From assembly GCA_017461365.1 (NCBI GenBank), contig JAFTYG010000003.1:148108-212107 (forward strand): a DNA stretch of 64,000 nucleotides, read 5' to 3'. The notes beneath the pieces were generated by a model that was given only the letters and a program-made list of their open reading frames with translations, had not been told where the DNA came from and did no database searches. This stretch comes from Clostridia bacterium (GTDB taxonomy: Bacteria > Bacillota > Clostridia > Oscillospirales > CAG-272). This document shows, one piece after another, positions 1 to 64,000 of the stretch. The translations under genes were made by a program, and so were the position numbers. Numbering within the stretch: position 1 is the stretch's first letter; every line of letters begins with the position of its first letter.

Positions 1-53
1 AAGGTATTTGCCTTTTTCAAAAGCTCTTCCTTTTTTTCATATGTCTGCAACAT
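1..53 (-). CDS. Start of a gene running off the window (partial, unknown)
   Basis: An open frame on the minus strand starts at an ATG at 53-51, preceded by a GGGGGA ribosome-binding site four bases upstream, and stays open to the window edge. Only the first 17 residues are visible; they are Lys- and Glu-rich. It lies downstream of the HPr terminator, so it may be expressed separately from HPr. It does not resemble the start of enzyme I (ptsI). No function can be assigned. Confidence 0.45.
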   Translation of the reverse strand, partial: MLQTYEKKEELLKKANT

Positions 54-85
54 ATTTCCCCCAAAAATTTTTACGCGTTATACGG

Positions 86-113
86 TAATAAAAACGGGCT
101 GTAAACACAGCCC
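86..113 (-). terminator. Intrinsic terminator of HPr gene
   Basis: Six-base stem (GGGCTG/CAGCCC, 96-101 and 108-113) with a six-base loop, followed on the minus strand by a T-rich tail. It sits ten bases past the HPr stop codon. Confidence 0.8.
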
Positions 114-122
114 TAAAATTAT

Positions 123-386
123 TTATTCTGCAAAGCCTGTTTGAACAAGCGCAACCAACTCATCGATTGCAGTGTTTTCATCCTGACCGTCAGCAAGCAA
201 CGTAACCGTCATTCCCTTAGCAATTCCCATAGAGAGAACTCCGAGAAGGCTCTTCGCATTCACCTTGCGATCATCCTTTTCTATCCAAATGGAGCTCTTA
301 AAAGAATTTGCTTTTTGAATGAAAAAGGTAGCAGGTCTCGCATGCAAACCAATATTGTTCGTTATAGTAACTTCTCTTTGTGTCAT
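123..386 (-). CDS. ptsH: Phosphocarrier protein HPr
   Basis: An 87-residue cytoplasmic phosphocarrier that passes phosphate from enzyme I to sugar-specific EIIA domains of the PTS. The active-site motif GLHARPA places the phosphorylated His at position 15, and KSLLGVLSMGI places Ser at position 46, the site HPr kinase uses for carbon catabolite repression in Firmicutes. Length matches the family. His15 argues against the paralogue Crh, which lacks it. The start has an AGGAGC site upstream. The gene is monocistronic, between its own promoter and terminator; ptsI is not visible in this window. Confidence 0.95.
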   Translation of the reverse strand: MTQREVTITNNIGLHARPATFFIQKANSFKSSIWIEKDDRKVNAKSLLGVLSMGIAKGMTVTLLADGQDENTAIDELVALVQTGFAE

Positions 387-450
387 ATATCATGCTCCTG
401 TTTTCAATAAAACTTACCCGTAATCTAACAAGTTTTTTACTATATATAAT

Positions 451-479
451 AGTATATCAAAAAATCCCCACAAAATCAA
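451..479 (-). promoter_or_regulatory. SigA-type promoter of HPr gene
   Basis: On the minus strand TTGATT (479-474), a 17-base spacer and TATACT (456-451), about 65 bases upstream of the HPr start codon. Confidence 0.65.
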
Positions 480-581
480 TAGTTAAATATTAGTGATTTT
501 AAATGAATTTTTTTGACAAAAAACCTTTTTTATTCTCATTTTGTACACATTGTGACAAAACCGAGCATAAAAGCCTTCTGT

Positions 582-1130
582 TTATTCGGCAGCAACGATG
601 TTTGTAACGGTTATTTCAACGGTCACAAGGTCGGTTTTTACCGCGATCTTATCTCCTGCTGCTAAATAATCAGTTCCTCCCACAAGGAAACCGCCGTCCT
701 CCGAATAAGTACCGCGGCACTTCATTCTGCCTGATGCATCTATCCTTGTATTTACGGGATAGGAAACCTCCACAGCGCGATTTTCACCGTCGGGAATAAA
801 ATTCTTGATGGCAGGTACTACGATCAGCGCGTTCTTTGCGTCCTCTGAAGCCTCTATCAGCGTTCCAAGCTCTTCACCGCTATCGTTATTATAATATACC
901 TTGTCCCCCACGTTGATATAATTTTCAGTACTGTAAAGTATGTCGCTTATTTCGAACGATACCACATAATCTTTTAAATTTTTATTTCCTGTGAGCATAT
1001 CCAAAATATTATATCTGAAATATACACCCGCGACTGCTGTAAGTATCAAAATAATTATCACAACGTCAAGCGCCCTAAATTTAACGCCGTTGTTTGTATT
1101 TTCAGTATCTTTTACACGTTTTTTTCTCAT
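582..1130 (-). CDS. DUF4330-like membrane-anchored protein, second copy
   Basis: A 182-residue protein with a basic N-terminus, one membrane segment (about residues 21-42, rich in I, L and V) and an extracytoplasmic beta-rich domain. The fold pattern resembles DUF4330; its function is unknown. I start it at the ATG at 1130 because that codon follows an AGGATGGGGG ribosome-binding site lying over the stop codon of the upstream gene; an 18-residue longer open frame has no better signal. It is the last gene of the rimM-trmD operon and a probable tandem paralogue of the gene before it. Its link to the O-antigen-ligase-like protein suggests an envelope role (inference). Confidence 0.6.
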   Translation of the reverse strand: MRKKRVKDTENTNNGVKFRALDVVIIILILTAVAGVYFRYNILDMLTGNKNLKDYVVSFEISDILYSTENYINVGDKVYYNNDSGEELGTLIEASEDAKNALIVVPAIKNFIPDGENRAVEVSYPVNTRIDASGRMKCRGTYSEDGGFLVGGTDYLAAGDKIAVKTDLVTVEITVTNIVAAE

Positions 1131-1147
1131 AGCGCAACCCCCATCCT

Positions 1148-1699
1148 TTAATATTCGGTAACACCGACGCAATATCCCTCGCATTTAAAATTGGGGAATT
1201 TCAACGCCATTTTCTCACCAACAGCTATCCGAGTGGATTCTACGGAATAGCCTTCTCCCTCAGAAAAGGTTGCCGCAACCGTGATAGTAACAAGTACGTT
1301 GTACTTATTTGGATATTCGACAGGAGTCACAGTGTATTCTTTTATAGCCTCTCCGCCTTCATCGCGCACAGTTTCAACTGTTTTATATTCAATATATTTT
1401 GTATTATTTACCATGGTAACGGTTCCAATGTTGCTTTTTGTAACAGCATCACCCACCGCATCATTGGTTTTTATCATATCTATAAATGCCTCGTCAACAT
1501 TGGTAAATTCAACCTCATACTGAATATTTCTTGTATCGTTACCCGTCCATTTCTTTATCAAAGAAATGGGAGAAAACGAATAAATGAGAGCTCCCAATAT
1601 CAAAAGAAGAATAACTATCAGAGTAAAATCGACAAAATTAAATCGACCGTTCTTCTTTTTCTTCGACGATGCAGAATTTGTATTAACTGAACCGTTCAT
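1148..1699 (-). CDS. DUF4330-like membrane-anchored protein, first copy
   Basis: A 183-residue protein. The first 23 residues are Ser-, Asn- and Lys-rich and cytoplasmic; a membrane helix follows (about 24-46) and then an extracytoplasmic beta-rich domain of about 135 residues. It shares layout with the next gene downstream: short basic tail, one helix, and a domain opening with a Val-Xaa-Phe strand. This points to a tandem duplication. It starts 15 bases after the O-antigen-ligase-like gene ends and is very likely co-translated with it. DUF4330 membership is from pattern memory; the biochemical role is unknown. Confidence 0.6.
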   Translation of the reverse strand: MNGSVNTNSASSKKKKNGRFNFVDFTLIVILLLILGALIYSFSPISLIKKWTGNDTRNIQYEVEFTNVDEAFIDMIKTNDAVGDAVTKSNIGTVTMVNNTKYIEYKTVETVRDEGGEAIKEYTVTPVEYPNKYNVLVTITVAATFSEGEGYSVESTRIAVGEKMALKFPNFKCEGYCVGVTEY

Positions 1700-1714
1700 A
1701 TTCTATCCTTTCCT

Positions 1715-3691
1715 TTACTCTTGATTTGTAACGATCGGTATATCGAAAAAATCCGCCATCTCATCCGTGCTGTGTCTGCGTTCCTCATCGCGCCCTACTC
1801 TTACGCAGGCAGATGCTATTGCCATCACCGCCCAGAAAAGGAAAAATATTCTGTAACTATACCAAGTAAGATCAAACATTCCAAATAAAAGCGAAGCAAG
1901 TATTGCGCAGAACGCCGCCGTAACTATAAGCTTTCCAGACATATCCTTGGAATTTTTTATATATTCGAAATTCATTTGCGTAAACAGAAAAATTATAAGT
2001 GCAAATGCAATGAGTCCGATAATACCCGTTCCAACTAATATTTGCAAAAACAAGCTATGGCTATGCTCTGCCGCCTCAATACCCGCATACGCATATTGCG
2101 GATAGATGTTCTGAAAAGCAGTAGAACCGTAACCTATTCCGCCCATAAAATATTCCTTTATCATATTTAGCGTGCCTCTCCAGGTATATACGCGATACAT
2201 CGTAGAGGAATCCGCAAGGTCACCTATACTTGTAAATCTTCTCACAACAGATTGAGGCAAGAAAAAAGGTAAAAACGGCACAAACATACATGAAAGAAGC
2301 ATATACCGCAAGGTCTTTCTGCTATATATCAGCAAAAACAGCACCAAACAAAAAATTGCAGCAAGCCAAGCGCCTCTTGACCATGTAAGAACTATACAGA
2401 GCAAAACGGAGGCTACGGATATAGCGCCTAACAGCTTAGCTCTTCCCTTTTGCGCACTTATCATCATATACAATGCAAAAGGTAATACGATAACGAGATA
2501 TATCGCCAAAATGTTCGGATTATCAAAAAGTGACACCGCCCGTCCTTTTATATCGTAAAAATATTCAGTGTCGAGCCATGCTTCCGAAGAAAGAGAATTG
2601 AAAAAATACTGTCCAATACCTATAAATGCGACAATCGTACCCGACGTTACAAGCGCGGATATGCACCGACGTATCCATTGTTCGGTACGCATCAGATTGA
2701 CAATAAGGAAATAACCAAGTATAAGCTCGCAGCTAAGCAATACTTCCTTGTATCCCTCAAATCCGCCCGCAGAAATAGCGCCCGAAAAATAGATTATTAC
2801 AGCGAAAAATACGACTGCAAGGTCAATTATCTCAAATTTCAATATTCGCTTTCCACGTATCAGCTTTACAAGAAAGCTTACACAAATTATCAGTACAAGC
2901 AATCCGAGCATCAAAGCGGAGTACTCAAAGAACGATAAAAACGGAATGACAAACAGTGAGATCACAATACCGATCTCAGGAGACACGAATATAAGCGCCA
3001 CCATCACCGTAAGCACGATAACAGAAAGTATGACCAACGGATGAACAGCCACTGTCAGTATGCCTAACGCCATACCGAAGAAGATCATAACATTGCTCTT
3101 CGCTTTACTTAAATTCGTCCTCTGCTTAAACACCTCTTCTCTGTACCCGAACACGTTGGAAAACAAAGCACCCAAAACTGCACTTTTTCCCACAGCAGAA
3201 GCAATATTATCATGCGACAGAAGCATAGGGATAGCGGATACGCACACTATGATACCTATTATGGCATAGCTTATATCAGCTTCTGAAATGACCGGAAGAA
3301 ACAGACGAAGAAGGTAAATTATAACAACGTAGATACCAAATGAAAAAAAGAAATTTCCAAGTGTCCTCAGGGGCATTGTTACCAAGCCCTTGGAAGCTTT
3401 TGTTATCATATTGAGAATATAACTGCTTTCAAATTCTTTAGACAAAAATTTACGAAAATTTCTGAAATATTTTTTTATCAGCCCGCTGTTTGCAAAATGC
3501 GCCCTCAGATAGCTGTTATCAAAGGCTTCTTGCTCTTTTGTGTAAGAGGTAAATATCTTTCCGAAAAAGCTGTTTTTTATTGCGTTATATATGAAATCAG
3601 AGAATTTATCAAACAGAAAAAATATAAGGCTCACAGACACGATATTGGCAATATCGCCCGTATCGGCAGATCTATTTTTTCTTTTTTTCAA
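1715..3691 (-). CDS. O-antigen ligase / polymerase (Wzy_C) family membrane protein, TTG start
   Basis: A polytopic membrane protein of 658 residues with roughly a dozen hydrophobic segments. The Wzy_C signature is present: TWSRGAWLA in a central loop and EHSHSLFLQILVGTG in the late periplasmic-type loop, where ligases carry a catalytic His. In Gram-positives such proteins are thought to join or polymerise envelope glycans. The start is most likely the TTG at 3691-3689, because a perfect GGAGG (3703-3699) sits seven bases upstream of it; an in-frame ATG at 3718 has no such signal. The start lies inside the end of trmD (20-base overlap), so translation is probably coupled. The N-terminal 110 residues are unusually long and basic for the family. 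Confidence 0.75.
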   Translation of the reverse strand: MKKRKNRSADTGDIANIVSVSLIFFLFDKFSDFIYNAIKNSFFGKIFTSYTKEQEAFDNSYLRAHFANSGLIKKYFRNFRKFLSKEFESSYILNMITKASKGLVTMPLRTLGNFFFSFGIYVVIIYLLRLFLPVISEADISYAIIGIIVCVSAIPMLLSHDNIASAVGKSAVLGALFSNVFGYREEVFKQRTNLSKAKSNVMIFFGMALGILTVAVHPLVILSVIVLTVMVALIFVSPEIGIVISLFVIPFLSFFEYSALMLGLLVLIICVSFLVKLIRGKRILKFEIIDLAVVFFAVIIYFSGAISAGGFEGYKEVLLSCELILGYFLIVNLMRTEQWIRRCISALVTSGTIVAFIGIGQYFFNSLSSEAWLDTEYFYDIKGRAVSLFDNPNILAIYLVIVLPFALYMMISAQKGRAKLLGAISVASVLLCIVLTWSRGAWLAAIFCLVLFLLIYSRKTLRYMLLSCMFVPFLPFFLPQSVVRRFTSIGDLADSSTMYRVYTWRGTLNMIKEYFMGGIGYGSTAFQNIYPQYAYAGIEAAEHSHSLFLQILVGTGIIGLIAFALIIFLFTQMNFEYIKNSKDMSGKLIVTAAFCAILASLLFGMFDLTWYSYRIFFLFWAVMAIASACVRVGRDEERRHSTDEMADFFDIPIVTNQE

Positions 3692-4397
3692 CTCTTTGCC
3701 TCCTCTCATATTCTTCATACATATCGGGGCGATTTTTTTTCGTAGTTTCTATCGCCTTTTCGAGTCTCCATTTATCAATGTTTTCATGATGCCCCGAGAT
3801 AAGTATATCAGGTACCGTTACGCCGTGAAAATCGAAAGGTCTTGTATATTGCGGATATTCGAGAAGACCGCTGGAGATACTTTCCTTTTCATAACATTCG
3901 GGATCGGACAAAACTCCGTCGACAAGCCTTGCCACACTGTCCACAAGAATACACGCAGGTATCTCACCTCCGGTTAGGACGAAATCTCCTATAGAGATTT
4001 CCTCGTCCACTATCTCGTCGATTATCCGTCGGTCAACTCCCTCGTAATGTCCGCAAAGAATAATGATATGATCATATCCTGACAGACGCTCCGCCGTTTT
4101 CTGATTTAAAACAGCTCCCGACGGAGACATATATATCACGCGCCGAGAATGCGAGAGTTCTTCATGTTTATCACAAATATCCTTGTAGCAGTCATATATA
4201 GGAGGAGCCATCATAAGCATCCCTTTGCCGCCACCGTACGGAGTATCATCAACACGGCGGTGCTTGTCCTTGGAGTAATCTCTTATGTTGTACGATGAGA
4301 CCTCTATTGCTCCGCTTTTTTGCGCTCTGCCGATAATACTCTCTCCAAGAACATGATCGACAAGCTCGGGAAAGAGCGTCATAATATCAAATATCAT
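3672..4397 (-). CDS. trmD: tRNA (guanine-N1)-methyltransferase TrmD
   Basis: A 241-residue SPOUT methyltransferase that makes m1G37 in tRNAs reading CNN codons, preventing +1 frameshifts. Seen: RRVDDTPYGGGKGM in the N-terminal half, GHYEGVDRR, and the trefoil-knot SAM-binding stretch SIGDFVLTGGE. The start at 4397 follows a GGGGGGA site; a 26-residue upstream extension runs into rimM and is unlikely to be real. It follows rimM by 13 bases as in the classical operon, but rpsP, khpA and rplS are not adjacent: ffh-rpsP-khpA lie at 36-38 kb on the other strand. Confidence 0.95.
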   Translation of the reverse strand: MIFDIMTLFPELVDHVLGESIIGRAQKSGAIEVSSYNIRDYSKDKHRRVDDTPYGGGKGMLMMAPPIYDCYKDICDKHEELSHSRRVIYMSPSGAVLNQKTAERLSGYDHIIILCGHYEGVDRRIIDEIVDEEISIGDFVLTGGEIPACILVDSVARLVDGVLSDPECYEKESISSGLLEYPQYTRPFDFHGVTVPDILISGHHENIDKWRLEKAIETTKKNRPDMYEEYERRQRVEKKKK

Positions 4398-4410
4398 AAA
4401 TTCCCCCCGA

Positions 4411-4923
4411 TCAATCGTCGAGCATCCCGTCGATGGGCGTAACGAATATACCGCTTTCGATATCCACATGGTCAACGAATTCAGGCACTACGGGAATCAT
4501 ACGCTCTCCGTTCGAAGTATTTACCACATATATATCCGATGCGCCTCTGTTTATTACTTCACTAAGAGTTCCGTAAATTTTACCGTCATTCGCATCTATA
4601 ACGTTCAATCCCCTAAGGTCGGTGATAAAGAACTCTCCTTCTTCAAGTTCAAAATCTCCACGGTCAGCATAGACGGTAGCTCCTTTAAGCGCCAATGCGT
4701 CATCCATTGAATTTACCGTATCAAGCGTAACCACTACAAATTGCTTATAAACAGATGCTTTCAGCACTTTATTTTCGGAATATGAGCTTCCGTTTTTCAA
4801 ATATAATTTTTTCAGCGCTGCAAGCTCCTCGGGTGTATTGCACCATGACTCAAGCTTCAAGCCTCCATGACAACCGTGTGTATTTATTACCTTTGCACAT
4901 TCAATATAAGAACTTTTTGCCAT
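4411..4923 (-). CDS. rimM: 16S rRNA processing protein RimM
   Basis: A 170-residue ribosome maturation factor that acts on the 30S head with ribosomal protein S19. It has the RimM barrel N-terminus (KVINTHGCHGGLKLESW in place of the usual GxxGVxGxVKV) and a PRC-barrel second half (FFITDLRGLNV, then RMIPVVPEFVDHVD). The start at 4923 is chosen because GGGAG lies correctly upstream; ten more residues are open but lack a site. It is the first gene of the minus-strand operon and is served by a promoter at 4977-5005. Confidence 0.93.
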   Translation of the reverse strand: MAKSSYIECAKVINTHGCHGGLKLESWCNTPEELAALKKLYLKNGSSYSENKVLKASVYKQFVVVTLDTVNSMDDALALKGATVYADRGDFELEEGEFFITDLRGLNVIDANDGKIYGTLSEVINRGASDIYVVNTSNGERMIPVVPEFVDHVDIESGIFVTPIDGMLDD

Positions 4924-4976
4924 ATTATTATCTCCCAAATATACTGCAACCATCTACTTATCATTGTATCTTTATT

Positions 4977-5005
4977 ATTATAGCACAAATCACATCTTAT
5001 TTCAA
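4977..5005 (-). promoter_or_regulatory. SigA-type promoter of rimM-trmD operon
   Basis: Minus strand TTGAAA (5005-5000), 17-base spacer, TATAAT (4982-4977), about 55 bases before the rimM start codon. It should drive rimM, trmD, the O-antigen-ligase-like gene and both DUF4330 genes, since no terminator is visible between them. Confidence 0.75.
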
Positions 5006-5053
5006 GACTTTTGGAAATTTATTCTTTTATAAAAAATAATTCACAAAAAAGTC

Positions 5054-5082
5054 TTGCTTTTTTTGTGAAAGTATGATATTAT
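5054..5082 (+). promoter_or_regulatory. SigA-type promoter of yajC
   Basis: TTGCTT (5054-5059), 17-base spacer, TATTAT (5077-5082), 34 bases before the yajC start. It is divergent from the rimM promoter. Confidence 0.6.
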
Positions 5083-5116
5083 ATATGCAATTATGTTTAT
5101 ATTGGAGGAACAAAAA

Positions 5117-5425
5117 ATGTTAGCTTTGGATTTCAGCAGCATTCTTTCATCTGCAGGTCCTATTCTTATTATGGCGGTCATTCTCGTGGCTATGTATTTT
5201 CTTATGATAAGACCTCAGAAGAAGCAGGAAAAAGAGACCAACGATATGCGAAATAACCTGAAGGTTGGAGATGAGATCACCACCATCGGCGGCATAATTG
5301 GAAAGATAGTCAGCATAAAGGAAGAAACGGTAATGATCGAGACCGGTCACGACCGCACGAAGATAAGAATTCTCAAGTCGGCTGTACGCAACGTAGACGT
5401 TCACGCAGAGGACGCTCAGGACTAA
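5117..5425 (+). CDS. yajC: Preprotein translocase subunit YajC
   Basis: A 102-residue inner-membrane accessory of the Sec translocon. It has one N-terminal membrane helix (about residues 10-30, ending MIRPQKKQEKE, the hallmark of the family) and a small cytoplasmic beta domain containing LKVGDEITTIGGIIGKI. The start at 5117 follows GGAGG. It stands alone between its own promoter and terminator; secD/secF and tgt, frequent neighbours in other genomes, are absent from this window. Confidence 0.93.
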   Translation: MLALDFSSILSSAGPILIMAVILVAMYFLMIRPQKKQEKETNDMRNNLKVGDEITTIGGIIGKIVSIKEETVMIETGHDRTKIRILKSAVRNVDVHAEDAQD

Positions 5426-5492
5426 ACCAAAAGTCTCTACGTTCGCATTGTAGCAGATATTTTTGAGAAACAAACAGAATACCTATTAACGT

Positions 5493-5533
5493 AAAAATGG
5501 ACGGAGAGATCGAAACTCTCCGTCCATTTTTCT
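5493..5533. terminator. Bidirectional terminator between yajC and mannosidase
   Basis: Perfect stem (GGACGGAGAG with CTCTCCGTCC) flanked by A-run and T-run, so it can act for yajC on the plus strand and for the alpha-mannosidase gene on the minus strand. Confidence 0.85.
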
Positions 5534-5611
5534 TGATCAAGCACAGCTTTATAAAAATAAAGTAAGTCGGCGGTCATTTAATAAAAAACAAACGTTCATG
5601 ATCCTTGCTAT

Positions 5612-7990
5612 CTATTCAAGGAAATCCACTTCGACAGCCGCTCCGTCCTTGATAAGATACGTTTTCACAGTATTGTGACTCACATGACATTTTACACGCA
5701 CACCAAACAGCTCAAGCTCCGTATCGGTATCCAATCCATCAGTTTCATAAAGCCGTACTACCACTCCGTCTCCGTCCTCACTCTTTTTCACAGCAGTGAC
5801 CGAAAGATTATCGGTGTCAAGATGCATTCCGCAGAACGTCATGGGCAAGTCACCCTTGTGGAAGGTCTCTATCACCGCCTCAAGAGGATGTTGAAGCTCT
5901 TCTGCGCGCCTTTCAATCCGACCGATAGACTCAAAGGGCATTATCCTATACTTGAAGCTATGCTCACCTTGATCCATATGGCGGCAAAAGTTATCTCTTA
6001 GCCCTTGTCCGTAATGGTCGGCAAAGATTGCGCTACGCAAAACGGTAAGCGACAACACACCATTCTCTGCATCAAAACTGTGCTTACAGTCATTGGCAAC
6101 TGCAAGTCCACCTCTATCGTCAACAAGAGCGATCCAATCTCCGCACACCTGCTCACTTCCGTCGGTGGGACGCTCGATACTGCCAAAAGGTATCTTACAA
6201 TAGGCTTTACCGCCCTCTGTGTTAGTCGGAAACAGCAGTTTAAGAATTTTGAAGCGCTCACGGTAATCTATAAGTACCTCCACGTCTATATAATCAGCAT
6301 CGGGATATATGCGATAATCTCTGATGATCGTACTGTCACTTATTGTTTGTACCGTTCTTACCGTAGCTCTCACAGGACCAAGTTCGGTAACATTGACGCT
6401 TCCTTTTACCTCGGCGTGGACAGCATCCTTGAAGAACTCAACGCCGTGCGCCCAAGTGTCGTTGGGCTCATCGTTATACAGGCGCGTCTCGGTAGCATCC
6501 CCCAACAATTCTCTATTGGTTAGCTTATCGTATATAGAGCAAAGCTCCCCGCTCTCTGCATCAAAGGTTAGCTTCAGTCTCGAGTTCTCCACCGAGCTAT
6601 CGGTACTCACAAATGGAGACTCGGCAGATGTGCCTTCCTCGTTGTGTCCACGGTAGACGGTGTATCCCAACGCAGGCACCACAGCTTCAAATATTCTTGC
6701 GTATTTACCCTTATGGTTCGTCTTAGAGTCGCGTACCGTCTGTATCGGCACTTCATTACCCTTACTGTCTCTTATGCATTCGTAGGTCTTTCGCAGATGT
6801 ACGGGCATACGTACCTCATGATCGAGAGGATTGAATACTACTATCGGTACACCCACGCGCTCTGCCTCCTCAATCGTCCAAGCAGTATCCAAGAGATGAT
6901 CTCCACAGGTATCTATGTTCCAAGATATTTGCTGACGAGCAAAATTACTTACACGATCGGCAATAGCCATGGCCTCCCCGTGTACCTTGCGTGCGTCGTC
7001 GTATGCTTCGTATATTGAGCAACCTCCGATTATATCGTGGAATTGGTTGAAGAGCACTCTCTGCCATGCATAACGAATTTCTTTTGCGGGATACTCGGTG
7101 CTCGTAAGCCGCTCGGAAAGCACCGACAGACGCTCGGCGGCTATCAATCCATTCTCGGCATATCTATTATTTTTCTTGATCTCGGCGCAGGCGCTATAAC
7201 AGCCCTTGGCATGATATTGCAGATCATCCTTGAGGACAAAGAGCCCATCTGCTGCCTGATCGGCAAAATAAGTATCAGGATCGGAGTAAATAAAGCGCTC
7301 GTCAAGCTCTCTATGCATAGCCTCAAGCAACTTTACAGTAGGGCCTCCACCATGATTTCCGATACCGTAGAAAGCCATTTGATCGACGTCTTCTCTCTCA
7401 GCTATATCAGCTATATCATCAAAAAGGGACATAGGCTTGCGCTCGCAAAGATTATAATAAAAGGGGATGCGGTAGGCTTTCACACGACTTCCATCATTGC
7501 TCTCCCATAAAAACAGCCTTGTGGGTATGCTTTTTTCGTGATCCGCAGGACGCATAAACACATAGTTTTCCATACGGCTGTTATGTAGGATCATGGGAAT
7601 ACTTCCGTTATGTCCGAAAGAATCAACGTTGTAGCCCGTGGTCGCTGTTTTTCCAAACTTCTCTAAAAAATATCTTTGAGTGATGAGCGAGTGTCTTGCG
7701 AACGACTCGCCCGACGGAATATTACAGTCGGGCTGTATAAACCAACCTCCCACTATGCACCAACGCCCCTCATGTACACGCTGACGTATCTCCTCAAACA
7801 TTTGCGGATCGCTTTTTTCTATCCACATATAGTAGGCGCCGCACGCCGCCGTAAATTTGAAGTCGGGAAACTCTCGTATTCTATCGAGAGCGCTTCTAAA
7901 GGTTGCTTTTATTTCGGCGAATCCCTCCTGCCATTGCCAAAGCCATACGGGATCGAGATGAGCGTTTCCGATAAGATGTATCTTATTCAT
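5612..7990 (-). CDS. Alpha-mannosidase, glycoside hydrolase family 38
   Basis: A 792-residue retaining alpha-mannosidase, likely cytoplasmic because no signal peptide is seen. The N-terminal metal-binding motif HLDPVW holds zinc ligands His11 and Asp13; NVDSFGHNG holds the likely nucleophile Asp123 with His127 nearby; the long C-terminal half has the beta-sandwich pattern of GH38. Such enzymes trim alpha-mannosides taken up from yeast mannan or host N-glycans. An AAGGAGG site sits 7-8 bases before the ATG. The gene is divergent from an AraC-type regulator that is its most obvious controller (inference). No permease is adjacent. Confidence 0.93.
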   Translation of the reverse strand: MNKIHLIGNAHLDPVWLWQWQEGFAEIKATFRSALDRIREFPDFKFTAACGAYYMWIEKSDPQMFEEIRQRVHEGRWCIVGGWFIQPDCNIPSGESFARHSLITQRYFLEKFGKTATTGYNVDSFGHNGSIPMILHNSRMENYVFMRPADHEKSIPTRLFLWESNDGSRVKAYRIPFYYNLCERKPMSLFDDIADIAEREDVDQMAFYGIGNHGGGPTVKLLEAMHRELDERFIYSDPDTYFADQAADGLFVLKDDLQYHAKGCYSACAEIKKNNRYAENGLIAAERLSVLSERLTSTEYPAKEIRYAWQRVLFNQFHDIIGGCSIYEAYDDARKVHGEAMAIADRVSNFARQQISWNIDTCGDHLLDTAWTIEEAERVGVPIVVFNPLDHEVRMPVHLRKTYECIRDSKGNEVPIQTVRDSKTNHKGKYARIFEAVVPALGYTVYRGHNEEGTSAESPFVSTDSSVENSRLKLTFDAESGELCSIYDKLTNRELLGDATETRLYNDEPNDTWAHGVEFFKDAVHAEVKGSVNVTELGPVRATVRTVQTISDSTIIRDYRIYPDADYIDVEVLIDYRERFKILKLLFPTNTEGGKAYCKIPFGSIERPTDGSEQVCGDWIALVDDRGGLAVANDCKHSFDAENGVLSLTVLRSAIFADHYGQGLRDNFCRHMDQGEHSFKYRIMPFESIGRIERRAEELQHPLEAVIETFHKGDLPMTFCGMHLDTDNLSVTAVKKSEDGDGVVVRLYETDGLDTDTELELFGVRVKCHVSHNTVKTYLIKDGAAVEVDFLE

Positions 7991-8010
7991 ATTTATACCT
8001 CCTTAAATTA

Positions 8011-8028
8011 TTAACCGAGTTAAGTATA
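8011..8028 (-). promoter_or_regulatory. Possible -10 and small palindrome before mannosidase gene
   Basis: Minus strand TATACT (8028-8023) is followed at the expected start point by TTAAC-CGA-GTTAA (8011-8023). The five-base arms are short, so this is only a candidate AraC-family operator; no good -35 is visible, which fits an activated promoter. Confidence 0.3.
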
Positions 8029-8072
8029 GCATATTTTTGACGTTTTTTATATAGTATTTATTTTAAAAAATA

Positions 8073-8101
8073 TTGCTTTTTTTAATATATCATGCTATAA
8101 T
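8073..8101 (+). promoter_or_regulatory. SigA-type promoter of AraC regulator gene
   Basis: TTGCTT (8073-8078), 17-base spacer, TATAAT (8096-8101), 21 bases before the regulator's start codon. Confidence 0.65.
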
Positions 8102-8122
8102 TTAAAAAAAGGAGATGACGCA

Positions 8123-8914
8123 ATGATACGGTTAAGAAAGATACAGGAGCTTGACGGAGTGATCTCCGCCTCGCGTAAGCATTTTTATGGAGATGCATCT
8201 CCGCATCTTCATGAATTTTTTGAAATAGAATTCGTTATTGACGGAAGCGGCAAGTGTATAGTTGACGGTCAGGAGTATGAATTGAAGAAAAATACGCTGT
8301 TTCTTCTTTCTCCCGCCAACACACACGAAATACGAAAAGCCAATGCTGAGCTAATAAACGTAATGTTTCTGTGTGACAGCAAACAGCGTTTATTTTCACA
8401 ATTGTTGATGAGCCACGATCATTCGATCTGTTTTGAATTCGACGACAACGACGGAGCTTTTCTTTACTCGTTGCTTTCCGAGCTTGTATCGATACATAAG
8501 GATGACGTTGAATATGCGTTGATGCTTCTTGACTGCGTTTTACACAAGTTGGATCGCGTAGAGTCTTACGGTAATCAAACCGTTCTCCCCTATGTGCAAA
8601 AGGCCATACTATATGTTACCGAGAATTTCAGAAATTGTATTACGCTTTCAGATACAGCGGCGCATCTTGGACTCTCTTCTCCCTATCTATCCGACCTTTT
8701 CGTTAAGCACATAGGTGTCAATTTCAAGGTATATCTTGACAACGTGCGCTTCTCGCACGCAAAAAATCTATTGACATTTACCGATCTACAGATAAGTGAG
8801 ATATGTCGAAATTCAGGCTTTGAAGATTACGCCAATTTTTCCCGCCGCTTTAAGCACATCTGCGGTATGACTCCTACCGAATACAGAAAAAGAACAAAGG
8901 ACAGAGAGTTTTGA
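8123..8914 (+). CDS. AraC-family transcriptional regulator (cupin sensor)
   Basis: A 263-residue regulator. Residues about 15-85 form a cupin-like sugar-sensing barrel (HLHEFFEIEFVIDG, then a GxxxxVDGQEYEL turn). Residues about 165-260 hold the two AraC HTH motifs: LSDTAAHLGLSSPYLSDLF and ISEICRNSGFEDYANFSRRF, ending in the family signature GMTPTEYR. It is divergent from the GH38 gene, separated by 132 bases holding both promoters, and probably activates it on sensing a mannoside. An AAGGAGA site precedes the ATG. Its stop codon lies within a terminator shared with the copper operon. Confidence 0.9.
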   Translation: MIRLRKIQELDGVISASRKHFYGDASPHLHEFFEIEFVIDGSGKCIVDGQEYELKKNTLFLLSPANTHEIRKANAELINVMFLCDSKQRLFSQLLMSHDHSICFEFDDNDGAFLYSLLSELVSIHKDDVEYALMLLDCVLHKLDRVESYGNQTVLPYVQKAILYVTENFRNCITLSDTAAHLGLSSPYLSDLFVKHIGVNFKVYLDNVRFSHAKNLLTFTDLQISEICRNSGFEDYANFSRRFKHICGMTPTEYRKRTKDREF

Positions 8915-8929
8915 TTTCTCTGTCCTTTT
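8896..8929. terminator. Bidirectional terminator between AraC gene and copper operon
   Basis: Stem AAAGGACAGAGAG/CTCTGTCCTTTT with a nine-base loop and T-run. It overlaps the AraC stop codon and lies just beyond the copA-copZ stop. Confidence 0.8.
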
Positions 8930-8942
8930 CATTTTTACTCGA

Positions 8943-9152
8943 TCATTTAATTTCCGTTACCTTATATCCGTCAGCTTCAATAAGCGATCTAAGCGTATCG
9001 TCCGATATATCCTTGGAAAGTGTTACTACTGCAGTTCCCTTTTCGTGACTGACGTCTGCAGAAAGCACGCCATCGGTAGCCTCAAGAAGCTTTTTCACTC
9101 TTGCCTCACAATGCATACACATCATTCCGGTTACATAAATCGTCTTTTTCAT
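8943..9152 (-). CDS. copZ: CopZ-like copper chaperone, in-frame internal start within copA
   Basis: A 69-residue HMA-domain protein: beta strand, the Cu(I)-binding loop MMCMHC, then the beta-alpha-beta-beta-alpha-beta pattern ending KVTEIK. The ATG at 9152-9150 is preceded at eight bases by AAGGAGA, as good a ribosome-binding site as any in the window. It therefore probably can be made as a separate chaperone that hands Cu(I) to CopA, even though the frame is continuous with CopA. In the shifted frame that a one-A-shorter tract would create, CopA would stop at a TGA overlapping this ATG (ATGA), the normal layout of coupled copA-copZ genes. Separate production is inferred, not shown. Confidence 0.65.
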
Positions 9153-11423
9153 TTGTCTTTTCTCCTTTTTTTTTGACTGCTTTTTTAATTTTACAAAATT
9201 TAATCTAAGAGCATTTGTTACTACCAAAAAGCTGGATATACTCATTGCCGCCGCGCCGAACATCGGATCAAGCTCCCAGCCCAACAGCGGAATAAACAGC
9301 CCTGCCGCCAACGGAATTCCTATGATATTATATCCAAACGCCCAAAAAAGATTTTCATAAATATTTTTTGTGACTGCTCGGCTCAGCTTTACCGCCGACA
9401 CAACATCCGAAAGTCTGCTTTTAATGATCACAACATCAGCTGACTCTATAGCTACGTCTGTTCCGCTTCCTATGGCAACACCGACGTCAGCACGTGTAAG
9501 CGAGGGAGCGTCATTTATTCCGTCTCCCACCATACAAACTCTGCCTTCTTCTTGTAAAAGCCTTACGGTCTTTTCCTTTTCATCAGGCTTTATTTCTGCA
9601 AAAACCTCATCAATTCCCGCTTCTTTTCCTATGGCTAATGCGGTTTTTGGGTTATCGCCCGTCAGCATAACCACATGAATACCCATGTTCTTCAACTTGT
9701 TGACAGCGGCTCTGCTGTCTTCTCTTATGGTATCCGCCACTGCTATCATTCCGATAATTTTATCATCCACCACAAAATAAAGCGGTGTCTTTCCGTTTTC
9801 TGCCAACAATTCAGATTGTTTTACGTACTCATTGGACACAGTTACCTTATCCTTTATAAGGTCGAAATTTCCCGCATAAACCGTTTTCCCGTCAAGCTTT
9901 GCCTTTATACCGTTACCGGGCATATTTTCAAAGTCGGTAACGCTCGAATAAGCTATACTATTTTCCAAAGCATACTCAATTATCGCCTTAGCGAGCGGAT
10001 GCTCACTGTTATGCTCAACTGATGCCGCAACACTCAGAAGCTCGGCTTCACTGACATCGTCCGCACAAATTAAATCTGTAACGCGAGGCTTGCCTTCGGT
10101 TATCGTACCCGTTTTGTCAAGGGCTACCGTTTTAACCTTACCCATTATCTCCAAGGCGGTTGCGTTTTTAAACAATACGCCGTGCTTTGCTCCTACACCG
10201 CTTCCGACCATTATAGCCACAGGTGTAGCAAGCCCCAAAGCACACGGACAGCTTATGACAAGCACAGATATAGCTCTTGCAAGAGAAAAGCCGAAATCTC
10301 CACTGACGATCATCCATACGATCAGTGTAACTACTGCAATCGCTATCACTATCGGTACAAATACACCCGAAACCTTATCCGCAATCTTAGCAATAGGCGC
10401 CTTAGTCGCTGACGCGTCGTTCACTATCTTAATTATCTGCGACAGTGCGGTATCCTCACCTACGCGTTTTGCTTCGCATCTGAGAACTCCTGACTTATTT
10501 ATGGTAGCTGCAGAAACGGCATCACCTACAGTCTTATCAACAGGAATACTCTCTCCGGTCAGCGCAGCTTCATCAACCGAGCTTACCCCATCAAGAACAA
10601 CCCCGTCAACAGGAATACTTTCTCCTGGGCGAACGATGAATGCGTCTCCTATTCTCACATCGTCAACAGCCACAGTCATCTCTTTGCCATCTCTGACTAC
10701 AACTGCAGTCTTGGGTGCTAGCTCCATAAGCTCCTTGATGGCGTTTGTCGTTTTGCCCTTAGCCCTTGCCTCCAAGAGCTTACCAAGAGTTATCAGTGTA
10801 AGCACCATAGCCGCAGACTCAAAATAAAGCCCGTGCAGACCGCTGTGTACCTCATCCATATTGTGCGTTCCCGTCATTGAATAAAGCAGCACTGTGCTGT
10901 ATAAAAACGCCGACAGCGAGCCAATTGCCACAAGAGTGTCCATATTGGGCGAAAAATGTATAAGCCCTTTAAAACCGTTTATAAAAAAGCGTTGGTTAAC
11001 TACCATTATCATGACGGCGAGGAGCATTTGTATGAGTCCCAAGCCCACAGGATTGTCTGAAAATATCGTAGGAAGAGGTGCGCCCCACATTATGTGTCCC
11101 ATGGATATATACATCAGAACAGCTAAAAAAGCAACTGAAAATATAAATCTGTAAAGCAGTTCTTTATCCATCCGATTATCCTTGGTGCTATTATTCTTAC
11201 GTCGCTCAGCCGTCTTATTTTTTTCAGCAGATAACGATGCGCCATACCCCGCCTTTTCGACAGCGGATATAACTGCTTCGGGAGCCACGTCGCCCTCCAC
11301 GATCATCGAATTTGTCAATAAATTCACCGCACAAGAATCAACACCGTCAAGCTTTTCCACCGCGTTCTGAACGCGTGCGCTACAAGCGGCACAGCTCATT
11401 CCTGTAATATCAAATTTTGCCAT
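8943..11423 (-). CDS. copA: Copper-exporting P-type ATPase CopA fused to CopZ domain
   Basis: An 826-residue P1B-ATPase that pumps Cu(I) out of the cell. In order: N-terminal HMA domain (GMSCAAC, Cys11/Cys14), membrane helices, TGES (289-292) in the actuator, the transmembrane CPC copper site (392-394), phosphorylated DKTGT (436-440), SEHP (473-476), and the GDGIND hinge (633-638). The usual CopA body ends near residue 757. From Met758 to the stop it continues in frame as a complete 69-residue HMA domain with GMMCMHC (Cys769/Cys772), the size of a free CopZ chaperone. The junction is a nine-A tract followed by a ribosome-binding site, so the extra domain may be fused, separately initiated, or both. 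It is the second gene after csoR. Confidence 0.93.
9161..9174 (-). other. A9 tract plus Shine-Dalgarno at the CopA/CopZ junction
   Basis: On the mRNA sense strand nine consecutive A (9174-9166) run directly into GGAGA (9165-9161). Long A tracts are known sites for RNA polymerase or ribosome slippage, and an SD-like element close by is a known stimulator. Here the same bases also serve as the CopZ ribosome-binding site. Confidence 0.6.
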
Positions 11424-11436
11424 TTTTGACGCTCCT

Positions 11437-11739
11437 TTATTTCATTAGTTTCTGTAATAGCAAAACAAGTTCGTCGATTGTTTCATCTTTACCATTTCTG
11501 ATATCCTCTGCTACACAAGTATGAATGTGATTAGCAAGCAACTCGCGATTGAATGCGTTCAGCGCTGCTTGAATTGCACTTACTTGTGTTAATATATCCG
11601 TACAATAAGTATCTGTATCGAGCATTTTTTTGACACCTCTGACTTGTCCCTCGATTCGATTCAAGCGGTTTATGAGAGATTTGTATTCTTCTTCAGATCT
11701 TTGCTTTGTTTTATTAGAACAACACATAAGTTTTTCCAT
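11437..11739 (-). CDS. csoR: Copper-sensing transcriptional repressor CsoR
   Basis: A 100-residue all-helical repressor that leaves DNA on binding Cu(I). The Cys-His-Cys copper site of the family is visible: a Cys in [10 protein letters not shown], then His and Cys in [12 protein letters not shown]. The helix [16 protein letters not shown] is the family signature. I start it at the ATG at 11739, five bases after GGAGG; four extra residues from a TTG are open upstream but overlap that site. It is first in the csoR-copA-copZ operon, with two operators directly upstream, so it represses itself and the pump until copper rises. Confidence 0.93.
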
Positions 11740-11749
11740 CAACACCTCC

Positions 11750-11768
11750 AATACCCCTATGGGGTATT
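11750..11768. promoter_or_regulatory. CsoR operator 1
   Basis: Perfect palindrome AATACCCC-TAT-GGGGTATT, matching the known TACCCC/GGGGTA type of CsoR site. It covers the predicted transcription start of the operon. Confidence 0.8.
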
Positions 11769-11771
11769 GAT

Positions 11772-11800
11772 ATTATATACCTCGTGGGGGTATATGTCAA
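11772..11800 (-). promoter_or_regulatory. Consensus SigA promoter of csoR-copA-copZ
   Basis: Minus strand TTGACA (11800-11795), exactly 17 bases, TATAAT (11777-11772): both hexamers are perfect consensus. The spacer is largely occupied by CsoR operator 2. Confidence 0.85.
11775..11795. promoter_or_regulatory. CsoR operator 2, inside the promoter spacer
   Basis: ATATACC-TCGTGGG-GGTATAT, an inverted repeat with seven-base arms. It fills the spacer between -35 and -10, so repressor bound here would exclude RNA polymerase directly. Confidence 0.7.
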
Positions 11801-11920
11801 TACTTAAGCCAAAAACTTAATCAAAAATTCACAAAGAAAACTTCAAATTATTGTTTTCCTCGCATTATTGACTTTACTACAATTTGTTGTTGCATCCAAA
11901 GCAATCAGTAAAAATACCAA

Positions 11921-11953
11921 AGGACACCTACCCAATTTATGATAGGTGTCCCC
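11921..11953. terminator. Terminator after the feo operon
   Basis: Stem GGACACCTA/TAGGTGTCC with a 12-base loop and a moderately T-rich tail on the minus strand, six bases after the stop of the FeoB-associated gene. Confidence 0.65.
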
Positions 11954-11958
11954 TAAAT

Positions 11959-12120
11959 TTATTTTTTAGTTGTATGACAAGAGCAGTTCATTCCACAAGA
12001 TCCGCACGAACCTCCGCAAGAGCAAGAGCTCTTTCCCTGCTTCTTTTTCCTTATTTCGTTGGCAATAATGGCAACAACGATAGCCACTATCACAACGGTT
12101 ATTATAATTGTCAATCCCAT
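11959..12120 (-). CDS. FeoB-associated Cys-rich membrane protein
   Basis: A 53-residue protein: one N-terminal membrane helix (about residues 3-21, almost all I, V, A), a basic stretch NEIRKKKQGK, then a cytoplasmic Cys cluster with seven Cys in about sixteen residues (CSCGGSCGSCGMNCSC). This is the layout of the FeoB-associated Cys-rich family (sometimes called FeoC-like), thought to hand or sense Fe(II) at the FeoB transporter. It follows feoB by 22 bases and has a perfect GGAGGG ribosome-binding site. It is too short to be picked up by a usual length cutoff. Confidence 0.9.
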   Translation of the reverse strand: MGLTIIITVVIVAIVVAIIANEIRKKKQGKSSCSCGGSCGSCGMNCSCHTTKK

Positions 12121-12142
12121 TATTCCCTCCTGAATAATTTAA

Positions 12143-14416
12143 TTATTTTTTAGTTTTTACCTTTACGGTCATAACGTTGTCATTATACTTGTTCTTTCTG
12201 AACAGAAGATAAGCGAGACCTACAATGCAAGCAACAGCAAACACAGTACCGATGATGTTATCAACGTATCCCACGCCCGTCAGTATAGGACTATATACGG
12301 GGCTAAACCATGAGCCTATCTGGAATACGATCAAAGAAATTACATATGCAAATCCACACATATATCCAATAGCACCGAGTGTCCACTTCCAGTTGTTCAT
12401 CTCACGCTTGATAGCTCCCATTGCCGCAAAGCAAGGCGCGCAAAGCAGATTGAATATCATAAAGGAGAATGCAGCGAGCTTGCTTCCGTTGAAGAATTCC
12501 TTACCGATAAGTATTGCGTTTTCATATACACCCTCATCAAGATCGGTAAAGAGGTCAGCACCCTCTTCAAGCATATTGGACAGAGTTCCGAATACGCCGA
12601 CGACCTCTTCCTTAGCAACAAGTCCAAGAACTGTTGCAACAGCCGCCTGCCAATTGCCGAATCCAAGAGGAGCAAATATCCAAGCAAACGCGCTACCGAT
12701 ATTTTCAAGAATAGATGCACCTCCCAACTCTTCGGTGATATAGTGGAAACCTCCCTCGAAGGAAAGGCTGTTAAGCGTCCAGATAATAACGCTCGCCGCG
12801 AAAATAACAGTACCTGCGCGCTTGATAAACGACCAACCGCGTTCCCATGTAGCTCTCAGTACGTTACCTGCAACAGGCATATGGTATGCGGGAAGCTCCA
12901 TAACGAAGGGCGCGGGATCTCCAGAGAATGCTTTTGTCTTTTTCAGTATAACACCCGAAACGATAACAGCCGCTACACCAATGAAATATGCAGAAACTGC
13001 AATAAGTCCCGAGCCGCCGAACAGAGCGCCTGCGATAAGTCCTACAATAGGCATCTTAGCTCCGCAAGGAATAAAGCCTGCTGTCATAATGGTCATCTTA
13101 CGGTCACGGTCCTGTTCGATCGTTCTCGAAGCCATGATACCGGGAACACCGCATCCGCTCGATACGAGCATAGGAATGAAAGACTTACCCGAAAGTCCGA
13201 ACTTACGGAAGATACGGTCCATAATAAACGCTACACGCGCCATATAACCGCAATCCTCAAGCAAGGAGAGCAAGAGGAAGAGTATAAGCATCTGAGGAAC
13301 AAAACCAAGCACTGCTCCAACGCCGCCTACGATACCGTCCTGAATGAGCGAATAGAGCCAAGGAGCAACTCTCAAAGCGCCCTCGGAATTGATAAGAGCG
13401 AGATCAAGAAGCTCGGGAACACTCATCCAATTTGCCATAAAGGTATCCGGATATGTTTCAGCGAACGAGCCGAAGAGCGCATCGTTCATAAATACTACTG
13501 TGAAATCACCTACCGTTCCGATAGAAATGGTATAAACGAGCCACATGATAACAGCAAATATAGGAAGTGCCAACCACCTGTTGGTAACTATACGGTCAAT
13601 CTTATCCGACGTGGTAAGCTTACCTGCACTCTTTTTCTTGTAACAGCTCTTCATAAGCTGAGCAATAAATATGTAGCGCTCGTTGGTAATGATGCTCTCC
13701 GCATCATCATCCATCTCACTCTCAACGGCGGATATATCTTTCTCTATATGAGAAACAACGTCTGCCGAAAGCTTCAATTGCTCCATAACCTTATCGTCAC
13801 GCTCAAATATCTTTATCGCGTACCATCTCTGCTGTTCCTCAGGAAGATTATGCACAGCTGCTTCTTCAATGTGAGCAATTGCATGCTCAACACTGCCCGA
13901 GAAAGCGTGCATAGGAACGGTCTTTGCAGACTTAGCAGCCTCTATTGCGACATCTGCAGCTTCCTTTATGCCCGTTCCCTTCAGCGCTGATATTTCAACA
14001 ACCTTACAACCGAGAGCTCTGGAAAGCTCCGCTGTGTTAATCTTATCGCCGTTCTTATTTACAGCATCCATCATATTGATAGCAATAACCACGGGAATCC
14101 CAAGCTCAAGAAGCTGTGTGGAAAGGTACAGATTTCTCTCGAGGTTAGTACCGTCAACGATATTGAGTATCGCATCAGGACGCTCGGAAATAAGATAGTT
14201 ACGCGCTACGACCTCCTCAAGCGTGTAGGGGGAAAGCGAATAGATACCGGGAAGGTCCGTGATAATAACGTCGCTGTTTTTCTTGAGCTTACCTTCCTTC
14301 TTTTCAACTGTAACACCTGGCCAGTTACCAACATATTGGTTGGCACCTGTCAGAGCGTTAAATAATGTGGTCTTACCGCAGTTAGGGTTGCCGGCAAGTG
14401 CAATTTTTATACCCAT
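12143..14416 (-). CDS. feoB: Ferrous iron transporter FeoB
   Basis: A 757-residue Fe(II) importer. The N-terminal G domain has G1 GNPNCGKT (residues 9-16), switch GNWPGVTVEKKEG, G3 DLPGIYSLSP (from about 54) and G4 NMMD. A helical spacer with a CKV-type SALKGTG motif follows, then the membrane domain with two Gate regions containing conserved Cys (SSGCGVPGIMASRT, and FNLLCAPCFAAMGAIKREM). It is downstream of two feoA genes and has its own palindromic operator at 14437-14454. Import of Fe(II) fits an anaerobic host cell. Confidence 0.97.
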   Translation of the reverse strand: MGIKIALAGNPNCGKTTLFNALTGANQYVGNWPGVTVEKKEGKLKKNSDVIITDLPGIYSLSPYTLEEVVARNYLISERPDAILNIVDGTNLERNLYLSTQLLELGIPVVIAINMMDAVNKNGDKINTAELSRALGCKVVEISALKGTGIKEAADVAIEAAKSAKTVPMHAFSGSVEHAIAHIEEAAVHNLPEEQQRWYAIKIFERDDKVMEQLKLSADVVSHIEKDISAVESEMDDDAESIITNERYIFIAQLMKSCYKKKSAGKLTTSDKIDRIVTNRWLALPIFAVIMWLVYTISIGTVGDFTVVFMNDALFGSFAETYPDTFMANWMSVPELLDLALINSEGALRVAPWLYSLIQDGIVGGVGAVLGFVPQMLILFLLLSLLEDCGYMARVAFIMDRIFRKFGLSGKSFIPMLVSSGCGVPGIMASRTIEQDRDRKMTIMTAGFIPCGAKMPIVGLIAGALFGGSGLIAVSAYFIGVAAVIVSGVILKKTKAFSGDPAPFVMELPAYHMPVAGNVLRATWERGWSFIKRAGTVIFAASVIIWTLNSLSFEGGFHYITEELGGASILENIGSAFAWIFAPLGFGNWQAAVATVLGLVAKEEVVGVFGTLSNMLEEGADLFTDLDEGVYENAILIGKEFFNGSKLAAFSFMIFNLLCAPCFAAMGAIKREMNNWKWTLGAIGYMCGFAYVISLIVFQIGSWFSPVYSPILTGVGYVDNIIGTVFAVACIVGLAYLLFRKNKYNDNVMTVKVKTKK

Positions 14417-14436
14417 TATTAGATCCTCTCTTTCGT

Positions 14437-14454
14437 AGTTAGCATCTGCTAACT
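14437..14454. promoter_or_regulatory. Iron-regulator operator before feoB
   Basis: Perfect inverted repeat AGTTAGC-ATCT-GCTAACT, 20 bases before the feoB start. The same GTTAGC-N4-GCTAAC core occurs before the feoA pair. A TTGACA (14463-14458) abuts it on the minus strand but no matching -10 is visible. Assigned to the adjacent DtxR-type regulator by location and half-site resemblance to GGTTAG (inference). Confidence 0.7.
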
Positions 14455-14499
14455 AAATGTCAAAAATTTTTTAGGGGATATTCCCCCTTGAAAATTATT

Positions 14500-14721
14500 T
14501 TATTCTACCTCAACCATTTCGGCATCTGCCTTGCGCAAGCTGAGCTCATAACCGCGTACGGTTACTTCAACGGGATCACCGAGAGGCGCAACCTTACGAA
14601 CGTATATCTCGACGCCTTTTGTAATGCCCATATCCATAATTCTGCGCTTTACCGCGCCTTCGCCATGGAGCTTTACGACCTTAACAGTCTCACCGATCTT
14701 AACATCTTTCAATGTTTTCAT
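14500..14721 (-). CDS. feoA: FeoA, SH3-like cytoplasmic partner of FeoB (second copy)
   Basis: A 73-residue SH3-fold protein with the FeoA pattern: VKIGETVKVVKLHGEGAVKRR, MDMGITKGVEIYVRKVAPLGDPVEV, ending in RGYELSLRKADAE. It supports FeoB GTPase-driven Fe(II) uptake. It starts after an AGGAGGG site and lies between the other feoA (45 bases upstream) and feoB (83 bases downstream). Two feoA genes before one feoB is a common arrangement in Clostridia. Confidence 0.92.
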   Translation of the reverse strand: MKTLKDVKIGETVKVVKLHGEGAVKRRIMDMGITKGVEIYVRKVAPLGDPVEVTVRGYELSLRKADAEMVEVE

Positions 14722-14766
14722 GCTTGTTCCCTCCTTACAGTCTCAATGTATAATTTATTTAAAAAA

Positions 14767-14982
14767 TTATCCAACCATTATCTTTTGCGCCATTTCCTTG
14801 CTTATGGCTATACGCGCATCTTTAACGTTTACGATGATGTTGCCACCGAGTGCGTTTATAACAGTTACGGTAGAGCCTACAACAAATCCGAGATTTTCCA
14901 AATGCTGCTTTACCTCAGGCTTTCCGCCGATCTTCTTTATAATATGTTCCTCACCGATCGAGGCGAGCATTAACGGCATCAT
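14767..14982 (-). CDS. feoA: FeoA, SH3-like cytoplasmic partner of FeoB (first copy)
   Basis: A 71-residue FeoA. It differs from its neighbour: KIGGKPEVKQHLENLGFVVGSTVTVINALGGNIIVNVKDARIAI, a form that includes a short helical insert (about residues 17-28). The start is set at the ATG at 14982 (followed at once by a second ATG), eight bases after GAGGG. It is the first gene of the feo operon, under the perfect promoter at 15036-15064 and its palindrome. Confidence 0.9.
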   Translation of the reverse strand: MMPLMLASIGEEHIIKKIGGKPEVKQHLENLGFVVGSTVTVINALGGNIIVNVKDARIAISKEMAQKIMVG

Positions 14983-15012
14983 AACAAGCACCCTCTTTTA
15001 AATATATAATCG

Positions 15013-15028
15013 GTTAGCCCTTGCTAAC
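15013..15028. promoter_or_regulatory. Iron-regulator operator before feoA pair
   Basis: Perfect 16-base inverted repeat GTTAGC-CCTT-GCTAAC, placed at about +1 to +16 of the feoA promoter. It is the same motif as at 14437-14454. Confidence 0.75.
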
Positions 15029-15035
15029 TGACAAA

Positions 15036-15064
15036 ATTATACTCTTATTTTATTGTTTTGTCAA
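15036..15064 (-). promoter_or_regulatory. Consensus SigA promoter of feo operon
   Basis: Minus strand TTGACA (15064-15059), exactly 17 bases, TATAAT (15041-15036). Its expected start point abuts the operator palindrome, so a bound repressor would block initiation. Confidence 0.85.
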
Positions 15065-15177
15065 GTGTTTTTTTAAGATTTTTTTTATTTTTGTCAATTC
15101 ATCGATTTGTACCATAAATTTACTTAGCTTTTTGTTAATTATCCATAAGTGTTCATAAAACCATAACTATTACTCTA

Positions 15178-15206
15178 TTGACAAATCCGCGATTATGTGG
15201 TATAAT
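15178..15206 (+). promoter_or_regulatory. Consensus SigA promoter of dtxR-type gene
   Basis: TTGACA (15178-15183), exactly 17 bases, TATAAT (15201-15206), 28 bases before the start codon. No GTTAGC palindrome overlaps it, so the regulator itself looks constitutive. Confidence 0.85.
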
Positions 15207-15234
15207 GTACAAAATCTTTAAGGAGGTGATCCAG

Positions 15235-15594
15235 ATGGCTTTACAGGAATCGGGGGAAATGTATCTTGAGTCTATATATATGCTTTCAAAAGAAAAAAGT
15301 GACGTACACGCAGTGGACGTAAGTGAATATCTCGGATACACAAAGCCCTCTGTCAGCCGAGCTATGGGAATCCTCAAAAACGGCGGATATATTATCGTCG
15401 ACAGAGACGGTCATATCAGACTAACGGATGAGGGGCGCAAAGTTGCCGAGGCTATGTATGAGCGGCACACCTTGCTTACAAAATTTTTGATAAGCATTGG
15501 AGTTGATGAAGAAACCGCTACCGAGGACGCTTGCAAGATAGAGCACGTCATCAGCGAGAAGTCGTTTGAAGCGATGAAAAAGCATATCAAATAA
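15235..15594 (+). CDS. Short DtxR/MntR-family metalloregulator, iron-type metal site
   Basis: A 119-residue cytoplasmic repressor: winged HTH (residues about 8-70, SEYLGYTKPSVSRAMGILKNGG) and a short dimerisation domain; it lacks the SH3-like third domain and is shorter than MntR (about 142). Aligned by eye, the metal residues are Met9, His78, Cys100, Glu103 and His104, which correspond to DtxR Met10, His79, Cys102, Glu105 and His106, not to the Asp8/Glu99 of MntR. This points to Fe(II) sensing. The start at 15235 follows AAGGAGGTGATCC, a full anti-16S match. It is divergent from feoA and probably binds the two GTTAGC palindromes. Confidence 0.88.
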   Translation: MALQESGEMYLESIYMLSKEKSDVHAVDVSEYLGYTKPSVSRAMGILKNGGYIIVDRDGHIRLTDEGRKVAEAMYERHTLLTKFLISIGVDEETATEDACKIEHVISEKSFEAMKKHIK

Positions 15595-15602
15595 TAATTA
15601 TA

Positions 15603-15636
15603 AAAACCGATGTGATCGCTTGACCACATCGGTTTT
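15603..15636 (+). terminator. Terminator of the dtxR-type gene
   Basis: AAAACCGATGTG/CACATCGGTTTT stem-loop, a few bases after the stop codon; symmetrical A and T flanks allow use from both sides. Confidence 0.8.
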
Positions 15637-15644
15637 CTCTTTAT

Positions 15645-15779
15645 TTATGCTTCAAAGAATTCGGCTAAGCTGTATTCAGCCAAGCGGTTGTTAGCGCCAT
15701 TTCCGTTAGACAAGGAAAGAATATCCTCTTTAGAATAAGCAAGCATAATACAATTTGGAGCTGTATACTCTCTTTTCAT
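15645..15779 (-). CDS. 44-residue peptide downstream of secreted esterase (unknown)
   Basis: A short gene with an AAGGAGG site eight bases before its ATG and a stop directly before a terminator. It begins 21 bases after the giant secreted-protein gene ends, so it is almost surely on the same mRNA. The peptide starts MKREYTAPNCIM, has an acidic middle (KEDILSLSNGNGANN) and an acidic C-terminus. There is no hydrophobic signal or membrane helix. Short proteins opening with Lys-x-Tyr-x-x-Pro and an acidic Asp-Ile stretch are familiar to me from Clostridia as unnamed hypotheticals; no function is known. A RiPP-precursor-like role is conceivable but no modifying enzyme is nearby. Confidence 0.7.
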   Translation of the reverse strand: MKREYTAPNCIMLAYSKEDILSLSNGNGANNRLAEYSLAEFFEA

Positions 15780-15800
15780 TTTATTCGCCTCCTTGTTTTA

Positions 15801-18800
15801 TTATAAGCTGATAACAGCCGTTCTGGTCTTAAGTGCTTGAACGTCTCCGTTCTCCATCACCTTTTTAGGTGTGATCTTAAGAGATACGGTAGCTCCCTCC
15901 GGAATATCCGTAAGAACAAATCCATAAAGATATTCACCGCCAAGCTCGTATGCCGTGACGCTCTTGCCTGCCGCATAAACAGATGTAAATACTGTGTTTT
16001 GAGGCGCAATAGCTATCTTTTTCCATTCGCTATCTGCGGGAGAGTCCGCATCAGCGTCTCCTATATACACATAAACATCCATTTCGAGACGTGACAACTC
16101 AAGGCTGTTGAGCGTACCGAGAATACGTATCCTGTGTTTTCCGTTTGTATCCGCAGCCTCAGTTTTTTGCAAATATATCTTGTTTAGAATATTATTTGCG
16201 ATTCCTGCTGGAATTATTTCGTAGGTTTCATCAAGATACCAATCAGAGCCTTCTGCTGTTGGCATATCATCCTTTGTCAGAGTCTTATATATAGGAGTGT
16301 CCTTTGTATCCGTACCAGAAACAGCATCAACGCAAGTCGTAACTGTGGGAACAGTGGTTTCTATTGCAGTCCATATCTCTGTCGATGTACCAAGAGCGTG
16401 GTTTGATACCGCCGCACCACGATTAAGACAGTTTGTCATAGTCACACCCGCTGCTGTTGAAGTTACTTCACCTATAAACGTACCTGCATTTATTTCTGTC
16501 TTACCTGTTGTGTTAACAACATTGCCCTTTACAGTTCCTTCATAGATTACATTATTAAAGTTCACAGAGAAATCCCCTGTACCACAGCTTCCAAAAACAC
16601 CTGCAACACGATGGGTATAATCATACTCATAGGTGTTGTTAAAGGTCACATCAACATCTACTATTACATTTTCAATTGTCAATGTAGATGCAGCTGTTGT
16701 CTTATGGGTGGAATTACCAGAAGTAGTAAAGCATCCAACAAGACCTACAGCGTTTGTTTGACCGTATTTACCGTTATAATTCAATACAACATTGCCTTCC
16801 AACGTCAAGTTCTTGATCACAAGATCGGCATTGCTCTTGGTAGGCGTCATATTTCTGATAAAGCCTGCGTGCTTTGTTTTGTTGGGTGCATATGTTGTAT
16901 GAGTTTGGTTGAAGCCTGTTATCTTATATCCGTGACCGTCAATATTGCCTGAAAATTCCGCAAAGCCGGGGAAGTTAACTCCGCCAAGATCTATATCCGC
17001 AGTTAAATGGAATGTCTTTCCGGCAGTCACAGCCGAAGGAGCAGTGGTGCTTTCAGACTTATATGTTCCGTTACCTGCAATACAAGCCTCTACATGAGTC
17101 TTAACTGTATCGAGAGTTGCATCCGATCCGGCAACTGTCAAGCCCCAAAGTCCCCAAAGGTCATCGGCATCGGAAATATACAGATCTGTTGCCTTTGCAT
17201 CATACCAAGATATATCCGCTACTACATCTGGAGCTTTATCACTTCCGATCAATACCATTGTCGCTTCTTTTCCTTCTCTTGAAGAGATCGTAGAAACAGG
17301 GATCACACTTTCAGCTACGATATCGTCAATATAGAATGTTCTATCGGCACTCGAGGGGGTACAAGCCATTTGTATAGCCAGTGTTGATACCTGCTGGCTT
17401 ACCATCGTCTCGTCAATAGTTACATATACGGTCTGATCCACCCACTCGTCAGCCTCCACCACAACCGTGGAAGATTTATAGTAGCTTGTACTGTAAGATG
17501 ATTCAGGAGTGGAAGAATATGCACTCATCCAACCAATGGATACGGTTCCGTTGATATTTGCTTTAAGGCGGAAGGAGACCTTAAAGGTACGTCCGATATC
17601 CTCAGCGGTCAACGCACGGTCTGCAAGAATATTTAAGAACTTTATTCTATCCGAATTTTGATCTGCCTTTACAAATGCGACCTTGTTGCTTATACCGTTC
17701 TCATTAAGTGTAGTAACACCTGTTGCAACCGTAGTACCGCCCGTACGGTAAAAACCTACGCTGGAAAATCCGTTATTTTTACTTTCGTTAACTCTGAGGG
17801 GATTTGTATATTCTTTATGTTCGAGAGAGAAATCTTCTATTTTTTCAAAATCGATCGAGTAGTCATAATAATCACTTACCTTCGCTTTAATAGCCAATGT
17901 TACCTTTTTAGCCTTGATGACATTCAAAAGCTTGGATATATCAAGATCATTTCCGCCTTCAGAAAGCTCGAAGTCACCCAAATAGACAGCTCCGCCAAGG
18001 TTGGGCATATTGGAGTAGCAAAGAGTAACTTCATTTACTGTATATCCGTCAAGCGCATATATCTCTACTGTTTGTATTGTATCATTATTGGTAACTAAGC
18101 GGAAATATTTTGAGTTTATTAAGTCAGCAGTTTCGAATGTAGCGAAAAGAATGCATTCTTTAGCACTTGCTCCGCTTATCTTCAGCTCTTCCGCGCTACC
18201 AAATACACGATCAGGCTCGGCAGAAGAAACGTATGCATCGGCAACAGGACGAATGGATACGCCAAGCTCTGTACTGAATGTATGAAGTATAGATGCTGAT
18301 ATATCATTTCCGTCTGCATCCTTCAAAGCGGCCTTGGTCTTTATCGTATATGTTTTTGCTGCATCAAATCCATTATGTACGAATACAAAACGTGAATTGA
18401 CCTCGCTGGCTATCCATTCGCCGCTGAGCTCGTTACCGTTGCTATCAACAACCACAAGACCTTCGTTCACGCTGTTTACATCCATTTCACAAAGGAATTT
18501 AACATCGGGATACGCGTTAACCGAAATCAATGCGTCACCGCCTGCGGGAGATACCCAAACTACCTCCGAAGTCTCCTCATTTGGCTTCAAATAATAGTCA
18601 AAGAACTGGAACATAGCGTTATAACGGTCGTAGTCAAGCTCATCATCATAACCCACAGGGTAGTCGTGACCCTTGTCATCCATATCGATGGGAAGATATA
18701 TCTCGGTTGCTACATCAGCAAAGAACTGCTGAACGCCGTCCCACTCAGCATACATACCGTATTGGTCGTTCGCTCCGCAAGACAAAAGCATAGGAACAAA

Positions 18801-20102
18801 TTCCCTACCCTCGAAGTAGCCGTCAACGCCTTCGTAGAACCAACGTGTTCCGTCGCCAGCCGCAGAATAAGAAACAGTTACTTCACTGCTTATCTCGGTT
18901 CCGTCATCATATGTCATATAAGGCTGTACAACATTTTCCCCGCCTTCAAAAAGCGTACCGTCAGGATCGGCAGAATAATTCTGATACTCGGGCATTGTTA
19001 CATTGTTCTTTACACCAAGTATAGCAGGATAAGGCGAACCCTTGGAAATTCCCGCAACGCCTATATATTCTTGACTGTATCCAAGCTCATCTGCAAAATA
19101 ACGAATACAACGAATGGAAGCTCTTGCCGCCTTTGCTCCGTTTTCTTTGTGAAGCTTATAGGGGTCAAAGTATCCAAAGGTCTTCTGCATAAGTGTAAAT
19201 GTATGTTCAACGTTAACTACTGTATATCCGTTGAAAGCAAAACCAACAAAGTGACATCTCTCGTGATCGCTTATATCACAGGTATTACGGTGTCTGTCAG
19301 ATTGAGTTGCCTCAAAGGTATAAACAGGTGTCTCCCTTGTAGGCTGAGAAGGATAGATTATATCGAGATAGAATTTTGTGTCAAGCGGATCTCCGTAATA
19401 ATCGGTACAATCCTCAAAGGTATTCGCCGTGGTAGCAGTTGTTCCATCATACAATGTCTTTTTGCCTGCTACATAATTATTCCATACAGAAAGAACATAA
19501 TCGAGTGTTCCGAGTGATGCATGAACCGCAGTATCAAAATATTCCACATCCCTCTTCAAGCGGTAGCCCGCTGGAAGAAAATATCCATAATATTTACGAA
19601 TAGAAATACCTGTACCCGAAAAAGGCGTTTGATCTATCATTACATATTGACGTAATGTAGCCAAGCTATGCTCAATATCGGGAGGAACTGCTTTTTCATT
19701 ATTCAAGTAGTCAACCGTAACAACAACATAGCCCTGTGAAATATAGTCGGAAAGTATGCTGACATCGCTTTCCTGTCCGATACGTTCACCGTTCCAGTTT
19801 ATTACATAAAAAATTACATCTCGCTTCTTTAGCTGATATATGTTATAGTTCTTTGTATCATACATAATAGAAGCATCGGGATCATTATAGATAGCTAAAT
19901 GTACAGGGATACCGATGTATCCGTCGGTGGTTTTGACCTCTGTCTTTACAAGATGATCTTTCAGCTCTTCGTAAACAAACACAGCGTCTGTTTCCTCCGT
20001 AGTAGCAAAAATTTTAATAGGTAAGCAAGGGATCAGCATAAAAACTGTCAGTGTTAGCGCTAAAAGTCTAAACAGCGCAAGTCGTTTTTCTTTTTTTACC
20101 AT
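15801..20102 (-). CDS. Large secreted multidomain protein with N-terminal alpha/beta-hydrolase (esterase-like)
   Basis: A 1433-residue exported protein. Residues 1-33 are a signal peptide (KKEKR, hydrophobic core, cut near IFA). About 40-510 is an alpha/beta-hydrolase with nucleophile Ser353 in GISKG, Asp446 in CGANDQ and His479 in DKGHD, an intact Ser-Asp-His set typical of acetylxylan-esterase or depolymerase-like enzymes. About 520-620 is a Big/Ig-like strand-rich linker; about 620-760 a DNRLRE/CBM-like jelly roll; about 770-930 a further carbohydrate-binding-like domain ending FYIDDIVAES; about 960-1260 a GLUG-type repeat region (IDGHGYKITGFN, with LTADIDLGG). The C-terminal 130 residues are beta-rich. 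No dockerin or LPxTG anchor is seen. The domain borders are approximate. Confidence 0.75.
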   Translation of the reverse strand: MVKKEKRLALFRLLALTLTVFMLIPCLPIKIFATTEETDAVFVYEELKDHLVKTEVKTTDGYIGIPVHLAIYNDPDASIMYDTKNYNIYQLKKRDVIFYVINWNGERIGQESDVSILSDYISQGYVVVTVDYLNNEKAVPPDIEHSLATLRQYVMIDQTPFSGTGISIRKYYGYFLPAGYRLKRDVEYFDTAVHASLGTLDYVLSVWNNYVAGKKTLYDGTTATTANTFEDCTDYYGDPLDTKFYLDIIYPSQPTRETPVYTFEATQSDRHRNTCDISDHERCHFVGFAFNGYTVVNVEHTFTLMQKTFGYFDPYKLHKENGAKAARASIRCIRYFADELGYSQEYIGVAGISKGSPYPAILGVKNNVTMPEYQNYSADPDGTLFEGGENVVQPYMTYDDGTEISSEVTVSYSAAGDGTRWFYEGVDGYFEGREFVPMLLSCGANDQYGMYAEWDGVQQFFADVATEIYLPIDMDDKGHDYPVGYDDELDYDRYNAMFQFFDYYLKPNEETSEVVWVSPAGGDALISVNAYPDVKFLCEMDVNSVNEGLVVVDSNGNELSGEWIASEVNSRFVFVHNGFDAAKTYTIKTKAALKDADGNDISASILHTFSTELGVSIRPVADAYVSSAEPDRVFGSAEELKISGASAKECILFATFETADLINSKYFRLVTNNDTIQTVEIYALDGYTVNEVTLCYSNMPNLGGAVYLGDFELSEGGNDLDISKLLNVIKAKKVTLAIKAKVSDYYDYSIDFEKIEDFSLEHKEYTNPLRVNESKNNGFSSVGFYRTGGTTVATGVTTLNENGISNKVAFVKADQNSDRIKFLNILADRALTAEDIGRTFKVSFRLKANINGTVSIGWMSAYSSTPESSYSTSYYKSSTVVVEADEWVDQTVYVTIDETMVSQQVSTLAIQMACTPSSADRTFYIDDIVAESVIPVSTISSREGKEATMVLIGSDKAPDVVADISWYDAKATDLYISDADDLWGLWGLTVAGSDATLDTVKTHVEACIAGNGTYKSESTTAPSAVTAGKTFHLTADIDLGGVNFPGFAEFSGNIDGHGYKITGFNQTHTTYAPNKTKHAGFIRNMTPTKSNADLVIKNLTLEGNVVLNYNGKYGQTNAVGLVGCFTTSGNSTHKTTAASTLTIENVIVDVDVTFNNTYEYDYTHRVAGVFGSCGTGDFSVNFNNVIYEGTVKGNVVNTTGKTEINAGTFIGEVTSTAAGVTMTNCLNRGAAVSNHALGTSTEIWTAIETTVPTVTTCVDAVSGTDTKDTPIYKTLTKDDMPTAEGSDWYLDETYEIIPAGIANNILNKIYLQKTEAADTNGKHRIRILGTLNSLELSRLEMDVYVYIGDADADSPADSEWKKIAIAPQNTVFTSVYAAGKSVTAYELGGEYLYGFVLTDIPEGATVSLKITPKKVMENGDVQALKTRTAVISL

Positions 20103-20131
20103 ATTTCTTCACCTTCCTTTGTTTATTTTTC

Positions 20132-20152
20132 ACAATTATTTTTAATAATTGT
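20132..20152. promoter_or_regulatory. Perfect palindrome in the 5' leader of the secreted-esterase gene
   Basis: ACAATTATT-TTT-AATAATTGT, nine-base perfect arms. It lies about 12 bases downstream of a TATAAT (minus strand, 20169-20164) and about 30 bases before the start codon, so it could be a repressor site or an mRNA hairpin protecting the transcript. Confidence 0.5.
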
Positions 20153-20280
20153 CATTCGACTTTATTATAACATATATATAATACTTAGTCTAATGTTTTT
20201 TTCTTATAAATATTTACTTTTTTTACGATTTTTCTGTTTTGTTGAATTTGCATAAGCAAGTTATATATACAATTGTACTA

Positions 20281-20318
20281 AAAAAAGAGAAAAGGCAACG
20301 AATCGGTTGCCTTTTCTC
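20281..20318 (-). terminator. Terminator of tmcAL
   Basis: GAGAAAAGGCAAC/GTTGCCTTTTCTC perfect stem followed by six T on the minus strand, starting 17 bases after the tmcAL stop. Confidence 0.9.
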
Positions 20319-20334
20319 ACGTTGATAATAATAA

Positions 20335-21501
20335 CTATTTCGCAATATATGGTTTTCGTTTCATAAATTCGTAAGATTCGCTATGCTCATTGAATAAAAG
20401 CGTATATATGCTATCGATCCTTTTCATTAAAATATTTTGCTGTAAGCTCATATCAAGGTCGGCGGGTTTTGTTACAATTTTTACGCCATCCCTTTTGCGA
20501 TTTTTTGAGATCAGTACCCTTCCGTTTTCGTTAGCGGCTAGCAAAAGCGCTTCCTTCGGCAGATCTTCCAAAATATCCTTTGTAACGCCTGACATACAAT
20601 ATAGCATCGTTCGCCTTAGGCTTGCATCGGTATATCTTTTATTTTTTACAAGCTCCATAAGCTCATCTGCGCTTCGGGCTTTATGCGCCATTTCACAGAT
20701 GCGATTGGCAACTCCGCCCCCGGCCCCCGCTATATTTTCAAAATCCGAACCACCGTGTAACCTGAAAAACGAAAGTAGTATGGTATCAAGCATACCGTAA
20801 TCGGTTATTTTTTCTTCCTCTATCGCGTTTTTATAGATTTTGAGTGCTTCTTCGGGAATATATTTTTCAATATTCTCCGTATTTTTTTCTTGCCACTGCC
20901 TTCGTATGGACATTGCAGATGGAAAAGACTGATCACTGATCTCTAATGATGTATAGCTGTCACCTTTTCGCACGACTGTTCTAAAGTCAATATGTGATGA
21001 TAAATGTCTTGCCGTTTTTATATATTCTACACCCAAAAGGTCGTTTGAGCTTAATTTTATGCCTGCGCACACTTCAAGCATATCAAAATACAGTTTTGCG
21101 GCAGGTACGCCGTTGGATATTTTTGCATTAAATTCATCCTTAAATTCATACGAGCAAGCCGCATCTGCCGCGCATTTGAGCAGATCGATGTCACCGCACT
21201 CCGATCCAAAAATGACCGTATCGCAAAAATGTCTCAAGATCGATATGGCTGCTCTTGAAAAATATTCCGCGCTTGCCGATGCCCACGGATACGGAAGCTC
21301 CAATACGAGATCAGCACCGCACCTTATAAGCGCCTCCGCTCTCAGATATTTATCAGCGATCGCAAATTCTCCTCTTTGAACCGTATTACCGCTCATAACG
21401 CATACGATTGCCTCCGCGCCCTGCTCACGCGCACTGCGTATAAGGTATTTATGACCGTTATGAATTGGGTTAGTTTCGCAAACAATACCGAATACCGACA
21501 T
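20335..21501 (-). CDS. tmcAL: tRNA(Met) cytidine acetate ligase TmcAL
   Basis: A 388-residue nucleotidyltransferase-fold enzyme that uses acetate and ATP to make N4-acetylcytidine at the wobble base of elongator tRNA-Met. Seen: the adenylate-binding start FGIVCETNPIHNGHKYL (HNGH as in the family, though the usual EYNPFHNGH is ETNPIHNGH here), SGNTVQRGEFAIADK, GADLVLELPYPWASASAEYF, and FGSECGD. Family length is about 390-410. It is monocistronic between its terminator and the divergent ackA promoter. The position close to ackA (acetate metabolism) may be chance. Confidence 0.9.
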   Translation of the reverse strand: MSVFGIVCETNPIHNGHKYLIRSAREQGAEAIVCVMSGNTVQRGEFAIADKYLRAEALIRCGADLVLELPYPWASASAEYFSRAAISILRHFCDTVIFGSECGDIDLLKCAADAACSYEFKDEFNAKISNGVPAAKLYFDMLEVCAGIKLSSNDLLGVEYIKTARHLSSHIDFRTVVRKGDSYTSLEISDQSFPSAMSIRRQWQEKNTENIEKYIPEEALKIYKNAIEEEKITDYGMLDTILLSFFRLHGGSDFENIAGAGGGVANRICEMAHKARSADELMELVKNKRYTDASLRRTMLYCMSGVTKDILEDLPKEALLLAANENGRVLISKNRKRDGVKIVTKPADLDMSLQQNILMKRIDSIYTLLFNEHSESYEFMKRKPYIAK

Positions 21502-21551
21502 TTTGTTCTCCTGTATTTTTTATATTTTTTGAAATTTATGTAGATTGTCTA

Positions 21552-21580
21552 TTGAAAAAAGTGAAAAATAGTAGTATAAT
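21552..21580 (+). promoter_or_regulatory. SigA-type promoter of ackA
   Basis: TTGAAA (21552-21557), 17-base spacer, TATAAT (21575-21580), 35 bases before the ackA start. Confidence 0.75.
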
Positions 21581-21615
21581 ATAATCACTATATTATTCGT
21601 GGAGGTAGTTCTCAA

Positions 21616-22842
21616 ATGAACATTTTGGTTGTAAACGCAGGCTCGAGCTCACTCAAGTATCAGCTTATTGACACAGACACCGATACATTATACGCAAAAG
21701 GTATTTGCGAAAGGATCGGCGGTGAGGGCTCTCTTATTGAGCACAAGCAGATCGTAAAGGGGCTTAAGGTCAAAAAAGAAAGTCCCATGAAGGACCACGC
21801 AGAGGCAATGAAGCTCGTTGTCGAGCATCTCACCGATCCCGAGGTAGGATGTATCTCAAGCATGGATGAAATTCAGGCAATAGGTCACCGTGTAGTCCAC
21901 GGAGGAACGTATTTCTCAAAGTCTATACTTGTAACCGATGAGGTTATTGCAAAACTTGAAAAGTGCCGCGATTTCGCGCCTCTTCACACTGTAGCTCACC
22001 TTATGGGTATCAAGGGCTGTATGGAAACAATGCCGGGTAAACCGCAGGCACTTGTTTTTGATACCGCATTCCATCAGACGATGGAGCCTGAGGCTTATAT
22101 GTATGCTCTTCCATATGAGTTCTATGAAAAATACGGTATCCGCCGTTACGGAATGCACGGCACATCTCACAGATACGTAAGCGCTGAGATGGCAAAAATA
22201 CTCGGCAAGCCTATCGAAGAAACAAAGATAGTTACCTGCCACATCGGTAACGGCTCATCCATCAGCGCGGTCATGGGCGGTAAGGTAATGGATACGTCCA
22301 TGGGATTTACACCTCTTGCGGGTGTTGAAATGGGCACAAGATGCGGAGACATCGATCCCGCTATCGTTCCCTTTATAATGGAAAAAGAAAATCTTTCAAC
22401 TGCCGAAGTCAACGATCTTATGAATAAAAAGTCGGGCTTCCTCGGAATTTCGGGATTTTCTTCCGACTCCAGAGACCTCGAGGCGGCAATTGCCGACGGC
22501 CCGTCAAATCCCAAATATGAACGCGCAAATCTCGCTGTCAATATCCTGAAGCATAACATTAAAAAATATATCGGAGCATACACAGCTTTGATGAACGGTC
22601 TCGATGCTGTTGTGTTCACAGCGGGTATCGGTGAAAACAATCCTCATCTTCGTGAACTTGTTTGCGAAGATATGGAATTCTTCGGAATTAAATTTGATAA
22701 GGCAGCCAACGATGCCGCTCCTCACGTTTCCGAAAACACCAAAATCTCTGCAAGCGACTCAACCGTTGCAGTATATGTCATTCCCACAAACGAAGAGTTG
22801 GTAATCGCTAAGGACACTGCCGCATTCGTCGAGAATATGTAA
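21616..22842 (+). CDS. ackA: Acetate kinase
   Basis: A 408-residue cytoplasmic enzyme converting acetyl phosphate and ADP to acetate and ATP, a main ATP-yielding step in fermenting anaerobes. Seen: the NAGSSSLKYQLID start, HRVVHGG, DTAFHQTM, RRYGMHGTSH, the phosphate-binding HIGNGSSISAV, GTRCGDIDPAI and FTAGIGENNP. Length matches the family. The start follows a GGAGG site. pta is not adjacent, so phosphotransacetylase must be elsewhere. Two terminators in tandem follow. Confidence 0.98.
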   Translation: MNILVVNAGSSSLKYQLIDTDTDTLYAKGICERIGGEGSLIEHKQIVKGLKVKKESPMKDHAEAMKLVVEHLTDPEVGCISSMDEIQAIGHRVVHGGTYFSKSILVTDEVIAKLEKCRDFAPLHTVAHLMGIKGCMETMPGKPQALVFDTAFHQTMEPEAYMYALPYEFYEKYGIRRYGMHGTSHRYVSAEMAKILGKPIEETKIVTCHIGNGSSISAVMGGKVMDTSMGFTPLAGVEMGTRCGDIDPAIVPFIMEKENLSTAEVNDLMNKKSGFLGISGFSSDSRDLEAAIADGPSNPKYERANLAVNILKHNIKKYIGAYTALMNGLDAVVFTAGIGENNPHLRELVCEDMEFFGIKFDKAANDAAPHVSENTKISASDSTVAVYVIPTNEELVIAKDTAAFVENM

Positions 22843-22878
22843 TTATTATAACATATAAATCTCAAAAAATCAACAACG

Positions 22879-22914
22879 AAAAGACTACCGCAGATTTTTT
22901 CTGCGGTAGTCTTT
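22879..22914 (+). terminator. First terminator after ackA
   Basis: AAGACTACCGCAG/CTGCGGTAGTCTT perfect stem around a T-rich loop. Confidence 0.85.
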
Positions 22915-22925
22915 GTTATGCAATA

Positions 22926-22954
22926 AAAGACCGCCTCATTTGAGACGGTCTTTT
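22926..22954. terminator. Second terminator, between ackA and zinc-ribbon gene
   Basis: AAAGACCG...CGGTCTTTT stem-loop (with inner CTC/GAG pairing) and T-run. It can act for ackA and for the convergent zinc-ribbon gene. Confidence 0.75.
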
Positions 22955-22995
22955 ATTTGCTGACTTAAAAAATATCAATTTTATTTTGATAAGGT

Positions 22996-23319
22996 TTAAC
23001 CCTGCTGAGCGTTCTTGATCTCTTCAAAACAAGCACTGCAATATACAGGTCTGTCGTTGGAAGGCTGGAAAATAACCTTTGCAACGCCACCGCACTTTGC
23101 GCATGTAGTTTCGAAGTACTCACGAGGAGCTCTTCCTGCGTTCTTCTTTGCATCACGGCATGCCTTGCAGCTCTTAGGCTTGTTCAAAAAGCCCTTTTCC
23201 TTGTAGAAAGCCTGCTCACCCGCTGTGAAAACAAATTCGTTTCCGCACTCCTTGCAAACAAGAGTTTCATCAACAAACTCGTTCTCTGCTACTTCTCCAA
23301 CTTTTACTTCTTCGTTCAT
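22996..23319 (-). CDS. Small zinc-ribbon protein, two CxxC pairs per ribbon
   Basis: A 107-residue cytoplasmic protein. After an acidic 20-residue N-terminus it has a first ribbon (CKECGNEFVFTAGEQAFY, then KSCKACRD) and a second (TTCAKCGGVAKVIF, then PVYCSACFEEI): eight Cys in four CxxC pairs. The first half matches the probable zinc-ribbon family zf-trcl; the second resembles the CxxC zinc ribbon found in many Clostridia small proteins. The partner (DNA, RNA or protein) is unknown. It is monocistronic and convergent with ackA. Confidence 0.8.
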   Translation of the reverse strand: MNEEVKVGEVAENEFVDETLVCKECGNEFVFTAGEQAFYKEKGFLNKPKSCKACRDAKKNAGRAPREYFETTCAKCGGVAKVIFQPSNDRPVYCSACFEEIKNAQQG

Positions 23320-23418
23320 GATTTTACCTCGCTTTGTGAAATGGTATTTTTAGGTCGACAATGCTGAAGAATACATCAAGGACCTTATATGATGGGCAAT
23401 GCCCTATCAATCAAAATT

Positions 23419-24003
23419 TTATAAGAGCAACGCTTTGAGCTTTTTGCGTATCCTATATATAGCGTTACTTACAGATTTTTCGTCCGCTCCGACAACCGTG
23501 CTTATATCTTTAGCGGTACCGCCTGACATATATAAACGCCATACGCGGTATTCATAGACGGACAGATTTTTACGAACTAAAGCATAAAGAGCTTTTATAC
23601 GTTCCTCCTCCAACACTCTGTCGGAAGGATCTTCAGAATCATGGACAAAAGAAAGAAAGTTCGGAGATTCTGTCAACTGCTCTGCCGTGTGCTTTTTGTG
23701 AAGTCTGATCTGTGAAACCAAGGCATTAGAAATACATATCTTGGCATACAGTCCGAATTCTACCTCGGCCTGATCCGTATCATACGTCATAATGGAATTA
23801 TAAAACCTCAGCACTGCTTCTTGTCGCAGATCGTCGCGATTAAGAGCAAACACATCTCCATTGTAAAATTTTACAACAAGAGAGTCAATCAACGGACTGT
23901 AAGCATCTGCTAATTTTTGGAAAGCGCTCTGATCACCGTCTCGCACACTGTTTATCAGATGAATAACTTCATCACTCTCGTACAATTTTTCCGAATCGCT
24001 CAC
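23419..24003 (-). CDS. RNA polymerase sigma-70 family factor, SigH-like; GTG start
   Basis: A 194-residue sigma factor: region 2 (DGDQSAFQKLADAYSPLIDSL to LYAKICISNALVSQIR) with the DDLRQEA core, a short acidic linker, and region 4 (LSVYEYRVWRLYMSGGTAKDISTVV) with the HTH ending NAIYRIRKKLKALL. Size and YEYRVW wording fit the SigH/Spo0H group that controls entry into sporulation, but other ECF-like factors are possible. I start it at the GTG at 24003, five bases after GGAGG; an upstream in-frame ATG at 24051 lies against the promoter's -10 and would not be transcribed. Confidence 0.8.
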   Translation of the reverse strand: MSDSEKLYESDEVIHLINSVRDGDQSAFQKLADAYSPLIDSLVVKFYNGDVFALNRDDLRQEAVLRFYNSIMTYDTDQAEVEFGLYAKICISNALVSQIRLHKKHTAEQLTESPNFLSFVHDSEDPSDRVLEEERIKALYALVRKNLSVYEYRVWRLYMSGGTAKDISTVVGADEKSVSNAIYRIRKKLKALLL

Positions 24004-24051
24004 AAGATCCTCCGTTTCGGCTTCGCATTCCGAATTACACGGCATATACAT

Positions 24052-24079
24052 ATTATATCATAAAAATGTATAATGTCAA
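24052..24079 (-). promoter_or_regulatory. SigA-type promoter of the sigma factor gene
   Basis: Minus strand TTGACA (24079-24074), 16-base spacer, TATAAT (24057-24052). It decides the start codon of the gene. Confidence 0.75.
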
Positions 24080-24117
24080 TAGTATTTTTGAAATTATTTT
24101 TGTAAAAATATAACGAA

Positions 24118-24160
24118 AATTGCAGCTTGTTGTCATTTTGAACAAACCAAGCTGCAATTT
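24118..24160. terminator. Terminator of the DUF4364 gene
   Basis: AATTGCAGCTTG/CAAGCTGCAATT stem with an 18-base loop, 35 bases after the DUF4364 stop codon; there is only a weak T-tail. Confidence 0.55.
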
Positions 24161-24194
24161 ATTGTAAAAAACGCTTAACACTTTATTAAAAAAC

Positions 24195-24740
24195 TCAATC
24201 GAACAAATAATTCACATTTCCAGCAAGGAGAGCGGTGACACCTCTGTATATTGCCTCCGGTCGCTCGTAGAAATTATTTTGCATTCGTTCAGCTCTGTCC
24301 AACGTATCAACTATCAGCGTTTGGGAGAATATCAATACCTTTTTTTCGGTGAACGAACAGTTTACCGAATATCTGCCGTCGTCCGTTTTTTCAACCGTAC
24401 ATTTCGCAACGATACCTCTTTTTTTGAAATTAAGATAGCGTAAAGCAGCAGACAGCGATCTATCAAGAATAGACGGTAAAATATCGCTTTTAAGCTCTCG
24501 GGCGATATATCTTCCCTTTTCTGTTATAACGTACATATCCTCTCCGTTTTCAGAAACCTTGACAATAAGATCTCCGTCAAGCATTTCGTTAAAAGCTTCG
24601 GCAAAATCAAGATACATAACGTAATCAGTTTGCATTATGATGTCATTTATTGTAACAAAATCCAAAGGATAGTTTATATTCTCCATAAGATAAAGAACAA
24701 ATATTTTTACGTTTCTTACACTTCCAACAGGTGAACCCAT
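24195..24740 (-). CDS. DUF4364 family protein (winged-helix-like regulator)
   Basis: A 181-residue cytoplasmic protein. Residues about 8-80 form a winged-helix-like module (IFVLYLMENINYPLDFVTINDIIM ... YVITEKGRYIAREL) and the C-terminal half is a beta-rich domain (CTVEKTDDGRYSVNCSF). The pattern is that of DUF4364, common in Clostridia and of unproven function; the N-terminal fold suggests DNA binding. It is monocistronic and divergent from homoserine dehydrogenase. Confidence 0.8.
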   Translation of the reverse strand: MGSPVGSVRNVKIFVLYLMENINYPLDFVTINDIIMQTDYVMYLDFAEAFNEMLDGDLIVKVSENGEDMYVITEKGRYIARELKSDILPSILDRSLSAALRYLNFKKRGIVAKCTVEKTDDGRYSVNCSFTEKKVLIFSQTLIVDTLDRAERMQNNFYERPEAIYRGVTALLAGNVNYLFD

Positions 24741-24822
24741 AGTAATCTGCCTTTCATTTTCACTAAAAAATATGCTTACTGAAATATTTTACCATAAATT
24801 TTTATTTTTTTCAATATTTTAT

Positions 24823-24851
24823 TTGCATTTCTCGGAAAAATGTGGTATTAT
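24823..24851 (+). promoter_or_regulatory. SigA-type promoter of hom
   Basis: TTGCAT (24823-24828), 17-base spacer, TATTAT (24846-24851), 64 bases before the hom start. Confidence 0.55.
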
Positions 24852-24915
24852 ATATGTGTACGTTTGCTTTTTCAATAGAGCGGCTATGAATAAAAACTTT
24901 TGCGAGGAAAAATTT

Positions 24916-26106
24916 ATGATCAATATTGCCATTCTCGGTTTCGGCGTAGTGGGCAGCGGTACTGCCGAGGTGTTAACGGAAAATAAAAAAATAATCGAGG
25001 AACGTCTCGGTTGTGAATATAAGATCAAGTACATACTTGATCTTCGCGATTTTCCGCAAAGTCCATTCGCTTCTTTGATCACGCACGATTTCAACGATAT
25101 ACTCAACGATCCCGAAGTCAGCGTGGTAGCCGAAATGATGGGCGGCTCTCATCCTGCCTATGATTTTACCAAAGCTTGCCTTGAAGCAGGAAAGAATGTT
25201 GTTACTTCAAACAAGGAGGTAGTTTCTACCTTCGGTGTCGAGCTCTGCTCAATTGCTAAAGCTCACGGTGTGAGATATCTGTTTGAAGCCAGCGTAGGCG
25301 GAGGCATCCCTGTTATACGCCCTATGATAAACGATCTTTCATCAAATAAAATAAACAATATAAACGGTATTCTTAACGGAACTACAAACTATATTCTCAC
25401 TTCTATGCGTAAGGACGGTGCATCCTTTGAGGACGCCCTTAAAGAGGCTCAGAGGCTTGGATATGCCGAAGCAAATCCGTCGGCAGACGTGGATGGAATT
25501 GATGCGGCTCGCAAGATCGTAATTTTGACGGCACTTGCTTCGGGCAAACTTGCCGATCCTAAGACAATACCTACGTTCGGTATCACATCCATCACGCTTG
25601 ACGATACAAAAATAGCCGAACTTTTCGGTTGTTCAATAAAGCTTATAGGTCACTCTACTGTTTCCGACGGAAAGATAACTGCATTCGTATCTCCACGAAT
25701 GGTTTTGTCATCAAATCCCCTTTCTACAATAGACGATGTATTTAACGGAATACTTGTCAGCGCAAACATGGTCGGAGACGTTATGTTCTACGGTCCCGGC
25801 GCAGGCAAGCTTCCTACGGCGAGCGCTGTTGTTGCCGATATAATCGATATAATCGCCAACCGTAACACAGATGTAAAGCCTATCGTATGGAAAGAGGCAG
25901 AGGCTGGTGACATAAATGACTTTGGCGAGTATTCCTGCCGCAGAGTCTTTATTACAAAGTCCGCTACCGATCTTGTGTGCGGTGTTACAAAAGAAGCTGA
26001 CGGTATTTTCGGATTACTTACCGATGAGGAGCTTACTGAGATCGTTGCTAACGATATAGCAGAAAAGCTCGGTGACGATCTAATATCTGTGTACAGAGTT
26101 CTATAA
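24916..26106 (+). CDS. hom: Homoserine dehydrogenase
   Basis: A 396-residue NAD(P)-dependent enzyme converting aspartate semialdehyde to homoserine for threonine and methionine. Seen: nucleotide-binding ILGFGVVGSGT at residues 6-16, NVVTSNKEVV, FEASVGGGIPVI, NGILNGTTNYILT, AEANPSADVDGIDAARKI, and YGPGAGKLPTASAVV. The start at 24916 follows GAGGAAAA; longer open frames upstream cross the promoter. The C-terminal part after about residue 315 is some 35-40 residues shorter than in the 433-residue B. subtilis enzyme and has no clear ACT domain, so threonine feedback may be altered (inference). It stands alone, without thrB or thrC. Confidence 0.93.
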   Translation: MINIAILGFGVVGSGTAEVLTENKKIIEERLGCEYKIKYILDLRDFPQSPFASLITHDFNDILNDPEVSVVAEMMGGSHPAYDFTKACLEAGKNVVTSNKEVVSTFGVELCSIAKAHGVRYLFEASVGGGIPVIRPMINDLSSNKINNINGILNGTTNYILTSMRKDGASFEDALKEAQRLGYAEANPSADVDGIDAARKIVILTALASGKLADPKTIPTFGITSITLDDTKIAELFGCSIKLIGHSTVSDGKITAFVSPRMVLSSNPLSTIDDVFNGILVSANMVGDVMFYGPGAGKLPTASAVVADIIDIIANRNTDVKPIVWKEAEAGDINDFGEYSCRRVFITKSATDLVCGVTKEADGIFGLLTDEELTEIVANDIAEKLGDDLISVYRVL

Positions 26107-26126
26107 TAAATTACGTCAACCTACTA

Positions 26127-26155
26127 AGGCGGTAAGGATACTTTCCTTGCCGCCT
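26127..26155 (+). terminator. Terminator of hom
   Basis: AGGCGGTAAGGA/TCCTTGCCGCCT hairpin with one mismatch and a short T-rich tail. Confidence 0.7.
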
Positions 26156-26174
26156 GTATTTATATCCCGACAAA

Positions 26175-26213
26175 TTAACGCGAGCCGAGAATTTAAATCT
26201 CGGCTCACGTTAA
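26175..26213. terminator. Second hairpin between hom and Cys-rich gene
   Basis: TTAACGCGAGCCGAGA pairs with TCTCGGCTCACGTTAA around a seven-base loop. It is probably the terminator of the convergent Cys-rich gene, although the T-tail is weak. Confidence 0.55.
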
Positions 26214-26245
26214 TGAACAAGACAGAATACTTCTCTTTTTACGTA

Positions 26246-27082
26246 TCAGTTTCCGCAACCGCATTTCGGGTTGTGATCACCCTTGGGAAGCGTAAGATCT
26301 GGCGGACAGAACTCCTGTGTGGGGAACGCCATATGGCGGAATATAGCGCAAGGATCGTCGTCTTCCGAGGATACGCACTCTTTATCTGGCACACAATATT
26401 CGGTAGCATTGATAAGATACTGTGCGCTGCGAACCAATCTGATTACTGAGAATATTCCTAGAGATACAGATATATATCTTCCGTCCGTATCTGAAAGTCT
26501 TCCGCTTACAACCGAGGATATGCTTTCAGGAATATCGTTACAGCAGCAACAACAGCTGCAACGCTCCTCAGGCTCACGCACTTTTGTATTGAGAATCACT
26601 GGATCCACAACTTCCACAATGGCGACAGGGGAGTTCTTGGTAGAGCAACACGGCTCGGGGATAGCACAGTAATCAGAAGCATCTGGACTGCTCTTGAACA
26701 TATTTACATTACTTTCACTGCCGTAAAGAATAACCTTCTTTTCAAGCACGGCAACTCCCTCAAATTCCTGACTGCGACCTCCGCAAAGACAAGCTTCAAA
26801 AACGATCTTTACATAAAATTTTATTGTTACCGTATAAAATCCCCTATTAAATCTCACGGGATCAATGCCAATGTATGTCCATGTAATGCAAGCGCTTTTA
26901 GCACGAATATTGGTAGTATGCTCGAGTATATCATTTCCGAAATCCGTGAGCAGTACCTTTACATCCTCAAAGCAGTCTTTATCGCGGCAGGAATCCAGAA
27001 TACGGTTAGCTTCTATACATACCATTTCCGATTTTGACTGATTTTTGTCTGAAGGAAAACATGAAAATCTGTTATCTAACAT
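26246..27082 (-). CDS. Cys-rich conserved Clostridia protein, possible spore-coat component
   Basis: A 278-residue protein with about 24 Cys, including the run CSCCCCC at about residues 175-181 and a terminal CGCGN. The N-terminal part (RILDSCRDKDCFEDVKVLLTDFG; then a beta-rich ITWTYIGIDPVRFNRGFYTVTIKFYVK stretch) recalls an unnamed family I know from spore-forming Clostridia. High Cys content and no membrane helix or signal fit cross-linked spore coat or exosporium, but this is inference. The start at 27082 follows AAAGGAG; 12 further in-frame residues lack a site. It is monocistronic. Confidence 0.65.
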   Translation of the reverse strand: MLDNRFSCFPSDKNQSKSEMVCIEANRILDSCRDKDCFEDVKVLLTDFGNDILEHTTNIRAKSACITWTYIGIDPVRFNRGFYTVTIKFYVKIVFEACLCGGRSQEFEGVAVLEKKVILYGSESNVNMFKSSPDASDYCAIPEPCCSTKNSPVAIVEVVDPVILNTKVREPEERCSCCCCCNDIPESISSVVSGRLSDTDGRYISVSLGIFSVIRLVRSAQYLINATEYCVPDKECVSSEDDDPCAIFRHMAFPTQEFCPPDLTLPKGDHNPKCGCGN

Positions 27083-27222
27083 AGTATAGGTCTCCTTTTC
27101 AATCTTATAGAAAAGCATAATAAGCTCTTCTGTAACAGTATATGATAACTGTCAAAAATTGATAATATATGAGCATAAAATAAAATAAGATAAAAAAATA
27201 AAAAATATATTTGCAATACCAC

Positions 27223-27251
27223 TTGAAAAAAATCCAAAAATGTATTAAAAT
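27223..27251 (+). promoter_or_regulatory. Possible promoter of DUF1846 gene
   Basis: TTGAAA (27223-27228), 17-base spacer, TAAAAT (27246-27251), 34 bases before the start codon in a very AT-rich region. Confidence 0.45.
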
Positions 27252-27285
27252 ATATATATTGATTATTTTCTACAGTGAGGGTTTT

Positions 27286-28770
27286 ATGAAATCGATCGGA
27301 TTTGACAACGACAAATATATTCAGCTTCAATCGCAAAAAATTCAGGAACGTATTTCAAGTTTTGGAGGCAAGCTCTATCTTGAATTTGGTGGAAAGCTTT
27401 TCGACGACTACCATGCCTCCCGTGTCCTCCCGGGATTTCAGCCTGACAGTAAGATCCGTATGCTTCTTCGTATGAAGGATGACGCCGAAATGATAATCGT
27501 GGTATCTGCTACGGCTATTGAGCAAAACAAAATAAGAGGCGACCTTGGCATTACTTACGACATGGATGCTCTGAGGCTTATAGATACCTTCAATGATATT
27601 GGTATATATGTCGGAGGAGTAGTTATAACACAGTATATGCAGCAGCCTTCCGTGGATGTATTTATAAAGCGTCTTGAAAATCTTGGTATAAGAGTGTACA
27701 AGCACTACCCCATTGACGGGTATCCCACTAACGTACGGAAAATAGTAAGTGAAGAGGGATACGGTAAAAACGAATATATCGAAACGACCAAATCTCTTGT
27801 CGTTGTTACTGCTCCGGGCCCTGGAAGCGGAAAAATGGCTACCTGTCTGTCTCAGCTTTATCACGACCATATAAGGGGCATAAAGGCGGGATATGCAAAA
27901 TTCGAAACCTTCCCGATATGGAATCTGCCGCTTCGCCACCCTGTAAATATGGCATACGAAGCTGCGACGATCGACCTTAACGACGTCAACATGATCGATC
28001 CGTTCCATCTTGAAGCGACGGGAATAACTACGGTAAACTACAACAGAGATATTGAGATATTCCCTGTGCTTCGCGCGATATTTGAAAAGATATACGGTAC
28101 TTGTCCCTATAAGTCCCCCACCGATATGGGGGTAAATATGGTTGGATACTGCATAACAGACGACGACGTTGTCTCGGAAGCCTCCAAAATGGAGATAATA
28201 CGCCGTTATTACGATACACTGTGCAGAAAGAGAAACGGTACTGCTGACGCAAATGAAGTATATCAGGCTGAGCTCATTATGAATAAGGTCGGTGTTGATA
28301 CAAGCTTCAGGCAGGTCGTAAGATACGCGCTGAACAAAGCGGAAGAAACCGGCGATCCCGCAGCAGCGATCGAATTGCCCGACGGAAGCGTTGTGACGGG
28401 TAAGACGTCAAATCTTATGGGCCCTGCAGCAGCGGCGCTGTTAAATGCGCTCAAAAAGCTCGGCGGCATAAATGACGAATTTTTACTTCTCCCCCCTGTT
28501 GTCATCGAGCCTTTGCAAAAGTTGAAGATAGAAAATCTCGGAAATCACAACCCGAGACTTCACGCTGATGAGATACTGATGGCATTGGCAATTTCCGCCA
28601 CTACAAATCCCGTGGCGGCGCTTGCTATGGAGCAGCTTCATAAGCTGAAGGGCTGTCAATCGCATATAAGCGTCATCGTTTCGAGCGTAGATAAAAACAT
28701 CTATCGTAAGCTCGGAATAGAGCTTACCTGCGAACCGGTATATGAAAGAAAGAAATTCTACAACAAATAA
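27286..28770 (+). CDS. DUF1846 family protein
   Basis: A 494-residue cytoplasmic protein of a family widespread in Firmicutes and Actinobacteria with solved structures but no settled function. Recognisable parts: GFDNDKYIQLQSQKIQERI at the start, KLYLEFGGKLFDDYHASRVLPGF, the P-loop-like VTAPGPGSGKMATCLSQLYHD (about residues 175-195), and FETFPIWNLPLRHPVNMAYEAATIDLNDVNMIDPFHL. The P-loop-like stretch suggests a nucleotide- or phosphate-dependent reaction. The start follows GTGAGG; the gene is alone between a weak promoter and a strong terminator. Confidence 0.9.
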   Translation: MKSIGFDNDKYIQLQSQKIQERISSFGGKLYLEFGGKLFDDYHASRVLPGFQPDSKIRMLLRMKDDAEMIIVVSATAIEQNKIRGDLGITYDMDALRLIDTFNDIGIYVGGVVITQYMQQPSVDVFIKRLENLGIRVYKHYPIDGYPTNVRKIVSEEGYGKNEYIETTKSLVVVTAPGPGSGKMATCLSQLYHDHIRGIKAGYAKFETFPIWNLPLRHPVNMAYEAATIDLNDVNMIDPFHLEATGITTVNYNRDIEIFPVLRAIFEKIYGTCPYKSPTDMGVNMVGYCITDDDVVSEASKMEIIRRYYDTLCRKRNGTADANEVYQAELIMNKVGVDTSFRQVVRYALNKAEETGDPAAAIELPDGSVVTGKTSNLMGPAAAALLNALKKLGGINDEFLLLPPVVIEPLQKLKIENLGNHNPRLHADEILMALAISATTNPVAALAMEQLHKLKGCQSHISVIVSSVDKNIYRKLGIELTCEPVYERKKFYNK

Positions 28771-28774
28771 GCCG

Positions 28775-28808
28775 AAAGCTCCTCGCGTTTTTTCGCGAGG
28801 AGCTTTTG
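28775..28808. terminator. Bidirectional terminator between DUF1846 and MBL genes
   Basis: AAAGCTCCTCGCG/CGCGAGGAGCTTT perfect 13-base stem, TTTTTT loop and T-run on both sides. Confidence 0.9.
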
Positions 28809-29486
28809 TCATATCTTTATTTCTTTGTATATCTCGGGAATTACCTTGTTTTTTACATCCCATTCATCCGCTGAAAGATCATCGAACATACCTATATGGA
28901 ACGGTACAGTATATTTTGCCGCTATTCTCTGAGCAAATACCTTTGCGTCATCCATATTCATATTGTTCCCTTTTCCGTTTACGGGTAAAAAGAGCGCGTG
29001 TATATCAAAATCGGGAAGCGTTTCAAATATCTTCTCATTATAGAGGGTATCTCCCGTTATGTAATAATTCTTGCCCTCCGCAGACAATATCACACCGATA
29101 GCATACGGATCGGAATGTTCAGCGCGCACAGCCGTAAATTTCACGTTACCGCAGCTCCATGTCGTTCCGACGTTAAAAAGCACATAATTGCTTTTTCCGC
29201 CGAATTTACGCAATTCCTGCCATCCTCCGTTCGGAACAAGCACCAACGCCTCGGCATCATCCGTAAGATAATATTTAAGCGTCTCCTTATCAAGATGATC
29301 AAGATGATTGTGTGTTACGATTATCACATCGGGAGTTATCTTAAGATAGCTCTCGTCTATGGGCTGTCTGCGATAATTTTGAGGCTCAAAATTCTTCACG
29401 TTATCGGATAAGTAAGGATCTATGACGATCTTCTTTCCGTCAACCTCAAAAAGCAATCCTGCCTGTCCCAAAAATGTTATTTTCAT
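28809..29486 (-). CDS. Metallo-beta-lactamase-fold hydrolase (UlaG-like)
   Basis: A 225-residue cytoplasmic hydrolase with the metal motif THNHLDHLD (His59, His61, Asp63, His64), a further His in AEHSDP, Asp in TGDTLY and His in PFHIGMF, so the two-metal site looks intact. The short, compact form groups with UlaG-like lactonases and the YtkL/UPF0173 type. Its ATG overlaps the region just after the SDR stop, with an AGGAGG site inside the SDR gene, so the two are translationally coupled. As last gene of the carbohydrate operon it may open a sugar lactone (inference). Confidence 0.8.
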   Translation of the reverse strand: MKITFLGQAGLLFEVDGKKIVIDPYLSDNVKNFEPQNYRRQPIDESYLKITPDVIIVTHNHLDHLDKETLKYYLTDDAEALVLVPNGGWQELRKFGGKSNYVLFNVGTTWSCGNVKFTAVRAEHSDPYAIGVILSAEGKNYYITGDTLYNEKIFETLPDFDIHALFLPVNGKGNNMNMDDAKVFAQRIAAKYTVPFHIGMFDDLSADEWDVKNKVIPEIYKEIKI

Positions 29487-29487
29487 T

Positions 29488-30270
29488 TCAATCCTCCTGC
29501 GGAATTATAGGATATAACTGTATAGTATTGCCTCCGTCTACTACAAGCTCTGCGCCCGTGGTATTTCTTGCGTGCGCGGCAAAATAATATACAGCGTCAG
29601 CTATATCTTCGCCTACAGCAACGTCTCCGATAGGCGTATATCTCGACGGCACCTTTGCGTAAAATTCAGGATTTTTCTCCCAACGGTCAGTCTTGATCAT
29701 ACCCGGTAGTACCGCATTTACACGAATATTATACTTTCCGAGATCGAGCGCCAAAGCTCTCATAAGACCAAGCTGACCGCCCTTCGATGTAACGTAGGCA
29801 ATTCTGTCGGGAATGGCTCTGTATGCTGTATTAGAATTGAGAAAGACGATATTACCTCCGCCGTTTTCTTTCATTCTCCTTGCGGCATGCTCACAGAGAC
29901 AGAAATTCCATACGACATTTGTGTTTATTACTTTCATAAGATCGGTAAGAGGACTTTCGAATATTTTCTGTCCAAGTCCTTGGTCTGCGGCATTGAGGAC
30001 AAGAGTATCGACGAATAGCCCTTTATCATCAATATCCGCGAACATCTTGATAACCGATTCCTCGTCTACTGTTCTTTCGTCAAGCAATGAGTCGATATGA
30101 TAACCAATTATCTCTACCTCGGAAAATTTTTCCTTATATGCTTTTTCGGCAGCGTGAACCTTTTCCAAATTTCTACCCGTAAAAATTACGTTCCATCCCT
30201 CGGAAGCAAATTTTTCAACTATCGCCACGCCCGTGTTTATACAGGCGCCCGTTATTAGTACTGTTTTCAT
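29488..30270 (-). CDS. Short-chain dehydrogenase/reductase (SDR)
   Basis: A 260-residue Rossmann-fold oxidoreductase. The cofactor loop is TGACINTGVAIVEKF (residues 7-21, a TGxxxxxG variant of TGxxxGxG), followed by TGRN, which favours NADP(H) (inference from the Arg). The catalytic set is Ser146 (NSNT), Tyr159 and Lys163 (YVTSK). NAAD is in place of NNAG. The C-terminus TTGAELVVDGGNTIQLYP is typical. It sits between the enolase-superfamily enzyme (16 bases upstream) and the MBL hydrolase, and so probably oxidises or reduces a sugar acid or sugar of this operon. Confidence 0.9.
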   Translation of the reverse strand: MKTVLITGACINTGVAIVEKFASEGWNVIFTGRNLEKVHAAEKAYKEKFSEVEIIGYHIDSLLDERTVDEESVIKMFADIDDKGLFVDTLVLNAADQGLGQKIFESPLTDLMKVINTNVVWNFCLCEHAARRMKENGGGNIVFLNSNTAYRAIPDRIAYVTSKGGQLGLMRALALDLGKYNIRVNAVLPGMIKTDRWEKNPEFYAKVPSRYTPIGDVAVGEDIADAVYYFAAHARNTTGAELVVDGGNTIQLYPIIPQED

Positions 30271-30285
30271 AGCTCTGCCTCACAA

Positions 30286-31446
30286 TTAAAAATAAAATTC
30301 GGTCTTTGCAGGACGTATATCTGTAAGAGCACCCGTGTAGTGACGGAGATTGTGCTCAACATAAGGGTGCTTGAGGCACTCCTCCTCGTTAAGCTCAATA
30401 CCAAGTCCTGGGCGGTCGCCTATCTTGATGCGTCCGTTTTCATAAATAAGATTTTCGTCGGTTATAAATTTTCTGTAATCAACGTCACTGTACATAATTT
30501 CCAAAATACAGAAATTAGGACAGCACGCCGCAAGCTGAAGCGTTGCCGCGTTAGCTATAGGCCCTGACGGATTATGCGGAGCAAAAGGTATGTAATTTGC
30601 CTCCGCTATGGCCGCTATCTTTTTAAGCTCCATAATTCCGCCCGCATGGGAAATATCAGGCTGAATATAATCACAAGCTCTGCGTCTGAATAACTCGTTG
30701 TAATCAAAACGGGTATAGAGACGCTCACCCGCTGAAATGGCAACAGGAGACTTTTCACGCACCGCGGCGAGCGCTTCAAGATTATTCGGAGGCACAGGTT
30801 CTTCAAGAAGCATAGGCTTAAACTGCGCAACTTCCTGAGCTATCTTTATACCCGTGGGAACGTCAAAGCGACCGTGAGCCTCAATAAGAAGATCGACCTC
30901 GTCGCCCACTGCGTCTCTTACCGCCGCAATACATCTGAGTGCTTTATCAAGATCCTTATTGGATATTTGCAAATAATTCTTACCGAAAGGATCCCACTTC
31001 ATAGCCGTCACACCGCGTTTTACGGCTTCTCTCGCCTTTTCTCCGAACTCCTCAGGCTCTTTAGCCCCCGCAAACCAACCGTTTACATAGATACGGCAAT
31101 CGTCGTTTACCTTTCCGCCAAGAAGCTGATATACGGGAACGTTCAATGACTTTCCGAGAATATCCCAAAGTGCCATTTCAACAGCAGATAGAGCCGACAT
31201 AAGCACAGCTCCACCTCTCCAATAGGCATCTCTGTATATATCGTGGTAATGCTTTTCTATCTGTCTCGGATCTTTGCCTACAAGATAGCTTTTGATATGC
31301 TCTATTGCGCCAACAAGCGCCTTTTCCTTGTATTCAAGAGTGCCCTCGCCTACTCCCGTGATGCCCTCATCAGTATATACCTTAACAAAAACCCAATTAG
31401 TACGGAAGCAATCGACAACAAAGGTTTTAATATCTGTAACTTTCAT
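30286..31446 (-). CDS. Enolase-superfamily sugar-acid dehydratase (MR/MLE, galactonate-dehydratase-like)
   Basis: A 386-residue enzyme of the mandelate racemase/muconate lactonising group. Metal ligands Glu189, Glu215 and Glu241 (IEAHGRF, LLEEPVPP, SAGERLYTRFDY) and likely general acid/base His191 and His291 (APHNPSGPIA) match the D-galactonate/D-gluconate/D-mannonate dehydratase layout more than racemases; DgoD has Asp where Glu189 is. It should remove water from an aldonic acid to give a 2-keto-3-deoxy acid. The substrate is uncertain. It lies seven bases after GH16 and uses a GTGAGG ribosome-binding site. No kdgK or aldolase is adjacent. Confidence 0.85.
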   Translation of the reverse strand: MKVTDIKTFVVDCFRTNWVFVKVYTDEGITGVGEGTLEYKEKALVGAIEHIKSYLVGKDPRQIEKHYHDIYRDAYWRGGAVLMSALSAVEMALWDILGKSLNVPVYQLLGGKVNDDCRIYVNGWFAGAKEPEEFGEKAREAVKRGVTAMKWDPFGKNYLQISNKDLDKALRCIAAVRDAVGDEVDLLIEAHGRFDVPTGIKIAQEVAQFKPMLLEEPVPPNNLEALAAVREKSPVAISAGERLYTRFDYNELFRRRACDYIQPDISHAGGIMELKKIAAIAEANYIPFAPHNPSGPIANAATLQLAACCPNFCILEIMYSDVDYRKFITDENLIYENGRIKIGDRPGLGIELNEEECLKHPYVEHNLRHYTGALTDIRPAKTEFYF

Positions 31447-31453
31447 TTTAACC

Positions 31454-32278
31454 TCACTTTATTATATCATAAACTCGAACATAGTCAACAAGGAAATCAT
31501 CTCCGAGCCTTGCGGTCTCTTTTGCTTCTTCCGTAGGACGGTGATCTTCCTTTCTATAACCTTTGGTTTCGGTAGATATAAGTATAAACTGTGGCACAGC
31601 GGATACGTTTTCGTCTACTCTTCCGTCTTCTACGCCGTCAACGTAAAATACATATTCATTTTCCGTCCAAAGCAGACCGAAGGTATGAAACTCGTCATTT
31701 GATTCCACTTCCATACCGCCAACCTTTATACGCTGCATATCCTGTCCGTAGCCACCTGTAAATACATTGTGCGGGTGAACCTCACCGGGATAAAAGGATT
31801 CCATAATATCGACCTCAGAGCCCGACAGCTTGGGATCAAGCGTGGAACCTATATTTGGAGACTGTATCCAAAATGCGCTCCACCAACCATTTCTCTTCTG
31901 CAAACGGCAACGACATTCATAATATCCGTACTTATGTGTAAATTTGTTTTCTTTCAGTTTTCCTATAGGCCATTGGAGAAAAGAATTACCGAATTTTGTG
32001 GGCTTTACGGGTTCATCCATAAAATTATAGCCTGTCTGAAGCTGAGAGCTTACTATTTCTCCGTTTTCCTCAAATATCGAAAAAACTGCACATCCATTCT
32101 CTATCTTAACACCCTTGTCTGTCCATGCGGCGTGTCTTTTACCCATCATTGTGAGTCTGTAATCCCATTTACTTGTATCAAGTGTATCACCATCAAACTC
32201 ATCCGACCATACAAGCTCAAAATCGTAACCTTCAGGCAACAAACTCGGTGCGTGATCTTTTACTTCAAATGTTTTCAT
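31454..32278 (-). CDS. Glycoside hydrolase family 16, no signal peptide
   Basis: A 274-residue beta-jelly-roll glycanase. It has the GH16 catalytic signature SEVDIMES with nucleophile Glu155, Asp157 and acid/base Glu160, plus FELVWSDEFDGDTLDTSKWDY and YGYYECRCRL. Family members cut beta-1,3 or mixed glucans, agar, carrageenan or porphyran. There is no signal peptide or lipobox, unusual for a polymer-degrading enzyme, so it either acts on imported oligosaccharides or is exported otherwise. It starts after AAAGGAG, 20 bases from the GH39-like gene, as the second gene of the operon. Confidence 0.9.
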   Translation of the reverse strand: MKTFEVKDHAPSLLPEGYDFELVWSDEFDGDTLDTSKWDYRLTMMGKRHAAWTDKGVKIENGCAVFSIFEENGEIVSSQLQTGYNFMDEPVKPTKFGNSFLQWPIGKLKENKFTHKYGYYECRCRLQKRNGWWSAFWIQSPNIGSTLDPKLSGSEVDIMESFYPGEVHPHNVFTGGYGQDMQRIKVGGMEVESNDEFHTFGLLWTENEYVFYVDGVEDGRVDENVSAVPQFILISTETKGYRKEDHRPTEEAKETARLGDDFLVDYVRVYDIIK

Positions 32279-32297
32279 AACATTTCTCCTTTTTCAC

Positions 32298-33737
32298 TTA
32301 ATCAATAAAATTTCCGAATGTGATAAGCTTGGGCGTATCCGAAATAGGCAGATTTACAAGCTGTATTTCGCCGTCACCGACGTTCTTTATCATTTCGTTT
32401 GGTAATTCGTAAATACTTCCGTCTGCAAGATCAACAAGTCTTATATCGCTGTCAAGTCCAAAGCTTTGGAAAGATACCGTGCCTTCGTACGTTTGTGTAA
32501 GCAACGGTACGGCGTTCCAATATACAAGTCCTATTGAACCGTTATCTCTTTCAAAGGTATAAGTGCAAACTGTCGGATCGTCGCAATCCGTTCCCTTTAC
32601 CCGATGCGACGGCAACACGATACGTCTTACGGTAGTTTCACAGGGTACGCATCCATCGGCAAATATGGATGTCAACACCTGCAAGGCTCTGTATGAAGGC
32701 TTAGGCGTATAGTTTCCAGTAGAAAATCCGTTTTCATCAAAATCAGCACTGAGAACTCCGAAATATCCGTAATCAAGATAAGATTTCTTATCTGCTACAA
32801 GTCCGCGAAGCGCTTCGATCATATCCATGGTTGAAAAATAAGATGTGAATTTAACGTCGTGAGCAAGATCATGCAACAAATTTCTCAATAGATGCTTTAA
32901 CTGTTTTTCCTTAGTCCATGCAAAGCCGTGCATCGCTCCCGCGCCGTCGCTTCTTGATTGAGCGCCCGTTTCGCTCTGTATTATTTCAATTCCCTTTTTA
33001 TAACTATCGAGTAAACGGCGGTAGCTTTTCAAATAATCGGGACGAAGCGTGTCATCCGCCGTGTATGCGTGGAAAGAAAACGCATCCATACGTTCAGCAG
33101 CTCCACTTGCAAGCACACGGTTCAAATAGGTAAGATCATACGGGTGCGCCATTGCACAAGCTACAGTTTTCGCCTCACTGTCAGCGGCGTGTACGGTATC
33201 GGCAGTAGCATTAAAAAGCTCAGCATATTCGTAAGCATTCGGTCCCGTTTCAGGTTCATCATCCGCATGAGGATGCTTCCAACTATAATTGCAGTCGGGT
33301 TCATTCCATACTTCATAGTACTGTATTTTTCCCTTATAATGAGAAACTACGGCATGAACGTAATTGAGCCACGCTTCCTGCTCTTCTTTTGTAGAGATAG
33401 GCGGACATCCCACAGCACCGAAATACTTTGCCGCCCATTCGGAATATATGGGATTTCCGTAGCATAAGACCATCCAAGGCTGGTTACCTCTCATCAAAAG
33501 ATTATCAACTATTTCATCGAGCCAAGCAAAGTCATAAACACCCTTTACTTTTTCCGTCCTTGCCCATCCCGACTGTATCCGTATCCATTTGACACCAATA
33601 TCAGCAACCTTATCGTACGCTTTATTGGGATCAAAAACTGCTCTGTCAAGCTTTTCAAAGCCTATTCCTATGCGCGATGTTTCAAATTCTGAAGACCTTT
33701 TAGTCTTTACTTCACCAACTTTTTTAAGCCTTTCCAT
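32298..33737 (-). CDS. GH39-like (clan GH-A) glycoside hydrolase
   Basis: A 479-residue TIM-barrel glycosidase with a C-terminal beta-sandwich (about residues 380-479). Likely acid/base Glu146 in EVWNEPD and nucleophile Glu256 in IIQSETGA; the opening GIGFEKLDRAVFD ... WIRIQSGWARTEKVKGVYDF is GH39/GH-A wording. Beta-xylosidase, alpha-iduronidase or another beta-glycosidase activity is possible. The start at 33737 follows GGAGG by five bases; a four-residue longer frame overlaps that site. It is first in the five-gene operon and lacks a signal peptide, suggesting cytoplasmic oligosaccharide breakdown. Confidence 0.78.
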   Translation of the reverse strand: MERLKKVGEVKTKRSSEFETSRIGIGFEKLDRAVFDPNKAYDKVADIGVKWIRIQSGWARTEKVKGVYDFAWLDEIVDNLLMRGNQPWMVLCYGNPIYSEWAAKYFGAVGCPPISTKEEQEAWLNYVHAVVSHYKGKIQYYEVWNEPDCNYSWKHPHADDEPETGPNAYEYAELFNATADTVHAADSEAKTVACAMAHPYDLTYLNRVLASGAAERMDAFSFHAYTADDTLRPDYLKSYRRLLDSYKKGIEIIQSETGAQSRSDGAGAMHGFAWTKEKQLKHLLRNLLHDLAHDVKFTSYFSTMDMIEALRGLVADKKSYLDYGYFGVLSADFDENGFSTGNYTPKPSYRALQVLTSIFADGCVPCETTVRRIVLPSHRVKGTDCDDPTVCTYTFERDNGSIGLVYWNAVPLLTQTYEGTVSFQSFGLDSDIRLVDLADGSIYELPNEMIKNVGDGEIQLVNLPISDTPKLITFGNFID

Positions 33738-33863
33738 GGTTACCTCCAAAAATAAAAATTCTTATGTAAAAATAGTAGCATAAAAAGTTAAAATATCATA
33801 TCAAAATATTACCGTAAATATTAAATATCTTATCTTTATTTTCAAACAATCTTTGTAAATCCA

Positions 33864-33892
33864 TTGATTTATAAAGTTTTTTGTGATATAAT
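33864..33892 (+). promoter_or_regulatory. SigA-type promoter of second AraC gene
   Basis: TTGATT (33864-33869), 17-base spacer, TATAAT (33887-33892), 32 bases before the start codon. No good promoter is visible in the other direction for the glycosidase operon, as expected if that one needs an activator. Confidence 0.65.
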
Positions 33893-33924
33893 TATTTCAA
33901 TATTTTATCTTATGGAGCTTTAAA

Positions 33925-34731
33925 ATGATAATTACTTCCATAAAAGGCGCAGGAGTTTATCGTTCAGAGGCGTTTCATAAAGGAAATACCTATCTTACGC
34001 CTAAACGCAAAGTAAAGCTTTATGAATTCGAATTTTTTAAAGAAGACTATGAATACGGCTTTTTAAACGGACAACAAATAGATTATAAAAAAAACACTGT
34101 TTTGATAGCCAAGCCCGGGGACATCAGGCAAAGTAAAAAGCATTTTTCCTGTTATTATATCCATATAGATATGCGTGACGGCGCGATATGCGATATGATA
34201 AATGCTTTGCCGTCGGTCGTAACAGTAGATGACGAATCAAAATATACTCAGATATTTCAAAATATATGCTCGGATTTTCCACCCGTAAATAATACGAAGA
34301 AATTATCGGTTATCGGTTGGCTCTTGATACTTATATCTGAATTATCCAACGACAGTCACAGTTTACACCAAGTAACTCAGATCACGTCAAAAGCACAACG
34401 CAACGCGATACTTTCGGCAAAAACGTATATAAACTTTAACTATCGGAATGACATCAAGCTGAAAGATATTGCGGACAGTGTGCATATGAGCCCGAATTAC
34501 TTTCATAAGCTTTTCACCTCCGCCTGTCAGATCTCACCTTTGCAATATCTTACAAAAATACGAATAGAAAAAGCAAAAACTGAGCTTATGTGCTCTGAAA
34601 ACACTATAACACAAATATCCGAAAGTTGCGGATTTAACTCATACAGTTACTTTTGTACTGTTTTCAAGCATTATTGCGGAATAACACCGACCGAATTCAG
34701 AAAAAGCGGAAATAAGTACTACCATGTCTGA
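33925..34731 (+). CDS. AraC-family transcriptional regulator
   Basis: A 268-residue regulator with a cupin-like N-terminal half (FFKEDYEYGFLNGQQIDYKKNTVLIAKPGD, residues about 37-66) and two AraC HTH motifs (IKLKDIADSVHMSPNYFHKLF and ITQISESCGFNSYSYFCTVF), ending GITPTEFRKS. It faces away from the GH39-GH16 operon across 187 AT-rich bases and is its likely activator. It is not close in wording to the AraC protein at 8.1 kb beyond family level, so it probably senses a different sugar. Confidence 0.9.
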   Translation: MIITSIKGAGVYRSEAFHKGNTYLTPKRKVKLYEFEFFKEDYEYGFLNGQQIDYKKNTVLIAKPGDIRQSKKHFSCYYIHIDMRDGAICDMINALPSVVTVDDESKYTQIFQNICSDFPPVNNTKKLSVIGWLLILISELSNDSHSLHQVTQITSKAQRNAILSAKTYINFNYRNDIKLKDIADSVHMSPNYFHKLFTSACQISPLQYLTKIRIEKAKTELMCSENTITQISESCGFNSYSYFCTVFKHYCGITPTEFRKSGNKYYHV

Positions 34732-34734
34732 TAC

Positions 34735-34767
34735 AAAAAATGCGACCTTGAACGGCCGTATTTTTTA
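34735..34767 (+). terminator. Possible terminator of AraC gene
   Basis: Imperfect hairpin AAATGCGACC/GGCCGTATTT with T-run, four bases after the stop codon. Confidence 0.45.
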
Positions 34768-34809
34768 CTAATTCAAAATCAACAATAATAAAATAACCGA
34801 TTAAAGAAA

Positions 34810-34840
34810 AAAGCCGTTGCGGAAATTCCGCAACGGCTTT
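34810..34840 (-). terminator. Terminator of membrane protein gene
   Basis: AAAGCCGTTGCGGA/TCCGCAACGGCTTT perfect stem followed by a T-rich tail on the minus strand. Confidence 0.9.
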
Positions 34841-34852
34841 GTAAAAATTCAA

Positions 34853-35926
34853 TCACTTTGCGTCTTTAAGATTTCTTTTAAGACCTATTATTGCATATAC
34901 ACCCAAAGCTATCAAAACTGCCACCATTATACCGATAAACACATAACCTGCAATAACGCCTGCCTGTTCACCGGGAATGTTTGCCTCAAGCTCTTCGATC
35001 TTTGACGTATAGTTTTCAATACTCTTTGCATCGTTAGCTGCCGCAAGCTTGTTCTTATAATCGGCAAGGCTCGACTCAGCCGAAGTAAGGTATGTAGAAG
35101 CCTCTCTTATTCTCTGCAAAAGAACTATGTTAGCATATGTAAAGATGAAAGTCGGGGTTGCGGAATAAATAATATTCTGTGTGAGGTTGTAAAGGAGTCC
35201 CGATACAACACAAGCCAATCCGACTACAGCGAACATACCCACAGCCTTTATTATAAACTCGACCATATCCCACTTTTCAAGAAATCCTGTCAGATATGTG
35301 ATAACAGAGACATTAACTCCTGCAAAATAGAGAGCCGCAACAACACCTGCAGAAATAACCACCGCAAGAAGTGAGGTCAATACCATCATAACAGTGGACA
35401 TTACATACTTCTGAGCAAGAGACTTTCTCGCTCTCTGAAGCATATACGTACCGAAATAATAAAATACCGTAACGGTGGAGAAAAGCAAAAGCGCAAGATT
35501 TACTGCAACAAACATATAAGCCGAGGTAAATACACCGACCATAAAGAGCACGATTGGCGCTATGGATACGATAGCAACAACGACATACATAATTATCGTA
35601 GCGTATTTTTTATTGAAAGACGGAACGAGAGACGTTTCTACTTCGTTGTCATAGGCACCGTTTGTAAATCTGAGAACCATCGGAAGAATGAGAGGAAGCA
35701 GGTAAAGCAAGATCATAAACACATAGCTCATAAAGCCTACGCCTACGTCTACACCCTCAAGCGCGATCTTGTCGTATATCGAACCGTAAACAAATACCAT
35801 TCCAATATCGCGTATAGCCATGGCAATACCTACAACAAGCATAATTCCTAACATTTTACCTTTTGTCCAAGCTTTACCCTGATACGCGCTTTCAAAATCA
35901 TCTACATACTGTTTTTCAGCTGTCAT
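34853..35926 (-). CDS. Polytopic membrane protein of unknown function
   Basis: A 357-residue integral membrane protein. I do not recognise the family. Visible: a 22-residue cytoplasmic lead (TAEKQYVDDFESAYQG), about seven or eight hydrophobic segments between residues 25 and 275 with short loops, then a polar, Ala/Lys/Glu-rich segment (about 278-312, SLADYKNKLAAANDAKSIENYTSKIEELEAN) predicted to be coiled coil, and a last membrane helix (about 318-345). It has no catalytic motif and is monocistronic with its own terminator. A scaffold or transporter-like role is possible but unproven. Confidence 0.75.
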   Translation of the reverse strand: MTAEKQYVDDFESAYQGKAWTKGKMLGIMLVVGIAMAIRDIGMVFVYGSIYDKIALEGVDVGVGFMSYVFMILLYLLPLILPMVLRFTNGAYDNEVETSLVPSFNKKYATIIMYVVVAIVSIAPIVLFMVGVFTSAYMFVAVNLALLLFSTVTVFYYFGTYMLQRARKSLAQKYVMSTVMMVLTSLLAVVISAGVVAALYFAGVNVSVITYLTGFLEKWDMVEFIIKAVGMFAVVGLACVVSGLLYNLTQNIIYSATPTFIFTYANIVLLQRIREASTYLTSAESSLADYKNKLAAANDAKSIENYTSKIEELEANIPGEQAGVIAGYVFIGIMVAVLIALGVYAIIGLKRNLKDAK

Positions 35927-36050
35927 CTTAAAATCTCCTTAAACATATTTGACATTTATCACAATATATTTTAACACATTTACCAATACTTTGTCAAGAT
36001 AAAATGAAATAAATATTAAAGATTTTGTGTTAATAATTTTTAAAAAGCTA

Positions 36051-36079
36051 TTGACAAAAGGAAAATAATATGATATACT
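36051..36079 (+). promoter_or_regulatory. SigA-type promoter of ylxM-ffh operon
   Basis: TTGACA (36051-36056), 17-base spacer, TATACT (36074-36079), 50 bases before ylxM. Confidence 0.75.
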
Positions 36080-36129
36080 TGTAAAGCTTTTTGGTTTACA
36101 CACATTTTTTTAGGAGTATAAGTCGATAA

Positions 36130-36465
36130 ATGTTTGAAAAAAATTTAAATGTCGGCTACCTCTTGGACTTTTACGGTGAGCTTCTCCCTGAAAGAAAAAG
36201 AGCTGTACTCGATATGTATTACAATGAAGATTATTCCCTTGCAGAAATAGCCGACGAGATCGGTATTTCGCGTCAGGGTGTCAGAAACATCATAAAAAAG
36301 ACCGAAAGCGAGCTCTTCTTTTACGAAGAAAAGCTTGGACTTGCAAAAAAATTGATGACAGTTGAAAAATATTCCGCTTCGCTTTGCCGTTACGCCGAGG
36401 AGCATGAGCTTCCCGAGCATATAAAAAACGAGATATTACAACTTGCGGAAGCGGTAAAACAATAA
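36130..36465 (+). CDS. ylxM: YlxM/UPF0122 family HTH protein
   Basis: A 111-residue cytoplasmic protein related to the sigma-70 region 4 HTH (ERKRAVLDMYYNEDYSLAEIADEIGISRQGVRNIIKKTESEL). It is a conserved partner of ffh in Firmicutes and is thought to modulate SRP GTPase or RNA interaction. It lies 68 bases before ffh and is the first gene of the operon. Confidence 0.92.
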   Translation: MFEKNLNVGYLLDFYGELLPERKRAVLDMYYNEDYSLAEIADEIGISRQGVRNIIKKTESELFFYEEKLGLAKKLMTVEKYSASLCRYAEEHELPEHIKNEILQLAEAVKQ

Positions 36466-36533
36466 AAATAAATAATACGATATTGTATGGAAAATTCCCC
36501 TTTAAATCACTGCCTTGAAAGGAGAGTGACACC

Positions 36534-37877
36534 ATGGCTATGTTTCAAAGTCTTAGCGAAAAGCTTGAAAATGCTTTTAAGAAATTCAAAAATAAAGGAA
36601 AACTTACCGAAGCCGATATAAAAGCGGGTATGCGAGAAATAAAGCTTGCTCTGCTTGAGGCTGACGTTAACTTTAAAGTCGTCAAAGAATTTATCGCAAC
36701 AGTTTCCGAAAGAGCTGTCGGTACAGAGGTGCTTGAATCCCTCCTCCCCGCTCAGCAGATAGTTAAAATAGTAAACGAGGAATTGACCGCTCTTATGGGC
36801 GGAACACAATCCAAGCTGCAAATAGCTTCAAAACCGCCTACGGTCATAATGATGGTAGGTCTGCAGGGTGCGGGTAAGACCACACACGCAGGTAAGCTTG
36901 CAGGAATGTACAAAAAGCAAGGAAAAAATCCTTTGCTCGTTGCCTGCGACGTTTATCGCCCCGCAGCTATCAAGCAATTGGAGGTAGTAGGCGAAAAGCT
37001 CGGTATTCCCGTATTCTCTATGGGGGACAAGGAATCTCCCGTAAAGATCGCTGCAGAAGGTCTTGCGTACGCCAAGAAAAAGGGATACGATATGGTATTC
37101 ATCGATACTGCGGGACGCTTGCATATTGATGAAGCGCTTATGCAAGAGCTTCAGGATATAAAGGCTAAGGTAGAGCCGACGGAAATACTTTTGACCATCG
37201 ATGCAATGATCGGTCAGGATGCTGTTACGGTAGCTAAAACCTTTAACGAGCTTCTCGATGTTACAGGTGTTATACTTACAGAGCTCGACGGTGATACGCG
37301 TGGCGGCGCTGCGCTTTCCGTAAAGCACGTTACGGGAAAGCCTATTAAGTTTATCGGTACGGGCGAAAAGCTTGACGCCATAGAACCGTTCCACCCCGAC
37401 AGAATGGCTTCGCGAATTCTCGGAATGGGAGATGTTCTTTCTCTTATAGAAAAAGCGGAACAGGCGTATGATGAAAAGAAAGCGGCAGAACTTGAAAAGA
37501 AGCTGAGAGAATCCACCTTTACTCTTGACGATTATCTTGAACAATTCGGCCAGATAAAGAATATGGGAAGTCTTGATCAGCTTGTAGGAATGATGCCGGG
37601 GGTTAAGCCGGGCTCGCTGAAGGATGCAAAGATAGACGAGAAAGCAGTCGCTCATATGGAAGCAATCATAACGTCAATGACACCTTATGAGAGAGCCAAG
37701 CCTGAGGTTCTCAACGCATCCAGAAAGAAGCGCATCGCCGCAGGTAGCGGAACTACCGTCGAAGAAGTCAACAAACTTGTTCGGCAGTTCGAACAAACGA
37801 GAAAGCTTATGAAGCAGTTCTCAAATCCGAAGCAAATGTCAAAACTCGGACGTAAAAAAGTGAAAATTCCGTTTTAA
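36534..37877 (+). CDS. ffh: Signal recognition particle GTPase Ffh
   Basis: A 447-residue SRP54 protein that binds 4.5S/SRP RNA and signal sequences and docks with FtsY. In order: N domain (helical, residues 1-95), G domain with GLQGAGKTTHAGKLAG (about 107-122), DVYRPAAIKQL, DTAGRLHID, TELDGDTRGGAALS and GTGEKLDAIEPFHPDRMASRILGMGD, then the Met-rich M domain (about 325-432). The canonical GLQGSGKTT has Ala for Ser here, a mild change. A GAAAGGAGAG site precedes the ATG. The SRP RNA gene is not seen in the window. Confidence 0.97.
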   Translation: MAMFQSLSEKLENAFKKFKNKGKLTEADIKAGMREIKLALLEADVNFKVVKEFIATVSERAVGTEVLESLLPAQQIVKIVNEELTALMGGTQSKLQIASKPPTVIMMVGLQGAGKTTHAGKLAGMYKKQGKNPLLVACDVYRPAAIKQLEVVGEKLGIPVFSMGDKESPVKIAAEGLAYAKKKGYDMVFIDTAGRLHIDEALMQELQDIKAKVEPTEILLTIDAMIGQDAVTVAKTFNELLDVTGVILTELDGDTRGGAALSVKHVTGKPIKFIGTGEKLDAIEPFHPDRMASRILGMGDVLSLIEKAEQAYDEKKAAELEKKLRESTFTLDDYLEQFGQIKNMGSLDQLVGMMPGVKPGSLKDAKIDEKAVAHMEAIITSMTPYERAKPEVLNASRKKRIAAGSGTTVEEVNKLVRQFEQTRKLMKQFSNPKQMSKLGRKKVKIPF

Positions 37878-37933
37878 CACGGATTTTTATAAATAACATT
37901 TAAAAATATATTTATTTTTGGAGGAAATCAAAA

Positions 37934-38173
37934 ATGGCAGTAAAAATGAGACTTAGAAGAATGGGCGCAAAGAAAGCCCCCACATACCGTGTTATCGTTG
38001 CGGACAGCCGTTCTCCCAGAGACGGTAGATTCATCGAGGAGATCGGTTACTTCAATCCTCGCTCCGATGAGCTCAAGATCGATGCTGATAAGGCAAAGGC
38101 TTGGCTCTCCAACGGCGCTCAGCCCACAGATACCGTAAAGGCTCTGCTCAAAAAGTCCAACATAGTTGACTGA
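37934..38173 (+). CDS. rpsP: 30S ribosomal protein S16
   Basis: A 79-residue S16 protein of the small subunit body: [40 protein letters not shown] and [16 protein letters not shown] are all family signatures. The GGAGG site is well placed. It sits between ffh and khpA as in other Firmicutes. Confidence 0.97.
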
Positions 38174-38192
38174 TCTGCAACGGTGAACTCTT

Positions 38193-38429
38193 ATGACTGA
38201 TCTGAAAGAAACCCTGTGCGGTATTGCAAGGGCTATCGTTGACAATCCCGATGCAGTCTCGGTTGCTGAGACGGTAAACGGAAACAAGGTTTCCCTTACA
38301 CTCAGCGTTGCCGAGCCCGATATGGGAATGGTCATAGGTAAAAACGGAAAAATAGCTAAAGCTATCCGTACAGTAATGCGAGCTGCTGCTAATACCGACG
38401 GAAAAGAAGTTACCGTTGATATTCGCTGA
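38193..38429 (+). CDS. khpA: KH-domain RNA-binding protein KhpA
   Basis: A 78-residue protein made of one KH domain with the GxxG loop in VIGKNGKIAKAIRTVMRAA. KhpA pairs with KhpB in Firmicutes, binds many RNAs and influences cell elongation. It follows rpsP by 19 bases. In the usual order rimM and trmD come next; here a terminator follows instead. Confidence 0.92.
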   Translation: MTDLKETLCGIARAIVDNPDAVSVAETVNGNKVSLTLSVAEPDMGMVIGKNGKIAKAIRTVMRAAANTDGKEVTVDIR

Positions 38430-38435
38430 TAAGGA

Positions 38436-38474
38436 AAAACAGGTGCCGATCTCTTTTTGAGCGACACCTGTTTT
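38436..38474 (+). terminator. Terminator ending the ffh-rpsP-khpA operon
   Basis: AAAACAGGTG/CACCTGTTTT stem with further internal pairing, 6 bases after the khpA stop. Confidence 0.75.
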
Positions 38475-38495
38475 GCATTGAAAGGTTATAAAAAC

Positions 38496-38963
38496 ATGAA
38501 CAAAGCAAATCCAAACGAACGTTTAAAACATATTCTGAATATTCTGACCGACGAGCTCGCCAAAGTATCAAAGGAGCAGAACGATTATTTCAGAAAATTT
38601 CCTGCCGATACAAAACTCGGAATAAACGCTGACAGTGCGGAATTAAAAAAGATCACTACCGCATACTATCTTCACACTGCGCGCATCTCTGCTTCAATAT
38701 CTAAAATGGAAACAGCTCTGTCCGCGCTTCCCACAATAATCGTTCAAGCCGACAGCGAGCGAAACCGTAATCTTATAGTATCGTGTGACGATCTGCTCAC
38801 GCGATTTAGTGAATTAAAAAAAGGCGTTTTGCTTTTTGCGCAAAAAAGTGAAACTATAATAACCAAAAAGCAAACATCCTCGCCCGAGCTATTCCGATAT
38901 TTATCAGAGCTTAGTCACAAGGTCAGCTATTTCGACAAATACTTGAAAAACATTTCTCTTTAA
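38496..38963 (+). CDS. Helical protein of unknown function
   Basis: A 155-residue, Lys-, Ser- and Leu-rich protein predicted to be almost entirely helical, without signal or membrane segments and with few aromatic residues. No motif is recognised. The start at 38496 follows GAAAGG and lies just past the khpA-operon terminator, so it may be read through at a low level. Its last 41 bases overlap, tail to tail, the end of the glycosyltransferase gene on the other strand. The coding call rests on length, start signal and amino-acid composition. Confidence 0.6.
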   Translation: MNKANPNERLKHILNILTDELAKVSKEQNDYFRKFPADTKLGINADSAELKKITTAYYLHTARISASISKMETALSALPTIIVQADSERNRNLIVSCDDLLTRFSELKKGVLLFAQKSETIITKKQTSSPELFRYLSELSHKVSYFDKYLKNISL

Positions 38964-40071
38964 CAGACTGAAGCTGTGTGTAATATTTATACGTAGCTTC
39001 GGTCATTTTTTTTGCGTTCAATTCTCTTTCATAACGGAGACTTGCGTTTTTCGAGAGCTGTTCATACAAATTTTTATCATTGGTTATACAGTATATGATC
39101 TCAGCAAGTCTTTCAAAATCATAGATAGGATATAAAAAGCCGTTAATACCGTTTTGTACCATATATCCGTTGCCGCCATAGTCGCTTGCGACACAAGGAA
39201 TTCCAAGGCTCATTCCTTCGGATAACGCAAGTGAAGACGTCTCGGTTCCATGAGAGCAATTTATATTGAGATCCGTAATGTTGAAATATTTCGTCACGTC
39301 GTCAACAAAGCCTGTAAAAATGAAATATTTATCGATACCTTTGCTCTTGCATATATTTTTCAATTCGTTTTGCATGCTTCCACCTCCGACGATCAAAAAG
39401 CGGTAATCCTCCGAGAGCTTTATTAACAATTCCGCAGCATTTATTATATCCGTATGACCTTTATATTCCTCAAGTCTTGCGAAAATCCCTATCACGGTAG
39501 CGTTATTAGGGACAAATAAGCTCTTTTTTATCTCAGATCTTTCGCTGTCGCTAAGTGTTTTTATCTCATTTACCCCGTTAATTATAACCGTAACTCTATC
39601 AGGAAGAACGCCCATCTCGACAAGGTTATCTTTAGCTGCCTGAGCAACGGCAACTATTCCGTTAGACAGACACATCTGACACTTTCCCGTGATAAATCTT
39701 AAAAAAGGATTTTTTTGCCATGAGCTCAACGGAAACGCGCAATGCCTTGTATAAATCCTTACGGGAACGCCGCATAAAAAAGCAGCTATTCGAAATGATA
39801 GACATCCGTGACAGTTAACAATGTCGGGAGAGATCTTTTTTATCAACTTTATATATTTCAGTATTGCCGAAAGCTCAAAGGATCTGTCGGCGCAGGCATT
39901 TACCTCTATAAAACTGATATTATGCTCAGACAATTTATTTTTCAGCATACTTCCCTTCGGAATAACCACGACGGTATTATCACACATTTGCTTATCGTTC
40001 ACCAGTCTTGTAAGCAATAGTACACCCGCTCCGCCTATATTTGTATCACTTATTGCCTCGATTATTTTCAT
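38923..40071 (-). CDS. Glycosyltransferase family 4 (GT-B fold)
   Basis: A 382-residue glycosyltransferase. The N-terminal acceptor domain has the GT4 start IIEAISDTNIGGAGVLLL and a NCHGCLSFRIA strand; the donor domain has a DRVTVIINGVNE strand, GIFARLEEYKGH, and the EX7E-type motif ETSSLALSEGMSLGIPCVASDYGG, with Asn-Gly-Phe-Leu after. It likely adds a sugar to a lipid-linked glycan or envelope polymer. The start at 40071 follows AAAGG; 15 more residues are open upstream without a site. It is monocistronic; no other glycan genes are adjacent. Confidence 0.9.
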   Translation of the reverse strand: MKIIEAISDTNIGGAGVLLLTRLVNDKQMCDNTVVVIPKGSMLKNKLSEHNISFIEVNACADRSFELSAILKYIKLIKKISPDIVNCHGCLSFRIAAFLCGVPVRIYTRHCAFPLSSWQKNPFLRFITGKCQMCLSNGIVAVAQAAKDNLVEMGVLPDRVTVIINGVNEIKTLSDSERSEIKKSLFVPNNATVIGIFARLEEYKGHTDIINAAELLIKLSEDYRFLIVGGGSMQNELKNICKSKGIDKYFIFTGFVDDVTKYFNITDLNINCSHGTETSSLALSEGMSLGIPCVASDYGGNGYMVQNGINGFLYPIYDFERLAEIIYCITNDKNLYEQLSKNASLRYERELNAKKMTEATYKYYTQLQSVKEKCFSSICRNS

Positions 40072-40126
40072 ATGATATTGCCTTTCCATATCAACATTAC
40101 TATTAAAATTCCCCATAATAACAATA

Positions 40127-40160
40127 AAATTCCCTCACACAATAAATGTGAGGGAATTTT
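40127..40160 (-). terminator. Terminator of HTH-S24 gene
   Basis: AAAATTCCCTCACA/TGTGAGGGAATTTT perfect stem with a six-base loop; on the minus strand it directly follows the HTH-S24 stop codon, and it lies upstream of the glycosyltransferase. Confidence 0.9.
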
Positions 40161-40161
40161 A

Positions 40162-40977
40162 TCATTTTTTCTTCAGTTTTCCGACAACTCTTCCGCAGCA
40201 AACCGCTTCTGCATACTCTTTAAGCAATATCTCGCCATACTCAGGATTAAGAGAGATAAGTGTATCTCCGCCGTATTTTTTGAAATATCCGTTTCCGTCA
40301 AGAATGAATATTCCGAGTTCTCCAATCTCAACCGAGTCACAATTTTCAACGAGTAACACATCCCCGTCGTGATATTTCGGCTCCATACTGTTTCCACTGA
40401 TACGCAAAGCATAATCGGCAATCTGTGTTTTTTCGTTATCGGGAATGTTTATGCTCTCCGCCGTAGTATCGTCAAGATACACTCCCGGACCTGCGGATAC
40501 GGGAAGGTCGTAAAGCAAAAGCGAGCGTTTGCCGATTCGCGGAGCATATGCAGCAGGAGACGCAACGGGCGGAAGTATCTTCGCTCCGCTCTGCACCTTT
40601 TTCTTTTCCGATTTTTCCGATACAGACAGATCGGGGCTTCCGTATGCTCCCACACGTTCGCCTTCCTTATCCACTATCATTCTTACAATATCCTGCCCGA
40701 AGCCATCCAACGCGCGATAACTCTCGATAAGAGATATTTCATCAGCACTCAACGTAAAATTATTTGTATTTCTCGGTTCTCCGCTGACAAGATAATCTAC
40801 AGAACATTCCAAGGCTTCCGCGATAGCAATGATATTGATAAGTTTGGGCGAATCGCTTATACCCGCCAATATCTTACTCAATGTACCGAGAGGTATGCCC
40901 GTAAGCTCAGATAAGCGTTCGTTAGTTATCTTTTTTTCATTTTTTAATTTTTTTATTCTGTCAATATAATCCATCAC
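40162..40977 (-). CDS. LexA/CI-like repressor: XRE HTH plus S24 peptidase
   Basis: A 271-residue regulator. Residues about 5-65 are an XRE HTH (ITNERLSELTGIPLGTLSKILAG); a polar linker follows; about 150-271 is a peptidase S24 domain with cleavage-like site SAGPG, catalytic Ser in GNSMEP and Lys in GYFKKYGG. Such proteins repress genes until RecA-type signals trigger self-cleavage. Typical owners are phage CI repressors or host stress regulators; no phage genes are near, so a chromosomal damage- or stress-response regulator is more likely. It is monocistronic. Confidence 0.9.
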   Translation of the reverse strand: MMDYIDRIKKLKNEKKITNERLSELTGIPLGTLSKILAGISDSPKLINIIAIAEALECSVDYLVSGEPRNTNNFTLSADEISLIESYRALDGFGQDIVRMIVDKEGERVGAYGSPDLSVSEKSEKKKVQSGAKILPPVASPAAYAPRIGKRSLLLYDLPVSAGPGVYLDDTTAESINIPDNEKTQIADYALRISGNSMEPKYHDGDVLLVENCDSVEIGELGIFILDGNGYFKKYGGDTLISLNPEYGEILLKEYAEAVCCGRVVGKLKKK

Positions 40978-41066
40978 TGCCCCCGATATTTCCTATTATG
41001 GAATTATTATACCATATATTTATCGGTTTGTAAAGTGTTTTTTGAAATTATTTTTCCAAAATCGAT

Positions 41067-42311
41067 CTATTTTTTCATCAGCACAGTAGCTATCGCCTCT
41101 GCCGCTGCTTCTGCCGCAATGCAAGCTTCTTCAAGGCTGTTTCCACTTGAGCCTATCTCCAATAAAAGCGAATACGGAGCTATCTCCTGATTATACGTCG
41201 ATGATTTCAAATATACGGGACGGCATATATTAGTATATTGACCGTTCAACTCTTCTCTGAATTGCAACGCCAAAGCAAGATTTGTTTCCCAACGATCGTT
41301 TTCTTCCCCTCCCCAATTGCTTCCTACAACACACATGATCTGAGCTGATGCCGTACCGTTTACAACAGTTACAGGTCTCACAAGCTCGCCGCTTGATTTT
41401 ATAACAGAATCTCTATGAATATCTATCACAAGCTTTATCGTCGGATAACGATCAAGGTAAAGCCGGATAGTTTCCTCTGCTCTTGCATAAGCATCGCGAT
41501 AGCCTTCCGCATCGTGCATTACCTCACTGTGAACGCTTATAATTCCCTTTTTACGAAGCGAATCGCTAAGAACTTTTCCAACTGCGATAACGTTCTTGTC
41601 AGTATCACTGCTTCTCGCGAGCTCACCACCGTCATCCTTGTACGATATTGCGCCGTCCTCGCTGTACGATTCAGTACCGTGTGTATGTATTATAAGTACC
41701 GTTGGAGCCGAAGATACAGACAGATATTCCAAAGGTGTACCGTATCCGAGCTCCATATCAAGAAGCGCTTCGGTATCGGGGGTAAGTCCTGTTGAATTGT
41801 GTATATACGCAGGTCCGTATGAAACAAGAGATAGATCCATCGGTATTATCGGGATTTCGCCCTCGGGGACCTTTGAATAGTCAAAATCGTACAACGTACT
41901 TATGCTTACGGTATTTTCTTCTTTTGTGCTTGTACTCACTTCGTTATCCGTTTCTTCACTGATGTTACCATTGGAAGGTTTTGACGGAAGCAATATTCCC
42001 TCCGTAATATCAAAAACTCCGCCCACAGGTATGCTATCTTTCATCCACGACAACGACAGATCAGGAAAGCTGTTTTCAATAAACAGTCCCCAAACGTCTG
42101 TCATAACACCGCTTCTGTCTCCGAATATTGAAAGAAATAATAAACTTGCGCAAAGTATAAATATGATCCCGACCGTAAAGATATACAAAACAAATACCTT
42201 TCTAAGACGGTGCTTTTTTATCTTTTGAAATTTTATTTCATCGTATTCTACGTTTCCCGAAGATAGACGATATGGCTCTGTTTTAGTGATTTTTTTATTT
42301 TTTCCAAGCAT
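41067..42311 (-). CDS. spoIIP: Stage II sporulation protein P (SpoIIP)
   Basis: A 414-residue membrane-anchored peptidoglycan amidase/endopeptidase of the DMP (SpoIIDMP) engulfment machine. One N-terminal helix (about residues 37-60), a Ser/Glu/Asn-rich spacer (about 115-150), then the amidase_3-like domain with zinc motif LIIHTHGTESYSEDG, the KLVIDIHRDSV strand and CVVGSNWGGEENDRWETNLALAL. Length fits. It follows gpr by 67 bases; gpr-spoIIP is the B. subtilis order too. It supports real endospore formation. Confidence 0.95.
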   Translation of the reverse strand: MLGKNKKITKTEPYRLSSGNVEYDEIKFQKIKKHRLRKVFVLYIFTVGIIFILCASLLFLSIFGDRSGVMTDVWGLFIENSFPDLSLSWMKDSIPVGGVFDITEGILLPSKPSNGNISEETDNEVSTSTKEENTVSISTLYDFDYSKVPEGEIPIIPMDLSLVSYGPAYIHNSTGLTPDTEALLDMELGYGTPLEYLSVSSAPTVLIIHTHGTESYSEDGAISYKDDGGELARSSDTDKNVIAVGKVLSDSLRKKGIISVHSEVMHDAEGYRDAYARAEETIRLYLDRYPTIKLVIDIHRDSVIKSSGELVRPVTVVNGTASAQIMCVVGSNWGGEENDRWETNLALALQFREELNGQYTNICRPVYLKSSTYNQEIAPYSLLLEIGSSGNSLEEACIAAEAAAEAIATVLMKK

Positions 42312-42378
42312 TTTACCATTCCTCCGAAAAAATCATACGATTCATACTATGCAAAAAGAGTATATAAAATGCCCGATC

Positions 42379-43212
42379 TCAAATAAATTCATTCAAATCG
42401 TTCAACACAGATGCCAAAAGTAACGCCGAGGCTGTTATCAGAACATCCGATTCTTTTGGAGTCACTAAAAAATCAAGTCCGTTATCAAGCAAATTACGAA
42501 GGACAGGCGTATCTAAGTCCATATCGCATTTTGCAAGAGCTTCACAGATCATTGTAGATGAATTTACAACAGTAGGAACTCCTACGGATATAACGGGGAC
42601 ACCCAATGTATCCCGATCAAGCGCTGATTTCCCGTTTTGTATTCCTCCTCCGGGGGTTATACCCACATCCGAAAGCTGTACGGTCGAAGCAAGTCTTTCA
42701 TAGCTTCTTGCTCTCAATGAGTCTATAGCAATAACAATATTAGGCTTGACAGTGTTTACATATGACTTTATCGCCTCTACAGTATCTATACCCGTATTTC
42801 CCATTACATCCGGAGTAACAGCCATGATACGGTTGTTTGATCTATCTTCTGCCGTGTAATGTGTAACGGATATATGCCTTACCGTTTCTGCCCCCAAGGA
42901 GTCGGACGTTATATGAGGATTTCCCAGCCCTACGATCAAAAATGATAACCCGTTTTTAAGATATTCTGTGTTACAATTTGAAGATACGAGTATTTGAAGC
43001 TCTGATATGATCTCATGCTTTAAAAGAAAAAACTCCTCATCAGTCAACATCCACAGCTTAGGTGTGTTAAAGGTAATATATCTCTTCACCGCGCCCTTTG
43101 CATTTATTTTTTCGGAAATTATTTTTTGTATGCTATCAGATATGACCTTCTTTTTCATGTGATCTCTTTCATTCATTTCACAAGCAAGATCTGTAAAAAT
43201 ATATTTTTTCAT
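42379..43212 (-). CDS. gpr: Germination protease GPR (spore endopeptidase)
   Basis: A 277-residue A25 endopeptidase that degrades small acid-soluble spore proteins at germination. Seen: FTDLACEMNE near the N-terminus (the propeptide cut follows this TDLAxE stretch in the family), LIVGLGNPHITSDSLGAETV, VTPDVMGNTGIDTVEAIK, AIDSLRARSYERLASTVQLSDVGITPGGGI and VPVISVGVPTVVNSSTM. The start at 43212 follows GAGGTTGG; 14 further residues are open upstream without a site. It is an unambiguous spore-former marker. Confidence 0.96.
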   Translation of the reverse strand: MKKYIFTDLACEMNERDHMKKKVISDSIQKIISEKINAKGAVKRYITFNTPKLWMLTDEEFFLLKHEIISELQILVSSNCNTEYLKNGLSFLIVGLGNPHITSDSLGAETVRHISVTHYTAEDRSNNRIMAVTPDVMGNTGIDTVEAIKSYVNTVKPNIVIAIDSLRARSYERLASTVQLSDVGITPGGGIQNGKSALDRDTLGVPVISVGVPTVVNSSTMICEALAKCDMDLDTPVLRNLLDNGLDFLVTPKESDVLITASALLLASVLNDLNEFI

Positions 43213-43248
43213 TTCCAACCTCAATTTACTATCATTCAGTATGTAAAA

Positions 43249-43280
43249 GTGCACAATCCGTCATCGTTCAAATTGTGCAC
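43249..43280. promoter_or_regulatory. GTGCACAAT inverted repeat between gpr and peptide-binding protein gene
   Basis: Nine-base perfect arms GTGCACAAT (43249-43257) and ATTGTGCAC (43272-43280) with a 14-base spacer and no T-run, so it is unlike a terminator. It lies 37 bases upstream of gpr and 35 bases before the divergent SigA-type promoter. It may be an operator for either gene. Confidence 0.45.
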
Positions 43281-43314
43281 CTATCCAAAAGTAAAATTGT
43301 TTGTCCGAATAAGA

Positions 43315-43343
43315 TTGATTTTATACGAAAAAGATGTTATAAT
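43315..43343 (+). promoter_or_regulatory. SigA-type promoter of peptide-binding protein gene
   Basis: TTGATT (43315-43320), 17-base spacer, TATAAT (43338-43343), 60 bases before the start. Confidence 0.7.
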
Positions 43344-43403
43344 TATATGAAAACAGCCCATATATGGGGCTAATGACAAATACCGCAGGAGGTTTTCCAG
43401 AAA

Positions 43404-45278
43404 ATGATGAAAAAAATCATTGCACTTACACTGTGTTTGTTGATGATCGTACCCGTTTTTGCGAGTTGCTCAAACGCAGATGATGACGACAAGGGAGCAT
43501 ACATAAGTATGTATCTCACAGACCCTGTTTACAACTTTGATCCCGCTCGCGCTTACGGCAACGAGGCGGCCCTCAAGGTTATCAGTCTTATGTTTGACAA
43601 TCTCTTTGTTCTCGATGAGAACGGCAAGGTAAAGAAATCCTTGGCAAAGAGCTACAAGATCTACGAGGACGACGAGATCAACGAGTACAAAATGATAATC
43701 GAGATCAAGGAAACCGCTTGGTCCGATGGTACTACGCTTCTTGCGCAGGATGTCGTTGACGCTTGGAGACGCATACTTAATGTTACCAATTCCTTTGACG
43801 CGGCTGTACTTCTTTATGACATAAAGAACGCAAAACTTGCAAAAGAAGGCGTGGTCAGCATTGACGACGTCGGTATATCCGCTATCAATGACACCGAAAT
43901 AGAGATATACTTCACAGGTAAGATCGACTACGATCAGTTCCTTTTGAAGCTGACAAGCTATGCGCTTGCTCCTATCCGAGAGACTATCGTATATCAGCCC
44001 GAAAATGTTTATGACTGGGCAAAGAAACCCACGATATTTGCTGCAAGCGGTCCTTTTAAGCTTCGTGAGGTGTCTTACGAAGAAGGCGCTGAAAAGCTCG
44101 TACTTGAAAGAAACAGCTATTATTTCAGAGACACCGAAAAGGATGCTCTTGATAAGAGTGTAACTCCCTACAGACTTATTGTAGACTACTCCAAGTCTGC
44201 TGAAGAAATAATGCAGATGTACACTAACGGAGAGTTGTTCTATGTTGGTAACATTCCTCTTTCGGTAAGAGGTGCTTGGGCTGAGGAAGCAGAGATCACA
44301 GACGCGCTCAGCACGCACTCCTATGTTATAAACGAGAATACTATCGTAAGATACTACGATGAAGATGAATTCAGCACACTTTCAACGCTCAATGAAACAG
44401 AAAAAGAGCTTGTAGAGGGTGTTGACGGAGAGAAGATATTTGCAAATGCTTCCGTAAGAAAGGCGCTTTCTTTGGCAATCGACCGTGAGGCAATAGCTGA
44501 TAAGGTAGTATTTGCAAAAGCGGCAACAGGTCTTGTACCGAACGGCGTATTCGATAGCAGTTCAAGAAAAGAAACTTTCCGTGAAAACAGCAGCAAAGAC
44601 CTTGTAGCAACATCCGCAAATCTCAGCGAGGCAAAGAGCCTTCTCACTACCGCAGGTGTGGACGCATCCAAGTTTATGTTTACCATTTCCGTAGCTGCTT
44701 ATGACGACGTACATATGGAAATTGCAAAGGCAGTAAAAGAGGCGTGGACAGAGCTCGGATTTCATGTAGAGATACTTGCTATTGACGTTATCACAAATAC
44801 TCATATCGACACCGTAACAGGTTCGGCTATCGACGGCGTAAGAGATGATATATTTGCAGAGAGATACGATAGCGGTAAGTTCGAGGTAGCAGCTATTGAT
44901 TTCACTGCTCTCAGCGTTGATGCGTTCTCCGTTCTTGCTCCTTTCGCTTACGGATACACGGGCGGAGCGGCTATCAAGGAGAACAGCCCCGACTTTAATA
45001 TTCCCAGCCATATCTCCGGATATAACAGCGCAGAATATAACGCAAAGATCGACGCAGCTTACGCTGAACTCGACGCAGAGGCTCGCGCAACGATACTTCA
45101 TCAGGCAGAAGAGATCCTTATGAACGATATGCCTATCATACCGATCGTATTCAATATGAATGCAGCCCTCACAAGTAAGGAGCTTAAAGGAGAAAAGGTA
45201 TCCTACTACGGAACCCCCATATTCACTAAACTCAAGCTTAAAAATTATGAGGATTACATTCCTGCAGATGCACAATAA
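43404..45278 (+). CDS. Oligopeptide ABC transporter substrate-binding lipoprotein (OppA-like), orphan
   Basis: A 624-residue family 5 solute-binding lipoprotein. Signal with lipobox VFASC (lipidated Cys22) and acidic mature start SNADDDDKG. Family signatures: YNFDPARAYGNEAALKVISLMFDNL, KSYKIYEDDEINEYKMIIEIKETAWSDGT, SVRKALSLAIDREAI and a late EEILMNDMPIIPIVFN. It should bind peptides outside the membrane and hand them to an Opp-type importer, but no permease or ATPase is adjacent and a strong terminator follows, so the transporter is encoded elsewhere or shared. Confidence 0.92.
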   Translation: MMKKIIALTLCLLMIVPVFASCSNADDDDKGAYISMYLTDPVYNFDPARAYGNEAALKVISLMFDNLFVLDENGKVKKSLAKSYKIYEDDEINEYKMIIEIKETAWSDGTTLLAQDVVDAWRRILNVTNSFDAAVLLYDIKNAKLAKEGVVSIDDVGISAINDTEIEIYFTGKIDYDQFLLKLTSYALAPIRETIVYQPENVYDWAKKPTIFAASGPFKLREVSYEEGAEKLVLERNSYYFRDTEKDALDKSVTPYRLIVDYSKSAEEIMQMYTNGELFYVGNIPLSVRGAWAEEAEITDALSTHSYVINENTIVRYYDEDEFSTLSTLNETEKELVEGVDGEKIFANASVRKALSLAIDREAIADKVVFAKAATGLVPNGVFDSSSRKETFRENSSKDLVATSANLSEAKSLLTTAGVDASKFMFTISVAAYDDVHMEIAKAVKEAWTELGFHVEILAIDVITNTHIDTVTGSAIDGVRDDIFAERYDSGKFEVAAIDFTALSVDAFSVLAPFAYGYTGGAAIKENSPDFNIPSHISGYNSAEYNAKIDAAYAELDAEARATILHQAEEILMNDMPIIPIVFNMNAALTSKELKGEKVSYYGTPIFTKLKLKNYEDYIPADAQ

Positions 45279-45289
45279 ATAAAAAAACA

Positions 45290-45328
45290 GTCGGCTTTCG
45301 GAAATTTTCCGAAAGCCGACGGCTTTTT
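45290..45328. terminator. Bidirectional terminator between the binding protein and nrdR
   Basis: GTCGGCTTTCGGAAA/TTTCCGAAAGCCGAC perfect stem with A-run before and T-run after. Confidence 0.9.
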
Positions 45329-45336
45329 ATTTTCAA

Positions 45337-45795
45337 TTAAGAGTTCTTCTTATTCTTCTTTTTAAGTTGCTTCAACTCAGACATAAACGTCTCTATATCT
45401 TTAAATTCTCTATATACCGAGGCAAAACGCACATACGCAACCTCATCCCTGTCTTTAAGATGTTTCATAACCAGCTCGCCGATCTCAACGGTAGTTATTT
45501 CGGTAGCCAATGAGTTCTGCAACTCACTTTCAACCTCTCCAACTATCTCCTCGGCATTGACAGGTCGCTTTTGACAAGCTTTAAGAAGTCCCGACAACAG
45601 CTTGTTTCGGTCAAAAAGCTCTTTAGAACCGTCTTTTTTTATAACTATAGTCTGAATTGTTTCTACCATCTCAAACGTTGTAAACCGTTTTTGGCAGGAC
45701 AAACATTCGCGTCTCCTGCGAATACTGTTCCCCTCTTCAACGGGACGTGAATCAACGACCTTACTATCAGCAAAACCGCATACGGGACATCTCAT
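45337..45795 (-). CDS. nrdR: Transcriptional repressor NrdR
   Basis: A 152-residue repressor of ribonucleotide reductase genes. Zinc ribbon [17 protein letters not shown] ... [13 protein letters not shown] (residues 1-43) followed by an ATP-cone domain ([24 protein letters not shown] ...) that senses ATP/dATP. Family length is about 150. No NrdR box is seen in its own upstream region and no nrd genes lie in the window. It is monocistronic. Confidence 0.96.
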
Positions 45796-45936
45796 ATTAA
45801 AAAACTCTGCAAATGCAGCCTTTCTTTATTATTTACACCCTAATTATACCACAATTTTGCAGATAAGTAAAGTATTTATAAAAAATAAATTAAATAATAT
45901 CTTCCATATATTGTGACATATGCCGATTTTCCACTA

Positions 45937-45964
45937 TTGCAAAAATATAAAAGTATGATATACT
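45937..45964 (+). promoter_or_regulatory. Possible promoter of small membrane protein gene
   Basis: TTGCAA (45937-45942), 16-base spacer, TATACT (45959-45964), 20 bases before the start codon. Confidence 0.45.
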
Positions 45965-45984
45965 TATATCGGAGGTGATATAGT

Positions 45985-46221
45985 ATGAAAAAAATTATTG
46001 ATATTCCCTGCCGATTATCGTTGATATTTATGATATACGGTTCTTTTGCCGTTTTTAGTCAATTGATCTTTATGATACTGCATATCAATATCCTGATGTC
46101 ATCGCATAACTTTGAAATGGTTAAATACATATGTGTTCCTTATTTAGAATATCCTCTCATAAGTATTGTCCTTGTACTTGGAGGAGCATTGTTGTTTGAC
46201 TATATAAAACTCAAAGAATAG
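45985..46221 (+). CDS. Small two-helix membrane protein (unknown)
   Basis: A 78-residue protein with two hydrophobic helices (about residues 12-35 and 52-72) joined by a short loop and ending in KLKE. The ribosome-binding site GGAGGTGAT is strong and a plausible promoter lies upstream, so it is probably real. The family is not recognised. It lies just before the tRNA-Leu promoter. Confidence 0.65.
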   Translation: MKKIIDIPCRLSLIFMIYGSFAVFSQLIFMILHINILMSSHNFEMVKYICVPYLEYPLISIVLVLGGALLFDYIKLKE

Positions 46222-46255
46222 ACATAAATTCAAAAAATAATATTTAAAAAAGATA

Positions 46256-46284
46256 TTGACTTTTTTACAATTTAGTGGTATAAT
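46256..46284 (+). promoter_or_regulatory. SigA-type promoter of tRNA-Leu
   Basis: TTGACT (46256-46261), 17-base spacer, TATAAT (46279-46284), 11 bases before the mature tRNA. Confidence 0.8.
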
Positions 46285-46295
46285 ATCCGTGTTGC

Positions 46296-46382
46296 GCCGG
46301 TGTGATGGAATTGGCAGACGTGCTGGACTCAAAATCCAGTGGTAGCGATACCGTGTCGGTTCGACCCCGACCACCGGCACCA
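46296..46382 (+). tRNA. tRNA-Leu (anticodon CAA)
   Basis: An 87-base class II tRNA. The acceptor stem GCCGGTG pairs perfectly with CACCGGC; the anticodon stem CTGGA/TCCAG holds the loop CTCAAAA, giving anticodon CAA for UUG codons; there is a long variable arm; the T arm GTCGG-TTCGACC-CCGAC and an encoded CCA end are present. Confidence 0.97.
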
Positions 46383-46419
46383 AAAAACTCAGAATTCATT
46401 TTTTGAATTCTGAGTTTTT
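46383..46419 (+). terminator. Terminator of tRNA-Leu
   Basis: AAAAACTCAGAATTC/GAATTCTGAGTTTTT perfect stem directly after the CCA end. Confidence 0.9.
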
Positions 46420-46491
46420 CTTTTTTGTGAAATATAAACAAAAGACTTATACTTGTTCTGTTCACATTTATTATTATTTTTTCGTTAAATG

Positions 46492-46520
46492 TTGACATAT
46501 TTGTATTTTTGTGATACAAT
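46492..46520 (+). promoter_or_regulatory. SigA-type promoter of the LURP-one gene
   Basis: TTGACA (46492-46497), 17-base spacer, TACAAT (46515-46520), 39 bases before the start. It may serve several genes downstream, as no strong terminator appears until 54.9 kb. Confidence 0.7.
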
Positions 46521-46559
46521 TCCTAATATAAAACAAAATCATTTACGAGGTGAACAAAA

Positions 46560-47033
46560 ATGAGATTATTATTCAAGCAAAGATTTTTTTCGTGGTTCGA
46601 CAGCTATGATATATACAATGAGTCGGGAGAAACAGTTTACGTTGTCAAAGGAGAGCTTTCGTGGGGACATCTTTTGAGAATATACGATGCAAACGGTCAG
46701 GAGCTCGGTATGATAAAGGAAAAGATACTGACTTGGTTTCCGAAATTTGAAATGTATCTTAACGACCGTTACGTCGGCTCTATCAACAAGGAATTTTCAT
46801 TTTTCAAGCCAAAATTCAATATTGACTGCAAGGGCTGGCAGGTAGACGGAGATTGGTTTGAATGGGATTATTCTATTTTAGACGGCAACGGTCACAGCGT
46901 TGCCTCCGTGTCGAAGGAGCTTTGGAATTGGACGGATACCTATGTTATCGACATTCATGACCAAAACGATGCTATTTACGCGCTTATGCTTGTACTTGCC
47001 ATAGATGCAGAAAAGTGTTCGAGAAAAAATTAA
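46560..47033 (+). CDS. LURP-one-related (YxjI-like, tubby-C2 fold) protein
   Basis: A 157-residue cytoplasmic protein of the LURP-one-related family: KQRFFSWFDSYDIYNESGETVYVVKGELSWGHLLRIYD followed by repeated short beta hairpins (GQELGMIKEKILTWFPKFEMYLND, VGSINKEFSFFKPKFNID). The fold is a tubby-like beta barrel around a helix; bacterial members have no settled role. It is the first gene of the plus-strand accessory run after the tRNA, and a GAGGTGA site precedes the ATG. Confidence 0.9.
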   Translation: MRLLFKQRFFSWFDSYDIYNESGETVYVVKGELSWGHLLRIYDANGQELGMIKEKILTWFPKFEMYLNDRYVGSINKEFSFFKPKFNIDCKGWQVDGDWFEWDYSILDGNGHSVASVSKELWNWTDTYVIDIHDQNDAIYALMLVLAIDAEKCSRKN

Positions 47034-47059
47034 GAAATAAATTAGAATAATTAAGGACT

Positions 47060-47542
47060 ATGAAAAAAGTTGTTCGCCCTATATTGTGGGCGCTTTTCGT
47101 AATATATTGTGTGATACTGATTTACATACTGTTTTTGAGTAGAGGGTCACTTGCTCATTACTCTTACGATAGATATTTCAGACAATTTACAAATTTTATA
47201 CCGTTCAAAACAATCGTAGAATACATACAGAGATATAGAGACGGATTTCAAAATTTATCCGTAACAAATTTGCTTGGAAACTTTGTGTTGTTCTTACCTA
47301 TGAGTATGGCTTTGCCTTGCCTATTCAAGAAGCTCGACCGATTTTGGAAAGTCACACTTTGTATTCTCGGAATGGTCGTTTTGGTCGAAGCCGCACAAGG
47401 CTTGCTCCGTGTCGGTAGTATTGATATTGACGATGTAATTTTTAACGTCTGTGGCGCCATGATCGGATATGGAATTATCAAGATACCCTTTATAAATAAA
47501 CTGCTTACCAAGATTGATTTAATTCATCCTACGGGTAAATAA
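47060..47542 (+). CDS. VanZ-family membrane protein
   Basis: A 160-residue polytopic protein with four or five hydrophobic helices and the VanZ pattern: YFRQFTNFIPFKTIVEYI, LLGNFVLFLPMSMALP, EAAQGLLRVGSIDIDDVIFNVCGAMIGY. VanZ is linked to low-level teicoplanin and lipoglycopeptide resistance; most family members have no tested function. It follows the LURP-one gene by 26 bases with an AAGGA site. Confidence 0.9.
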   Translation: MKKVVRPILWALFVIYCVILIYILFLSRGSLAHYSYDRYFRQFTNFIPFKTIVEYIQRYRDGFQNLSVTNLLGNFVLFLPMSMALPCLFKKLDRFWKVTLCILGMVVLVEAAQGLLRVGSIDIDDVIFNVCGAMIGYGIIKIPFINKLLTKIDLIHPTGK

Positions 47543-47586
47543 CAAATGACTAACTTTGAAACGTTAATGCCACATTAAACTGAATT

Positions 47587-48189
47587 ATGAAAAGTAAAAC
47601 AGATTTGATTGAATACTACGATATGCTTATAGAAGAAAATAACGATCCATTCAGAGATCCACAGCCTTTGCGCGATTACATGGACAAATGGGACGGAAAG
47701 GTTTTTCTGGACTCTATGTGTTTGAGTAGGAATGAGAGCGTTTTGGAAATTGGTGTAGGTACAGGGAGAATTGCTGCAAAGGTCTTGCCTGAATGCAAGC
47801 TATTTGTAGGAATAGATATTTCCCAAAAGACCATAAATCGCGCTAACGAAAACCTTGTTGAATTTAGTAATGCGCATTTGATTTGTGCAGATTTTCTTAA
47901 ATATAACTTTGATACGACGTTTGATGTTATATATTCCTCGTTGACTTTAATGCACTTTGAAAACAAACAAGAATTTATCAACAAGGTTGCGTCTTTAATG
48001 AATAGCAACGGTAAATTTATTCTTTCCATTGACAAAAATCAAGACTCGTACATTGATATAGGGACAAGAAAATTACTTATCTATCCCGATACTCCGGACA
48101 ATATCACTTTGTGTATTATGGACGCTAAATTGAAAATTGTAAAACGATATGAAACGCAATTTGCACATATTTTTGTGTGCGCTAAGTAA
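47587..48189 (+). CDS. Class I SAM-dependent methyltransferase
   Basis: A 200-residue Rossmann-like methyltransferase. The SAM-binding motif I is VLEIGVGTGRIAAKVLP (about residues 50-66), then the acidic VGIDISQ, HLICADF and FDVIYSSLTLMHF strands. The target is unknown; small-molecule methylation is likely. No convincing ribosome-binding site is visible before the ATG, so expression may be weak or depend on upstream translation. It lies 44 bases after the VanZ gene. Confidence 0.85.
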   Translation: MKSKTDLIEYYDMLIEENNDPFRDPQPLRDYMDKWDGKVFLDSMCLSRNESVLEIGVGTGRIAAKVLPECKLFVGIDISQKTINRANENLVEFSNAHLICADFLKYNFDTTFDVIYSSLTLMHFENKQEFINKVASLMNSNGKFILSIDKNQDSYIDIGTRKLLIYPDTPDNITLCIMDAKLKIVKRYETQFAHIFVCAK

Positions 48190-48199
48190 GGAAGAAAAT

Positions 48200-49006
48200 A
48201 TGAAATTGGGAATTTTTATGTTTATTGCGGCAATTCTATGCCCCACAATAATGATAGTAACAGGATTGATCTTCAAAAAATCTGCACTGAAAAAAATAGT
48301 CCTACCGATAATTGTCATTGTCATCCTCGCAGGGTTAATCCTCGGTGGGTACTTTGTAATCAACAGTCTGTTTCCTAAAGCTGCCCCCATCAATGTTCCT
48401 TCTGCAAAATCTGTGATTTCAATGACGGTTGCGAAAAACGAAATGGGAAAAGCGGGAGAACCACGTAAGATAGCAAATACCGATATTGAAAGCATATTGT
48501 CGCAACTTTCCGATGCAGAGCCGACACGTGAAATGAGCGTACAAGATAGCCCCGATGCTCAAACATACTACGAAATTGTAGTAGAAACAAGTGAGAGAAC
48601 ACACTACTTTTACGTGTATTTTGAAAATGGAACGTGCTACGTTGAAATTTTATACGAAGGTGTATATACCATAGATAACGGACTTGTTAATCTTCTCCCA
48701 ACTGGTGATTATCGTATCGATGAGAAAGTAAAGATTATCAACACCGAGTCCGATATTGATGCCGAGGAATTAAAAGCTCATTACGATAACGGCGGCATTA
48801 TCGTTGTACGAGATTGGCAACTTGCAAATGATGTTGAAACCATTGTGAGAGGTATAGAGTCACGCGAACACGATGAAAAGGATCTTGCAACGGTATTCTG
48901 CAAGAGCAAGTCCGGTGCTCCCTATACGGGTGTTGTTAAAGGAAACACCTCCGACTTGGAGGGTGAGATTGACGAAATGGTGGCAAACGCAAAAGCCACA
49001 CAGTAA
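48200..49006 (+). CDS. Membrane-anchored protein of unknown function (DUF5301-like middle)
   Basis: A 268-residue protein with two N-terminal membrane helices (about residues 3-24 and 34-55) and a long extracytoplasmic or cytoplasmic polar part. The stretch SVISMTVAKNEMGKAGEPRKIANTDIESILSQLS followed by YYEIVVETSERTHYFYVYFENGTCYVEI looks like the DUF5301-type beta domain found near peptide-resistance genes in Clostridia (from memory, uncertain). The start at 48200 follows AAGGAAG. It sits in the run leading to the two-component/ABC module. Confidence 0.6.
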   Translation: MKLGIFMFIAAILCPTIMIVTGLIFKKSALKKIVLPIIVIVILAGLILGGYFVINSLFPKAAPINVPSAKSVISMTVAKNEMGKAGEPRKIANTDIESILSQLSDAEPTREMSVQDSPDAQTYYEIVVETSERTHYFYVYFENGTCYVEILYEGVYTIDNGLVNLLPTGDYRIDEKVKIINTESDIDAEELKAHYDNGGIIVVRDWQLANDVETIVRGIESREHDEKDLATVFCKSKSGAPYTGVVKGNTSDLEGEIDEMVANAKATQ

Positions 49007-49024
49007 TAACGAGGGGAGAACACT

Positions 49025-49354
49025 ATGGCAGCATTTATAACTACCGCAGGTTTAGGTCTGTTGTTTTCCATACTCGGAATTGTCAATATGACGGGAAATA
49101 TATCCTCTCTGCATTGGTATCACAGACAGAGAGTGACCGAAGAAAACAGAAAGCCTTTCGGTAAACTCGTCGGCTTGGGTACGCTTATCGTTGGCGTTGC
49201 GCTCATCGTATTCGGCGCATTGTTCTTTATCTTTGAGAAAACACAAAGTAATGTGTTTGTTATCATAGGTACGGTGGAACTAATAGCAGGTATTGTGATC
49301 GGTCTTGCGGTCAACTTTTACGCTATGATGAAATACAATAAAGGGATTTTCTGA
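49025..49354 (+). CDS. Small membrane protein (DUF3784-like)
   Basis: A 109-residue protein with three hydrophobic helices (about 5-24, 48-70 and 78-100) and the loop SLHWYHRQRVTEENRKPFGKLVG, the pattern I associate with DUF3784-type proteins of Firmicutes. A GAGGGGAG site precedes the ATG, and the gene begins 18 bases after its neighbour. Function is unknown. Confidence 0.65.
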   Translation: MAAFITTAGLGLLFSILGIVNMTGNISSLHWYHRQRVTEENRKPFGKLVGLGTLIVGVALIVFGALFFIFEKTQSNVFVIIGTVELIAGIVIGLAVNFYAMMKYNKGIF

Positions 49355-49370
49355 TAGTAGGAGGAAAAGA

Positions 49371-49577
49371 ATGTATAAATACGAATATGAAACAGTAAAT
49401 TGTGATTTTGGCGGATGGGGCTTTGGATCTGGTAATGTTTATGAGATAGAAGATTACCGCTCAATAATTGACAAGAGAGCTTCTGACGGTTGGCGTTATG
49501 TTGGGTTTATTCCCACTAAGCAACGGGGAACGGGACACACACAAGAGATAGATTTAGTTTTTGAAAAAGAAGTGTAA
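49371..49577 (+). CDS. DUF4177-like small protein
   Basis: A 68-residue soluble protein: MYKYEYETVNCDF, a central RASDGWRYVGFIP turn and a C-terminal EIDLVFEKE strand, which is the DUF4177 pattern (small alpha/beta protein of unknown role). A strong AGGAGG site precedes it; the response-regulator gene begins six bases after its stop, so they are likely co-expressed. Confidence 0.7.
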   Translation: MYKYEYETVNCDFGGWGFGSGNVYEIEDYRSIIDKRASDGWRYVGFIPTKQRGTGHTQEIDLVFEKEV

Positions 49578-49583
49578 TCTAAT

Positions 49584-50261
49584 ATGAATAAAACAATCGC
49601 AATTATTGATGATGATATACATATCGGCGATATGTTGGAGGAGATTTTGACAAAGGAGGGCTACGGCGTTCTCCGTGCGTATTCGGGGACGGAAGCTCTG
49701 ATGCTACTCTCGTCTAAAACTCCCGACCTCGTATTGCTTGATCTTATGCTCCCCGGACTTTCGGGAGAACAAATATTGCCCAAGATAAACAACATCCCCG
49801 TTATCGTTGTCAGCGCAAAGATTGATGTAGATAGCAAGGTAAATTTGTTACTTGGCGGCGCAGTTGATTATATAACCAAGCCGTTCAATACAAAGGAATT
49901 GCTTGCAAGAATAGCCGTAGCTCTGCGAAATACAACAGTTCAAACAACGCTCTTACATTACGATACTATTACCTTGAATACGGCAAACTATGCCGTGACG
50001 GCAGGTGATGCAGAACTGAAATTGACAAGAACCGAGTATGCGATACTCAAATACTTAATGCAAAACAGTACGCAGGCATTGTCCAAGTCGCAATTGCTTG
50101 ACCATATCAGCCTTGATACGCCCGATTGCACCGAAAGCTCACTGAAGATACACGTCAGCAATCTTCGTAAAAAGCTCCGTGACGCAACGGGCGTGGACTA
50201 CATTGAAGCTGTATGGGGTATCGGCTACAAAATGTCAAAGCAAAGCTTTACCAAATCTTAA
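49584..50261 (+). CDS. OmpR/PhoB-family response regulator
   Basis: A 225-residue regulator. Receiver domain (1-118) with acidic pocket IIDDDIHIGD, phosphorylated Asp53 in LLDLMLPG, Thr/Ser in VVSAK and Lys in ITKPFNTKEL; C-terminal winged helix (130-220) with LTRTEYAILKYLMQNSTQALSKSQLLDHI and SSLKIHVSNLRKKLR. It should control the ABC transporter that follows. Its cognate kinase is most likely the one at 52952, four genes downstream in the same module. Confidence 0.95.
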   Translation: MNKTIAIIDDDIHIGDMLEEILTKEGYGVLRAYSGTEALMLLSSKTPDLVLLDLMLPGLSGEQILPKINNIPVIVVSAKIDVDSKVNLLLGGAVDYITKPFNTKELLARIAVALRNTTVQTTLLHYDTITLNTANYAVTAGDAELKLTRTEYAILKYLMQNSTQALSKSQLLDHISLDTPDCTESSLKIHVSNLRKKLRDATGVDYIEAVWGIGYKMSKQSFTKS

Positions 50262-50333
50262 CTCTTGCCTTTACCGCTATCTTTACCTACTTCTTGTAAA
50301 ATGACAGCATCATAAATTTCAGGAGGTTTTAAA

Positions 50334-51248
50334 ATGGAATACGTACTTACAACCTCGGCGCTGTCAAAAAAATACAGAAAATTTCAGGCGCTTGAGGGCT
50401 TAACGATGAACATTCCCAAGGGCTCTATCTACGGCTTTGTGGGAAAAAACGGAGCGGGCAAAACAACACTTATTCGTGTCATTTGCGGCTTGCAGGAGCC
50501 AACCTCGGGTGAATACGCGCTTTACGGTATATCGAATAAGGACAGACAAATATTCAAGGCGCGTAGAAGAATGGGAGCTGTTGTTGAAACACCATCCATC
50601 TATCTTGATATGACCGCTGAGGACAACTTAAAGCAACAAGCTCTTGTTCTCGGATTGCCGTCATACGACAGCATTCCCGACATTCTCCGTTTAGTCGGGC
50701 TTGTAAATACGGGCAAGAAAAAAGCGCGCAATTTTTCACTCGGTATGAAGCAAAGGCTCGGTATTGCTGTCGCTCTTATAGGCAATCCTGATTTTATTGT
50801 TCTTGATGAGCCTATCAACGGTCTTGACCCGCAGGGTATCGTAGAGGTGCGGGAGCTTATTCTGAAGCTCAATCACGAACACGGAATTACCGTTTTGATC
50901 TCAAGCCACATTCTCGGAGAGCTTTCAAAGCTTGCTACACATTACGGTTTTATCGAAAAAGGACACATTGTCAAGGAGATCAGCGCAGAGGAGCTTGAAG
51001 CAGCTTGCAGAAAGTGTGTAACTGTTGAGGTCAGCGACACAAAAGCTCTTGTGCGTGTACTTGACCGAATGAAAAAAGATTATAACATTATCTCCGACAC
51101 ACAAGCCAACATTTACGGCGATATTATCCTTTCCGAGCTTGTAATGGAGCTCTCCAAAGAAAGGTGTAGTCTCATAAGCTCTCACGAGCAAGACGAAACC
51201 CTTGAAACCTATTTTATCAACCTCATCGGAGGTGGTAATAATGATTAG
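50334..51248 (+). CDS. ABC transporter ATPase, lantibiotic/bacitracin-immunity type
   Basis: A 304-residue ATPase of the BcrA/LanF/CprA type. Walker A GKNGAGKTT (37-45), signature FSLGMKQRLG, Walker B PDFIVLDEP, and SSHILGEL in the H-loop. The C-terminal 80 residues form the small domain seen in this subgroup. Two permeases follow, giving the LanFEG layout that removes antimicrobial peptides from the membrane. An AGGAGG site precedes the ATG. Its last eight bases overlap the first permease start. Confidence 0.93.
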   Translation: MEYVLTTSALSKKYRKFQALEGLTMNIPKGSIYGFVGKNGAGKTTLIRVICGLQEPTSGEYALYGISNKDRQIFKARRRMGAVVETPSIYLDMTAEDNLKQQALVLGLPSYDSIPDILRLVGLVNTGKKKARNFSLGMKQRLGIAVALIGNPDFIVLDEPINGLDPQGIVEVRELILKLNHEHGITVLISSHILGELSKLATHYGFIEKGHIVKEISAEELEAACRKCVTVEVSDTKALVRVLDRMKKDYNIISDTQANIYGDIILSELVMELSKERCSLISSHEQDETLETYFINLIGGGNND

Positions 51249-52089
51249 ACTTTTGCGCGCAGGTTTTCGCAGATATTTGCGCAGTCCTATATGGTGGATA
51301 GCTTTCACTGCGGCATTGTTCTTTGGTGTTTTATTTGGAGATCAGGCAATGAGATCGACGCAACTTGAGGCTGCTTCGCTGATATATTTTCATTTAATAC
51401 TTGCTTGTCTCATATCCCTTACCGTAGGTCGTGAAGTGGGTGAGCGAGTAATCAGAAATAAAATCATAGCGGGACACGGTAAAACCAAAATACTCTTTTC
51501 GGAGCTTCTCTTGGCATTATTTGCAAGCCTGATTTTAGAGATACTGTTTACGACTCCCATATTGATCGGAAGTATTAAATTGCTTTCAAGAGTACCTCTT
51601 TACATAAAAATGTATGCACTTATAGAAACTCTTCTTTTTAACGTTCTTTGCGTAGTTATCAACGTATTGTTAGCTATACTTATCCATAACCGCGCGGTGT
51701 CCGCCATTATTTGTATTCTGTTAGTGCTTGTTATGGCGCTGGGCGCAAGTGAGATATATACGGCTCTCAATCAAAAGGAATTTCATAGAACGCCCCAGTT
51801 CGTTTATAACGAAGAGATCGATGCTCACCAAGTAATAATCAAGGAGGAAAGAAATCCAAATTACGTAAGCGGTACAAAAAGACATCTTTATCTGTTTTTA
51901 TTGCGTTGCTCCCCCTACGGTCAGGCCTGCGTTTATACAAGTTCTGCGAACGATCATTTGCACAGCACTCTGCCTATTGACGAAGAGCATACGGAAACCT
52001 TGAAAACGGGTTGGTGTTATACAGTAGGAGTCACGGCGGTATTTATTACCGTAGGAGTTCTTCTGTTCCGTCGCCGCGATATGAAATGA
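51241..52089 (+). CDS. ABC transporter permease (LanE/G-like), first
   Basis: A 282-residue membrane protein with six hydrophobic helices and a long extracytoplasmic loop (about residues 175-240). It opens with RLLRAGFRRYLRSPIWWIAF and contains GREVGERVIRNKIIAGHGKTKILFSEL. The start overlaps the ATPase gene by eight bases, a sign of coupled translation; GGAGG lies eight bases before it. It is a likely half of the immunity pump. Confidence 0.85.
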   Translation: MIRLLRAGFRRYLRSPIWWIAFTAALFFGVLFGDQAMRSTQLEAASLIYFHLILACLISLTVGREVGERVIRNKIIAGHGKTKILFSELLLALFASLILEILFTTPILIGSIKLLSRVPLYIKMYALIETLLFNVLCVVINVLLAILIHNRAVSAIICILLVLVMALGASEIYTALNQKEFHRTPQFVYNEEIDAHQVIIKEERNPNYVSGTKRHLYLFLLRCSPYGQACVYTSSANDHLHSTLPIDEEHTETLKTGWCYTVGVTAVFITVGVLLFRRRDMK

Positions 52090-52098
52090 GGTGACGGC

Positions 52099-52935
52099 AT
52101 GGCTAAATTATTACGCGCGGGATTTCGAAGATATTTAAAAAGCATCGTTACATGGATAACACTTTTTATGTTTATAGTATTAGGCTGTCTTGGCGCGGCA
52201 GAGATCGGACCTCAAAGTTCATCCGATGATATTTACCTTATATCCCTGACGATCGGTTTTTCCGCCATGGTGACTCTATCGATCGGGAAAGAAATCGGCA
52301 ACGGTGCCGTTCGCAATAAAATAGTAAAAGGATATACTAAGGGACAGGTATTTTGGAGCGAGATAATATTGTCAATATCCTTGTGCTTTGTCTTTTTTAT
52401 CATTTCTGCCGCTCCGTTTATTTTGCTCAATCTGCCGATTTTAAAAACCATACCGACAGGTGTACTCATCAAGACGGTTATTGGTATTATTTTTATGAGT
52501 CTCGGTATTGTCACCATATCTGTTGCGGTAAGCAGCTTGATCTCCAATCGAGCTATTTCCGCAGTTGCCGCAATGCTCTTAACTATCGGCATCCTTTTTT
52601 CGGGATATTATCTTTACGATAAACTCGATCAACCTGAGTATTGGGAAGCACATTACGCTGACGGTACGATCGTTGAAAATGCACAGAAGAATCCTAATTA
52701 CGTCGGTGGGACTCAACGGGCGATATATCAGTTTCTTTACAATGCAAATCCAATGGGGCAAATGATTGAATATTCCGAGATATTATCCCCCTATTTTACG
52801 CCGTATTCTGTGAAGCTGGAAACGCCCAAGGAAGAAATGGATTTTATAAATTCCGCTCCGATTTATTCAGTCGGAACAATGATTATCGTATCAGGCTGCG
52901 GTTATATTTTATTCAGAAGAAAAAACATAAAATAA
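52099..52935 (+). CDS. ABC transporter permease (LanE/G-like), second
   Basis: A 278-residue membrane protein clearly related to the previous permease: LLRAGFRRYLKSIVTWITLF, GKEIGNGAVRNKIVKGYTKGQVFWSE, and a similar long loop holding NPNYVGGTQRAIYQFLYNANPMGQ against NPNYVSGTKRHLYLFLLRCSPYGQ. The pair therefore arose by duplication. It lies 10 bases after its neighbour and should form the heterodimeric channel with it. Confidence 0.85.
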   Translation: MAKLLRAGFRRYLKSIVTWITLFMFIVLGCLGAAEIGPQSSSDDIYLISLTIGFSAMVTLSIGKEIGNGAVRNKIVKGYTKGQVFWSEIILSISLCFVFFIISAAPFILLNLPILKTIPTGVLIKTVIGIIFMSLGIVTISVAVSSLISNRAISAVAAMLLTIGILFSGYYLYDKLDQPEYWEAHYADGTIVENAQKNPNYVGGTQRAIYQFLYNANPMGQMIEYSEILSPYFTPYSVKLETPKEEMDFINSAPIYSVGTMIIVSGCGYILFRRKNIK

Positions 52936-52951
52936 AAAGGCGGTGAGAAGG

Positions 52952-53836
52952 ATGCTCCCTTGGATAATTTGCGGTATTCTTGCCGTAGTCGTAGTCATAC
53001 TCGCTATTAAAATCCGAATGATGCAAAAGAGTATGGACGAGATATGCTCGTGTCTTTTGGAACATCTTTCCTCTGACACAAATCAGCTTATAACCATTTC
53101 TTCGAGAGACAAATACGTTCGTCAGCTTGCAAGTGAGCTTGCCAAACAGCTTGCTGAGCTACGCAAGCAAAGGCGACAATATTTGAACGGCGACCGTCAG
53201 TTGAAAGAGGCTGTAACGAACATTTCTCACGACCTACGTACACCGCTTACGGCAATATGCGGCTATCTTGAACTGCTTGAGGAAGAAGAAAAAACGGAAA
53301 ATACAAAAAAGTACGTTGAGCGGATTGCCAACCGTACAGAAGCACTCAAAGCACTTACCGAGGAACTGTTCAGATACTCGGTGATCTCGTCGGTATCCGA
53401 TTTAAGCTATGAAAATGTAAACATGGGCAGAGTGCTTGAAGATACGCTTATCTCCTTTTACGGAGCTTTTGAGCAAAAAGGTATCGTACCGAAAATATCA
53501 ATATCCGAAAAGGAAGCTTGGCGGCGGCTGGACAGGTCGGCTCTTTCCCGTATTTTCGGGAACATCATAAGCAACGCGATAAAGTACAGCGACGGAGATT
53601 TTTCAGTAATAATGACCGAAAACGGAGAGATCACATTCTCTAACACGGCATCCGAGCTTTCATCGGTTGATGTTGGCAAGCTCTTTGACCGCTTCTATAC
53701 CGTTGATTCCGCACGAAAATCTACGGGGCTTGGTTTGTCTATCGCAAAACTCCTCACCGAGCGTATGAACGGTCGTATCTCGGCGGATCACAAAAACGGA
53801 ATTTTATCAATAACGGTTTCTTTTAAGGAGGTATAA
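52952..53836 (+). CDS. Sensor histidine kinase with minimal sensor
   Basis: A 294-residue kinase with one N-terminal membrane helix (about residues 2-22), a HAMP-less helical linker, H-box NISHDLRTPLTAI (phosphorylated His93), then N-box FGNIISNAIKYS, and G-box STGLGLSIAK. There is no extracellular domain, as in intramembrane-type kinases that rely on their ABC transporter for sensing. The start at 52952 follows GGTGA; a GTG three codons earlier overlaps that site. It probably signals to the response regulator at 49584. Confidence 0.93.
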   Translation: MLPWIICGILAVVVVILAIKIRMMQKSMDEICSCLLEHLSSDTNQLITISSRDKYVRQLASELAKQLAELRKQRRQYLNGDRQLKEAVTNISHDLRTPLTAICGYLELLEEEEKTENTKKYVERIANRTEALKALTEELFRYSVISSVSDLSYENVNMGRVLEDTLISFYGAFEQKGIVPKISISEKEAWRRLDRSALSRIFGNIISNAIKYSDGDFSVIMTENGEITFSNTASELSSVDVGKLFDRFYTVDSARKSTGLGLSIAKLLTERMNGRISADHKNGILSITVSFKEV

Positions 53837-53839
53837 GCT

Positions 53840-54301
53840 ATGTCAAAAAAGGCAGTAAAAATTGCGGAATGGATCGTTATCGGTCTGTTTATCACTATTG
53901 TTGCATCAGTTGCTTCTATCCTGACCTACCGTTCGGTCGTAAACTCGGATTGGTACACTGAGAAACAAGCACGAAATGGCTTGGAGCAGGCGATAGAAGA
54001 TGTGAATGATACAGAAAATATCAAGTATATAAAAGTGGATGATAATGTCGAGGAACATTTTATTTATGATGCTCCCGCCGAGCTTTTTGATGACTTAACA
54101 ATTATAAGTTTTGAGAATATTAGAGATATTGAAAAAATGCACGAGATATGGCGAAAGCCGTGTGTAACGGTATTCTTCAATGATGGTACGCCCGTATCGT
54201 TTAATATTACCGACGACGGAAAAGTTTATTGGGAAACTTTTGAACTTCAATGCCCGTCGCTCGTAGATTGGTACAATGAGGTTATAAATGAAAAAAAGTA
54301 A
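53840..54301 (+). CDS. Membrane-anchored protein of unknown function in the ABC module
   Basis: A 153-residue protein with one N-terminal membrane helix (about residues 10-30) and a polar extracytoplasmic domain (about 115 residues) with several Asp, Glu and Trp residues. The family is not recognised. It begins three bases after the kinase stop with an AAGGAGG site, so it belongs to the same operon and may help bind or sense the substrate. Its end overlaps the next gene by 14 bases. Confidence 0.7.
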   Translation: MSKKAVKIAEWIVIGLFITIVASVASILTYRSVVNSDWYTEKQARNGLEQAIEDVNDTENIKYIKVDDNVEEHFIYDAPAELFDDLTIISFENIRDIEKMHEIWRKPCVTVFFNDGTPVSFNITDDGKVYWETFELQCPSLVDWYNEVINEKK

Positions 54302-54905
54302 GAAAATATTGATATGCGTCGGTGTGTTTTTATTGCTCCTACTGATAACTTGGGGCATTTGCGAGACCGCAGGCAGCGACTATTACAACTATCAAGGCTA
54401 TGTTTTGGATATGAAGGAGGACAACAACGGCAACACGGTTATCGTCACCTTGTGTGGAAATAAAGAATCAAACTTTACTTTGAAATGGTACTCAAGAGTA
54501 AAATTAGCTGAGGATAAAAAGAACTTCGCTGTCGGAGATCTTGTTAAGCTTTCAACTACACGCTTTAGTGACACCAATATAAAGAAAATATTCGTAGATT
54601 ACGGTTATTCTACGGAAGGTAAGCTGGTGTATGTTAAAGAGTTTACCGATAGACCGTATATTTTAGCCACCGATCCCAAAACAAATATCATGTATTTCTT
54701 TGACTTTAACATAGATAATGATATTCAAAATTTTGAAGGAATTAAAACAGGAGATACAGTTAGAATTTATCATCAATATCCGATAAGTAATAATACGATT
54801 TCCGCGCTTGGAAACGCAGTTAAGCTTATCTCAGATAGCTCAACCAATGGTTTGACCGAAGAAGAACTAAAGTTTATTGAGGAAAAAGGATATACCTTGA
54901 AATAA
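54288..54905 (+). CDS. Membrane-anchored protein of unknown function, last in the ABC module
   Basis: A 205-residue protein: one N-terminal helix (about residues 7-27, LICVGVFLLLLLITWGI; the following Cys in GICETAG is not in a proper lipobox), then an OB-like beta-rich stretch (NTVIVTLCGNKESNFTLKWYS, FAVGDLVKLSTTRF, GKLVYVKEF) and a C-terminal acidic helix. The start overlaps the previous gene by 14 bases. The role is unknown; its place suggests function with the immunity-type transporter. Confidence 0.7.
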   Translation: MKKSKKILICVGVFLLLLLITWGICETAGSDYYNYQGYVLDMKEDNNGNTVIVTLCGNKESNFTLKWYSRVKLAEDKKNFAVGDLVKLSTTRFSDTNIKKIFVDYGYSTEGKLVYVKEFTDRPYILATDPKTNIMYFFDFNIDNDIQNFEGIKTGDTVRIYHQYPISNNTISALGNAVKLISDSSTNGLTEEELKFIEEKGYTLK

Positions 54906-54908
54906 TTT

Positions 54909-54937
54909 AACCCCTCACTCTTTTTGAGCGAGGGGTT
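54909..54937. terminator. Terminator ending the accessory run
   Basis: AACCCCTC/GAGGGGTT with inner CTC/GAG pairing, directly after the last gene of the module and also after the AIM24 gene on the other strand. Confidence 0.75.
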
Positions 54938-54953
54938 ACTTATTATAAAATAT

Positions 54954-55631
54954 TTAATTGCTATCGTTCGGCATGATTGAGTACAAAAGAGCTGCTGTTT
55001 GCGCTATGGGCATTGTTTGGAGAATTATTCTTCCGGGACCTGTGATAACGGTATTAAAGATGCCTTCTCCTCCAAAGAGCACGTTTTTAAAGCCCTTTAC
55101 CGTCTCAACACTCATCTGACAGCTTTCGTCCATCATAACGAGGTAGCCCGTGTTTACTATCTTTTTCTCGCCAGGAGCAAGGTAATATTCAACCGCACTT
55201 CCGTCTACCTCCAAAAACACCGTTCCGTCACCCGAAAACTTCTGCATAACAAAGCCCTCGCCGCCGAAAAAGCCCGAGGCGATACGCTTTTGGAAATACA
55301 AGCTTGTATTAACACCGCGCTCTCCCGCAAGAAAACACTTTTTCTGCGCTATCACCGATCTGCCGCTCGAAAGTGTTATTGCCTTTATCTCTCCCGGGAA
55401 TTTTGACGCAAAGGCTATCTCTCCCGCGCGCTCAGCAACATACCTGTTTCTGAACATAGACTCTCCCGCAAAGGCTCTTCCGAACATTTTTCCAAGTCCG
55501 CCACCCTCGGTATTCATACGAATTCCCTCGTCCATCCACGACATGGATCCGCTTTCGCACCATACCTCTTCGCCCGCCTCAAGCTTACAAAGCGCCACAG
55601 GCAAACTTCCGCCCAAGATTTCATACCTCAT
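54954..55631 (-). CDS. AIM24/TIGR00266 family protein
   Basis: A 225-residue cytoplasmic beta-prism protein of the AIM24 (TIGR00266) family: CKLEAGEEVWCESGSMSWMDEGIRMNTEGGG, GRAFAGESMFRNRYVAE, GKIVNTGYLVMMDESCQMSVETVKGFKNVLFGGEG, ending in a short hydrophobic ALLYSIMPN. The family is found from bacteria to mitochondria; the bacterial function is unknown. A GGGAGG site precedes the ATG; it lies downstream of RNase P RNA. Confidence 0.92.
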   Translation of the reverse strand: MRYEILGGSLPVALCKLEAGEEVWCESGSMSWMDEGIRMNTEGGGLGKMFGRAFAGESMFRNRYVAERAGEIAFASKFPGEIKAITLSSGRSVIAQKKCFLAGERGVNTSLYFQKRIASGFFGGEGFVMQKFSGDGTVFLEVDGSAVEYYLAPGEKKIVNTGYLVMMDESCQMSVETVKGFKNVLFGGEGIFNTVITGPGRIILQTMPIAQTAALLYSIMPNDSN

Positions 55632-55662
55632 AATTTTACCTCCCTAAGTAAATAAATTATTG

Positions 55663-55702
55663 CAAAAACAAAGGGGAGCAACGTATTTTATACATCCTCC
55701 CC
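55663..55702 (-). terminator. Terminator of RNase P RNA
   Basis: GGGGAG/CTCCCC stem with a long loop and TTTGTTTTT tail on the minus strand, 17 bases after the RNA's last helix. Confidence 0.6.
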
Positions 55703-55718
55703 CATAAATCTTTTTAAT

Positions 55719-56068
55719 TGTAACTTTGCCTGTAAGCCGGGTTCTGTCGTGAACGGTCATCTATCTTCGCTTACCGTCACCGATAAGCTTCGGGTTTCCC
55801 CGTGCCACCTGTGGATATATGTCGGGCAAACATCCGCTCAGGTGTTGCTTCGGATAAGGTTTACAGCAAACCTATGTTACCATAGGAGTGGGTGAGCTCT
55901 TACCTCACCTTTCCACCCTTACCTTTTTCAAGGCGGTCTATTTCTGTTGCACTTTCTCGGTAGTCACCTACGGCTGACGTTATCAGCTACCCTGCCCTGT
56001 GAAGCCCGGACTTTCCTCGCGATAATACCTTACGGCGCAATATCACGCGACCGTTCAGCAAAGTTACA
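55719..56068 (-). ncRNA. rnpB: RNase P RNA
   Basis: About 350 bases of catalytic RNA for tRNA 5' processing. The ends TGTAACTTTGC and GCAAAGTTACA pair as helix P1. The conserved core elements GAGGAAAGTCCGGGC, ACAGAAATAGACCGCC, GGTAAGGGTGGAAAGGTG and ACAGAACCCGGCTTACAGGC are in the right order. The layout looks like A-type, as usual for Clostridia. A perfect promoter stands directly before it. Confidence 0.95.
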
Positions 56069-56073
56069 GACAG

Positions 56074-56102
56074 ATTATAACACACGAAAGCGATTTTGTC
56101 AA
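56074..56102 (-). promoter_or_regulatory. Consensus promoter of RNase P RNA
   Basis: Minus strand TTGACA (56102-56097), 17 bases, TATAAT (56079-56074), placing the start at about 56067. Confidence 0.85.
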
Positions 56103-56104
56103 GT

Positions 56105-56785
56105 TTATTCTTCCGATTTTTTGATGTTCGGTATTTTCGACACACCTATTGCCGCAACCGCTGTTATAACAATTTCGGGAATCATATAAAGACCGTTATA
56201 AAATATCGAATATACTATCGACAGCCACTTTCCGCTGAACGTATTCAGTATCCAGCCTCCTATGGAATAGAAATTCTCCTGTGTAAAGAACCACTCTGCC
56301 CACGCGCCGTAGAATATGTAGCCCGAAACGATATGTGCAACGTATCTGAGAGACAGCGCTACTACAGTTCCGAGAACGAGCGCGAGCATCTTATTCTTTA
56401 TCTTATTTCTGAATATACCTCCTAAGCCAAGAAGCGTATATGCCACAAGGTAATCAACGATAAGAATAGCAACTGCCGCGCCGTAACCCATAAAATCGTC
56501 GCTGTTGGGTGTAAAGAGCGCCATTATAGTCGAGCCTTTTCCGAGATACAGATCCATTACGATCTGAACGACAGAATATACACCCGCCGTGAAAAAGCCC
56601 CATTTCATTCCGTACATATACGAAACAACTACTATCGGAAGCATACTTGCGATAGTATATCCGCCGCCAAAGGGCAGATTGAGAAAAGGAATGATAGCGC
56701 AGACCATAGCCAACGCCGTCGCGAGCGCAAGCATTACCGCAGATGTGGTAAGACGCTCTGTCTTAAATGATCTTGTTTGACTCAT
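56105..56785 (-). CDS. thiT: Thiamine transporter S component ThiT
   Basis: A 226-residue ECF-type S component with six hydrophobic helices. The ThiT patterns are LPFGGGYTIASMLPIVVVSYMYGMKWGFFTAGVYSVVQ and the late AEWFFTQENFYSIGGWILNTFSGKWLSIVYSIFYNGLYMIPEI, with thiamine-stacking aromatic residues. It captures thiamine and works with the shared ECF ATPases and T component, not encoded here. It is controlled by the TPP riboswitch upstream. A strong AGGAGG site lies just past the leader terminator. Confidence 0.95.
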   Translation of the reverse strand: MSQTRSFKTERLTTSAVMLALATALAMVCAIIPFLNLPFGGGYTIASMLPIVVVSYMYGMKWGFFTAGVYSVVQIVMDLYLGKGSTIMALFTPNSDDFMGYGAAVAILIVDYLVAYTLLGLGGIFRNKIKNKMLALVLGTVVALSLRYVAHIVSGYIFYGAWAEWFFTQENFYSIGGWILNTFSGKWLSIVYSIFYNGLYMIPEIVITAVAAIGVSKIPNIKKSEE

Positions 56786-56800
56786 AAGCCAAACCTCCTA

Positions 56801-56838
56801 AATAAAAATTCAAAACCGCACGGAAATCTCCGTGCGGT
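56801..56838 (-). terminator. Leader terminator of thiT (riboswitch expression platform)
   Basis: ACCGCACGGAG/CTCCGTGCGGT stem and a TTTTGAATTTTT tail between the riboswitch and thiT; it should form when TPP is bound. Confidence 0.75.
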
Positions 56839-56885
56839 AAGTTCTTTATTCTGGTGGTTTGACATGTCGACCTGCCAAAACAGAC

Positions 56886-56975
56886 ATTAGCAATCTTCCT
56901 ACGCCGGTATTATCCGTATCAGGTTAAAGGGTTTGACTTTCGTCATCTCAGCCAAGGTAAGGCACCCCCGATTTC
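56886..56975 (-). promoter_or_regulatory. TPP riboswitch
   Basis: Minus strand holds the THI-element core in order: GGGGGTGCC, GGCTGAGAT, ACCCTTTAACCTGAT, CGGATAATACCGGCGTAGGAA. It senses thiamine pyrophosphate and shuts off thiT through the terminator downstream. Exact ends are approximate. Confidence 0.95.
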
Positions 56976-57037
56976 TATGCGATTTTGTACAGATATTCTA
57001 GCACATTATTCCCTCTCTGTCAAGTGCTTTTTTGTTT

Positions 57038-58336
57038 TTAATAATAAAAATTCGGATCGACGCTCTTCATATCAACGCCTTCAAGCAGAGCCTCGTCTAT
57101 TATTATTTTATCCTTATGCTGTTCCAGATAGGAGGACATAAGCTGATTTTTAATATCGCTCATAAATACGTAGTTTCCCGTTGTGGTACTGATAAAGAAA
57201 TCGGAATTTTCGTCCTTCTTGTATCCATCCTCTTCGAGCTCGTATTTCATAATTATATGAACGCCGTAATCTGACGTTATCATACGAACTTCTCCGATCT
57301 CCATTTCAAACAGAGCTTCTACAACCTCGGGAGAATCATAATTCGTATCCTCTGTCATATAATATCCGTTCGGATAGGTCTCATCCGAGCTCATAAGCGC
57401 TTCGAAGCCGCTGAAATCATTTTCGGCGGTCTTTTCCATTACCTGCGCGGCGCTGTCAAGAACTGCCTGAAGCTCCTCTCCCTCAAGATCAGCTACAAGG
57501 TAGCTTCCGTCCTCGTCGGTCTTATGGTGACGCGTTCCGTTCTTTTTATCGTAAGCTATTCTCGAAAGCCCATCTTCGTTTAAAGTTATATATATTCTGT
57601 CGCCGTTGGAATCATACACCGCCTCACCGTCAGAATCTGTTTTTGGAGTCGCACTTGTATCGTAAGCTATGCTTCCGTCCTTATTATAGTAAATATCGTC
57701 TCCGTTATCATCGGTAATATAAACGTAATCGTAGGTATAGAAAAATATCTGCTTAAAACGGGCATAATTCTGCTCATAATAATCATCTATAAGATTTTTT
57801 GCTATAAGCTCTCCGTCAACGCCGTAAACCGTATCCTTGAGAAGCTCTATCTTCTCTTCTATGATGTACGCCTCACGCAGGATATTATAATTAACACCGT
57901 AGGCTGCCAGCATAGAATTAAACGTGGTTTTAGATCCGCCCGCATCGTTTTCTATAAACTCATTTATTCTTGCGTCTATCTCATCAAGAGTCTCATCGGG
58001 AAGCTCTAACCCTCTGAGCTCACATTCATACATTGCGGCAAGATACGTCTTTGTATTTTCAAGTATGGAGTCAGTGTAATATGTATTATACGTCATTCCC
58101 TCTTTGCTCATCACGGTATCCCAAAAGCTATCCGACAGCGCGTCAGAGCCAAAGGCGTAAGACGAGCAAAGAATACCTTTAAGTCTCGACAGATACAGCA
58201 TATAAAGATTAACCGATATTTCCGTATCCTCGATCTTCATAAGCGTTTTTCCCTTTGACGAGCATCCCGCAAAGCAAGCTACCGTCATAAGCAGGGTAAG
58301 AAGTAAAGCTATTATTCTTTTACCGAAATTTTTCAT
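57038..58336 (-). CDS. PrsA/SurA-like foldase lipoprotein (peptidyl-prolyl isomerase)
   Basis: A 432-residue lipoprotein with lipobox CFAGC (Cys25), a helical SurA-N-like region (residues about 40-180), an Asp-rich central insert (about 200-290, DDNGDDIYYNKDG ... SDGEAVYDSNGDRIYI), and a parvulin-like C-terminal part (EVVEALFEMEIGEVRMITSDYGVHIIMKYEL). The parvulin region is shorter than in classical PrsA, so isomerase activity is uncertain. It should help exported proteins fold outside the membrane. It is the third gene of pth-mfd-prsA, 23 bases after mfd. Confidence 0.85.
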   Translation of the reverse strand: MKNFGKRIIALLLTLLMTVACFAGCSSKGKTLMKIEDTEISVNLYMLYLSRLKGILCSSYAFGSDALSDSFWDTVMSKEGMTYNTYYTDSILENTKTYLAAMYECELRGLELPDETLDEIDARINEFIENDAGGSKTTFNSMLAAYGVNYNILREAYIIEEKIELLKDTVYGVDGELIAKNLIDDYYEQNYARFKQIFFYTYDYVYITDDNGDDIYYNKDGSIAYDTSATPKTDSDGEAVYDSNGDRIYITLNEDGLSRIAYDKKNGTRHHKTDEDGSYLVADLEGEELQAVLDSAAQVMEKTAENDFSGFEALMSSDETYPNGYYMTEDTNYDSPEVVEALFEMEIGEVRMITSDYGVHIIMKYELEEDGYKKDENSDFFISTTTGNYVFMSDIKNQLMSSYLEQHKDKIIIDEALLEGVDMKSVDPNFYY

Positions 58337-58359
58337 TTTCCATCCTTTCGTTTTTTACA

Positions 58360-61300
58360 TCACACATATTTTTGCAGTATTTCGTAATACTGACAGAAAA
58401 GCTTATAAAGAAGCGCAAGCACGTCGTCATCCTTGTGCTTTCGGAATATAATATTCGGAGAGTCGGACATAACTACGCGAATCCTTCCCTTATAAATATC
58501 CGAAAGCTCGGACCATACCTCAAAATCGAAAATGTTCGGATGTATCTTTATCTCACTTACTTCTTCGATTATAGTAGTTATCTCGCACTTCTTTGCCGCC
58601 GCGCGTACAAGCGCAGCAGACAGAAGATTTGACGTCGGTTTTGGAACGTCTCCAAAACGGTCTATGAGCTCATCTATTATATCGTCTCTGTCCTCGGGAG
58701 TTTCTATCATTGCTATGCGTTTATAAAGTCCCATTCTCTGCGACGAATATGGAACGTACTTATCTGGGATAAAGGCATCACAACGGAGTGTTACGGTACA
58801 TTCAAGCTTTTCGGGTATCTTTTCGCCCTTTTCTTCGAGCACCGCCTCGTTAAGCAGCTTAATGTAAAGCTCATATCCAACGGCATCGAGATGTCCGTGC
58901 TGTTCCGCTCCAAGCAGATTTCCCGCACCTCTTATCTCCATATCGCGTATAGCAATTTTAAAGCCCGCGCCAAACTCTGCGTAATCTCTTATTGCTTCAA
59001 GACGTTTTGTGGCAACCTCATTGACCGTCTTCTCTCTCGGATAGGTGAAATACGCGTATGCTCTTCGTGATGAACGACCTACGCGACCTCTTATCTGATG
59101 CAACTGAGAAAGACCGAGGCGCTGTGAATTCTCAACTATAAGGGTGTTTGCGTTAGGTATATCCACGCCCGTTTCAATGATCGTCGTGCAAACGAGAATA
59201 TCTATCTCACCCGCAAGCATTTCACTCCAAATATCTTCAAGCTGTTCCTTGTCCATTTTTCCGTGGGCTACCGTGATCCTTGCCTCGGGTATCGCCGCCG
59301 CAAGCTTTGCCGCGCATCTGTCTATCGATTCAACAAAGTTATAAAGATAGAACACCTGTCCGCCGCGCCTAAGCTCTCTGCGTATAGCTTCTATAAGGAT
59401 AAGCTCGTCATATTCAAGAACGTAGGTCTGAACGGGGAGTCTGTCAACGGGCGCTTCATCAAGCACCGAAATATCCCTTATTCCGCCCATCGCCATATTT
59501 AGCGTACGCGGAATAGGCGTTGCCGTCAGCGTGAGTACGTCTACGTTATTTGAAATTTGCTTCAGCTTTTCCTTTTGCGCCACACCAAATCTCTGTTCCT
59601 CGTCAATTATAAGTAAGCCAAGATCTTTGAATTCAATATCTTTTGAAACAAGTCTGTGCGTTCCGATTATAATGTCAGTATCACCGCGCTTTAATCTGCG
59701 CAAAGACTGCGCCTGTTGCTTAGGAGTGCGAAAACGTGAGATCATATCAACGTTCACGGAAAAAGCTCTCATACGGCTTGTGAGTGTCTGAAAATGTTGC
59801 AGGGCAAGAAGCGTTGTAGGAACAAGTATTGCAACCTGCTTACCGCCAAGCACTGCTTTATACGCCGCCCGCATCGCCACCTCTGTCTTACCGAAGCCAA
59901 CGTCTCCGCAGAGTATTCTGTCCATCGGCGTGGGCTTCATCATATCTTCCTTAATGTCGGCTATCGCGTCAAGCTGACCGTCTGTTTCGTCATACTCAAA
60001 TGCCGCCTCGAAATCAGCTTGAAGATCATCATCTTCAGGGAAAGCAAACCCGGGCTTACGGCTTCTTTCGGCGTAAAGCTTTATAAGATCCTTTGCAATA
60101 TCCTTAACAGCCGCCTTAGCCTTACTTTTAGCTCTTCCCCACTCGCTTCCGCCAAATCGGGAAAGTTTAACAAGTCCGTCGTCCGAATGAGCGCCGATAT
60201 ATTTTGAAACCATATCGAGCTTATCAACAGGTAAGAAAAGTCTGTCACTGCCCGCATATCGGATATTTATATAGTCTCTGCTTACGCCGTCTACCGTCAG
60301 ATTTTCGATACCCATATACTGACCTATACCGTGTATCTCATGTACGACAAAATCGCCGACTTCAAGATCGTTATACGAAAGTATCGCCTCGGTACCGCTC
60401 TTCTTTTTCTTTCGTTTTTTCAGACCGCCCGAAGAAAAAGAAGAACCGTCGCGACTTTCGGGGCAGGTCGAAAGCACAGCCACCTTGGGAAGCGTCATTT
60501 CATATCCCCGAATAAAATGCTTCCAAACCACCGTAATGACCGATCTGTCAACAGACTTTGAATCAGAATCATCCATAACAGCCACAAAGCCTTTTTCACG
60601 CAGTAGAACGCATATATTCTTCGCAGCAGCCTCATTTTCGGCAACAAGAACTATACTGTATCCATTCCGCCTATATCCATCAAGATCGTCACAGAGCAGA
60701 TCGAGATTTTCGCAGTATGAGACCATATGCTTTGTTTTAAACGTAAATATTCCACCAAGCTTCTTTCCCGACATTCCCTGTCCCAGCGAGTCAAAATGTA
60801 TGACAGAGCTGTTGTCAAGGAATACGTCAAGAAATGTTTGAGGCTTTGCATAATCGGTATATTTCGGCGCGATAGTTCCTGCGGTAAGCAATTCCTCCAC
60901 GGTTTGGTTCAAATGCCATTCCGCAGCTTTAGCTCTTTCAAATACCGCCGTTGTATTACGCAAAAAAACAGTTGTACGAGCACTGAAATAGTCGAGCAGA
61001 CAAGTTCTCTCGGGATATATCAGCGTAATATATTTATCGGCAAAATTTATCTCCTCAGAGGCGTCAAGAGAAGCAAGCTCCGCAGTCATTTCAGCCTTTG
61101 CGCGATCGTCCTTGCTCTTTGCTCTCCACGCTTCGATAGCCTTTTTTAACTCATTTCTTTTTTCGTCAGTGATCAGAAGCTCGCGAGCAGGAGAAAATTC
61201 CACGGCATCAAGTGTCACCGTCATTCTCTGAGTAGAAGCGTCAAATATTTCCATTCGGTCGATCTCATCTCCGAAAAGCTCTATTCGAAACGGATACGAG

Positions 61301-61920
61301 CCCGACGTTTTATTCCCATCAATGTCGGTAAATACAGCAAAAGCAGGATATACGTCAATAATGCCGCCTCTGAGCGCAAACTGCCCTGCCGCCTCTACAA
61401 GCTCAACTCTCACGTATCCCGCGTTTACAAGACGCGCGGCGAGATCCGACGGATCTATTTGCGTTTTATCGTATTCTATCTTTAAATTTGCGGATATGAG
61501 CCGCTCGGGAGAAATAGTATAGCTGAGCGCCGCATCGGGAGTGGTAACGACCGCGTCAAGGCTGTTATCAAGAAGCCCCGACAAGACCTTAAGCCTCTCA
61601 TGCTCATACTCATGGGAGGCGGTAATATTATAAAATGTCAGGTCACGTCCTATGTAAAAAGCGCACCTGTATCCGAAATGACGTAAAAGCTGTTTTACTC
61701 TTACGCATTCCTTTTCCTCGGAGCAGATAATGAGCGCCGTTCGGGTATCCTTGCTTTTTATGTCTTCAATAAGCGAAAGATATGCCGCGTCTGTCGCACC
61801 GTCACACAATCCCGAGACCAACAACGGAAGCGACGTTCTTGCTGCTTTGGAACTTATATGCGCTCTCAACAGCTCTTCGTATTCTTTGTCCTTTCGAACC
61901 TGATCAGTTAAAATATTCAT
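58360..61920 (-). CDS. mfd: Transcription-repair coupling factor Mfd
   Basis: A 1186-residue DNA translocase that frees stalled RNA polymerase and recruits UvrA. In order: UvrB-like N-terminus (about 1-340), RNA-polymerase-interacting (CarD-like) domain around 520 (DLEVGDFVVHEIHGIGQYMG), RecG-like helicase domains with CGDVGFGKTEVAMRAAYKA, DEEQRFGV, TATPIPRTL, and the TRG motif near IRGRVGRSSRRAYAYF, then the C-terminal TRCF domain. Length is normal for the family. It starts 22 bases after pth. Confidence 0.97.
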   Translation of the reverse strand: MNILTDQVRKDKEYEELLRAHISSKAARTSLPLLVSGLCDGATDAAYLSLIEDIKSKDTRTALIICSEEKECVRVKQLLRHFGYRCAFYIGRDLTFYNITASHEYEHERLKVLSGLLDNSLDAVVTTPDAALSYTISPERLISANLKIEYDKTQIDPSDLAARLVNAGYVRVELVEAAGQFALRGGIIDVYPAFAVFTDIDGNKTSGSYPFRIELFGDEIDRMEIFDASTQRMTVTLDAVEFSPARELLITDEKRNELKKAIEAWRAKSKDDRAKAEMTAELASLDASEEINFADKYITLIYPERTCLLDYFSARTTVFLRNTTAVFERAKAAEWHLNQTVEELLTAGTIAPKYTDYAKPQTFLDVFLDNSSVIHFDSLGQGMSGKKLGGIFTFKTKHMVSYCENLDLLCDDLDGYRRNGYSIVLVAENEAAAKNICVLLREKGFVAVMDDSDSKSVDRSVITVVWKHFIRGYEMTLPKVAVLSTCPESRDGSSFSSGGLKKRKKKKSGTEAILSYNDLEVGDFVVHEIHGIGQYMGIENLTVDGVSRDYINIRYAGSDRLFLPVDKLDMVSKYIGAHSDDGLVKLSRFGGSEWGRAKSKAKAAVKDIAKDLIKLYAERSRKPGFAFPEDDDLQADFEAAFEYDETDGQLDAIADIKEDMMKPTPMDRILCGDVGFGKTEVAMRAAYKAVLGGKQVAILVPTTLLALQHFQTLTSRMRAFSVNVDMISRFRTPKQQAQSLRRLKRGDTDIIIGTHRLVSKDIEFKDLGLLIIDEEQRFGVAQKEKLKQISNNVDVLTLTATPIPRTLNMAMGGIRDISVLDEAPVDRLPVQTYVLEYDELILIEAIRRELRRGGQVFYLYNFVESIDRCAAKLAAAIPEARITVAHGKMDKEQLEDIWSEMLAGEIDILVCTTIIETGVDIPNANTLIVENSQRLGLSQLHQIRGRVGRSSRRAYAYFTYPREKTVNEVATKRLEAIRDYAEFGAGFKIAIRDMEIRGAGNLLGAEQHGHLDAVGYELYIKLLNEAVLEEKGEKIPEKLECTVTLRCDAFIPDKYVPYSSQRMGLYKRIAMIETPEDRDDIIDELIDRFGDVPKPTSNLLSAALVRAAAKKCEITTIIEEVSEIKIHPNIFDFEVWSELSDIYKGRIRVVMSDSPNIIFRKHKDDDVLALLYKLFCQYYEILQKYV

Positions 61921-61942
61921 AAACTTAGTACCTGAAAGGAGA

Positions 61943-62575
61943 TTATTTTTTATTGCAGAGCTGCATAGCTCCGTCTATATCACCAAGCAATATTTTTTCT
62001 ATTCCGTCCGCAACGGTATTATTTTGCTCGGAGAGCTTTTTTTGCTCGTCGGAAGAAAAAGATGACAGCACCCAATCCGCAAGATCGTAATTCGGATGAG
62101 GTTTTTGACCGACGCCGATCTTTATTCTCGGATACTCCTCCGAGCCTATATGCTCATTTATGCTTCTCAGACCGTTGTGTCCACCCGCGCTACCCTTACG
62201 GCGAACTCTCAATTTGCCTACGTCGAGACTGATGTCGTCGGAAAGCACGATGATATGCGAGGCATCGATCTTGTAAAATCTTGCCGCTTCTCCGACCGCT
62301 TCTCCCGATAAATTCATAAACGTCTGAGGCTTCATCAGCAAAACACGCTTGCCGCCTATAACCGCATCTGCGGTCAAGGCCTTATATTTTGCCCTATCTA
62401 TTTTTACCGAGTATTTATCAGCCAATGCATCTATGGCAATAAATCCTGCGTTGTGACGTGTATTTGCGTATTGAGTTCCCGGGTTTCCGAGCCCGACTAT
62501 TATGTATTCAACAGGCATCGAGGATGACGAGTCGCTTTTTGATATTTGCTTGAACAGATCGAATATGTTAGCCAT
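61943..62575 (-). CDS. pth: Peptidyl-tRNA hydrolase
   Basis: A 210-residue enzyme that frees tRNA from drop-off peptidyl-tRNAs. Seen: VGLGNPGTQYANTRHNAGF with catalytic His, MKPQTFMNLSG, LSDDISLDVGKLRVRRKGSAGGHNGLRSI. It has a 20-residue N-terminal extension (ANIFDLFKQISKSDSSSS) before the core, beginning at an ATG with a proper GGAG site five bases upstream, so the extension is real. It is first in pth-mfd-prsA. Confidence 0.96.
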   Translation of the reverse strand: MANIFDLFKQISKSDSSSSMPVEYIIVGLGNPGTQYANTRHNAGFIAIDALADKYSVKIDRAKYKALTADAVIGGKRVLLMKPQTFMNLSGEAVGEAARFYKIDASHIIVLSDDISLDVGKLRVRRKGSAGGHNGLRSINEHIGSEEYPRIKIGVGQKPHPNYDLADWVLSSFSSDEQKKLSEQNNTVADGIEKILLGDIDGAMQLCNKK

Positions 62576-62828
62576 TTTTACTCCGTTTCGTTATTGACTT
62601 CCTTCTTACAATTTTATATTATATTATATTCTCTGTAAAAAATCAACTGTCATAATGTTTTTTTACATTTGTTCATAAAAAATTTACCATTAAAATTACA
62701 CTTTTTTCATTAAGGTTATGGAAAAAACATCCGTTATATGTTATAATATGTGGTGCGGTATGCGTGCATTTTCCGCTGACCGCTAAATAATTTTGTCAAA
62801 ATTTTTATTTATACGGAGGTATTTACCA

Positions 62829-64000
62829 ATGGCAAAAAAGTATTGCTACCTTTTTACAGAAGGTAACGCAAACATGCGTGAGCTTCTCGGTGGTAAGGGC
62901 GCTAACCTTGCAGAGATGACCAACATCGGTCTTCCTGTTCCTCAGGGCTTTACTATCACAACAGAAGCATGCACACAGTATTATGAGGACGGCCGTCAGA
63001 TCAATGACAGCATTCAGGCTGAAATCAACGAGTACATCGTAAAAATGGAGGAGATCACCGGAAAGAAATTCGGCGACCTTGAGAATCCTCTTCTCGTTTC
63101 GGTTCGTTCGGGTGCGCGCGCATCCATGCCCGGTATGATGGACACAATTCTTAACCTCGGTCTTAACGAAGAGGTTGTTGAAGTTATGGCTAAGAAGTCG
63201 GGCAACGCTCGTTGGGCTTACGACTGCTACAGAAGATTTATTCAGATGTACTCCGACGTCGTTATGGAAGTAGGAAAGAAGTACTTCGAGGAGCTCATCG
63301 ACAAAATGAAGGAAGAAAAGGGCGTTAAGCAGGACGTTGATCTGACCGCTGACGACCTCAAAGAGCTTGCTAACCAGTTCAAGGCTGAATACAAGGCTAA
63401 GATCGGTGCAGACTTCCCCTCCGATCCTAAGGAACAGCTTATGGGCGCAGTTAAGGCCGTATTCCGTTCTTGGGATAACCCCCGCGCAAACGTTTACCGT
63501 CGTGACAACGATATTCCCTACTCCTGGGGTACCGCAGTTAACGTTCAGATGATGGCTTTCGGTAACATGGGTGAGGACTGCGGTACAGGCGTTGCGTTTA
63601 CCCGTGACCCCGCTACCGGTGAGAAGAAGCTCATGGGTGAGTTCCTTACCAACGCACAGGGCGAGGACGTCGTTGCAGGCGTTCGTACTCCTATGCCTAT
63701 CGCTCAGATGGCTGAAAAGTTCCCCGCTGCATTCGAGCAGTTCAAGAAGGTCTGTGAGATCCTCGAGAACCACTACCACGACATGCCGGATATGGAGGTC
63801 ACCATTGAGAACGAAAAGCTCTATATGCTCCAGACCAGAAACGGTAAGAGAACCGCTCAGGCTGCTCTGAAGATCGCTTGCGACCTCGTTGACGAGGGAA
63901 TGAGAATCGAGCAGGAAGCTGTTCTGATGATCGACCCCAGAAACCTTGACACTCTGCTCCATCCCCAGTTCGACGCAAAGGCTCTCAAGGCAGCTAACCC
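62829..64000 (+). CDS. ppdK: Pyruvate, phosphate dikinase, 5' part (runs off the window)
   Basis: The first 390 codons of PPDK, open to the end of the window. It starts at the ATG at 62829 after ACGGAGG and reads MAKKYCYLFTEGNANMRELLGGKGANLAEMTNIGLPVPQG in two stretches, then SVRSGARASMPGMMDTILNLG, GVAFTRDPATGEKKLMGEFL, and LQTRNGKRTAQAAL. The ATP-grasp domain is thus complete; the phospho-His and PEP domains are beyond the edge. It interconverts pyruvate and PEP with ATP and phosphate, used in anaerobes for glycolysis or gluconeogenesis. A TATAAT lies at about 62743. Confidence 0.97.
   Translation, partial: MAKKYCYLFTEGNANMRELLGGKGANLAEMTNIGLPVPQGFTITTEACTQYYEDGRQINDSIQAEINEYIVKMEEITGKKFGDLENPLLVSVRSGARASMPGMMDTILNLGLNEEVVEVMAKKSGNARWAYDCYRRFIQMYSDVVMEVGKKYFEELIDKMKEEKGVKQDVDLTADDLKELANQFKAEYKAKIGADFPSDPKEQLMGAVKAVFRSWDNPRANVYRRDNDIPYSWGTAVNVQMMAFGNMGEDCGTGVAFTRDPATGEKKLMGEFLTNAQGEDVVAGVRTPMPIAQMAEKFPAAFEQFKKVCEILENHYHDMPDMEVTIENEKLYMLQTRNGKRTAQAALKIACDLVDEGMRIEQEAVLMIDPRNLDTLLHPQFDAKALKAAN

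Follow-up and report, generated by a model that had tools for sequence, protein, structure and literature searches.

How many proteins are made from a copA gene whose reading frame does not stop, but runs on into a complete copZ? The question is raised by an ORF on the minus strand (8943..11423) of the window, by which we mean the whole 64-kb stretch of DNA that was analysed. Read from the sequence and its translation, it encodes 826 amino acids without an internal stop, and is composed, from N- to C-terminus, of an HMA domain with a CAAC motif, the core of a Cu-ATPase, a linker of 15 residues, and a second HMA domain with a CMHC motif. In between, the copA frame passes through a run of nine A, the hexamer AAGGAG and an ATG, after which it continues into a CopZ-like domain of 69 residues. 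A preliminary description of this DNA had already proposed such an in-frame run-on into a complete HMA domain, and both the ORF and the score of its last 69 residues on PF00403 (55.2 bits, where the cut-off is 24.8) bear this out.

The pump part can be assigned, by a curated model and by motifs, to the P1B-1 copper-exporting ATPases (CopA). On TIGR01511, copper-translocating P-type ATPase, the protein scores 585.5 bits against a cut-off of 397, Pfam recognizes an E1-E2 ATPase, a hydrolase and two HMA stretches, and the CPC, DKTGT and GDGxND motifs are present and invariant across 41 aligned fused sequences. On NF007952, the equivalog model for E. coli CopA, it falls short of the cut-off (653 of 1316). 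That the pump transports Cu+ is suggested by its family and by the CsoR-like gene upstream. As for the C-terminal domain (8943..9152, minus strand, if translated from the internal ATG), its matches in the PDB include the CopZ entries 6ff2, 1k0v and 2qif, and its GMMCMHC motif fits what is expected of CopZ, an HMA domain of about 70 residues with MxCxxC. On its own it stays below the named-CopZ cut-offs of NCBIfam (48.9 of 85 for NF047957, 41.9 of 95 for NF033794, and 46.4 of 91 for NF033795), as well as that of TIGR00003 (40.7 of 62), and the full-length protein exceeds the NF047957 cut-off (101.3) just by adding up its two domains. We therefore call the 69-residue domain CopZ-like; it does fit the HMA family. 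Among 218 non-redundant fused genes, CxHC is found in 203 of the C-terminal domains and CAAC in 205 of the N-terminal ones, while 16 of 20 separate CopZ proteins carry CxHC as well. The genome from which the window derives (95.24% complete) has two places that encode HMA domains, both within this copA-copZ gene.

The junction reads exactly as it had been described: nine A at 9174-9166 (T9 on the plus strand), GGAGA at 9165-9161, eight bases, and an ATG at 9152-9150. The last two A of the tract are part of a Shine-Dalgarno sequence, AAGGAG (9162..9167, minus strand), which forms the codons of Lys753 and Glu754; its pairing energy to the anti-Shine-Dalgarno, calculated in locus L116, which is a copy of the gene in the window, is -8.9 kcal/mol. 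The ATG is Met758. The CopA body had been thought to end near residue 757, but in the alignment of 41 fused proteins the conserved body ends at about residue 742 (NALRLN), and residues 743-757 (9153..9197) form a variable linker, within which the putative ribosome-binding site is encoded. With eight A instead of nine, the copA frame would indeed end at a TGA that overlaps the internal ATG. Such an overlap is by itself uninformative: among the 206 fused genes with the site, 84 have a TGA at +1 of the internal start, without such A tracts, because the next codon often starts with A (45%). The tract is the sole run of A or T of at least nine in the window. When the junction is aligned in relatives for tract length and ATGA overlap, as had been suggested, the tract is absent from most of them; a run of at least eight A within the 45 nt before the start is seen in just three of the 218 fused genes. 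What the relatives have in common is the Shine-Dalgarno sequence and the ATG, not the A9.

Our first set of homologues consisted of the top 80 among 586 confirmed relatives. Every one of them was fused in frame, which is no estimate of prevalence, because this set favours full-length matches and one search pattern lay inside the CopZ domain. A search of the genus (30 genomes, 23 of which matched at E ≤ 1e-100) added 26 new loci, 17 of them scored as fused by our first script. For a fairer sample, the CopA body alone was used as query, giving matches in 134 of 148 genomes of the family and 217 of 243 of the class. From the matches listed we took roughly every second one not yet fetched, 60 from the own family and 40 from the class, where some partial or contig-end matches were skipped and those of the class were among the stronger ones listed. 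These 100 regions comprise 69 fused genes, 20 with a separate CopZ downstream (one of which, L214, is weak at 22 bits), 10 without and one that is cut off. Of the 60 regions from the family, 42 are fused. Taken together, the 263 loci analysed comprise 228 fused genes, 20 loci with a separate copZ downstream, 14 without any and one that is cut off. Within the class, fused genes with the internal site come from genomes under no fewer than 28 family labels, and the CopA bodies of the relatives are mostly 41-65% identical to that of the window. The nearest relative within the genus (65% identical) is fused, and on a tree of 254 rows the distribution of fused and unfused genes takes 10 changes.

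How well, then, is the internal site conserved? A start codon located from -36 to +9 of the domain and preceded by a Shine-Dalgarno sequence of -5 kcal/mol or better is present in 206 of the 218 fused genes (201 ATG, four GTG and one TTG), compared to 813 of 2616 random windows of the CopA body that were subjected to the identical best-of-window procedure. At -8 kcal/mol or better, these numbers are 185 of 218 and 207 of 2616. An ATG no more than 9 nt from where the domain starts is found in 188 of the 218 genes, in 183 of them with -5 and in 164 with -8 kcal/mol or better, whereas internal ATGs of the same genes, matched for an AT-rich upstream composition, reach these values in 30 and in none of 370 cases, respectively. 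Spacing is equally regular: in 158 of the 206 sites, the GGA core begins exactly 13 nt upstream of the start. With a median of -9.0 kcal/mol, compared to -10.25 for copA's own start (212 measured), the internal site is almost as strong as that of copA itself.

Codon choice points in the same direction. Lys-Glu pairs just before the domain are spelled AAGGAG in 101 of 129 cases, without selection on pairing energy, in comparison with 195 of 786 such pairs in the CopA body, none of 23 in the upstream linker and eight of 58 in the CopZ domain, as counted in the 206 loci with the site. Synonymous shuffling of the eight codons before the nearest ATG (n = 188), following each gene's own codon usage, leads one to expect -8 kcal/mol or better in 35%, where 87% is observed, and 170 of the 188 genes do better than expected. 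The first of our site tests included only loci already at -5 kcal/mol or better; rerun without this filter, they gave slightly weaker, similar values. At the protein level, Met758 is kept in 38 of the 41 aligned fused proteins, within a linker that is otherwise variable. Within the region, the mRNA folds least around the ATG (on average -1.0 to -1.6 kcal/mol per 40 nt, most flanking windows being at about -6 to -9), a minimum that coincides with a drop in GC content, as the linker is AT-rich. These comparisons strongly support that neither protein sequence nor base composition comes near to accounting for how well the internal Shine-Dalgarno sequence and start are conserved, and indicate that the junction site is selected as a nucleotide sequence.

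The same pattern is seen in genes that were obtained after it had been defined. Among the matches listed by a search of the phylum with a CopZ profile (149 genomes, 42 matching at E ≤ 1e-20), 16 lie in frames of at least 600 residues, and four of these were already in our set. The other 12 are all fused and all have an ATG with a Shine-Dalgarno sequence of -5.9 to -14.3 kcal/mol, 11 of them outside the class of the window. Furthermore, a like Shine-Dalgarno sequence and start precede all 20 of the separate copZ genes. In a more distant group (L191, L209, L213 and L226), the fused domains begin with M(L)FGK after the Shine-Dalgarno sequence, and separate CopZ proteins of the same family (L208, L210, L216 and L228) begin with MGLFGK or similar to MLFGK, so that the internal Met is found where the standalone gene has its start codon.

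What is found, as far as nucleotide and protein sequences can tell, is a conserved in-frame internal start with its Shine-Dalgarno sequence ahead of a self-standing C-terminal domain. Our preferred reading, to which we assign a probability of roughly 85%, is that a single fused gene makes free CopZ by internal initiation, besides the CopA-CopZ fusion. One copper-induced gene would thereby give rise to two proteins. Ribosomes arriving from the copA start would produce a Cu+ pump with a CopZ-type chaperone domain attached to its C-terminus by a short and disordered-looking linker. Other ribosomes would bind the Shine-Dalgarno sequence that the codons of this linker contain (as a rule AAG GAG, for Lys-Glu) and initiate at the in-frame ATG about 9 nt downstream, yielding a free CopZ of about 69 residues that may collect Cu+ in the cytosol and pass it on to the pump, with the ratio of tethered to free chaperone fixed by one mRNA. 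Initiation in vivo, accumulation of free CopZ, carriage of Cu+ by both forms and the ratio between them are steps that we infer. That in much of the phylum copA is such a dual-product gene, with a ribosome-binding site hidden in the linker, as a solution independent of frameshifting in E. coli, is in our opinion quite probable, if a little less so. Of the three options that the preliminary description had left, a true fusion that still permits initiation of CopZ is the one upheld by the conserved Shine-Dalgarno sequence and start, whereas a slippage switch on the poly-A tract finds no support in the comparison with relatives.

Other explanations for the junction must however be taken into account. 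The fusion could be a plain one, with full-length CopA-CopZ as its only product and the Shine-Dalgarno sequence and ATG as relics of a once separate copZ; the 20 loci in which a separate copZ has the same leader, and the 12 of 218 fused genes that lack the site, would fit such a history. A relic, however, would decay at synonymous sites, whereas AAGGAG is kept between CopA bodies of such limited identity, and the 12 losers need 12 changes on the 254-row tree, meaning that the site was lost singly, scattered over the tips; we consider a plain fusion unlikely. Shine-Dalgarno-like codons can also influence elongation, and the AAGGAG could slow down translating ribosomes, for instance to allow the membrane part to fold, in which case the ATG would be incidental. 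Its location after the last membrane segment would suit such a role. Against it, ATG and motif are conserved to the same degree, spacing is fixed, and separate copZ genes carry the same leader, which makes a mere pause very improbable.

The two remaining explanations revolve around the A tract itself. Slippage on such runs, by either RNA polymerase or ribosome, is known in principle, and could here generate eight-A products, in which CopA stops at the ATGA, next to nine-A products; the uniqueness of the tract within the window, and the presence of A AAA AAG in frame, speak for the idea in this gene. Relatives give it hardly any credence, given the scarcity of long A runs among them and the ATGA in so many genes without one. 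Moreover, no sign of E. coli-type frameshifting was found at the C-terminal junction, where in-frame A_AAA_AAR heptamers occur in 16 of 206 genes, against 13.7 expected from codon usage, and where the predicted RNA of the window has no apparent slippage stimulator, its folding being equalled or surpassed by 195 of 200 shuffles (z +1.72). With the tract unconserved, heptamers not enriched and folding weak, we rejected both A9 slippage and -1/+1 frameshifting as a general mechanism; some slippage in this one genome is at most a slim possibility. Alternatively, the ninth A could be an error of sequencing or assembly, so that the true tract is A8 and copA and copZ are separate, coupled genes in this genome. 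Homopolymers are a concern in a metagenome-type assembly such as this one (92 contigs, contamination 5.77), and unfused relatives do exist. Yet the nearest relative within the genus and 42 of the 60 regions sampled from the family are fused, which renders an indel rather improbable; it would in any event leave the conserved pattern unaffected, and bear only on whether the fused product exists in this particular genome, as the start of CopZ would be retained.

Returning to the genes from which the internal start is missing, the 12 that lack it by our metric may be joined by two more, L141 and L258, whose only qualifying start is an unconvincing GTG or TTG. We compared the presence of a standalone CopZ in 46 genomes, using a profile of the CopZ domain, because PF00403 alone is too broad to separate standalone CopZ from other HMA proteins. 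At a threshold of 63 bits, chosen after the scores were known, a standalone CopZ is present in seven of the 12 losers and four of the 34 others (Fisher p 0.003). Placing L141 and L258 among the losers changes these counts to nine of 14 and two of 32. With the threshold lowered to 45 bits, the original contrast shrinks to 10 of 12 against 17 of 34 (p 0.086). Independent pairs on the tree go in the expected direction two to four times at 63 bits, with zero to one reversals, too few for significance, and show no trend at 45 bits. That loss of the site goes together with a separate CopZ is thus hinted at in a way that depends on the threshold and is not significant in independent pairs; another CopZ-like gene is also present in some genomes whose fused gene has the site. 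A second kind of standalone HMA protein, of about 53-58 bits and in frames of about 93-155 codons, recurs in many of these genomes, among them G126, G076, G122, G160, G084, G270 and G395. In L257 (G349), the CopA frame has one N-terminal and two C-terminal HMA domains, and no start at the junction by our metric.

The comparison with E. coli is instructive. E. coli copA yields CopA(Z) by programmed -1 frameshifting (Meydan 2017 and Drees 2017, as cited in PMC7558416 and PMC10187127), with translation truncated after the N-terminal metal-binding domain to give a product of 70 amino acids (PMC5009743), and with a slippery sequence, a pseudoknot and the nascent chain as its elements (PMC7558416). 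Both systems would obtain a pump and a CopZ-type chaperone of about 70 residues from one copA gene, in our case as proposed from sequence. They differ in that here the chaperone is the C-terminal domain, that it would arise by in-frame internal initiation, and that there is no conserved slippery site. The suggestion of the preliminary description that this is a different solution to the same need can be kept, with the amendment that the device is probably internal initiation and not a poly-A site. Internal starts in the same frame that give a C-terminal domain besides the full-length protein are described for RpnL/RpnS and Cas10d/Cas11d (PMC10327210). There, expression of RpnS and Cas11d has been demonstrated, whereas the small product of copA-copZ is a prediction from sequence and, unlike these, would be a metal chaperone for the large one. 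The csoR/copY-copA-copZ operons of Firmicutes share the three functions with our locus, as well as the leader before copZ (20 loci), but have a stop codon between copA and copZ, which makes these two cistrons. In Archaeoglobus fulgidus, too, the Cu+ ATPase CopA bears a C-terminal HMA domain (PDB 3fry and 3j09), though it scores only 23.9 bits to the 69-residue domain. The same organism has a separate, unusual CopZ, according to PMC7558416.

Our searches of an open-access library turned up no account of CopZ being initiated internally in copA; a dual-product copA would be overlooked because annotation sees one gene. If our reading is correct, bacteria have at least two unrelated routes to obtain pump and chaperone from a single copA gene, and many Clostridia genomes that seemingly have no copZ may in fact make CopZ. 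It would also provide a large natural set of conserved internal starts, losses included, in which the upkeep and tuning of in-frame initiation can be studied, and the question why tethered and free chaperone are both kept would become directly testable in culturable commensals, carriers such as Anaerostipes butyraticus (L067) and [Clostridium] asparagiforme (L069) being among them.

The surroundings of the gene are those of a copper operon. Just upstream of copA, on the same strand, lies a gene for a CsoR/RicR-like metal-sensing repressor (11437..11739; PF02583, 109 bits), the ORF of which was listed from a TTG at 11751, with an ATG at 11739. Its best NCBIfam match is RicR, which at 76.8 bits stays below the cut-off of 175. 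It is preceded by a perfect sigma-70-type consensus promoter, TTGACA-17-TATAAT (11772..11800, minus strand; 12 of 12 positions), in a scan of 8850-11900 that gave five promoter-like sites where shuffling leads one to expect 5.7. In the same scan nothing supports a promoter of copZ's own, the nearest upstream candidate on the minus strand being a 9/12 match that ends at 9529. Between the hexamers of the csoR-like promoter and just after them (11749-11800) are GC-box palindromes of the ATACCCC...GGGGTAT type, which we take to resemble CsoR operators. A terminator-like stem-loop of 13 pairs is predicted just after the CopZ stop (8896..8928), and no tandem repeats were found around the locus, from 8000 to 15000. 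Judged by eye from translations, the copper operon is adjoined by a FeoB-like gene (12143-14416), two small FeoA-like proteins (14500-14721 and 14767-14991) and, on the plus strand, a DtxR-like regulator (15178-15594). Beyond these is an ORF of 1433 residues (15801-20102), the start of which, by eye, looks like that of an exported, hydrolase-like protein.
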